From Chloroflexota bacterium (lineage in GTDB: Bacteria > Chloroflexota > Dehalococcoidia > SZUA-161): 34,514 nucleotides of DNA. Positions 1-34,514 of the stretch are shown in pieces (position 1 is the stretch's first letter; each line of letters opens with the position of its first letter). The position numbers and the translations under genes are program-made. Location: positions 1 through 34,514 of the forward strand of contig JAJYLC010000018.1 of the NCBI GenBank assembly GCA_021787935.1. The letters run 5' to 3'. Under the pieces are notes generated by a model. The model did no database searches. It was not told where the DNA came from and saw only the letters and a list, made by a program, of their open reading frames with translations.

Positions 1-289
1 CCTCACGCGGGGGCGTGGATTGAAACTTAGTGCGCCCATCAATAGCCTGATGACATTTGGTCGCCCCTCACGCGGGGGCGTGGATTGAAACATGTATGCT
101 ATATCCAGAGCACTCAAGTTTACTAGTCGCCCCTCACGCGGGGGCGTGGATTGAAACTTAGTGCGCCCATCAATAGCCTGATGACATTTGGTCGCCCCTC
201 ACGCGGGGGCGTGGATTGAAACGGTAAATGTACCGGGTATTGACGTCTGACCGGAAGGTCGCCCCTCACGCGGGGGCGTGGATTGAAAC
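1..289 (+). CRISPR. Type I-C-like CRISPR array, trailer end (partial)
   Basis: Four complete and identical 32-bp repeats lie at 60-91, 126-157, 191-222 and 258-289. A 26-bp 3' part of a fifth repeat is at 1-26, cut by the window edge. Spacers are 33-35 bp (27-59, 92-125, 158-190, 223-257). The repeat begins GTCGCCCC, can form a stem of CGCCCC with GGGGCG, and ends ATTGAAAC, the standard look of type I-C repeats. In that family the leader lies 5' of the strand whose repeat ends GAAAC, so the leader and cas genes should be left of the window and this is the oldest end of the array. The terminal repeat shows no decay. Spacers 27-59 and 158-190 are identical. No cas gene is visible here. Confidence 0.97.
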
Positions 290-588
290 TCGAGCTCCGT
301 TAAGTGCAATTCGTCCAACAAATCTGACGATTGTGACCACCTTACCTATGAGCGAGCCTTGTGTACAGTTCCCGAACTACTGTTTGAGAACAAGAGATTG
401 ATGCCGGTGTGTTACAGCTCGCGTGGCTTCGTGGAGAGCCAGTCTCTACCAGGTTTTGCCGCTACACTCTAACATACAATAAAACATATATTCAGCAACA
501 TGGGCTCGTCCAGGAGCTTGACTTTCCAATGCCTTATTGCTATGCTGCAACCCAGTGTCGCTTAGTGAATATCGTTGGGAGGCTTAAC
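290..588. other. CRISPR trailer-side spacer without a convincing gene
   Basis: About 300 bases separate the last repeat from the first likely gene. A frame is open from 409 and runs into the gene starting at 589, but it has no ribosome binding site at 409 and an irregular composition, so I treat it as a random extension. I see no degenerate repeats, tRNA or clear promoter. Confidence 0.5.
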
Positions 589-978
589 ATGATCGGAGAA
601 AGAGTCAGGCACTATCAAGGCAAGAACGCGGATTTAAACGCTCTGAAGGGCAAAATAGAAGATTACCTCAAGGGTAAGGGCTTCAAGATTCAGTCTTCGA
701 AACCGAGTCCGCACGGAACTGTGATACAGGCGCAGAAAGGCGGTTTCCTGCGATCAATAGTAACCGCTGATAGGGCTCTCACCATATTGCTCGATGGCGA
801 GCCAAACAACTTCACGGTTAGGGTAGGCGTCGGGAAATGGCTCCAGCACTTAGGAATTACCGCTGTGGAAGCTCTGCTGATATCAGAGCTTTTCTTACTT
901 GTAGATGTGCCAGAGACTCTCTGGAACCTCGAGGTTGAAAATGAGGTAATCAAAAAGATAGACTCCTTGGTTGGGTAA
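589..978 (+). CDS. Hypothetical protein, 129 aa
   Basis: I do not recognise the family with confidence. The ATG at 589 is chosen because GGGAGG at 578-583 sits just upstream, while a longer open frame (from 409) has no such site. The protein begins MIGERVRHYQGK. It has a lysine-rich helical N-terminal part, a middle with beta-strand character (HGTVIQAQKGGFLRS, FTVRVGVGKWLQ), and a hydrophobic helix LLISELFLLVDV followed by an acidic tail. This looks like a small soluble alpha/beta protein. It lies between the CRISPR trailer and a lipoprotein gene on the same strand, 85 bases upstream of the latter. The gap between them contains a 10-bp palindrome and no obvious terminator. Confidence 0.7.
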   Translation: MIGERVRHYQGKNADLNALKGKIEDYLKGKGFKIQSSKPSPHGTVIQAQKGGFLRSIVTADRALTILLDGEPNNFTVRVGVGKWLQHLGITAVEALLISELFLLVDVPETLWNLEVENEVIKKIDSLVG

Positions 979-1063
979 GCTGCGGCCGCAATAGACGCAC
1001 GCTTCGCGCTCCATTTACAGTTGTTCCCAGATAATTGCCCTGACGATGGGAGCATAAGCGGGC

Positions 1064-3994
1064 ATGAAACAGTTTGTCAAAAGAACCTGGGTTGTGTTCG
1101 TGATCGCCGTGGTTCTTCTCACAACCCTACTGGCAGGGTGTAGCTCCAAAGTGACCCCGACAGCCTCTGGGTCCGGCCAGGGAATACTATTACTTGGCGA
1201 CAAGACGGACGTTAATCTGGCCTCCGGGCTCATCTCTTTCTTCGAGAAGAAGGGCGTCCCCGTCACCACCGCCGGGCCAGACCAGTTCCAGGAATATAAG
1301 ACTCGGCGGTCTATTGTAATCCTCGGAGGGCCCTACTCCGGCGGAAAAGTGTGGGACGCGATGAAGCAGGCGCTCAGCACGGAAGACCAGAATTACCTTA
1401 GCTCGCCTGACACAAGGATAGTGCGCGTAAAGGAAAACGTGTGGGCTAAAGGCCAGGAAGTGGTTATATACGCGGGCTCGAGCCAGGAGCAGACGGAAAA
1501 GGCCTGGCTCGTGACCATGTCACCTGGGAAACTGCCCCTCCCCGTGAAACCGGTAAGAGCCTTCGCCCTCCCTCTGACAGCAGAAACATCGGCAGCAGCA
1601 GCCTCTTCCGGAGCAAACTCCGGCCCGCTTGTACAGGTTTCAGCAGCGAACGATCCCGAGTGTTCCCTCTCTTCCGTTGGCAAGGCTGGCTCGGGTGAAG
1701 AAGACGACGCCAACGGAGAAGAATGGAGCATGGAGGACTATTTCCAGAATTTCATCGACGGCTACGTCAGTAACCCTTTGTCATTAGTCCAGGACATTAC
1801 AGACTTCGAAAACAACCCTCTGAACTTCCTGGAAAACAAGCTCCTGGGCTACGGTGCGGACAACTTTTACCAGATAAGCCTCGGAGATAACGACAATACT
1901 GACTACACGGTGAATGTAGCTGAGCTGGGTCAAGGTGTGAACAGTCTGGCTCAATATCTTCAGTTGATTCAACCGAATGGAGTGAGCGTATCTGACACGT
2001 CGCTGCAATCGGAGCTGCCCGGCCTGGTTCAGGCTCTCCAGTCAACCGGCGACCTGGTGGACTTTCTCAAGTCGTTCTCAGGGATCAAGGAACATTACAG
2101 CAAGTTCCCCTTCGGCACTGATTGGTGGAATATGCCCTGCGTAACTGACGGCGTTACGCCGGACCCCATAGTCCTGGTCCAGCCCATGCCGGTTCTGTTG
2201 AAGGCGGACGGCTCCAGGGAAAGCTACACCTGGAATCAGAATACGGACGTGATTACGCCGGCTGATGGATGGGATGCCGTGGCATCGGACGGTGAAGTGT
2301 ATAACTTCGCCAGGAGCTATCAGGGTAACGTGGTACACGATATGCTCTATTATCATATCTACCGTCGCTTGACGGCCGGGACCAACCCTGCTACCGGGTC
2401 GTTACCGGAGAGCGGCTGGTATCAACAGAACCAGATCATTTACATTACGACTCCCCAAACGATTTTGGGAGGTTCATACACGTTTACCGGCAACTGGCTC
2501 GTGGACGGCAATGTGATGCCATTTGGCAACGGGCTGCCCTTAATGATGGACGGCCCTCATAGTGTGACCGCGCTCTACCAGCCGACATCCAAGCCGGGCA
2601 AAATTTATGGCTATACTAAATATCAGAATGGGAACCCTATATCCGGTGTCAACATCACCGTCACGGACGCCAGTACCGGCCAGACCGTCGGCTCGGCTCA
2701 AAGTAACCAGGCAGGCTATTATGCCACGGCGGTGCTCCCGAAAGGGGGATACAATGTGTCCGCCACCGAACAGGGGTACAGCTTTAGCACGTCCTCGGTC
2801 TCTGTTTGGGGAGACGCCGAAGCTGATTTCATCGAGCAGAGCGGCGCCTATCCGACATCAATGGTTCAGTCACAAAATGGCCTTGAGCCGGTCCTCCCCG
2901 AAAACGGACAGGGCTGGGTCTCTTTGACGCTATACCACCCCGACGGCACCCCAGCGCCAAATGAGCCCGTCTCTGCGGCCACCAGTTCAGGATCGATGTC
3001 GCCGCCAACAACAACAGATTCGAAGGGTACCGCAACTTTCACCTGGTACGCCGGGCCTCAGCCCGGTACCTACCAGATCACCTTTCATGCCGATGTGGAC
3101 TCCTACAAAATTACTGTGCCGGTGACAGCGGGGGTGATCGGCATCAATCTCTCTTCAGCAGGTTCGAGCCTGAGCGTACCGCCATCGGGAAGCGGGTCGC
3201 TGCAAGTCAACGTGAGCTTCCAGGGGCCCTGGGAAAATCTGGGACGTTTTGCCTTTTACCCGGCCCAACTTTCGATTGCGGGGTTACCCTCCGGGGCAAC
3301 AGCTACATTCACACCGCTCCAGGTAAATGCCGTATTGCCGCTGCTTTCTGCCCCTTCCTCGTTGACTATCACTGTCGGAGGGTCGGTGCCAGCCGGAAAC
3401 TATCCGCTTGTTGTCTCCGCCGTAGACACGGGGCCATCGTGGTTTAACGTACCGATGAGTGCGTCGCTGCCGTTGACATTGAATGTTGGGGCTTCCGCTT
3501 CGTCAAATGGAGGAATAACCGGCGTCATTCTGAACCTGGATGGCAATCAGGCCTCCGGTAACGTTACTATTACACAGGGGAGCCAGACGGTGTACAGCAC
3601 CAGTACCAGCAACGGCTACTTCAACACCGGCTACACTCTGAAACCGGGAGGCTACACCGTAACCGCTTATATCGACCAGAACCCCAGTGTTTACTATGCG
3701 GAGGCAGTGACCGTGAGCGCTTCGAACATAGCTTCGGTGACCCTAACGCCGCAAGGAGGACTCGGGGTCTCCGTGACGCACAACGGTGCCCCGGCGCCTG
3801 GAGCGAGTCTTTCCCTGGTCACCCCTGCAGGCTATACGCTGAAGGCGGTAACCAACAGCCAGGGACAATACTCGTGGGGCTACAGCCTCGGACCGGGCAC
3901 TTACACGCTGCAGGTGAGCTACGGGGGCGCAACCACTTCGACTACGGTGACTTTAACTTCCGGCAAGATGACAAGTCTCACCATCACAATATAG
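1064..3994 (+). CDS. Large lipoprotein with carboxypeptidase-regulatory/Ig-like repeat domains
   Basis: This 976-residue protein begins with a basic n-region, a hydrophobic segment and a lipobox (LLAGC, Cys26), so it should be a surface-anchored lipoprotein. Residues about 40-170 form an alpha/beta region with the phrase SIVILGGPYSGG, reminiscent of S-layer-type putative nucleotide-fold domains; that resemblance is only impressionistic. The C-terminal half is a string of beta-sandwich domains. Carboxypeptidase-regulatory-like units show the G-x-I-x-G start (GKIYGYTKYQNGNPISGV, then GGITGVILNLDGNQASGNV) and the SNQAGYY or TSNGYF turn. An invasin/Big-like unit (LTLYHPDGTPAPNEPVSA) lies between them. 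Composition is Ser/Thr/Gly/Pro-rich, as usual for extracellular proteins. A weak GGGAG site lies 11 bases upstream of the ATG. A ligand or surface adhesion role is possible but cannot be read from the sequence. Confidence 0.85.
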   Translation: MKQFVKRTWVVFVIAVVLLTTLLAGCSSKVTPTASGSGQGILLLGDKTDVNLASGLISFFEKKGVPVTTAGPDQFQEYKTRRSIVILGGPYSGGKVWDAMKQALSTEDQNYLSSPDTRIVRVKENVWAKGQEVVIYAGSSQEQTEKAWLVTMSPGKLPLPVKPVRAFALPLTAETSAAAASSGANSGPLVQVSAANDPECSLSSVGKAGSGEEDDANGEEWSMEDYFQNFIDGYVSNPLSLVQDITDFENNPLNFLENKLLGYGADNFYQISLGDNDNTDYTVNVAELGQGVNSLAQYLQLIQPNGVSVSDTSLQSELPGLVQALQSTGDLVDFLKSFSGIKEHYSKFPFGTDWWNMPCVTDGVTPDPIVLVQPMPVLLKADGSRESYTWNQNTDVITPADGWDAVASDGEVYNFARSYQGNVVHDMLYYHIYRRLTAGTNPATGSLPESGWYQQNQIIYITTPQTILGGSYTFTGNWLVDGNVMPFGNGLPLMMDGPHSVTALYQPTSKPGKIYGYTKYQNGNPISGVNITVTDASTGQTVGSAQSNQAGYYATAVLPKGGYNVSATEQGYSFSTSSVSVWGDAEADFIEQSGAYPTSMVQSQNGLEPVLPENGQGWVSLTLYHPDGTPAPNEPVSAATSSGSMSPPTTTDSKGTATFTWYAGPQPGTYQITFHADVDSYKITVPVTAGVIGINLSSAGSSLSVPPSGSGSLQVNVSFQGPWENLGRFAFYPAQLSIAGLPSGATATFTPLQVNAVLPLLSAPSSLTITVGGSVPAGNYPLVVSAVDTGPSWFNVPMSASLPLTLNVGASASSNGGITGVILNLDGNQASGNVTITQGSQTVYSTSTSNGYFNTGYTLKPGGYTVTAYIDQNPSVYYAEAVTVSASNIASVTLTPQGGLGVSVTHNGAPAPGASLSLVTPAGYTLKAVTNSQGQYSWGYSLGPGTYTLQVSYGGATTSTTVTLTSGKMTSLTITI

Positions 3995-4562
3995 CACCGT
4001 GTCATATCCTCAATTACCGTTGCCCATTCCTCGGTTCTGTGCAGTTGAAGGCAGCGAATTATTACTCTCATAAAATCTAGCCATAAGTCCTCTTATCTCC
4101 GTAAGTAGGTTTACGTACCTTATACGTTATGCCTCCCTGAGAGACTGCGCCTTTTGGCAAGCAAATATGAGGTGTGCATAATTGAAACTTAGTTCGTGCA
4201 AGATTATAGTGCTTAACTGCATGGAGTGGGCTGTCCCAGGCTACCAGCTTAGAAGAAGTCCCATTTTTGCTCTGCCTTCTTTCGGTGGCGGACCTCTGTG
4301 GTAGGCAGCGTTGCAGGTGAATTGAGTAACGAAAGTATCGACGTTGTGCAACTATACGATTTGTTTCACGGGTTAAGTGACCCAAACTCGGGGTCGCGGA
4401 TATACTCTCGTAGCAAGCATAGTTGGATTCGACTAACAAACTAGGCTATCCCACAAAATGCAACCTTCTTGCTCTGCGCTGAGTTGGGTTTCGGATTTCC
4501 AGTAATCGGTGTGGGAAACTCGGCTTTGACCCTCTCTTCAGTTTTTTGCGCTGGAGGAGACA
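3995..4562. other. Long intergenic region, no gene recognised
   Basis: This 568-base stretch has an open frame on the minus strand (4077-4439) whose translation shows no protein-like pattern and no ribosome binding site. A small GACCC/GGGTC hairpin occurs near 4378-4396. The segment 4181-4193 shares 13 bases with the junction of a CRISPR repeat and spacer, probably by chance. The last 20 bases carry the ribosome binding site of the next gene. It may be decayed accessory DNA. Confidence 0.5.
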
Positions 4563-5969
4563 ATGAATAGAAAATTGTTGTTGATCAATCCGGTTGAGAA
4601 AGCGGATATTAATATATCTGATGTACCAGTTTTGAGACTCCCTCCATTGAGTCTGGCTTACATAGCGGCGCTAACTCCCAGCGATTGGGATATAAAGGTA
4701 GTCGATGAGAATATTGAGCCTTTATCTATTGAGGATGCCGATCTGGTAGGCTTAACCGCTATGACCAGCAACGCACGCAGAGCTTATGAGATAGCTGCGT
4801 TGTACCGAGAAAAGGGGATAAAAACATTAATGGGAGGCATTCACGCCTCTATCTTGTATGATGAAGCTATACAATTTGTCGATTCTGTTGTAATAGGTGA
4901 AGCAGAATCTGTTTGGCATAGCCTCATCCATGATTTCGAGACTAATAGATTGAAAAGGTTCTATATAGGAGAACATACTTCTTTGGAAAACCTTGTTAGA
5001 GCGAGAAGGCACTTATATTCGGATAAATATAAGATTAAAAACTCTGTGCAAACAGCCAGAGGCTGCCCTATGGATTGTGAGTTTTGTTCGGTAACGACTT
5101 TTAATGGTGGCAAGTATAGGCAAAGACCTGTTGAAGAGGTCCTGGACGAATTGGAAAGTATAAGCAGTAGGTTAATATATTTCGTAGACGATAATATTTT
5201 AGGTTATGGCGAAAAAGCAGAACAAAGAGCGATTCAGTTGTTCAAAGGCATGAAAGAAAGAGGCCTAAATAAGCGATGGGCCTCTCAAGTAGGAATTGAT
5301 TTTGCAAGTAATCCGGAGGTACTAAAATATGCCCAAAAAGCAGGTTGCTCAGCTGTGTTTATTGGCTTTGAATCTCTAAATGAAGATGTACTGCAAGATA
5401 TGCACAAAATAAGAAATTTGAAAGCACGTGTAAGCAATTACAAAGAGATAGTAAAGCGGATACATGATTACGGCATTGCAGTGATAGGAGCTTTTACCTT
5501 TGGGAATGATGGGGATAGGAAAGACATATTTCCGAGAACAGCAGAATTTCTCCTGGATTCAAAAATGGATGCGCAACAGTTAACAATCCTGACCCCTTTG
5601 CCAGGTACCAGATTATATAACAGACTAGCTCAAGAGAGCCGACTATTTCGTACCAATTATCCTGACGATTGGAAGTACTATGATTTTACAGAAGCTGTAT
5701 TTAAACCTAAACATATGAGTCCTGATGAATTGAAAGAAGGTGTTGCCGAGATCTATAAACGCACCACTCTGAGAGCAATATCCTTAAAAAGAGCTTATCG
5801 CTCACTTCTCAATACAAAGAATCTATATGCAACGATAATCTCCTATTTTTTCAATCGTGGATATGGTTCGATATGTATGAAAAAATACGAACATTGGAAA
5901 AAGGCGATGTCGCAAACTCCGATGGCAGCTGAAAAGCCTGAGAAAGAAGCAGAAAAAATAGTGGTTTAG
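4563..5969 (+). CDS. B12-binding-domain radical SAM protein
   Basis: This 468-residue protein combines an N-terminal cobalamin-binding-type Rossmann domain (about residues 1-140, with DADLVGLTAMTSNARRAYEIA and TLMGGIHAS) with a radical SAM core. The core carries the CxxxCxxC cluster motif at C168, C172 and C175 (RGCPMDCEFC), which binds the 4Fe-4S cluster and SAM. The phrase QLTILTPLPGTRLYNRL and the helical C-terminus match the class that includes BchE, HpnJ-like and many uncharacterised methylases or cyclases. The B12 domain lacks an obvious DxHxxG motif, as in many members of this class, so cobalamin binding is unproven. GGAGGA six bases before the ATG fixes the start. The gene is visibly more A+T-rich than its neighbours and stands alone between two long spacers, which suggests horizontal acquisition. 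The substrate cannot be inferred. Confidence 0.9.
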   Translation: MNRKLLLINPVEKADINISDVPVLRLPPLSLAYIAALTPSDWDIKVVDENIEPLSIEDADLVGLTAMTSNARRAYEIAALYREKGIKTLMGGIHASILYDEAIQFVDSVVIGEAESVWHSLIHDFETNRLKRFYIGEHTSLENLVRARRHLYSDKYKIKNSVQTARGCPMDCEFCSVTTFNGGKYRQRPVEEVLDELESISSRLIYFVDDNILGYGEKAEQRAIQLFKGMKERGLNKRWASQVGIDFASNPEVLKYAQKAGCSAVFIGFESLNEDVLQDMHKIRNLKARVSNYKEIVKRIHDYGIAVIGAFTFGNDGDRKDIFPRTAEFLLDSKMDAQQLTILTPLPGTRLYNRLAQESRLFRTNYPDDWKYYDFTEAVFKPKHMSPDELKEGVAEIYKRTTLRAISLKRAYRSLLNTKNLYATIISYFFNRGYGSICMKKYEHWKKAMSQTPMAAEKPEKEAEKIVV

Positions 5970-6509
5970 ATTCAAATATACACCGCATTGGACCATCCTC
6001 TGCCGACTAGTTCGTTATTTACGCTTCGGTGTGTATTCTGTAGACTAAGCACCAGTTATACCAGTTTTGGTCTTTCCTATCATGCACATCGGGATTAGGC
6101 AGCAATCGATATAGGAATAATCGCACATTTGCTGCAATCGGGGCTTCTCGCCTGTCCTCCAATAACACTTCCTAAATCTATAGTGCAATTGGAGCGGTCA
6201 CGATAATGTTGCGATGGCAGCTTCTCATGGCGTATTCCCGAAAACAGGTATGCGGACTGGCAGCGTCGTACCATCTCTAGAGTTAGATTTGCTCGCATTG
6301 TACCTGACGCTGAGCTTCACCTCGTGACTGCACATGTGACATAAGGCGAAGTGGTTCGCACTCCTCCCTTACTATCCACTAACCACGATTGTAACATTCC
6401 AATAAGATATGTATACTGTACTCGCCTTAGTGTAATGTCGCAGCTACACAACCCTTGTTAGGACAAACCTACGGTAGAAAAACACAGCGTAAAACCGGAG
6501 GATGCTGCC
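5970..6509. other. Long intergenic region; promoter of the next operon near its right end
   Basis: About 540 bases hold no convincing gene; the open frame 6095-6298 on the minus strand looks random. Just after the radical SAM gene, ATACACCG (about 5977) and CGGTGTGTAT (about 6027) could pair across a large loop, but there is no T-tract and I do not call a terminator. The operon promoter at 6389-6417 and an untranslated leader of about 85 bases occupy the right end. Confidence 0.5.
6389..6417 (+). promoter_or_regulatory. Sigma-70-like promoter of the DUF362/isomerase/OYE operon
   Basis: A -35-like TTGTAA at 6389-6394 and a -10-like TATACT at 6412-6417 are separated by 17 bases. Transcription would start near 6424, giving a leader of about 85 bases before the ATG at 6510. 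No riboswitch fold was recognised in the leader. Confidence 0.55.
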
Positions 6510-7802
6510 ATGGCAGAGAAGCATAAGGTTATCATCCGAAGCTGCTCTGATTATAAGGACCCGAGGCGCATCAGGAGCATAATAGGCGAGGGCATGGAGG
6601 AGCTTGGCGCCAAGCCTTTTGGCAGGGTTCTGTTGAAGCCAAATGTTGTCTTTGCTCACAGGAGATACTCTCGTTTCTCCTACACTCATCCCGCAGTTAT
6701 CGAAGCAGTTCTTGATGAACTGGCGGCACGGGCAGAAGTGGAAAGGATTATCATAGGTGAGAGGACAGCTATCTACATGCCGACGCGGTACAACTTTGCA
6801 GTGGCTGGATATAGCAGATTGCGCAGAAAACCCAAGGTTAAGTTCTGCTTCTTTGACGAGGATGCTCTGGTGGAAGTCCCCTTCCAGAAGGGCAGCTATC
6901 ATAACTCTTTGCGTTTGTCGCGCACCTTTGTGGAGTCTGACTACAAGCTCTATGCTCCCAAGCTCAAGCACCACATGACCAGCAAACTGACCTGCGCCAT
7001 CAAGCTGAACGTCGGCATCTGTGACCATAAGGAGCGTCTGGACGGCCATGATTTCCATCTTGAGGAAAAGATTGCAGACCTGTACGAGGTGGGCTATCCC
7101 AACCTCGTGGTAGTAGATGCAGTGATAATCGGTCAGCAATGCGAAATGGTGGCTAAGCCCCTCTCCTTCGGTGTCATAATGATGGGAACATCCGGCGTGG
7201 CTATAGACTCCGTGGCGGCCAGGCTTATCGGGTTCGACCCGAACGAAATCGACCATCTCAGGATAGCTAGGTCGCGAGGCTGGGAACCGGCAAGCGATGA
7301 CGATATAGAGATCAAGAGTGACGTTCCCCTAGATGAACTCAGGGAGAAGACCAAGTACCTCGATCGGAAGTTTTCCAACCTACTTGACTTGGACACGCCT
7401 CTCCGAATTTATTTGGGGAACTACCCGGGAGGCAATGACATCTGCCATGGCGGTTGTGTGAATATGCTCAAGGGAGCACTGGCTACGTTCGAGGCTTATA
7501 AACCGGGCGGGATCAAGCAGGCTCAGGATAACGCCATTGTTATCGGTGAGTACGAAGGCGATGTGGATGGCCATGGTCACACCATCCTTCTGGTCGGCGA
7601 CTGCACAAAGATTAAGGGTAAAGTCACCGGGAAGACCAAACGTATCAAAGGTTGCCCGGTAGGCATACCATACTTTTCTGCCTTCGGCCCCTTCTATTGC
7701 AAATTACCCAACCTCTATATGGACCGTGACTACTTTCTCAGGTTTCCCTACCACTACGCAGTTTCTTCTGTGGTTAAGTTTATTAATAGGAAGCTGCGCT
7801 AG
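6510..7802 (+). CDS. DUF362 domain-containing protein
   Basis: This 430-residue protein matches the DUF362 pattern: VLLKPNVVFAHRRYS with THPAVIEAVLDEL (residues about 45-75), KLKHHMTSKLTCAIKLNVGI in the middle, and the LVVVDAVIIG and SGVAIDSVAARLIGFDP segments (about 195-245). DUF362 proteins are uncharacterised and are often fused to or encoded with ferredoxin-like iron-sulfur proteins. The C-terminal third has several cysteines (ICHGGC, GDC, KGC) that could bind a metal or cluster, though no standard CxxCxxCxxxC ferredoxin motif is present. GGAGG at 6497-6501 sits eight bases before the ATG. The next gene starts 31 bases downstream and the third follows closely, so the three probably form one operon. 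An open frame on the opposite strand (6444-7256) is its shadow. Confidence 0.88.
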   Translation: MAEKHKVIIRSCSDYKDPRRIRSIIGEGMEELGAKPFGRVLLKPNVVFAHRRYSRFSYTHPAVIEAVLDELAARAEVERIIIGERTAIYMPTRYNFAVAGYSRLRRKPKVKFCFFDEDALVEVPFQKGSYHNSLRLSRTFVESDYKLYAPKLKHHMTSKLTCAIKLNVGICDHKERLDGHDFHLEEKIADLYEVGYPNLVVVDAVIIGQQCEMVAKPLSFGVIMMGTSGVAIDSVAARLIGFDPNEIDHLRIARSRGWEPASDDDIEIKSDVPLDELREKTKYLDRKFSNLLDLDTPLRIYLGNYPGGNDICHGGCVNMLKGALATFEAYKPGGIKQAQDNAIVIGEYEGDVDGHGHTILLVGDCTKIKGKVTGKTKRIKGCPVGIPYFSAFGPFYCKLPNLYMDRDYFLRFPYHYAVSSVVKFINRKLR

Positions 7803-7833
7803 TCCGGATAGCTGGCCAGGGAAGGAGCTGGAA

Positions 7834-8634
7834 ATGAAGCTCTCGTGTGTCGATGCCGTAGTCCCGGGGACAACGCTGAATGAGAAATTCGCCAATCTGG
7901 AAAAGTACGGTTTCGAGGGAATCGAAATCTGGGCAATGGGTGGCGCGGGCTCTGAGTTGGAAAAGGAAATAAAGGAAGCCGCTTCCCAGAGCAAGGTCAA
8001 GCCATCCTCGGTGATAGTGGTTAATGAGGCATTCTATCGCCCTTTGGATGGTGAGGAGGCGAAGCAAGCCAAGGCTGAGGCTATAAAGGAAAGCATAAGG
8101 TTAGCAGCATCTATCGGCACTGTAAGCCTCTTGATTCCGGAATATGGGCCCCAGCTGCCCCCACCTATTTTTATGTTACCTCCTCCTGGCGAACCCGAGA
8201 AGGGTCTATTGCTCACGCTTCTGGAGGAGGTCGGGAGATACGCAGAGAAGCTGGGGACGACGCTGGTGCTGGAGCCGATAAACAGGTATGAGACTCGCTT
8301 TTTCCACACCCTGGAGGATGCAGTCGGAATCTGCGAGGAGGTGGGCAGGCCCAATATAAAGGTCGTGGCTGATACCTTCCAGATGAGCATTGAGGAACGA
8401 GATATCGCTGAGAGCATACGAAGGGCGGGGGAATATATCCGTCATATTCATCTCTCGGATAGTGGAAGGTTGCTGCCTGGTTACGGGAATATTGACTTCA
8501 AGGCCGTTTTCGCTGCCTTAAAAGAGATTGGATATAAAGGGTATATGGCTTTAGAGTGCGCGGTTCCAGGTAACCCCGAGGAGGAACTGTCCAGGTGTGT
8601 GGAGTATCTTAAGAAGTGCATGCCCTCATGCTAG
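7834..8634 (+). CDS. Sugar phosphate isomerase/epimerase-like TIM-barrel protein
   Basis: The start is placed at the ATG at 7834, not at the longer open frame from 7726. GAAGGAG (7821-7827) lies six bases upstream, and the protein then begins MKLSCVDAVVPG, as family members do; the longer version would overlap the DUF362 gene. The 266-residue protein fits the AP-endonuclease-2/xylose-isomerase-like TIM-barrel family. It has conserved FEGIEIW, LVLEPINRYET, VVADTFQM, HIHLSDSGR and YMALECAV. The E, D, H and E of the last four phrases are the usual divalent-metal ligands of hydroxypyruvate isomerases and tagatose/psicose epimerases. The exact sugar or acid substrate is unknown. It lies between the DUF362 protein and the enoate reductase, which suggests it processes a substrate or product of that pathway. 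Confidence 0.9.
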   Translation: MKLSCVDAVVPGTTLNEKFANLEKYGFEGIEIWAMGGAGSELEKEIKEAASQSKVKPSSVIVVNEAFYRPLDGEEAKQAKAEAIKESIRLAASIGTVSLLIPEYGPQLPPPIFMLPPPGEPEKGLLLTLLEEVGRYAEKLGTTLVLEPINRYETRFFHTLEDAVGICEEVGRPNIKVVADTFQMSIEERDIAESIRRAGEYIRHIHLSDSGRLLPGYGNIDFKAVFAALKEIGYKGYMALECAVPGNPEEELSRCVEYLKKCMPSC

Positions 8635-8665
8635 CAGGAATTGAGTAGACAAGGGAGATATCAAT

Positions 8666-10618
8666 ATGGCGAAGTTGAAAAAGCTGCTTGAGCCGGTCAG
8701 AATTGGGAAGCTGGAGTTGAGGAACAGGATTGTGATGGCGCCCATAAATTCTCACCTCGGTACCGAACTGGGTGGGGTAAACGACAGGTTGATAGATTAT
8801 TACGTGGAAAGAGCTAAGGGTGGGGTGGGTCTAATAATAACAGATGCCATGTGTATCGATTGGCCTGTGGGTAAGGCTGGCACGAGTCCGCTAAGGATAG
8901 ACGGCTGGAAATATGTCAGCGCTTTGCACGACCTGACTGACGCAGTCCATGAATATGGCGCCAAAGTTGCAGCGCAACTGCACCATGCGGGAAGGCAGAA
9001 CTCGATGGCAGTTTGCGCCGAAGGTCAACAGCTTGTGGCCCCTTCGGCGATTCCCTGTCTACCCACCGGGGGCGACATGCCCCGCGAGTTGACAATTAAG
9101 GAGATCGAGGAGTTAATCAATAAATTCGTCCTGGCCGCCCAGAGAGCCAAGGCCGCTGGGTTTGACGCTGTGGAGATTCACGGGGCTCACGGATATCTGG
9201 TTACTCAGTTCATGTCTCCGCATACCAATAAGCGCACTGATGAGTACGGAGGAAGTTTTGAAGGCAGGATGAAATTCCCGCTCAAAATTGTAGAGGGCAT
9301 GAGGGCAACGCTGGGGCCTGATTATCCCATTTTGTTCAGGATGTGCGCCGATGAATATGTCGAGGGAGGACTCACTCTGGAAGATAGCAAGCTGATTGCG
9401 CAGAGGCTGGTGGCTGCCGGGGTAGATGCCCTCGATATAACGTCTGGCATCTACGAGTCACCACCTGCGTGGCACGCTTGGATTTACCCGATATACGACA
9501 TGGTGCCCGGCTGCCGGGTATATCTTGCTGAGGCGATTAAAAAGGCAGTTAATGTACCGGTCATCGCCTCCGGCAGGCTTGGTGATCCTGTACTGGCAGA
9601 GAAGGTTATTAAGGATGGCAAAGCAGACCTGGTCGCCATGGGCAGATCCCTGCTCGTCGACCCGGAGTTACCGACAAAGGCGAGTGAGGGGAGACTGGAC
9701 GATATCCGTCCTTGCCTTTACTGCGACGAAGGTTGTGTCGGTGGCCTTTCGAATCTGTGGCACATTGACTGCCAGGTCAATGCGGCTCTAGGCAGGGAGA
9801 GGGAGTTCCAGATCAAGGCGGTCGAGAAGGTTAAACGGGTGGTCGTCATCGGTGGGGGTCCCGCGGGTATGGAAGCGGCGAGGGTGGCAGCGTTGAGGGG
9901 ACACGATGTAACACTGTTTGAGAAAGAGAAAAAGCTGGGGGGCCAACTGATACCAGCCTCAGTGCCCTCGTTCAAGTATCCTGTCAAGGAACAGATAAGT
10001 TATCTCGAAAAACAAATGAATAAGCTGGAAGTAAAGGTCAAACTGGGGAGAAAAGCTAACGCGGCATTGATTAGGAGGCTAAAGCCAGACGTGGTAATAC
10101 TGGCGACAGGTGCCTCTCATCTTGTTCCGGATATTCCCGGGATTGGCAGGCGTAACGTGATTACCGCCAGCGAGATACTGCTAGGGAAGAGGAAAGCTGG
10201 CGAGAGGGTGGCTATCATCGGTGGTGGGGAGGTGGGATGTGAACTTGGCTGGTTCCTGGCGGAGCAAGGGAGAAAGGTGACCATAATCGAGATGCAGTAT
10301 GCGGTGGCAAGTGGTATGAATCTGTTCAGCCGCTTCTACCTGCTGAACAAGTTGGCGGAGCTTGGGGTGGAGACGTTAATCGGCACGATGGCGAAGGAGA
10401 TCACGGACAAGGGTGTGGCTGTCGTCGATATGGATGGAAACAAGAAGGTCATAGAGGCAGACACCGTGATCCTTGCTGCGGGCTTCAAGTCTAACAATGG
10501 GCTAGCAGAAGAGTTGAAGAGCGCAGTGCCGGAGCTATATTCAATCGGTGACTGTGCAAAGTTAGGCAAGATAAAGGGGGCAATCCATAGCGGAGCCCGT
10601 GTCGCACACCGTATTTAG
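8666..10618 (+). CDS. Old yellow enzyme-family FMN/FAD/4Fe-4S enoate reductase
   Basis: This 650-residue protein has the full architecture of 2,4-dienoyl-CoA reductase, enoate reductase and BaiCD-type enzymes. An N-terminal OYE TIM barrel (residues about 5-340) contains QLHHAGRQN, VEIHGAHGYLVTQFMSP and TNKRTDEYGGS, for FMN and substrate binding. A 4Fe-4S cluster site follows with the canonical Cx2Cx3Cx11C spacing (C350, C353, C357, C369). An FAD-binding Rossmann motif (VIGGGPAGMEAA) and a second NAD(P)H-binding motif (AIIGGGEVGCELG) complete it. Electrons would pass from NAD(P)H through FAD and the cluster to FMN, reducing an activated C=C bond. The length is normal. AGGGAG precedes the ATG at 8666, 31 bases after the previous gene. 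The true substrate is not evident; the DUF362 and isomerase partners argue against plain beta-oxidation. Confidence 0.93.
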   Translation: MAKLKKLLEPVRIGKLELRNRIVMAPINSHLGTELGGVNDRLIDYYVERAKGGVGLIITDAMCIDWPVGKAGTSPLRIDGWKYVSALHDLTDAVHEYGAKVAAQLHHAGRQNSMAVCAEGQQLVAPSAIPCLPTGGDMPRELTIKEIEELINKFVLAAQRAKAAGFDAVEIHGAHGYLVTQFMSPHTNKRTDEYGGSFEGRMKFPLKIVEGMRATLGPDYPILFRMCADEYVEGGLTLEDSKLIAQRLVAAGVDALDITSGIYESPPAWHAWIYPIYDMVPGCRVYLAEAIKKAVNVPVIASGRLGDPVLAEKVIKDGKADLVAMGRSLLVDPELPTKASEGRLDDIRPCLYCDEGCVGGLSNLWHIDCQVNAALGREREFQIKAVEKVKRVVVIGGGPAGMEAARVAALRGHDVTLFEKEKKLGGQLIPASVPSFKYPVKEQISYLEKQMNKLEVKVKLGRKANAALIRRLKPDVVILATGASHLVPDIPGIGRRNVITASEILLGKRKAGERVAIIGGGEVGCELGWFLAEQGRKVTIIEMQYAVASGMNLFSRFYLLNKLAELGVETLIGTMAKEITDKGVAVVDMDGNKKVIEADTVILAAGFKSNNGLAEELKSAVPELYSIGDCAKLGKIKGAIHSGARVAHRI

Positions 10619-10908
10619 CTTTGTAAAGCATAACGAAGGAAATTAAGTAGGAAGAATTGCATGAAAGCATAACGCGCCTGCCAGGCTCAGGCATGAACGT
10701 TGTCAACGAAAGTGGGAGAATCAGACCTTTTGAAGTAGCGACGGCTTCGTTGGCATAGATGATTTACAGTTTGCCCAACTAGGAAACCTTAGGCAGAAAC
10801 ACTCACCAAGAGGGCGTCTTGTCGAGTCACATTCGTCCAGAATGTGCGGTATGGAGGTTAATCCCAAGTCATGGCGAGTCTAACTGCTCGCTGCCTTTGT
10901 AGTGCCTC
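10619..10908. other. Convergent intergenic region
   Basis: About 290 bases separate the operon end from the convergent MarR gene. The 11-mer AAAGCATAACG is repeated directly at 10625-10635 and 10664-10674. A GCCTG/CAGGC hairpin lies at 10676-10692 but lacks a T-tract, so it is only a weak terminator candidate. No gene was seen. Confidence 0.4.
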
Positions 10909-11427
10909 CTACCACCTGAGCGTTATGGGCTTCCCTGTCATGCTTTCAGGTGATCGTTTTACCTCAAGGTACAACTTGTCAAGCGCTTTGTCTCTAAGCT
11001 CTCGGTGCCACTCCTGACATTCTTTCTGCTTCTTCGCTGGCATATCGGCCATCAAATCCGACACTGCCGACCGAAATACGGGAAGCCCATCGGCTAACAG
11101 TTTTTCGCCCTTACCAGTCATTTTGATCTCAGTGAAGGGATGCCCCTTACGCTTGGGTATGCGCTGGACAAGGCCCTCCTTTTCCATTCTGTTGAGCAAA
11201 CCGGCAATGGTCTGGTTCTCTCGATGGGCGATACGCGCTACCTCGGCAGGAATCAAGGGGCCAGGATGATCTCTACAGGCCCACAGCACTAATAATTTTT
11301 CTGGTGTTATGCCCACCCTAGCTAGCCTGGCCTCGGCTACTCTGTTGACAGCTAACCACGCTTGGCGAAGCAGCGCGTAAGTGGTGAGGACTGTGTCTGA
11401 GAACTCTAAGTCATAGACATCGGGCAT
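10909..11427 (-). CDS. MarR-family transcriptional regulator
   Basis: This 172-residue protein has the MarR winged helix-turn-helix: an N-terminal dimerisation helix, LARVGITPEKLLVLWACRDHPGPLIPAEVARIAHRENQTIAGLLNRMEKEGLVQRI for helices 2-4, and the wing KRKGHPFTEIKMTGKGEKLL. GAGGAG seven bases before the ATG supports the start. MarR proteins usually bind palindromes near their own promoter and respond to small phenolic or lipophilic ligands. The gene converges on the enoate reductase operon, so it may or may not control it. Its own promoter is recognisable upstream, with an 8-bp palindrome AAGTACTT between the -10 and the start that could be part of an operator. Confidence 0.92.
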   Translation of the reverse strand: MPDVYDLEFSDTVLTTYALLRQAWLAVNRVAEARLARVGITPEKLLVLWACRDHPGPLIPAEVARIAHRENQTIAGLLNRMEKEGLVQRIPKRKGHPFTEIKMTGKGEKLLADGLPVFRSAVSDLMADMPAKKQKECQEWHRELRDKALDKLYLEVKRSPESMTGKPITLRW

Positions 11428-11463
11428 TATTTAGCTCCTCTCAAAGTAAGTACTTAAGCTCGA

Positions 11464-11491
11464 ATTATACATTAATTTTCCTGAATGGCAA
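11464..11491 (-). promoter_or_regulatory. Sigma-70-like promoter of the marR gene
   Basis: On the minus strand TTGCCA (11491-11486, five of six matches to TTGACA) and TATAAT (11469-11464, perfect) are 16 bases apart. The start of transcription would be near 11457, about 30 bases upstream of the ATG. The palindrome AAGTACTT lies in the leader and could serve autoregulation. Confidence 0.7.
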
Positions 11492-11834
11492 GCCGTTCGA
11501 TCGCATTACTTCTGTGCCAGCAGTTGAGAAGATGGCCGTCAGGAATGCAGGCCAAATGAAGTTGATGCTTGACCAAAAGCTTTTCGACTCAAGGTGTTGC
11601 GAACAGCACCTGTCGAGAATGTGTAAGGTCACTTTTGCTTGGAATGTTACCTAACATCCAGACAAATCGTTGAAGGAAGTCCTGCTCAAGGGTGAGACTA
11701 CAATATCTGAGGTAGCGGAAGGAGCAGAAACGGGAAGCTAACTCAAGGAAAGTTTCCCCACGGTGCTCAGGAAGCTACACGTAGCCTGAACATGGCATAG
11801 CGGAGAGCATAAAGGAGCATGAACCTGATTCGAG
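11492..11834. other. Likely left border zone of the mobile element, no intact gene
   Basis: No gene is convincing in this stretch. Short open segments on the plus strand (about 11515-11650 and 11659-11740) have protein-like composition (for example LKEVLLKGETTISEVAEGAE) and may be fragments of a decayed gene. At 11711-11719 the sequence GGTAGCGGA, in a looser 15-of-20 match, resembles the tRNA-Met 3' end at 20301. It could mark the far attachment site of the element, but the match is weak. Confidence 0.35.
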
Positions 11835-12782
11835 TTAGTAGACCTGCTTAATCCAATGTATCCTGGTTATGGGGTCTTCCATCGTAACATAGCAAGAGTT
11901 CTGGTATTGATGCTGTTCCACTTCCCTCGCTCGCCTCTCCATCTCAGGCGTCACAGGGTAGATAGTCCTTTTCTCAGGGTCATCCGCCAGCCAGCCCCTA
12001 GTCGTACCATGCGCTGCAGAGAACATCTCCACCTGTCCTGTGGGCTTGTCGATCTCTGTCCCTGCCCAGACCTTGGATAGTTCATCCTGCCAGAAGGAAC
12101 TCAGGGGATTTTCCAACATACCCTGCCATCTGATTCGTGGGGCCACTACATAGGTTCGCATCCTCACCTGCTCGCACGAAGCTCCCTCAGCGCAATATCT
12201 GCACTTCCCACAGCGTGGTATCTCTCCGAATCTTTCTTCCGCCTTAATCATCATCTGGGTGAACACATCGTTCTGCCTCTTCCCTGCAAACTCAAGTAAG
12301 TATGGCGGACGCTTGACCATGAAACCATCGAAGAATGGCAGATAACGACTCAGCACCAGCTTGGGGAAGTGGAAAGCAAGCAGCAGTATCTGATTGCGAT
12401 GCCCTGGCAGGGAGAGGAAGTTCACCACGTACTCTCTGGCTTTGGTGTCCTCTATGGGCAATTGTAGCCCCGCCTCATCAATGAATATCATGGCGTTCTC
12501 CAGCGTGGCACATTCGTCCGGATGTTCTTTAATGACAAAGTTCTTGGGTAATAGGTACTGCTTGTCCCTGGGCAAGCCCACCACCGCAGGCAGCAAGTCG
12601 TACTTATGGCTGTACCTCTCCAGAAGCCAGTACGCCAGCGCAGACTTCCCTGTCCGCTTGTCACCCATAATGAGGAAAGTGCTCTCACGAAGAATCACGT
12701 TATCCCACACAGTTCCCGACTGGTCGGCCTTATCTCCCATCCCCAGTCTCTCCAGAAATTCATTCACTTTGTCTGCGTCCAC
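11835..12782 (-). CDS. P-loop ATPase with cysteine cluster (Zot/packaging-ATPase-like)
   Basis: This 315-residue protein has a Walker A motif GDKRTGKS (residues 40-47) and a Walker B motif AMIFIDEAG (97-105, D102-E103). A putative metal-binding CxxCxxCx5C follows at C191, C194, C197 and C203. The segment FLIMGDKRTGKSALAYWLLE, then ENAMIFIDEAGLQL, resembles the general style of zonula-occludens-toxin/FtsK-like ATPases carried by filamentous phages and plasmids. I see no transmembrane helix, unlike classic Zot, so a DNA-translocating or clamp-loader-associated role is equally possible. The GTG start is supported by AGAGGAGG five bases upstream. It is the last gene of the minus-strand module, 45 bases after the DnaX-like gene, which suggests the two ATPases are made together. 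No close family was recognised. Confidence 0.8.
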   Translation of the reverse strand: MDADKVNEFLERLGMGDKADQSGTVWDNVILRESTFLIMGDKRTGKSALAYWLLERYSHKYDLLPAVVGLPRDKQYLLPKNFVIKEHPDECATLENAMIFIDEAGLQLPIEDTKAREYVVNFLSLPGHRNQILLLAFHFPKLVLSRYLPFFDGFMVKRPPYLLEFAGKRQNDVFTQMMIKAEERFGEIPRCGKCRYCAEGASCEQVRMRTYVVAPRIRWQGMLENPLSSFWQDELSKVWAGTEIDKPTGQVEMFSAAHGTTRGWLADDPEKRTIYPVTPEMERRAREVEQHQYQNSCYVTMEDPITRIHWIKQVY

Positions 12783-12827
12783 TTTGCCTCCTCTTGTTAG
12801 ACTGATTTGTAGCTGCTTACGTCTACC

Positions 12828-13511
12828 TTAAGCCTTTTTCAACTGACAAACCTGCTCTAAGGTGTTCTCTGCCATTCTCATGTTGCCCTGTGCACTCTCT
12901 GCTATGAACTGCAAATGGCGAGAGTCAGGGCTTATGCCCACGCTCTTACAGATGGACTCCAACTTCTCTCTTATCTGCTCTGGCTTCAGCTTGACAAAAG
13001 GGAACATCTGGCAGCGCGAAACGGCGGTATCAGGTATCTTCTCCAGATGTGTGGTGCACAGGATAATGACCAGGTGAGGCGGTGGTTCTTCCAGCAGTTT
13101 CAGCATCCCGTTCCAGGCCGCTTCGGTAAGCTGGTGACATTCGTCTATGATATACACCTTGCGCTTCCCCATCGGGAAAAGGTGAGCTCGATAGGCAAGC
13201 TCCTTTACTTCGTCAATCCCCCTGAAGCGAGCCCCGTCAATTTCCAGCACGTCCCAATGGCCGCCCTCTCGAATCAGCCTGCACGACTGGCATTGACCGC
13301 AAGGCTCACCATCCCCGTCCATGCTCTGGCAGTTGAGCGCCATCGCTAGAACCCTGGCAGTGGTGGTCTTGCCCGTACCGCTTGGCCCGCACAGCAGGTA
13401 GGCATGATGAAACGTGTTACCCTTAGCCTGGTTTATGAGTATGCTGGTAACCTCGTCTTGCCCCTGGACATCAGCAAACTTCATTGGTCTATACGTCTGA
13501 TAGAAGCTCAT
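12828..13511 (-). CDS. Truncated DnaX-like clamp-loader AAA+ ATPase
   Basis: This 227-residue protein is plainly the N-terminal part of DNA polymerase III gamma/tau. It shows the YQTYRPMKFADVQGQ start, Walker A GPSGTGKT (residues 42-49), the zinc module C61, C71, C74 and C77, and Walker B IIDECH (121-126). Sensor 1 is CTTH (152-155) and the SRC arginine-finger motif is at 166-168. Host DnaX proteins run to 500 or more residues; this one stops at the end of AAA+ domains I-II. The collar (domain III) and tau tails are absent, and the sequence after the stop does not continue them in any frame I checked. All catalytic motifs are intact, so it is probably a functional reduced homologue, not a pseudogene. 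GGGGGTG precedes the ATG. It belongs to the mobile element and lies 11 bases after the SymE-like gene. Confidence 0.9.
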   Translation of the reverse strand: MSFYQTYRPMKFADVQGQDEVTSILINQAKGNTFHHAYLLCGPSGTGKTTTARVLAMALNCQSMDGDGEPCGQCQSCRLIREGGHWDVLEIDGARFRGIDEVKELAYRAHLFPMGKRKVYIIDECHQLTEAAWNGMLKLLEEPPPHLVIILCTTHLEKIPDTAVSRCQMFPFVKLKPEQIREKLESICKSVGISPDSRHLQFIAESAQGNMRMAENTLEQVCQLKKA

Positions 13512-13522
13512 ATTGTCACCCC

Positions 13523-13726
13523 CTATCTAGTAAGGAGAGCGCTATCAATTGCCCCATCTCGCACTCTCTTTCTCTCAATGATGATCCTCCCGTCCAAGGC
13601 CGTCAGTTGGACATCCACGCCGTAAGGAAAGCCCTCTCTGACTAGCCATTTACCGGCTACTCGAATAGAGGGCACATAGCCATTATTTTGAGGGAAGGAG
13701 ACTACTTTAAGATTGCGTCGTCTCAT
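13523..13726 (-). CDS. SymE-like small protein
   Basis: This 67-residue protein contains the SymE-type core: VPSIRVAGKWLVREGFPYG, then VDVQLTALDGRIIIERKR. The family consensus is V-P-x-I-R-L-x-G-x-W-L-x-x-x-G-F followed by a strand and G-x-I-x-I, an AbrB-like swapped-hairpin fold. In E. coli SymE is an SOS-induced protein whose overproduction is toxic and which is repressed by an antisense RNA; relatives are common on mobile elements. The arginine/lysine-rich N-terminus (MRRRNLK) fits nucleic-acid binding. The ATG lacks a strong ribosome binding site (only AAGGCCGGG upstream), which could mean weak translation. It lies directly upstream of the DnaX-like gene. No antisense RNA can be shown from sequence alone. 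Confidence 0.7.
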   Translation of the reverse strand: MRRRNLKVVSFPQNNGYVPSIRVAGKWLVREGFPYGVDVQLTALDGRIIIERKRVRDGAIDSALLTR

Positions 13727-13920
13727 GGCTTACCCGGCCTTGTGGCTGATCTCGCACTGGCTCTAATCGCTACCATCTAATATTGCACAATTTATCCTTT
13801 TGTTCATTAGGAGGATGAACCTTCATTCCCTAATAATGTTCGGCGGCGCTGTTTCTCAGTGGACAGGCGTTTCAGTAGATACGGGGCACGCGTTCGCCTT
13901 AGCCGAGCCCGCCAATCCCT

Positions 13921-14433
13921 CTATCTCCCGCCATAAAGGGCGAGGCGCGGGTTTGACCAGGCAGCATCACCAGCCTGCCGTCCCGCTGTTGTGAGACGGA
14001 AATACTTTCGTGATGGCCCTGGTGGGTAATGGTCTTGGAAGGCTGAAGGCTCTTCTCGACCCGTAGGCTCGACCCATTCCAAACGCTGGAGATTGGAGAA
14101 GTAAACAACGAAGGAGTGAAAGCGACAACTGGTGGCCTTATAGGGAAGACGGGCCAGGAATCTTTCAGTTAGCCTCTCGATCTCCTCAGGACTTATGGCA
14201 CGCCTTTCGCGCCTGGCTCGTCGCTCTTCCTCTCTGGTAGCCCTATCTAAAGCTATGGCTTCGAGAAGGGCTGTCTTGTAGTGGTAAAAGATGTCTGCCT
14301 GGGGAGCGCCGACATCGGGGTCTATCTTGGCCGAGCCATTAGGACCGTGTCCGAGGAGGAATTCCCTGATAAACCAGGCACAGCCAAAGGGGCGCAGAAA
14401 ACCGCCTCTAGCCGGCCTTAGCGGTTCGACCAC
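13921..14433 (-). CDS. Hypothetical protein with possible C-terminal winged helix
   Basis: I do not recognise this 170-residue protein firmly. It starts at GTG (14433) with an excellent AAGGAGGG site just upstream. It has a conserved-looking N-terminus (GGFLRPFGCAWFIREFLLGHGP), a phrase APQADIFYHYKTALLEA, and an arginine-rich helix (RATREEERRARRERR). The C-terminal segment (YFSNLQRLEWVEPTG, then RKYFRLTTAGRQAGD) reads like the recognition helix and wing of a MarR/PadR-type winged helix. It may be a DNA-binding accessory protein of the element. It lies 25 bases downstream of the minimal recombinase gene and is probably co-transcribed with it. A 194-base gap separates it from the SymE-like gene. 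Confidence 0.7.
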   Translation of the reverse strand: MVEPLRPARGGFLRPFGCAWFIREFLLGHGPNGSAKIDPDVGAPQADIFYHYKTALLEAIALDRATREEERRARRERRAISPEEIERLTERFLARLPYKATSCRFHSFVVYFSNLQRLEWVEPTGREEPSAFQDHYPPGPSRKYFRLTTAGRQAGDAAWSNPRLALYGGR

Positions 14434-14458
14434 CGGAACCCTCCTTCACTCAAGGTAA

Positions 14459-15133
14459 TCAGGAAGTCCTCTTGTCCCAGAGCTTTTGATACCATTCTTT
14501 GTGCTCTTGTCCAGAGACCTTTCTGTATTTGGCAGTGGTGTTAAAGCTGGAGTGCCCCAAATGCTCTTGAAGCAACCTGAGGCCATCACCGGAATCATCT
14601 ACCTTTACAGCATGCACCGCGAAGGCATCTCTCAGCCTGTGCGGGCTCACCCCATGTACTTTACCTGTCTCCGGATTAGTCAGGTCGGGAAGTTCAGCCC
14701 TATCAGCACATTCCCTTACTATCTGCCAGGCACGATGCCGGTTAATTCTGAAGATGAGGCCCTTTGTTTTATCCCTGGTGATGAAGTCACGAAGCATCTC
14801 TAAGGTATCGGTATCAACAGGTAAAGTTCTTACCCGGCGGTGCTCTCTTTCCTGGGCTAGCGCCTTTTCGACGCTATCGCCGCAGATCGGGCAGAATTTA
14901 TGGCTTTTGCCCAGTCTTGCTCCGCACTTCGGGCAGGAAAGCTTTAGCCGGGCCTTGAGATGCTCTATACTGACCGTGCCCTGGGCAAAGTCTATATCTT
15001 CCACCTTCAAGGCCAAGGCCTCACTAATGCGGCAGCCCAATCGAAACAGGAGCCTGATAAGCAGCCTGTCTCTGAAGCAGGTGGCCGCTTTCTCCAGACC
15101 TTCTACCTCTTCCTCGTCAAGATAAGCCTTCAT
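14459..15133 (-). CDS. Minimal tyrosine recombinase with inserted zinc ribbon
   Basis: This 224-residue protein is a phage-integrase-family catalytic domain without the usual N-terminal core-binding domain. The catalytic residues are visible: R35 (GCRISEAL), a candidate lysine near K60/K64, H165 and R168 (SPHRLRDAFAVH), H194 (EHLGHSS) and nucleophile Y203 (TTAKYRKV). Between the first arginine strand region and the beta-hairpin lies a zinc ribbon with C67, C70, C81 and C84 (CPKCG, CPICG). Such an insertion in the catalytic domain is unusual. Lack of the arm-type and core-binding domains suggests it relies on a partner for DNA recognition, or acts as a resolvase or invertase rather than the integrase of the element. 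The next gene downstream begins 25 bases on. Confidence 0.9.
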   Translation of the reverse strand: MKAYLDEEEVEGLEKAATCFRDRLLIRLLFRLGCRISEALALKVEDIDFAQGTVSIEHLKARLKLSCPKCGARLGKSHKFCPICGDSVEKALAQEREHRRVRTLPVDTDTLEMLRDFITRDKTKGLIFRINRHRAWQIVRECADRAELPDLTNPETGKVHGVSPHRLRDAFAVHAVKVDDSGDGLRLLQEHLGHSSFNTTAKYRKVSGQEHKEWYQKLWDKRTS

Positions 15134-15187
15134 TTATTGTTCACCGTTGCCCGTTAGCTTCTGCCATCGGTATCATCGAGCCTCTTC

Positions 15188-16153
15188 TCAAGGAGGGGCG
15201 CTGCCCATGTATAACTTGAGGAGTTCTTCAAGGCTAAGGCTACAAACCTTGTGTTGAACAGTGCTCAAGATGAAGGGAAAAGGGGCAGGATCCCGGCATG
15301 TGGTACAGACAATATCTACTGTTTGCCCTCTGAGCAGTACACCTATCTGTGAAGGACTCAGATCAATGGCAAGCTTGCCACTGCACTTATCGCAAATGAA
15401 CCACCATGTGCCTTGTAGCTCCTTCAGCAAATCCTTGAGACTGGCAGTAAGTGCCCTGACCTTAGAAGCAGCGTAGTCTTTCCACTGCGCTGCTTTCATT
15501 AGTTCGAGGCGCTTCTCAGCCTCGGCCTCTGCTCTCCTTTCGAATTCAGCGGTCAAGCGCTCATTTACCAGTGCATTAACCTCCGCAAGGTAGTAACTCT
15601 TGAACCGATCGGGCCACTGGTCTCTAGCACCTAGAATGCTATCTGCAATCTGACTTGCTCTAGAATCGATGACTTTTGCTATCTCAGAGGGCAAGCCACG
15701 CTGCTTAAGCACCTCTACCAGCCTTCCATAGACTAGGGAAGGCATCTGTGACTGGATATCCCTCTCCAGTTCCTGGGAGCGCTCCTGCGCCTTCCTCTCA
15801 ATCTCCTCTACCTTTGCCTGTAGAAACTGATCTCTCATCTCCTCCAGAGTAAGTTCACCACCCTCAGGGAACTTCATCCTCAATTCTCTCAGCGACGACA
15901 GTTCCTGCTCAGCCTCACCCAGCCTACCGGACAGCTCATTAACCTCGCCCCGGGTTTTGGTGAGGCCTGAAGAAAGCTCGCCGTTTGCGTGCATTTCAGT
16001 TTTTAGCTGTGCTTCGAGCTTGGCTACCTTTTCTTTCAACTGGGTTGCTTCCGCGGTCAGGGAGTCCCGCTCCTCTTTCACTTGGGAGTAATATTTCAGC
16101 GCCTCAAGGTCTCGGAGATACGCTTCCATCTTCTGGAATTCATTTGCCACCAT
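15188..16153 (-). CDS. Coiled-coil protein with C-terminal zinc ribbon
   Basis: This 321-residue protein is unrecognised as a family. Residues about 5-100 are a dense heptad-rich coiled coil (KMEAYLRDLEALKYYSQVKEERDSL onwards), followed by more charged helices to about 240. The C-terminal part has two CxxC pairs (C254/C257 and C283/C286), ICDKCSGKL and VCTTCRDP, which form a likely zinc ribbon. There is no signal peptide or membrane segment. Its start overlaps the end of the upstream HTH coiled-coil gene by 14 bases, so translation is probably coupled and the two proteins may interact. A structural or DNA-bridging role, for example in partition or scaffolding, is a guess. Confidence 0.75.
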   Translation of the reverse strand: MVANEFQKMEAYLRDLEALKYYSQVKEERDSLTAEATQLKEKVAKLEAQLKTEMHANGELSSGLTKTRGEVNELSGRLGEAEQELSSLRELRMKFPEGGELTLEEMRDQFLQAKVEEIERKAQERSQELERDIQSQMPSLVYGRLVEVLKQRGLPSEIAKVIDSRASQIADSILGARDQWPDRFKSYYLAEVNALVNERLTAEFERRAEAEAEKRLELMKAAQWKDYAASKVRALTASLKDLLKELQGTWWFICDKCSGKLAIDLSPSQIGVLLRGQTVDIVCTTCRDPAPFPFILSTVQHKVCSLSLEELLKLYMGSAPP

Positions 16154-17774
16154 ATGCCCGTCCTTCAGTGAGGGTAATTAGGCACCAGACAAGTAGATCA
16201 GCAAGTTCTACATCGGTGTTCTCACTGATACGGTGATACTTTTCCACGATGTGCCGTGGCGGCTTGAGCTTGGGGTTAAACGTCCTTGAACACCAGACCA
16301 GGGCAACGGCCAGATATTGACTTACGACCAAGGCTGGCAGTTCTTCAACGAGTGCTGCCACGGCTTCTTTTGATAGTGGTAGGCTACCAAAATACCTGGC
16401 AAGCTTGAGTTCCTCTTCGTATCTCCCGACTTCGGCCTTGATATCTCCCCACCTCTGTACGTCTTCTAGGAGAATGCGGTCAACATTCCGCACCTCCTGA
16501 GTGACAGCAACCGAGGCCTCCTTGACTTCCTTGATGGCCGACTCTTTAAGCTCACGAATCGTTGTCTTTATTCCCGTTTCCTCCGCCCGAAGCCCCTCCA
16601 CGACCCTGGTACGCTTACGTTCTTCTTCCTCCAGCCTTTTCAACTCCTCCGTGCGGGAGGCAATGCCCTTTGTCAGTCCCCCCATCTCTATGATCTCCCT
16701 TTCCAGCTCATTGTGTTCCAAGCCCGACTTGGACAGCACCCGGCAGTACGAGGCGACAGCCGAAGGCGCGACGCCCTTCTTCTTCAGGGAGACCAGGGAC
16801 TTAACTGCCTCCTCTGCTTCGCTAGGGGATAGCCCTAACCTGGATATGATGTGCTGCAAGGAATCTTTTTGTGCCTGAAGGCTGGCTACCTCCCGCTCTA
16901 GCTGTTCTCTCTTTCTCTCAACACCAAGTAGTGCCCCATATTTAATAAGGTCTTTGAAAAACCTGGTCCTCAGCGCCTCCGGCGTGAGGCTCTGGCTCGA
17001 GGCTATCTCGTCCAGCTTGACTCTTAGTGCCTCCAGTTCGCCTTTGCCAAAGCCGAGCCCTTCAAGGGCTTCTACGTGTGGCCGCAGGGCTTTGATCTTG
17101 TCATTCAACTCCTCTACCTCCCTATTCAGTAACTGTCGGCTCCCCTCCAGTCGACTGTCCTCATTTCTCAGCGCCTCACATCGGGTAGATAGCTCGGCTG
17201 TCTCCCTCTCCAGACCCTGCTTTTCTTCGGTCAGCCTCTGGCAGTCCGCAGTGAGAGCAGCCTGGGTTTTTTCCAGCTCCTTCTTTTCCGACCTCAGGTG
17301 CTCCACCTCTTGTCCCAAGCTCTTGGACTCGGCACGTAGCGCAGACCACCTGGCTGCCACAGATTCATATGATTCGCCTGTCTCCTGGACGAGCCGGAAC
17401 AGCTCAAGAGCAGCGGCGGTAAATTCCTGAGAAGGCTCCCCAGCAGGTGACATCTCACGGCACATCTCTACCCAGAGCCATAGCTTGTCTGGAGTTACCC
17501 CCATCTCGTTGAGCCTTGAGAAGAAGGCAATGCCCAACAGAGCCTGAGATACCCCGCCACCTTTCTTCCTCAACTCCACAGAAAGGTCGCGCAGGGCGTC
17601 CACCAGATCAGCGACCTCGGTAAAGGCTGGGAACCGGCCAGCTCGGAAATCGTTCACCACGTTCACAACAGTCCCTTTCCCCACCGCGGCCTCGGTCGAG
17701 ATTTGGTCATAGGAGTAGCCTTCCAGATACAATCTCACAATCTCAAGTTTCTTTTTTTCATTCAGTTCCTTCAC
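16140..17774 (-). CDS. HTH and long coiled-coil protein
   Basis: This 544-residue protein starts at GTG (17774) with GGAGG seven bases upstream. Residues about 5-45 form a helix-turn-helix of the transposase/sigma-like kind (KKLEIVRLYLEGYSYDQIS, then VGKGTVVNVVNDF). A helical domain follows (about 50-140). Two long coiled-coil blocks (about 145-240 and 270-450) come next, with phrases such as LSTRCEALRNEDSRLEGSRQLL. The last 90 residues look globular (LPLSKEAVAALVEELPALVV, LVWCSRTFNPKLKP). No Walker motifs are seen, so it is not an SMC-type ATPase. The combination of DNA-binding head and long rod resembles DNA-tethering or partition proteins in outline only. It overlaps the next gene by 14 bases, and a direct-repeat array lies 70-140 bases upstream of its start. 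Confidence 0.78.
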   Translation of the reverse strand: MKELNEKKKLEIVRLYLEGYSYDQISTEAAVGKGTVVNVVNDFRAGRFPAFTEVADLVDALRDLSVELRKKGGGVSQALLGIAFFSRLNEMGVTPDKLWLWVEMCREMSPAGEPSQEFTAAALELFRLVQETGESYESVAARWSALRAESKSLGQEVEHLRSEKKELEKTQAALTADCQRLTEEKQGLERETAELSTRCEALRNEDSRLEGSRQLLNREVEELNDKIKALRPHVEALEGLGFGKGELEALRVKLDEIASSQSLTPEALRTRFFKDLIKYGALLGVERKREQLEREVASLQAQKDSLQHIISRLGLSPSEAEEAVKSLVSLKKKGVAPSAVASYCRVLSKSGLEHNELEREIIEMGGLTKGIASRTEELKRLEEEERKRTRVVEGLRAEETGIKTTIRELKESAIKEVKEASVAVTQEVRNVDRILLEDVQRWGDIKAEVGRYEEELKLARYFGSLPLSKEAVAALVEELPALVVSQYLAVALVWCSRTFNPKLKPPRHIVEKYHRISENTDVELADLLVWCLITLTEGRAYGGK

Positions 17775-17843
17775 CTCTTCGCCTCCATGCCCCTCTTGCC
17801 GAATGTAAACATGGTCTGCCCCCTTTACAGTGGTGGCATAGCG

Positions 17844-17914
17844 TTTTGACTATTTGACCGGCCTTTTGAACACTTTTTGACCGAGTTTTTGACCAGGATT
17901 GTGAACATCTGACC
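17844..17914 (+). repeat. Iteron-like direct repeat array (TTTTGACC type)
   Basis: Seven copies of a short word with the core TTGAC or TGAAC follow each other: 17844-17850, 17853-17859, 17864-17871, 17874-17882, 17886-17894, 17899-17906 and 17907-17914. The TGA cores are spaced 8, 12, 11, 12, 12 and 8 bases apart. The best copies are TTTTTGACC; a more distant relative occurs at 17933-17939. On the minus strand the word reads GGTCAAAA. The array lies 70 to 140 bases upstream of the HTH coiled-coil gene, in an otherwise gene-free spacer. It could be an iteron origin, a partition site or an operator of that protein. Confidence 0.65.
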
Positions 17915-18089
17915 GCTATTCTGCCCCCGCTATTTGAGCATTCCGCCGAGTGGGATTGACCTAACGTGGCGGCAGGCACAGCGCTGACGATTTGCTGGAG
18001 CAGAACCCTAAGGATTTCCAGCGGTTTCCTTGTTACAACCTTTTGGCTTATGATGTGGCGGAGGGGAAGAGACCGAAGGCTGGCCCCCG
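17915..18089. other. Spacer between iteron-like array and small Gly-pair protein gene
   Basis: With the repeat array, this forms a 315-base interval (17775-18089) without a credible gene. Open frames exist across it on the minus strand (17758-18195, 18008-18256), but they overlap the well-supported gene at 18090 and their translations show no protein-like pattern. The interval would suit an origin or a promoter region for the downstream operon. Confidence 0.45.
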
Positions 18090-18317
18090 CTAGCCTCCTT
18101 TCTGATCTTTGCTCCTCTTCCCCTCCATGACTTGTTGAAGGCATTGCTTCGGTGGTCTGCCACCCCGAGTGCCCCACTCTGCGAAACGATCCCAATGGAG
18201 TTCCTTGGTCCGCTGCCCACCTCTCCTGCCGATTTTGCGGAAATGGTCTGTGCCATATTTAGAAAGGGTTTTCAGGCCACCCCTTCTGCCCATCTCTTCA
18301 ACACTTAACTCTGCCAT
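18090..18317 (-). CDS. Small glycine-pair repeat (KGG-like) protein
   Basis: This 75-residue basic protein is built from three repeats of about 20 residues ending in RRGG or RGG: MGRRGGLKTLSKYGTDHFRKIGRRGG, then QRTKELHWDRFAEWGTRGG. This resembles the stress-associated KGG repeat (as in GsiB) and small proteins found on phages and plasmids. GGGAGG a few bases before the ATG supports it as real. The high Arg/Lys content suggests nucleic-acid binding or a disordered role, but function is unknown. It is divergent from the plus-strand gene at 18403 and heads the minus-strand module, with the iteron-like spacer behind it. Confidence 0.7.
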   Translation of the reverse strand: MAELSVEEMGRRGGLKTLSKYGTDHFRKIGRRGGQRTKELHWDRFAEWGTRGGRPPKQCLQQVMEGKRSKDQKGG

Positions 18318-18343
18318 AAGCCTCCCGCCGATATGGCGAGCAG

Positions 18344-18373
18344 TTGCTACCTTATTAATATCATTGCTATAAT
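18344..18373 (+). promoter_or_regulatory. Sigma-70-like promoter in the divergent region
   Basis: TTGCTA (18344-18349, four of six matches) and a perfect TATAAT (18368-18373) are 18 bases apart. Transcription would begin near 18380, giving a leader of about 23 bases to the ATG at 18403. The region lies between two divergent genes and is A+T-rich, so a minus-strand promoter for the small Gly-pair protein probably overlaps it. Confidence 0.6.
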
Positions 18374-18402
18374 AAAGTTAAGAGGATACAAACACGTGTG
18401 AA

Positions 18403-19137
18403 ATGGAGTATTGCTATAAAAATCGTCACCTGGTGTTGTGGAGTTTGCTTCTCTCACCCTGTGCGTCGAACCCTGAGCAGGTCGAGCACCTGCAACAACT
18501 ATGGGTAGACATCTGGCAGCGGAGAAGTGAGCAGCGCAGAGAATGGACAGCCAAGGTGCCATTGTCTGTCCCCTTGGGCCTTACAGGGACCTATGCTCTC
18601 ATCCAGGGTTACGGTTGCGTCGAGGGTGATTATGAGATTCTCGGCTTGGCGCCAGAACCAGAATTGTTGTTATGTTTCGACAAGGTACTACAAACGCCTA
18701 CATACAAGGTTAAGGGGGAATTGACGGCAACCACGAAACGGCGTCTGGAGAGCTGGTTAAAGAAGGCTTACCCACAGCGGTTCAGACACCCTGGTCCGGT
18801 AAAAGGGTTACCTATATCGCGGGGCGAGATATTGCTGATAGGAAGTCCTGTACTTAGGGAAGCCATAAAGGAATTGGTGGTAGAAGCTACGGTGCAAGAA
18901 ACGGTTGCTGCTGACCCGCGCTATTCTTCTACTACGGACGGATTGAAAGTGTTACGTCATGATGCGCAGACGCGGTTCGAGGAGACGCTCAAAGTATATC
19001 GTGGGCGCAAAAAACGTTCTTTGGGGCAAGCCGCAACTGGGATGCCCGTCGTCCTTGTCACCAGCGAACTTGATCCTCACTACATCGTAGTTAAAGGTCG
19101 CCGGATGGCCTATCTGCCCGTGCTCGGCCGCACATAG
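18403..19137 (+). CDS. Hypothetical protein, 244 aa, on the opposite strand of the element
   Basis: I do not recognise this protein. It has no clear catalytic motif. Residues 45-85 show a moderately hydrophobic beta-like stretch (VPLSVPLGLTGTYALIQGYG) and the middle has the phrase LTATTKRRLESWLKKAYPQRF. The C-terminal part is basic (YRGRKKRSLG) and ends in strand-like VVLVTSELDPHYIVVKGRRM. The N-terminus MEYCYKNRHLVLWSLLLSPCAS could look like a signal peptide by chance. The best Shine-Dalgarno candidate, AGAGGA, is 16 bases before the ATG, which is far, so the true start may differ. The promoter upstream supports expression. It is the only plus-strand gene in the element and may be a repressor or accessory protein; that is only a guess. 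Confidence 0.6.
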   Translation: MEYCYKNRHLVLWSLLLSPCASNPEQVEHLQQLWVDIWQRRSEQRREWTAKVPLSVPLGLTGTYALIQGYGCVEGDYEILGLAPEPELLLCFDKVLQTPTYKVKGELTATTKRRLESWLKKAYPQRFRHPGPVKGLPISRGEILLIGSPVLREAIKELVVEATVQETVAADPRYSSTTDGLKVLRHDAQTRFEETLKVYRGRKKRSLGQAATGMPVVLVTSELDPHYIVVKGRRMAYLPVLGRT

Positions 19138-19181
19138 ACGCGCCGATGGAACGACGCACCTTCCCGCTTCTAACCATCAGC

Positions 19182-20174
19182 CTACCTCAGCCCTAGTCGC
19201 TCGACTGGTTTGGCTCTGTCAAGGGCGGCAAGCGCTTCCTCTAACTTCAATCCCATGGTATACCTTCGGGTCATCGCCAAGTCTTTATGGCCGAGCAAGA
19301 GCTGCAACAAGAAGGGATCTTTGATTTCTCTCAACGTGTTTAACGCCCAAGTGTGCCGCAGTTTGTGAATAGCCCCAGGACAGTTGACCCCCGCCCGCTT
19401 CTTGATTCTTCTAAAGGCAATATGGAGTCCGTTCACCGTAAGTCTTTTCCCTTCCTCCGTGAGCCAGAGCCAGTCGCCGGCTCTGCCATATCGTTTGGCA
19501 CGCTCATCTCGGAGAGCCAAGTATTTCCAGAGAGCCTTCTTAGTCACGGTATCAAAGCCGATCACACCTTCTTCACCTCCCTTTCTGAGCACCTTTGCCC
19601 TGCCTCGCCTCAAGTCCAAATCCAGGAGGTGGAGGTTAGCCACCTCACGGAACCTTCCCCCACTGGCAAGATAAAGCAGAATGATTGCTTTGTTCCGTGC
19701 GCCCAGAAAGCTAGCCCCATCCTTGAAGTCATAGTCGCAAACCGCAAGCAGCTTTGTCAGCTCTCCGGCTGTGTATGGTTCGACCGGCTTCTCTTTTGGC
19801 GGCTTCGGCTTGATATTGGAGAGGGGGGTCTTCTCTAGAAACCCTTCTGATACGGCCCAGTTGAGGAAGCGCCTCAAGGTTCGGTAGTAGCGCCAGCCGC
19901 CTGTCTTTGAGGACTCTCGGCAGTTCTCTGAGCCATTCCCCGTGGTTCCCCAGCGGTTCCTGGCGTTGCCAGCATAGGCTAGGAATTCTCTAACTTTCCA
20001 GGAATCTATTCCTTGGGGATCATCAGGCCAATTGTGCTCCGACGCGTACCACAGGAAGCGCCGTAAATTGCCTTGGTAGTAATCAACAGTGGAGGGCTCC
20101 CTCCCGTCCACCTGTAGCGCGAAGATGAACCCCTGCACCAAGGCCGACAGGGGCAATTGGGATTTATTCCCCAT
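19182..20174 (-). CDS. Tyrosine recombinase/integrase adjacent to tRNA-Met
   Basis: This 330-residue protein has both parts of a phage-type integrase. The N-terminal SAM-like core-binding domain (residues about 8-115) contains REPSTVDYYQGNLRRFLWYA and GWRYYRTLRRFLNWAV. The catalytic domain carries R (SGGRFREVANLHL), K (KVLRKGGEEG), H-x-x-R (IHKLRHTWALN), H (LLLGHKDLA) and Tyr (TRRYTMG). The gene is transcribed away from a tRNA-Met gene whose 3' end is 122 bases from its start, the standard layout of a tRNA-targeting integrase. It is therefore the likely integrase of the element extending to the left. The ribosome binding site is poor. A second, minimal recombinase with a zinc ribbon lies about 4 kb away. 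Confidence 0.93.
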   Translation of the reverse strand: MGNKSQLPLSALVQGFIFALQVDGREPSTVDYYQGNLRRFLWYASEHNWPDDPQGIDSWKVREFLAYAGNARNRWGTTGNGSENCRESSKTGGWRYYRTLRRFLNWAVSEGFLEKTPLSNIKPKPPKEKPVEPYTAGELTKLLAVCDYDFKDGASFLGARNKAIILLYLASGGRFREVANLHLLDLDLRRGRAKVLRKGGEEGVIGFDTVTKKALWKYLALRDERAKRYGRAGDWLWLTEEGKRLTVNGLHIAFRRIKKRAGVNCPGAIHKLRHTWALNTLREIKDPFLLQLLLGHKDLAMTRRYTMGLKLEEALAALDRAKPVERLGLR

Positions 20175-20296
20175 GTCTTTTTGCGGGGGCCAGCCAATAC
20201 GACTTCTCTTGGGAAGAGGTCTTTGGTCTGAACCAAGTTTGCCTAGCCTTAAGCTTTGGCAAAGGCCTTTGGTCTAGAAGCCTTCTTCCCTGTGTA

Positions 20297-20372
20297 TGGT
20301 GGTAGCGGAGGGATTTGAACCCCCGACCAAGGGCTTATGAGTCCCCTGCTCTACCGGCTGAGCTACGCTACC
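20297..20372 (-). tRNA. tRNA-Met (anticodon CAT)
   Basis: Read on the minus strand, the acceptor arm GGTAGCG pairs with CGCTACC, the D arm is GCTC/GAGC, the anticodon loop is CTCATAA, and the T arm has the TTCAAAT loop. A encodes the discriminator and CCA is encoded at 20299-20297. The anticodon CAT fits elongator Met, but tRNA-Ile2 (where CAT is modified to read ATA) cannot be excluded. The 31-39 pair of the anticodon stem is an A-G mismatch, other stems pair well. The 3' end borders the integrase gene and is the presumed attachment site of the element. Confidence 0.95.
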
Positions 20373-20436
20373 ATAGGAAAATATGATAGCACCGGAGATA
20401 CAGTGTAGTCAACGTTAGAAGGTGTTCGAGGCTGCC

Positions 20437-21627
20437 CTATCTGTTGCTGAGAAGTGCTACGACCCTGTCCAGTATCTTGTCAGCCACCTCTGATTTGAGC
20501 ATTAGCGGAAGCTCCTCCGCCTTACCATCGCGGCCTATAAATGTCACACGGTTGGTATCGGTATTGAATCCGCTGTCTTTTGCTGTTATATCATTTACCA
20601 CAATAAGGTCAAGCTGCTTCTTCTTGAGCTTCTCGGTGGCCCTAGCTATTATGTCCCCGCTTTCGGCAGCGAAGCCGACCTTGATAATATCTCCCTTCAC
20701 TTCAGCGAGGATGTCGCCAGTCTTTACTAGTTCAAGATTCAAGGTTTCAGCTTCCCTCTTTATCTTGCCCTCAGTCATGGTGGCAGGCCTGTAATCAGCC
20801 ACTGCAGCAGCCATAATAAGGACGTCTGCGGCAGCAGTCGCTTTAAGTATGGCGTCTCGCATCTCCTCAGCCGTCCGCACGAGCATTGCATCAACCCCCG
20901 GCAGAACTGGGAGCGACGTCGGCCCCGTAACCAGAGTCACCACTGCACCCCTATCCCTGGCTGCTTCAGCTATGGCATAGCCCATTTTACCGGAGGAACG
21001 GTTGCCTATATACCGGACTAAATCGATGGGCTCCTGAGTCCCCCCGGCGCTGACTACAATCTGTTTTTCAGCAAGATCGCCTTTCCTGCCCAGTACGTGG
21101 TAGATGATGCCCAGGATCTCCTCGTTCTCAATGAGCCGCCCCATGCCCACCAGGCCCGAGGCCAAGCGGCCATAGCCAGGACCCACTATGGTGAACCCTC
21201 GTGAGCGCAGTTTGTTCAAATTCTCCTGTGTTATGGAGTTCTGCCACATGCCAGCATCCATGGCTGGTGCCAGAATCACGGGAGCCCTGGTAGCAAGCAC
21301 GGTGCTGAACAGCATCTCATCGGCGATCCCTGCCGCCAGTTTGGCAATAGCATCCGCGGTCGCAGGAGCCACAACCACCACATCAGCCCTTTCCGCAAGC
21401 GCAACATGCTCTACACTGAACTCGGATGTCGGCTCGAACATATCAGTCACCACAGGTCTGTGAGTGATACTGCGGAAGGTCAGCGGCATCACAAACTGCA
21501 TAGCAGCCTTGGTCATTATTACATCAACGCATAACCCTTTTTGCGTCAACTTGCTGGCGATATCCGCTGCCTTGTAAACCGATATGCTGCCGGTCACTCC
21601 CAAGATTACATTTTTATCCTTGAACAC
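20437..21627 (-). CDS. coaBC: Bifunctional phosphopantothenoylcysteine decarboxylase/phosphopantothenate-cysteine ligase
   Basis: This 396-residue protein makes 4'-phosphopantetheine precursors in two CoA steps: CTP-dependent ligation of cysteine to 4'-phosphopantothenate, then FMN-dependent decarboxylation. The N-terminal CoaC flavoprotein half is seen in ILGVTGSISVYKAADIASKL, ADVVVVAPATADAIAKLAAGIAD and the PAMDAGMW (PxMNxxMW-like) site. The C-terminal CoaB half shows IVVSAGGTQEPIDLVRYIGNRSSGKMGYAIAE and AAAVADYRP. The length is normal. It starts at GTG with GGAGGGAG upstream, 15 bases after coaX, so the two CoA genes form an operon. The gene ends 64 bases before the tRNA-Met 5' end. Confidence 0.97.
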   Translation of the reverse strand: MFKDKNVILGVTGSISVYKAADIASKLTQKGLCVDVIMTKAAMQFVMPLTFRSITHRPVVTDMFEPTSEFSVEHVALAERADVVVVAPATADAIAKLAAGIADEMLFSTVLATRAPVILAPAMDAGMWQNSITQENLNKLRSRGFTIVGPGYGRLASGLVGMGRLIENEEILGIIYHVLGRKGDLAEKQIVVSAGGTQEPIDLVRYIGNRSSGKMGYAIAEAARDRGAVVTLVTGPTSLPVLPGVDAMLVRTAEEMRDAILKATAAADVLIMAAAVADYRPATMTEGKIKREAETLNLELVKTGDILAEVKGDIIKVGFAAESGDIIARATEKLKKKQLDLIVVNDITAKDSGFNTDTNRVTFIGRDGKAEELPLMLKSEVADKILDRVVALLSNR

Positions 21628-21642
21628 GCTCCCTCCAGATAT

Positions 21643-22416
21643 TTACTGCCTTCCGCTATTCAGCTCGTGGACCAATCTCAGACCCACCAGCGTCAGGTCA
21701 GGGTCCAGAACATCGATTACATCGGTCTCTCTGGCGATAGCGCCTGCCAGCCCGCCCGTAGCAATTACCCTCACCTTTCCACCAAGTTCCTTTTTCATAC
21801 GGGCCACAATCCCTTCGATAAGCCCGACATAGCCGAAAATAATTCCTGACTGCATCGCAGCCACGGTATTTCTGCCGATAGCTTTCTTCGGTCTAGTCAA
21901 CTCCACGCGTGGCAATTTAGCCGCACGCTCAAAGAGCGCATCGGCGGAGATGCCAATTCCGGGAGCGATGGCTCCCCCGAGGTAATCGCCATCAGCCGAT
22001 ACAGCGTCCAACGTAGTTGCAGTGCCAAGGTCAATAACAATCAACGGACCTCCATAAAGGCGGTGGGCTGCTGCGGCATTGACCACTCGGTCAGCTCCGA
22101 CCTCGCGGGGATTATCGAGCGAGATGCGAACTCCGGTTTTAATCCCCGTGCCTACCACGAGAGGAGTGACTTTGCAATAACGCTGGCACAATTCGTCTAA
22201 AACCGTCACCATAGGCGGAACCGAGCTTGAGATGATAGCCTCGTCGATATCGGAGAAGGAAAGGCCATCCAGAGTCAACAGGTTGAGCAAAATCGCAGCA
22301 TATTCATCGGCAAGCTTATGGACATCTGTGGAGAGCCTCCAGGTAGCCTTCAGCTTCTCGCCTTGAAAAACACCCAGAGCAATGGTGGTATTGCCAATAT
22401 CAATTGCCAGTAACAT
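21643..22416 (-). CDS. coaX: Type III pantothenate kinase
   Basis: This 257-residue protein is a type III pantothenate kinase (CoaX), which phosphorylates pantothenate in the first CoA step. It opens with the ASKHA phosphate-binding motif MLLAIDIGNTTIALGVF and shows NPREVGADRVVNAAAAH, then VIDLGTATTLDAV (with the second acidic ASKHA motif) and VIATGGLAGAIARETD. Type III enzymes are not inhibited by CoA and need a monovalent cation. The start ATG has GGAGG ten bases upstream. It sits just before coaBC in the same operon. Confidence 0.97.
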   Translation of the reverse strand: MLLAIDIGNTTIALGVFQGEKLKATWRLSTDVHKLADEYAAILLNLLTLDGLSFSDIDEAIISSSVPPMVTVLDELCQRYCKVTPLVVGTGIKTGVRISLDNPREVGADRVVNAAAAHRLYGGPLIVIDLGTATTLDAVSADGDYLGGAIAPGIGISADALFERAAKLPRVELTRPKKAIGRNTVAAMQSGIIFGYVGLIEGIVARMKKELGGKVRVIATGGLAGAIARETDVIDVLDPDLTLVGLRLVHELNSGRQ

Positions 22417-22519
22417 GCTGTCTCTGCCTCCACACTCGCCGGTAAGGTGCCAATAAATTGACGTATATTATAACGAAGTTCGTTTGCGGTTACAATGACT
22501 CCCCGGGTAATCCTTGAAT

Positions 22520-23215
22520 TTAAAGCTCAGTCTTCCTGGCTTGTTGGCGCTTGAAGTAGTCCAGACCTTTCTTGGTATCGCTGGCAACCCGAGGTTTGTC
22601 GCAGTTGGCAATCCTGTACTTGAATAACCAGTAGGTGAACTCCTGTAGCTGGCCCAAACTCATGGTATCACTTTCGGGGTAGCTTTTATCTTTGCGAAAT
22701 TTCCGTAGCAGTACCGCCCGGCTGGCTCCGTAGACCCTCTGGTAGCTATCTTCAACTTCTCCCCTGCCCCTGTAAAAGCTATGCGATTGATACTCTTTGC
22801 TGATTTCCTCTTCAACTGCCAGAAGAACAAATTTCTCCACAATAACGCCATAGAAGTAGTTGAGATAGGCATGATATTTGGCAGGGCCAATAAGCCTCTT
22901 GAAAGCATCCTCGGATAATTCTTCAGGCAATCTGCCGGAAAAGAGCAGGTCGATAAGTTCCTGCTCTGGAATAAGGCCGTCCACCTCCTGGCAGAGACGC
23001 TGCGCCAGAAGAAGCCAGTCGAATGCCTCGCCGGCGATTAAGTAGCAGTAATGATATTCGCCATGGCTTTCCTCAGGCCAGCTCCAGAGCCCGATAGCCT
23101 CAAGCAGGGCAATATGCCAGGGCTTTCCACTGGCGATGGCTTGCTTCAAGTGCTGTACCGCCTCGCTGTCGCCGACAGTGGTCACCGAACAAGGATTTGT
23201 ACTATCTTGAGCCAT
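22520..23215 (-). CDS. Conserved hypothetical protein, 231 aa
   Basis: I do not recognise a family with a known role. The protein is mostly helical and tryptophan/tyrosine-rich. Phrases include HIALLEAIGLWSWPEE, YHYCYLIAGEAFDWLLLAQRL, then HAYLNYFYGVIVEKFVLLAVEEEI and YRGRGEVEDSYQRVYGASR. There is no signal peptide, membrane segment or cofactor motif. Such proteins are typical of lineage-restricted conserved genes next to CoA synthesis genes. The start codon has only a weak upstream GGGCGGG. It lies 103 bases before coaX on the same strand, so joint transcription is possible. Confidence 0.75.
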   Translation of the reverse strand: MAQDSTNPCSVTTVGDSEAVQHLKQAIASGKPWHIALLEAIGLWSWPEESHGEYHYCYLIAGEAFDWLLLAQRLCQEVDGLIPEQELIDLLFSGRLPEELSEDAFKRLIGPAKYHAYLNYFYGVIVEKFVLLAVEEEISKEYQSHSFYRGRGEVEDSYQRVYGASRAVLLRKFRKDKSYPESDTMSLGQLQEFTYWLFKYRIANCDKPRVASDTKKGLDYFKRQQARKTEL

Positions 23216-23276
23216 TTAACCCGCCCTGTTGAATAGGCAGCAATCCCTATTTCATGAGGTCGTTTAGCAATGAGTC

Positions 23277-23365
23277 TACCATACCGACGAAAGTCGGTAT
23301 CCAGATACCTTCACCGTAATTTTAAAGCTGGGTTTTCTGGATTCCGTGTCAAGCACGGAATGGTA
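23277..23365. repeat. Compound palindromic intergenic repeat
   Basis: Two perfect hairpins flank a 40-base middle: ATACCGAC-GAAA-GTCGGTAT (23281-23300) and ATTCCGTG-TCAAG-CACGGAAT (23341-23361). The outer ends, TACCATACCG (left) and CGGAATGGTA (right), and the inner CCAGA and TCTGG also pair. The 89-base unit could therefore fold as one large cruciform. Palindromes of this style, with TGGATTCC and GGAATGG edges, are widespread mobile intergenic repeats in bacteria (REP/Correia-like). It lies in the 236-base gap between a hypothetical gene and polX and could also act as a transcription terminator or RNA stabiliser. Confidence 0.8.
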
Positions 23366-23451
23366 ATTGTGTTTCTAAACACCCTCATTTCATGATTACC
23401 ACGAACAGATTATCATCCCACATATGAGCCGATTTCGCAACAGCCGGATTC

Positions 23452-25179
23452 TTACCGCCCCCTATTCTGCTTGAAGAATGCCTCCACTTCGCTCAGGCTC
23501 CCGGCGTTCAAGATATGCCCGGCCTCACACCAGCCCCGCCGCGCCACCCCGACCCCGAACCGGATCAGCTCTAAATGCCCCGCTCTATGAGCATCGGTGC
23601 AGATGACCAGTTTCACCCCGAGCTCTTTCGCCCGCAGCACATGTATATCCTTCAGATCCAGCCTTTCGGGCATGGCATTTATCTCCAGCGCTGTGTTCGT
23701 CCTCACCGCAGCCTTGAAAACCTCCTCCAGGTCGACATCTATTGGCTCGCGCTCTCCAATCAGTCTGCAGGTCGGATGTGCCAGTATATCTATATGAGGG
23801 TTTTCCATAGCACGGATAATCCTCCTAGTCATCTTGTCCTTATCCTGCCCCATCGCAGAATGCACGGCAGCAACTACAACATCAATCTCGCTCAAAAGCT
23901 CATCTGGATAATCAAGAGCACCGTCTGAACGTATATCCACCTCGATTCCAGCGAACAAGCGAACTCCCTTCAGCTTGCGTCCTACCTCCTTTATCTCAGC
24001 CATCTGCTGTCTCAGCCTTTCCTCATTCAGACCATGAGCGATACCCCTGCCTGCTGAGTGGTCGGTAATCGCCATGTACTTATAGCCGCGAGCTTTGGCA
24101 GCGTTCGCCATTTCCTCAATAGTGTCATGGCCGTCGCTCCAATCCGTATGGACATGAAAGTCCCCCTTTATATCGGCAACCTCTATAAGGCGAGGCAGCG
24201 CTTTTTTCTCGGCCAGTTCTATCTCATTGCGCGCTTCTCGCAGCTCTGGAGGGATATACTGGAGCCCTATCCTCTGGTAAAAAGCCTCCTCAGTAGTAAA
24301 TTTCTCTACTTTTCCCGTCTTCACCACAGTGATTCCATACTCGCTCAGGCTCAGTCCTTGCTTTACCGCCCTTTCCCTCAGAGCTACATTATGGTCTTTG
24401 CTGCCGGTGAAATGCTGAAGCAGCGAGCCAAAGGAATCGTGCTCCACCATCCTCAGGTCTACCTGAAGGCCGTTCTTGACGATAACGCTGGCCTTGGTTG
24501 GCCCCTGCGCCAGGACCTCCTCCACCAAAGGAAGACGTACAAATGCTTTAATGACGCTCTCAGGGTCATCGGCCGTGCCCATGATATCAATGTCACCTAT
24601 AGTCTCCTTGAAACGACGCAGACTGCCTGCTGGGGTCAGGTTGTGCGCCCCCGTCTGCTTTTTCAGAGCAGCTATAATTTCCTCAGCCAGCGGCAGTGCC
24701 TCGCCCAATGGGATGCGCCTGTCCTTGCGACGCAAAGTCTGGATATGGCGGAGTATGTTCTCCGCAGTCTTATCGCCCAGACGATACAGCGAAGCTACTT
24801 TGCCCTCTTGAATTGCCTTCTCTAGCTCGTCCGCATTAGATATTTCCAGCTCCTTGGAGAGGCGTAGAGCAGTTTTGGGGCCGACGCCGGGGATTGTCAT
24901 CAAGTCAACAATGCCTTTGGGGAACTCAGAGCGGAGTTTTTCGTAGGGTTCGAGTCTGCCGGTGGTCAATAGCTCGGTTATCTTCTGAGAAATGGCCTCT
25001 CCGATGCCGGGGATTTCGCGGAGCCTGCCCTCTTTCATCACCTGCTCAAGCTCTTCGGGCAGGGTTTCGATAGCGCGGGCTGCCTTCTGGTAAGCCCTGA
25101 TTTTAAAAGGGTTATCCTCCTTCAGTTCGAGGAGGTCGGCCATGTCCCGAAACACCTGAGCGATGGCCGCATTGTTCAT
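23452..25179 (-). CDS. polX: DNA polymerase X family with PHP domain
   Basis: This 575-residue protein is a bacterial PolX, a gap-filling repair polymerase with a C-terminal PHP phosphoesterase (3'-5' exonuclease) domain. The N-terminal 8-kDa/HhH region has FRDMADLLELKEDNPFKIRAYQKAAR and PGVGPKTALRLSKEL. The palm carries catalytic aspartates in GDIDIMG and QVDLRMV. The PHP metal ligands are visible in DFHVHTDWSDGHDT, TDHSAGRG, AVHSAMG, ILAHPTCR and CTDAHRAG. The length is the usual one. AAGGGTAAG precedes the ATG at 25179. The gene follows secA by 86 bases on the same strand and may be read through from it. Confidence 0.97.
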   Translation of the reverse strand: MNNAAIAQVFRDMADLLELKEDNPFKIRAYQKAARAIETLPEELEQVMKEGRLREIPGIGEAISQKITELLTTGRLEPYEKLRSEFPKGIVDLMTIPGVGPKTALRLSKELEISNADELEKAIQEGKVASLYRLGDKTAENILRHIQTLRRKDRRIPLGEALPLAEEIIAALKKQTGAHNLTPAGSLRRFKETIGDIDIMGTADDPESVIKAFVRLPLVEEVLAQGPTKASVIVKNGLQVDLRMVEHDSFGSLLQHFTGSKDHNVALRERAVKQGLSLSEYGITVVKTGKVEKFTTEEAFYQRIGLQYIPPELREARNEIELAEKKALPRLIEVADIKGDFHVHTDWSDGHDTIEEMANAAKARGYKYMAITDHSAGRGIAHGLNEERLRQQMAEIKEVGRKLKGVRLFAGIEVDIRSDGALDYPDELLSEIDVVVAAVHSAMGQDKDKMTRRIIRAMENPHIDILAHPTCRLIGEREPIDVDLEEVFKAAVRTNTALEINAMPERLDLKDIHVLRAKELGVKLVICTDAHRAGHLELIRFGVGVARRGWCEAGHILNAGSLSEVEAFFKQNRGR

Positions 25180-25265
25180 AGCTTACCCTTGCCAAAAGTC
25201 TATCCTAAAACGAAACCGATTCCGTTCGCCCTTTAACTCTTTCGGGCAGACACGTTGGTCTGCCT

Positions 25266-27893
<2,628 letters not shown>

Positions 27894-28019
27894 CTATCCC
27901 CGTCCTACCTCCTCATTGATAAAGAAACCATCTCATAACCCCAATCTCATTTTATCACTTAACCATACTACCTGCGCATACCGCTAAGACGATGCCATAA
28001 CTTGGCAACTTCCTTTTCT

Positions 28020-28961
28020 CTACTGGAACATTGCGCCTACTGAAAGGCCACCGTGAATGCGATGTATCGCCTCCCCGATTAGAGATGCCACAGAAAGAAC
28101 AGTGATTTTTTCTACCCTTTTTGCGTCCGGCACCGGCACAGTATCTGTAACTACCAGTTGCTCGAGTCGGCTCGAAGCAACACGCTGCACCGAAGAGCCG
28201 GATAGTATAGCATGAGTACAGCAAGCATAGACCTCGGTAGCGCCATACTCTTTCAAAGCTGCGGCAGCACCTGTAATCGAGCCGCCGGTATCTACTTCGT
28301 CATCAACAAGCAGTGCACGTTTTCCCTCTACTTCACCGATGATGGTCAATGTCTCTGATTTATCCGCATTTCCAATTCTACGTTTCTCGACTATTGCCAG
28401 GGGGGCATGGAGCCTGGCAGCAATGTCCCGTGCGCGCTTACTGATGCCAATATCCGTGGCCACTACTACAAAGCTATCCACCGCTTTCTCCGCGAAATAG
28501 TCAGTGAGAATATACATGGCAGTCAGCTCATCCACCGGGATATTAAAAAAGCCCTGTATCTGTCCGGCGTGAAGGTCTATAGTCAGCACCCTGTTAGCTC
28601 CGGCCACAGTGATTAAGTCTGCTACCAATCGGGCCGTTATGGGTACCCTGGGCTGGTCTTTTTTGTCGGTACGGCTGTAGCCAAAATAAGGCATCACCGC
28701 TGTAATCCTTCCTGCCGAGGCGCGCTTCATGGCATCGATCATTATCAAAAGTTCCATAAGATTCTTGTTAACAGGAGAACATACAGGTTGGACGACGAAG
28801 ACATCACGCTCTCTAACATTCTCCAGAATCTTAACAAAGATATTCTCATTGCTGAATTCGAACACCTCCGCCTTGCCCAGGGGGATCGTCAAGTAATCGC
28901 AAATTGCCTGGGCCAAATGCTGATGAGCATTACCACTGAAGACCTTCAACTCGTCGAACAC
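28020..28961 (-). CDS. prs: Ribose-phosphate pyrophosphokinase
   Basis: This 313-residue protein is PRPP synthetase, converting ribose 5-phosphate and ATP to PRPP and AMP for nucleotide, His and Trp synthesis. It shows the ATP-binding FEFSNENIFVKILENVRERDVFVVQP, VMPYFGYSRTDKKDQPR, the class I metal-binding signature DLHAGQIQGFFNIPVDEL, and the PRPP loop LLVDDEVDTGGSITG. It starts at GTG with GGGGGG six bases upstream. A promoter is predicted 40 bases upstream of the start. The gene is monocistronic or at the end of the minus-strand cluster. Confidence 0.97.
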   Translation of the reverse strand: MFDELKVFSGNAHQHLAQAICDYLTIPLGKAEVFEFSNENIFVKILENVRERDVFVVQPVCSPVNKNLMELLIMIDAMKRASAGRITAVMPYFGYSRTDKKDQPRVPITARLVADLITVAGANRVLTIDLHAGQIQGFFNIPVDELTAMYILTDYFAEKAVDSFVVVATDIGISKRARDIAARLHAPLAIVEKRRIGNADKSETLTIIGEVEGKRALLVDDEVDTGGSITGAAAALKEYGATEVYACCTHAILSGSSVQRVASSRLEQLVVTDTVPVPDAKRVEKITVLSVASLIGEAIHRIHGGLSVGAMFQ

Positions 28962-29007
28962 CTTTGTCCCCCCTTACAAGTAGTTGCACAGCTAATTTTA
29001 CCAGACA

Positions 29008-29036
29008 ACTATAGCACAAACGAATTATACGAGCAA
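29008..29036 (-). promoter_or_regulatory. Candidate promoter of prs
   Basis: On the minus strand TTGCTC (29036-29031) and TATAGT (29013-29008, five of six) are 17 bases apart, placing transcription near 29001. A perfect TATAAT at 29029-29024 lies inside the spacer and could form a second, overlapping promoter with a poor -35. Confidence 0.45.
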
Positions 29037-29157
29037 TCAAGTTCGGCTTTAATGCATATAGGTTTTCTAGCCTTTAAATTCATGCTTGCATACAAGCTCT
29101 TTGTAGAAAATTCATAAAAGCCCGTGTTGCTGGGGAAGGAGCAATCAAACGTTAAAT

Positions 29158-29763
29158 TTACCGCTTTGCTTCACGTACTATCTTATCGATAACAGGAGTA
29201 ATATCCCTGGAGGTATCAACGGCAAAGTAGTTGCGGCTAATCCGTTCCACCCTCGTCTTCATCCTCTGATAAATACTCCAACCGGCGTCTGACTTGTCTT
29301 CTGGGTTAATTCTTTCTACTCTATCTTGAAGACGCTGCCGCACCAGTTCCCGGGGCGATTCCACCTGTACCAGGATAAGCTTTGCTTGAAGACGCTGAGC
29401 TATGCGGTATAGAGGTTCCCGGTGATGCTCGACAAGATTAGTGGCATCGAGGATGACTGATATCCCGCTGCCTAGGTATTCCTCAATAAGACGGTGGCAC
29501 GCGGCAAACAGACGGCGGCTCTCTTCAGCGCTGTAAGTCGGAGTAGAGAAAATCCGCTTGCGCAAAGCATCGCTTTCTACGATAACGCTGGGCAACTGCT
29601 CTGCCAGCTTACGGCTGAAATAAGATTTCCCGGTGCCAGGTAAGCCGCTGACTATAATAAGCGATGGTTTAGCTACAGGCTCCGGAGTTTCGCCCAGTGC
29701 CTTTTTTAGTTCTTTTACGTCCCTAGCTACTTTATCTGCGTCCATTATCCCATCATAATTCAA
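29158..29763 (-). CDS. P-loop kinase-like ATPase (AAA_33 type)
   Basis: This roughly 200-residue protein has Walker A GLPGTGKSYFSRKLAEQ, then VIVESDALRKRIF, and the motif SVILDATNLVEHHREPLYRIAQ. These are the signatures of the AAA_33 kinases (related to gluconate kinase, polynucleotide kinase and PSTK-like enzymes). Arg-rich RELVRQRLQDRVER after a beta strand fits the lid. The phosphorylated substrate is unknown. The start is uncertain: a TTG at 29763 opens the frame, but the ATG at 29745, with GATGGGA before it, would give 195 residues. It lies in a minus-strand run after the PlsY-like gene. Confidence 0.88.
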   Translation of the reverse strand: MNYDGIMDADKVARDVKELKKALGETPEPVAKPSLIIVSGLPGTGKSYFSRKLAEQLPSVIVESDALRKRIFSTPTYSAEESRRLFAACHRLIEEYLGSGISVILDATNLVEHHREPLYRIAQRLQAKLILVQVESPRELVRQRLQDRVERINPEDKSDAGWSIYQRMKTRVERISRNYFAVDTSRDITPVIDKIVREAKR

Positions 29764-29850
29764 AAGCTCTCATCAAAACAATAGTACCGACCTACATGGA
29801 ACCAAAATATAAGGACATCGCACATACGATGCCCTCCTAGCAGAATTCTC

Positions 29851-30540
29851 CTATATTTCGCTTCTATCAAAGAGAAAACGGTTTATCAACATACTATTCT
29901 TCCACGACGGTTTGTGCAAGTCCTCTCTCAATCCGCCGGTAAGCCTTCTAATTATAATCAATACAAAAAGTGCAACAAAAGCGTATATAACTTCTTTAGG
30001 TTGGCCCACCAACCAAGCAGCCAGAGGCATCACAGCGAAACCTATACCCATACCAAGAGGCAGCGCTAGACTAGGCGGCCCACCGAACTTGAGTTTCTCG
30101 TTCAGATTCTGGTTTCTCTGCAGAAACCTGGGAATTGTTCTAACAGCGGCGCCTATTGCCACAGGTATGAGGGCTATCAGCATGGCATACGTAGCCAGTG
30201 CACCTGACATAGCCAGGCCTATACTATTACCCCTCTCTCCATCAAACTTTAAGAATACCGGCCACATCTGCCCCATTACTGTCACCACACCCGCAGTAGC
30301 AACCCACCCGGGGTCGAAGCCACCTACGTTCCGAGCAAGCAAAACCACGATGACCGCTTTGGCAAAATCAAAAGTCACGCCTATAAAACCTTCGACTCGC
30401 CCCACATGTCGCCACAGGGCGATATGCATATCCTCATACTGCCTGAGGTCCACCCCGTGAAGCCTGCCCAACAGATACAGCAGGGGAAACGAGCCCAATA
30501 AATAAGACCCAATAATAAGAGCCACTTTATCCCACATCAT
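29851..30540 (-). CDS. PlsY-like membrane protein, divergent glycerol-3-phosphate acyltransferase
   Basis: This 229-residue protein has about six hydrophobic segments and resembles acyl-phosphate:glycerol-3-phosphate acyltransferase PlsY. It starts with the LLGSFPLLYLLGRL motif, where PlsY has GSIPxxYLIGK, followed by RQYEDMHIALWRHVGR (PlsY: GSGNxGATNxxR). In the middle, GQMWPVFLKFDGERGNS replaces the PlsY H-x-x-P-x-F-x-x-F-K-G-G-K-G. The family's catalytic Ser-Gly-Ser-Gly-Asn and GGKG elements are thus altered, so activity on the usual substrate is doubtful. It may be a paralogue or a neofunctionalised protein. The gene overlaps the upstream degV gene by 14 bases. Confidence 0.75.
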   Translation of the reverse strand: MMWDKVALIIGSYLLGSFPLLYLLGRLHGVDLRQYEDMHIALWRHVGRVEGFIGVTFDFAKAVIVVLLARNVGGFDPGWVATAGVVTVMGQMWPVFLKFDGERGNSIGLAMSGALATYAMLIALIPVAIGAAVRTIPRFLQRNQNLNEKLKFGGPPSLALPLGMGIGFAVMPLAAWLVGQPKEVIYAFVALFVLIIIRRLTGGLREDLHKPSWKNSMLINRFLFDRSEI

Positions 30541-31399
30541 TATCCTCCTCGCCGTAAAAAGCGAGAGCTATAATTCCGGGACCGGCCTGCACACCCATGG
30601 TCGGTGCAAAATCTGTTATGTACAGCTCGACACACTTGAAACGAGACTCTATCCGCTCTCTCAAGGCTTCAGCCTCTTTTATTACATTGGCGTGCATGAT
30701 ATTAACATGAACTGGCTTCCCGCCAGTTTTCTCCTCCATGATCTCCAACAAACGGTTCACAGCCCTGGGTTTGGTTCTGGCTCTCTCTAATAAGCCTATC
30801 CCTTCATAAGAAAACGTCAAGATAGGATTTATCTTCAGCATAGAGCCTGCCCAGGCAGCTATCCTGGGGATACGGCCAGCCCTGGCTAAATAGTACAGAG
30901 TATCCAGCACAGCAATCATGTTTACCCTGGGTATCATCATCTCAGCAGTACGAGTTACCTCCGCCAAATTCTTTCCTGAGGCAGCAGCCCTCGCTGCCGC
31001 TAGCGCCACAAACCCCTGCGCACCCCCGGCGGTCCGAGAGTCAACAACATTCACTACAAGTCGGGGAAGCTCCTCCGCCGCCATCTGCTTCGCCTCGATT
31101 GCTGAATTGAACATCATGCTTATGTCCGAGCATATAGTAACACATACGATAGCATTTACCGACTTGCTAAGTTCTCTATAGACCTGAATGAAATCCCCCG
31201 GGGTAGGCGAAGAAGTAGTAGGAACACTCTTGGTAGTTTCCAGAAGCTGATAAACCTCTGTCGGAGTTATGTCGATTCCATCCCGATAGACGTTGCCATT
31301 TATTATGAGACTTATCGGCACAATTTTAATGGCATATTTCTCCGCCAACTCTCTGGGTAGACAAGAGACACTATCTGTTACTACAGCGACACTACTAAT
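30527..31399 (-). CDS. DegV family fatty-acid-binding protein (ATT start proposed)
   Basis: DegV proteins bind a fatty acid and can act as the carrier (FakB) for fatty acid kinase. This copy has SVPTTSSPTPGDFIQVYREL, the middle AIVCVTICSDISMMFNSA and the C-terminal ITDFAPTMGVQAGPGIIALAFYG. An ordinary start search gives a 273-residue protein from TTG (31348) without the essential N-terminal VVTDS motif. Reading the same frame upstream gives SSVAVVTDSVSCLPRE with no stop. The only plausible initiation there is ATT at 31399 (or 31402), eight to eleven bases after an AGGAG sequence. The 290-residue product then aligns with its 286-residue neighbour MGRVAVVTDSSACVP. An ATT start, a recent ATG-to-ATT mutation or a sequencing error are the options. 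Confidence 0.85.
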   Translation of the reverse strand: MSSVAVVTDSVSCLPRELAEKYAIKIVPISLIINGNVYRDGIDITPTEVYQLLETTKSVPTTSSPTPGDFIQVYRELSKSVNAIVCVTICSDISMMFNSAIEAKQMAAEELPRLVVNVVDSRTAGGAQGFVALAAARAAASGKNLAEVTRTAEMMIPRVNMIAVLDTLYYLARAGRIPRIAAWAGSMLKINPILTFSYEGIGLLERARTKPRAVNRLLEIMEEKTGGKPVHVNIMHANVIKEAEALRERIESRFKCVELYITDFAPTMGVQAGPGIIALAFYGEEDNDVG

Positions 31400-31426
31400 A
31401 ATAGCTCTCTCTCCTCACTTAAGCTA

Positions 31427-32287
31427 CTACCTCGAATTACCAGTATAAAAGCTGAGCCCGATTGTACCAGGCCCGGTATGTGTGCCTACTACAGGCGTAA
31501 AATCAGTGACGTAGAACTCAAGACAATTGAACTGCGATAGAATATCAGCCTTGAGTCTTTCGGCCTCTTCCGGAACACCGGCGTGCATCAGATTCACATA
31601 TATTGGCTTACCCCCGCTTCGCTGTCTCATTATATCCAGCAACCGCTGGATCGCCCGTTTCCTGGTACGACAGCGTTCCAGCAGACGCACCTCGCCTGTA
31701 GCATCCAGAATAGGCTTGATCTTAAATAAGAAGCCGGCCCACGCTGCCGCTTTTGGAATACGTCCACCTTTGGCCAGATAGTAAAGCGTGTCCAGCATCG
31801 CGATAGCATTGACTCTACCCATCATATCATGTGCAGCCTGCACAACCTGAGATAAATCTTTGTCTGAGGCCGCTTCTCGAGCCGCCGCTTGGGCTATAAA
31901 TCCCTGAGCCAGCGCCGGACTGCGAGAAGGGAATATATTTATGTTAACCTGAGGTAATTTCTCCCTCGCCATCTCCCTGGCCTGAGTTGCCGAGTCAAAC
32001 GCCATGCTCAAATTGGGGGGAAGTGTTATGCAGAGGATGTCACTTGCTTGCTTGGCTACCTCCCGAAATGCCTCCAGATACTCACCTGGCGATGGCGACG
32101 AGGTGGTAGGAACCTTTTTCGCCTTCTTCAAAAGCTCATAGAATTCCTGTGCTGTTATATCCACCCCATCTTTATAGGAGCGGTCTTCAAAGATGAGTAT
32201 CAATGGCAGTATATGTATGCCGTATTGCTTAACCACCTCCTTGGGCACGCACGCACTGCTATCAGTAACAACAGCAACCCTACCCAT
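31427..32287 (-). CDS. DegV family fatty-acid-binding protein
   Basis: This 286-residue protein has the DegV pattern: VAVVTDSSACVPKE at the N-terminus, KVPTTSSPSPGEYLEAFRE near residue 60, ILCITLPPNLSMAFDSA, and the C-terminal TDFTPVVGTHTGPGTIGLSFY. The TDS, TS and TGPG phrases line the fatty-acid carboxylate site in structures of the family. It is a tandem paralogue of the next gene downstream, with clear identity throughout. No fatty acid kinase FakA is visible in the window, so pairing is unproven. The start codon has no strong Shine-Dalgarno sequence. Confidence 0.95.
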   Translation of the reverse strand: MGRVAVVTDSSACVPKEVVKQYGIHILPLILIFEDRSYKDGVDITAQEFYELLKKAKKVPTTSSPSPGEYLEAFREVAKQASDILCITLPPNLSMAFDSATQAREMAREKLPQVNINIFPSRSPALAQGFIAQAAAREAASDKDLSQVVQAAHDMMGRVNAIAMLDTLYYLAKGGRIPKAAAWAGFLFKIKPILDATGEVRLLERCRTRKRAIQRLLDIMRQRSGGKPIYVNLMHAGVPEEAERLKADILSQFNCLEFYVTDFTPVVGTHTGPGTIGLSFYTGNSR

Positions 32288-32351
32288 TAAAGGTCTGAAG
32301 TCCCCGTCTTTTCAACGCTTCTCCTGTCTAATCCAAACAGTCAAGTAGCCA

Positions 32352-33227
32352 TCAAGCTGCGCTTCTTCGTCTTCTGCGGATGAACATTGTATCTATTAGG
32401 AAAAGAACAATTCCTACCCCGATTAATACCCACGGGATAACGATTGTAAATAACAAGAGCATGCGGGCGGCATCCTTGGCAACACCCATCAGGTCGACAA
32501 TCGTGCTCTCAGCATACCTGACGTTGGATATCTGAAGAGGCACAATGTTGCCTGCCATACTCATGCTCGTTGTAGTGGTGCTGTCCTGATCGACAACAGT
32601 CCCCGTCTTGGGGTCGATCCAAAGGTTGATTGTGGTGCTCATCATCAAGGGAAGCTGACTCTGAGGGTTGACAATTGTAATGTTACCTTCATCTATTCTA
32701 AAAAGCACAACTCTCATCCCACGGAATTCTTCATCTCTCACATAGTTTGCCGGTAGTGCCGCATGAGCACCCTCATTCCACAGATCGAAACTGCTCTTGT
32801 CCTTCCCCAGACCCCTCGGCGGCCCCCAATATCCAGTCCGGTGCCGCTCATCGATATTCGGTATGAACATAAGGGTATGCGCGTTTATAGCAAGCGTGCT
32901 CTCATCACCATATATCGATGAAATATCGGTAGGAGGAGTAGTATCAGTTCTGAAAACTGTGCGCTTTTCATGTATCAGCAAGGCTCCATCATTAGTGCCA
33001 TTGGCTTTCTGAGCCAATGTCTGTGAAATGGGGAAAAAGTCCATTGACTGCGTAGCAGGGTTTACCACCGTGAAATTACCCTCGAAATAGTAAGTTCGCG
33101 CATAACTAGTTGGTACCTTATCTAATGAAGGAAAGATGACTGTGATCCACAATACTCCTAGAATCACCAACACCACCCCCACTATGGACACGACAAACCT
33201 TCGCTTCCTTGGTTTTGGGGTAGCCAT
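32352..33227 (-). CDS. DUF3068 (PorA-like) membrane protein
   Basis: This 291-residue protein has an N-terminal basic stretch and membrane helix (FVVSIVGVVLVILGVLWITVIFP), a large extracytoplasmic domain, and a C-terminal helix (MLLLFTIVIPWVLIGVGIVLFLID) ending in RRRRR. The layout and the phrases FEGNFTVVNPATQSMDFF and LWIDPKTGTVVDQDSTT fit DUF3068, the PorA-type family of actinobacteria and relatives. The function is unknown; the Corynebacterium member has been called a porin, which does not imply that here. An exact AAGGAGGTGA lies upstream of the ATG, so translation should be strong. It follows the HAAS-type gene by 26 bases. Confidence 0.85.
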   Translation of the reverse strand: MATPKPRKRRFVVSIVGVVLVILGVLWITVIFPSLDKVPTSYARTYYFEGNFTVVNPATQSMDFFPISQTLAQKANGTNDGALLIHEKRTVFRTDTTPPTDISSIYGDESTLAINAHTLMFIPNIDERHRTGYWGPPRGLGKDKSSFDLWNEGAHAALPANYVRDEEFRGMRVVLFRIDEGNITIVNPQSQLPLMMSTTINLWIDPKTGTVVDQDSTTTTSMSMAGNIVPLQISNVRYAESTIVDLMGVAKDAARMLLLFTIVIPWVLIGVGIVLFLIDTMFIRRRRRSAA

Positions 33228-33253
33228 AGGTCACCTCCTTATTAGTTTTGCTT

Positions 33254-34237
33254 TCAAGTCCGCTTCGCAGCCTGCCCAAGGCCAGTCTCATCCCAGGCTT
33301 CAATCTCGCCTCCATCATGCACTACTCTACTCTGCAATAACCAGGGGCTCAGTAAAAAGACAATAAAACAGAAAGACACAAACAAAGAAATAACAGGATT
33401 GAGGTTACTTTCGGCAAAGCGCCAGGCCATTGCCAGAATAAGCAATGTCCCTACCGCAAGCACAGCGGTCTTTAGCAATCGCTGCCTGAGACGGATAAAG
33501 GCTCCCGCAGCACCACCCAGGGCGAGAAAGGTAAACGCCACTCCGTGTTCGCTCCCTGGGAGACCTCCTTTGCTGTATGCTGCAAGTCCGGGCCCCTGCT
33601 GCAAGGCAAAGAGCCACGCCACAATTGCAGGAAATGGAAGCAGCATAAATGAGGCTAGCAACCAATCCCTGCGTACTATGCAGACTATGGCATAGCCCAA
33701 CAAACAAAGAGCAACAGGGATATAAGCTGCCATTACCACCCATTGCATGCCACTTCCCAGCATAAATCGGGATAGGCCGTGCCCAACCGCAAGTAGAACC
33801 AGAAAAACGATCACGAACAAAGTCAGCAGGGAATAGCCCAGCCAAGAATAGAACCATGAGGGTCTACCATGCCGCCAGGCATAGAGCGTCACCGATATTA
33901 CCATCAGCGCAGTAGCAGACAGCCAGAAGTTATTTCGCCAGAGATGTAAGCCAAAAGTGATAGCCAGCAAGAAGTGAGGAACAGCCGCCAGCAAAGCCTG
34001 GCTCCAGGTCCCTTTGCTGTACACCTCATAAATCTGGCGGCCGAGCGCCTCCGGTACGCCGAATCGCTTTGTCGCCACATCCGCTGCTTCGGTGGTAGAG
34101 TAACCGGCCTGGCACAACTCACCTATCTCGTCCTCAAAATGGGTCTGAAGCTCACGAACAATTTCGCTCTCGGCCATTGGGTCCAGTTTCGAGCACGACT
34201 TAACCCTTGCCATATATTGTTTAAGCTTTGGCAGCAT
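33254..34237 (-). CDS. Membrane protein with N-terminal HAAS-like domain
   Basis: This 327-residue protein begins with a short helical domain (MARVKSCSKLDPMAESEIVRELQTHFEDEIGELCQAGYSTTEAADVATKRFGVPEALG). This is the HAAS/permease-prefix pattern usually encoded after a PadR regulator and thought to couple a membrane protein to the regulator. About eight hydrophobic segments follow (for example FLLAITFGLHLW and LLTLFVIVFLVLLAVGHGL). No transport or enzyme motif is visible. Its start is one base after the stop of the PadR gene, so the two are translationally linked. It may sense envelope or membrane conditions, but the signal is unknown. Confidence 0.85.
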   Translation of the reverse strand: MLPKLKQYMARVKSCSKLDPMAESEIVRELQTHFEDEIGELCQAGYSTTEAADVATKRFGVPEALGRQIYEVYSKGTWSQALLAAVPHFLLAITFGLHLWRNNFWLSATALMVISVTLYAWRHGRPSWFYSWLGYSLLTLFVIVFLVLLAVGHGLSRFMLGSGMQWVVMAAYIPVALCLLGYAIVCIVRRDWLLASFMLLPFPAIVAWLFALQQGPGLAAYSKGGLPGSEHGVAFTFLALGGAAGAFIRLRQRLLKTAVLAVGTLLILAMAWRFAESNLNPVISLFVSFCFIVFLLSPWLLQSRVVHDGGEIEAWDETGLGQAAKRT

Positions 34238-34238
34238 C

Positions 34239-34514
34239 TTATAATCCCCTATCCAAGCCCGTATTTGCAGGTTCGGTAACCAAATTCACAGCAGCCGAGA
34301 AGCCACGCCATTCATCTCTCTTCTCATTCAAGACACGACGCCCTGTCTTGGTGAGGTAATAATACCTTCTCTCCTGCCCGGTTGGGAGACGTTCCCACTT
34401 GCCTTCGATGAGCCCCTCCCTCTCCAACCTGTGCAAGGCCGTGTAAAGAGTGCCCTCTTTGAATTGGAAGTAACCACCGCTTCTTTTCCCGATCTCTTTG
34501 ATCAATTGATACCC
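34239..34514 (-). CDS. PadR-family transcriptional regulator (partial, N-terminus outside window)
   Basis: The visible 91 residues contain the PadR winged helix: YQLIKEIGKRSGGYFQFKEGTLYTALHRLEREGLIEGKWE, then RRYYYLTKTGRRVLNEKRDEW. The frame stays open to the window edge, and the nominal start at a TTG (34505) would cut the first helix, so the gene is truncated by the window. PadR proteins are repressors with small-molecule ligands; those followed by HAAS-domain membrane proteins are common in Firmicutes and Chloroflexi. It is transcribed with the next gene. Confidence 0.93.
   Translation of the reverse strand, partial: GYQLIKEIGKRSGGYFQFKEGTLYTALHRLEREGLIEGKWERLPTGQERRYYYLTKTGRRVLNEKRDEWRGFSAAVNLVTEPANTGLDRGL

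Follow-up and report, generated by a model that had tools for sequence, protein, structure and literature searches.

The tRNA-Met locus and its integrated element

The window, by which we mean the whole 34,514-nucleotide stretch of DNA that was analyzed, contains a tRNA-Met gene (20297-20372, minus strand) adjoined by a tyrosine recombinase gene of the integrase kind (19182-20174, minus strand). The gene at the center of this work (16140-17774, minus strand) has a GTG start and encodes a 544-aa protein with an HTH and a long coiled coil, to which we refer as the rod protein. Its end is overlapped by a partner gene (15188-16153, minus strand) for a 321-aa protein with a coiled coil and a C-terminal Cys-rich region, and a 63% identical homolog occupies the same place in genome G383. 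Beyond the partner, the gene order is a short tyrosine recombinase that carries a zinc-ribbon insert and is a conserved part of the module (14459-15133, minus strand), a 170-aa protein of unknown family that follows this recombinase in relatives too (13921-14433, minus strand), a 227-aa mini-DnaX comprising only the ATPase part of the DNA polymerase III gamma/tau protein (12828-13511, minus strand), and a 315-aa protein. Divergent from the rod gene is a 244-aa gene (18403-19137, plus strand) with no match in Pfam, NCBIfam, or PHROGs.

A genome of the same genus, G001, shares DNA homology (88% identity) with positions 20297 to 23255 of the window, and the two genomes differ beyond the 3' end of tRNA-Met. 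The homology ends at the last tRNA base, which marks the tRNA-Met gene as the insertion site and thus places the rod-gene module in an element inserted there. Judged from this sequence boundary, the repeat array described below is part of an element integrated exactly at the tRNA-Met 3' end. A search on the far side for a repeat of the tRNA 3' end, which would serve as the att repeat and mark the other end of the window element, turned up nothing, and there was no sign of a free form. At 19768-19778, an 11-bp repeat was noted but rejected as an att candidate: it falls within the integrase gene, and a repeat of this kind is roughly what chance would produce. The mini-DnaX is distinct from a separate 552-aa frame on contig C97 of the same genome (49% identity). 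It sits on the element side, a possible replication link of the element.

An array of short words upstream of the rod gene

The intergenic stretch at 17775-18402 is bounded by the starts of the rod gene and of its divergent neighbor. Within it, about 70 to 140 bp before the GTG start of the rod gene, lie seven TTTTGACC-type 8-bp words (17844-17914). They start at 17844 (TTTTGACT), 17852 (ATTTGACC), 17864 (TTTTGAAC), 17875 (TTTTGACC), 17887 (TTTTGACC), 17899 (TTGTGAAC), and 17907 (ATCTGACC), and a recheck exactly reproduced the core spacings of 8, 12, 11, 12, 12, and 8 that a preliminary description had reported for seven copies in a gene-free stretch. Read on the minus strand, in the direction of the rod gene, the word is G(G/T)TCAAAT and the successive copies are GGTCAGAT, GTTCACAA, GGTCAAAA, GGTCAAAA, GTTCAAAA, GGTCAAAT, and AGTCAAAA, with spacings of 8, 12, 12, 11, 12, and 8. 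The diverged further copy mentioned in the same description was found at 17932 (ATTTGAGC; minus strand, GCTCAAAT), and another was found at 17954 (GATTGACC; minus strand, GGTCAATC), so that the two outlying words span 17932-17961.

The density of the array was evaluated with a motif-agnostic test that takes the most copies of any 7-mer, with at most one mismatch, per 100 bp. The intergenic stretch scores 7, and seven copies were reached in none of 800 simulated sequences, the maximum being 6 in Markov sequences of local composition (n = 400) and 5 in those of window composition (n = 400). The rest of the window reaches at most 5, which makes the array the densest such cluster. The array is genuine and not a product of chance. 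Its words also favor one side of the helix, as had been suggested from their spacing: the mean phase coherence R at 10.5 bp is 0.72, versus 0.49 for random spacings of 7 to 13 bp. This clustering on one face arises from the preferred spacings of 11 to 12 and 8 to 9 bp, not from the order in which they occur.

Distribution of the rod gene and its array

To find related loci, we searched from a five-sequence alignment; many of the relatives are MAG contigs (Dehalococcoidia/Chloroflexi). A protein search of 197 related genomes gave matches in 20, a profile search found the rod gene in 30 of 393 genomes of the class, and the matches in a 400-genome sample of the phylum were confined to the same class, Dehalococcoidia. 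The homologs share about 20 to 35% identity and are spread over many families of the class. Their distribution is patchy, and some genomes hold two or three copies, which is what one would expect if the elements are mobile. No relative was found in PLSDB (plasmids), INPHARED (phages), or IMG/VR.

Looking for the same repeats at the same place in related elements had been named as the way to refute a role for the array, and there it is kept. It precedes the homologous gene, in the same orientation and about 45 to 170 bp upstream, at 24 of the 29 mapped starts, as counted by eye from a table of upstream regions. Among the other five, the array of L042 is displaced by an insertion (compare L013), L093 has only a CTTCAAAT-like array, that of L099 is weak, and L094 and L095 have none. 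Three of these (L093, L094, and L095) are the copies of a single genome, G205, and they count against the reading of the array as a cognate site. Throughout 506,577 bases, all 15 chains of at least four words lie upstream of a rod gene, and permuted control words (60 patterns, including the unpermuted one) gave at most one chain; a whole-genome scan with a three-word pattern was not selective enough to discriminate. Among seven close relatives, the spacing does not vary, and the words are 91% conserved, versus 69% for the spacers inside the array. This exclusive linkage and conservation bear out the proposed functional tie between the array and the rod gene.

The commonest array unit is GTTCAAAT, with 30 copies. 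This unit, present in the arrays of L032, L034, L036, L050, and others, is identical to the tRNA T-loop sequence (GGTTCAAATCC), and the elements sit at tRNA genes; the likeness may be a coincidence, since GGTCA-type arrays lack it. In L034, L036, L100, and relatives, the interval from the end of the 170-aa gene to the array holds an inverted repeat around CCGGTCGACCGG.

The rod protein and its partners

The family of the rod protein is not described in Pfam, NCBIfam, or PHROGs. Its N terminus is matched by Pfam HTH_23 over residues 5 to 49, and an AF2 model of residues 1 to 140 predicts a tri-helical HTH at residues 6 to 44, without a wing (mean pLDDT, 79; about 90 over the HTH); a family alignment also backs the assignment of the protein. 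One relative has a Pfam match to Sigma70_r4, and coiled-coil-type matches extend along about residues 130 to 420. A Foldseek search with the N-terminal model gave no PDB match at an E value of ≤0.001, and neither Par nor RacA was among the matches shown; querying the PDB sequences with the family profile brought up generic coiled coils.

The type of word varies with the putative recognition helix. GGTCA words go with V or I in SKGxV[V/I] (window, L102, L103, L105, and L041) and with SHG types (L030 and L033), and GTTCA words go with SKGxV[A/G/S/F] types, this co-change being counted across relatives without correction for relatedness. Such tracking would be expected of an HTH that reads the array.

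Downstream of the rod gene, the partner is of one of three kinds, namely c2 (about 210 aa), c12 (about 195 aa), or c30, the last being the kind found in the window, G383, and G087. Near residues 75 to 90, the c12 proteins and most c2 proteins carry a short hydrophobic stretch; L031 lacks it, and in L039 the top-scoring stretch lies elsewhere. In the AF2 model of c2, a small alpha/beta domain comes after a long helix, and Foldseek found no PDB match for this model at an E value of ≤0.001. Searches of the partners against Pfam, NCBIfam, and PHROGs gave no actin-like or tubulin-like NTPase. The rod tail and the partner are exchanged together, whereas the HTH and the array stay: the rod tail of the window matches G383 and a 118-aa protein in G087, both beside c30. 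The usual arrangement is two overlapping genes; only in L041 and L042 are the HTH, the coiled coil, and a partner-like hydrophobic segment joined in a single frame. Because the rod tail varies with the partner type, the partner is probably bound by the tail.

Proposed role of the array and alternatives

The same words stand before the same kind of gene in two dozen distant elements, and the array is therefore very probably the rod protein's own site, a predicted docking site that would control the rod gene and perhaps aid inheritance of the element. We infer DNA binding by the HTH and autoregulation of the operon. The tri-helical HTH would read the G(G/T)TCAAAT words, and several copies of the rod protein would load side by side, about one helical turn apart, so that their rods extend to one side of the DNA. 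Since the array is directly upstream of the rod gene, its occupancy may repress or tune the two-gene operon of rod protein and partner; the position of the arrays, 47 to 167 bp ahead of the start, fits an operator, but a promoter scan found no promoter for the rod gene. The same nucleoprotein bundle, together with the partner protein, could serve to maintain the element, the most plausible form being a centromere-like complex for partition or tethering. Taken as a whole, the reading of a cognate multisite array that is both an autoregulatory operator and a nucleoprotein assembly site, perhaps centromere-like, appears reasonably probable to us. A partition or tethering role considered on its own is possible but speculative.

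Of the three functions first envisaged for the array, the operator is the best supported and the partition site is a possibility. It could be argued that the operator suffices, in which case the rod protein would repress or activate its own operon or switch element genes, with many sites for cooperativity and no part in partition. This account fits the strict position of the array, which in the loci examined is found directly ahead of the start codon and at no other place, and it sits well with the divergent neighbor at 18403-19137 in the window, with the finding of neither a partition NTPase nor a Rep protein, and with the fact that an integrated element needs no partition. However, a single-gene operator does not usually need five to nine phased copies or a rod several hundred residues long, and the co-exchanged partner suggests a structural assembly, so we consider an operator with no further role unlikely.

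The third function, a replication origin, is not supported. Short direct repeats near one-turn spacing resemble iterons that might be used upon excision of the element, which also carries the mini-DnaX ATPase, but the array is linked to the rod gene only. There is no DnaA box within 500 bp in the upstream regions scanned; no Rep-type initiator, ParM/TubZ, or relaxase was found among the element proteins scanned, nor was a Walker-type ParA among 20 window proteins and 20 related-locus proteins. An origin is therefore highly unlikely. Accessory, arm-type sites through which a tyrosine recombinase controls integration and excision would suit a module that is often beside recombinase and tRNA genes and an element at a tRNA 3' end. 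The array nevertheless tracks the rod gene and not the integrase: recombinases lie at varying distances from it and in varying orientations, neither L035 nor L038 has a member of the recombinase cluster within 5 kb, and the array lies away from the att junction; arm sites are, in our judgment, most improbable. Chance low-complexity similarity, with only the short word length in its favor, is refuted by the shuffles and the cross-genome conservation and has a negligible claim.

We thus retain the cognate array of the rod protein as the preferred reading. It would supply a concrete pair of site and protein, conserved over much of a class that is hard to culture and testable in E. coli. A broader proposal is that rods sitting in phase on the array, and joined by way of a replaceable tail to one or another partner (hydrophobic c2 or c12, or Cys-rich c30), constitute an undescribed partition or tethering system of Dehalococcoidia integrative elements that operates without a motor NTPase. 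We offer it tentatively and regard it as doubtful. If partition were true, a motor-free way of maintaining integrative elements would add to the mechanisms known for DNA segregation; if the array were an operator only, it would still mark a widespread, unnamed element family and provide a DNA signature for finding its members.

Comparison with known systems

Par of staphylococcal pSK1, RacA of Bacillus, and RocS of Streptococcus resemble the rod protein in having an N-terminal DNA-binding domain, a long coiled coil, a C-terminal tail, and no NTPase, and in pSK1 par repeats lie just upstream of the gene as well. These three proteins have a MerR-type winged HTH (PMC11500499). The HTH of the rod protein is tri-helical without a wing in the AF2 model, no sequence link was found, and the rod gene usually has a partner gene. 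As the HTH types differ, we do not claim membership in this group.

Partition on an integrative element has a precedent in srpMRC of the SXT/R391 ICEs (PMC4489591), and both tubC and parC are direct repeats (PMC5016525). In parMRC, tubZRC, and srpMRC, as here, a repeat array lies upstream of an operon that codes for a DNA-binding adaptor. In contrast to them, no actin-like or tubulin-like NTPase partner was found here, and in place of a small RHH or winged-HTH protein, the putative adaptor is a large one with a coiled coil. Iteron arrays also overlap the promoters of maintenance genes in the omega/parS (delta-omega) system of pSM19035 (PMC5016525). That system includes a ParA-type ATPase, which was not found here. 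Omega has an RHH DNA-binding fold, different from that of the rod protein.

Within the same bacterial class, the Dehalococcoides genomic islands inserted at ssrA carry an integration module with a Ccr-related recombinase (PMC3146451). They are integrative like the window element and target a tRNA-like gene; the target here is tRNA-Met, the gene set differs, and no comparable array is reported in the passages considered.

Additional features of related loci

Short tyrosine recombinases with a four-Cys zinc ribbon in the catalytic domain, like that at 14459-15133 (minus strand) in the window, occur in L028, L029, L032, L033, L034, L036, L037, L043, and L097. They usually precede the conserved 170-aa protein, and there is no family model for the pair as such. 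A conserved gene of about 240 aa lies near the module in L033 (10667-11377), L037 (11343-12071), and L097 (674-1408); it appears sigma factor-like by eye and has a Cys cluster, with no Pfam or NCBIfam match for those scanned.

The stretch 7912-11699 of L039 is possibly a minimal cassette, with tRNA-Lys, an integrase, the array, the rod gene, and a partner, followed by the core gene uppS. Beside it (6068-7785) is another small insertion, an InlB-type B-repeat gene that is flanked by tRNA-Pro and by a 15-bp repeat of the 3' end of that tRNA. In L043, the 3' end of tRNA-Gln is repeated exactly over 17 bp at 0.9 kb downstream of the tRNA-Gln gene (10683-10756); another copy, which is inexact, lies beyond it, and this suggests insertion in tandem. 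In G011, the 29-bp string TCAAAACGTCGGTTTCAAAAACCGTGTCA occurs near many contig ends (e.g., C33:54-82 and C36:56-84) and is probably a repeated element that broke the assembly.
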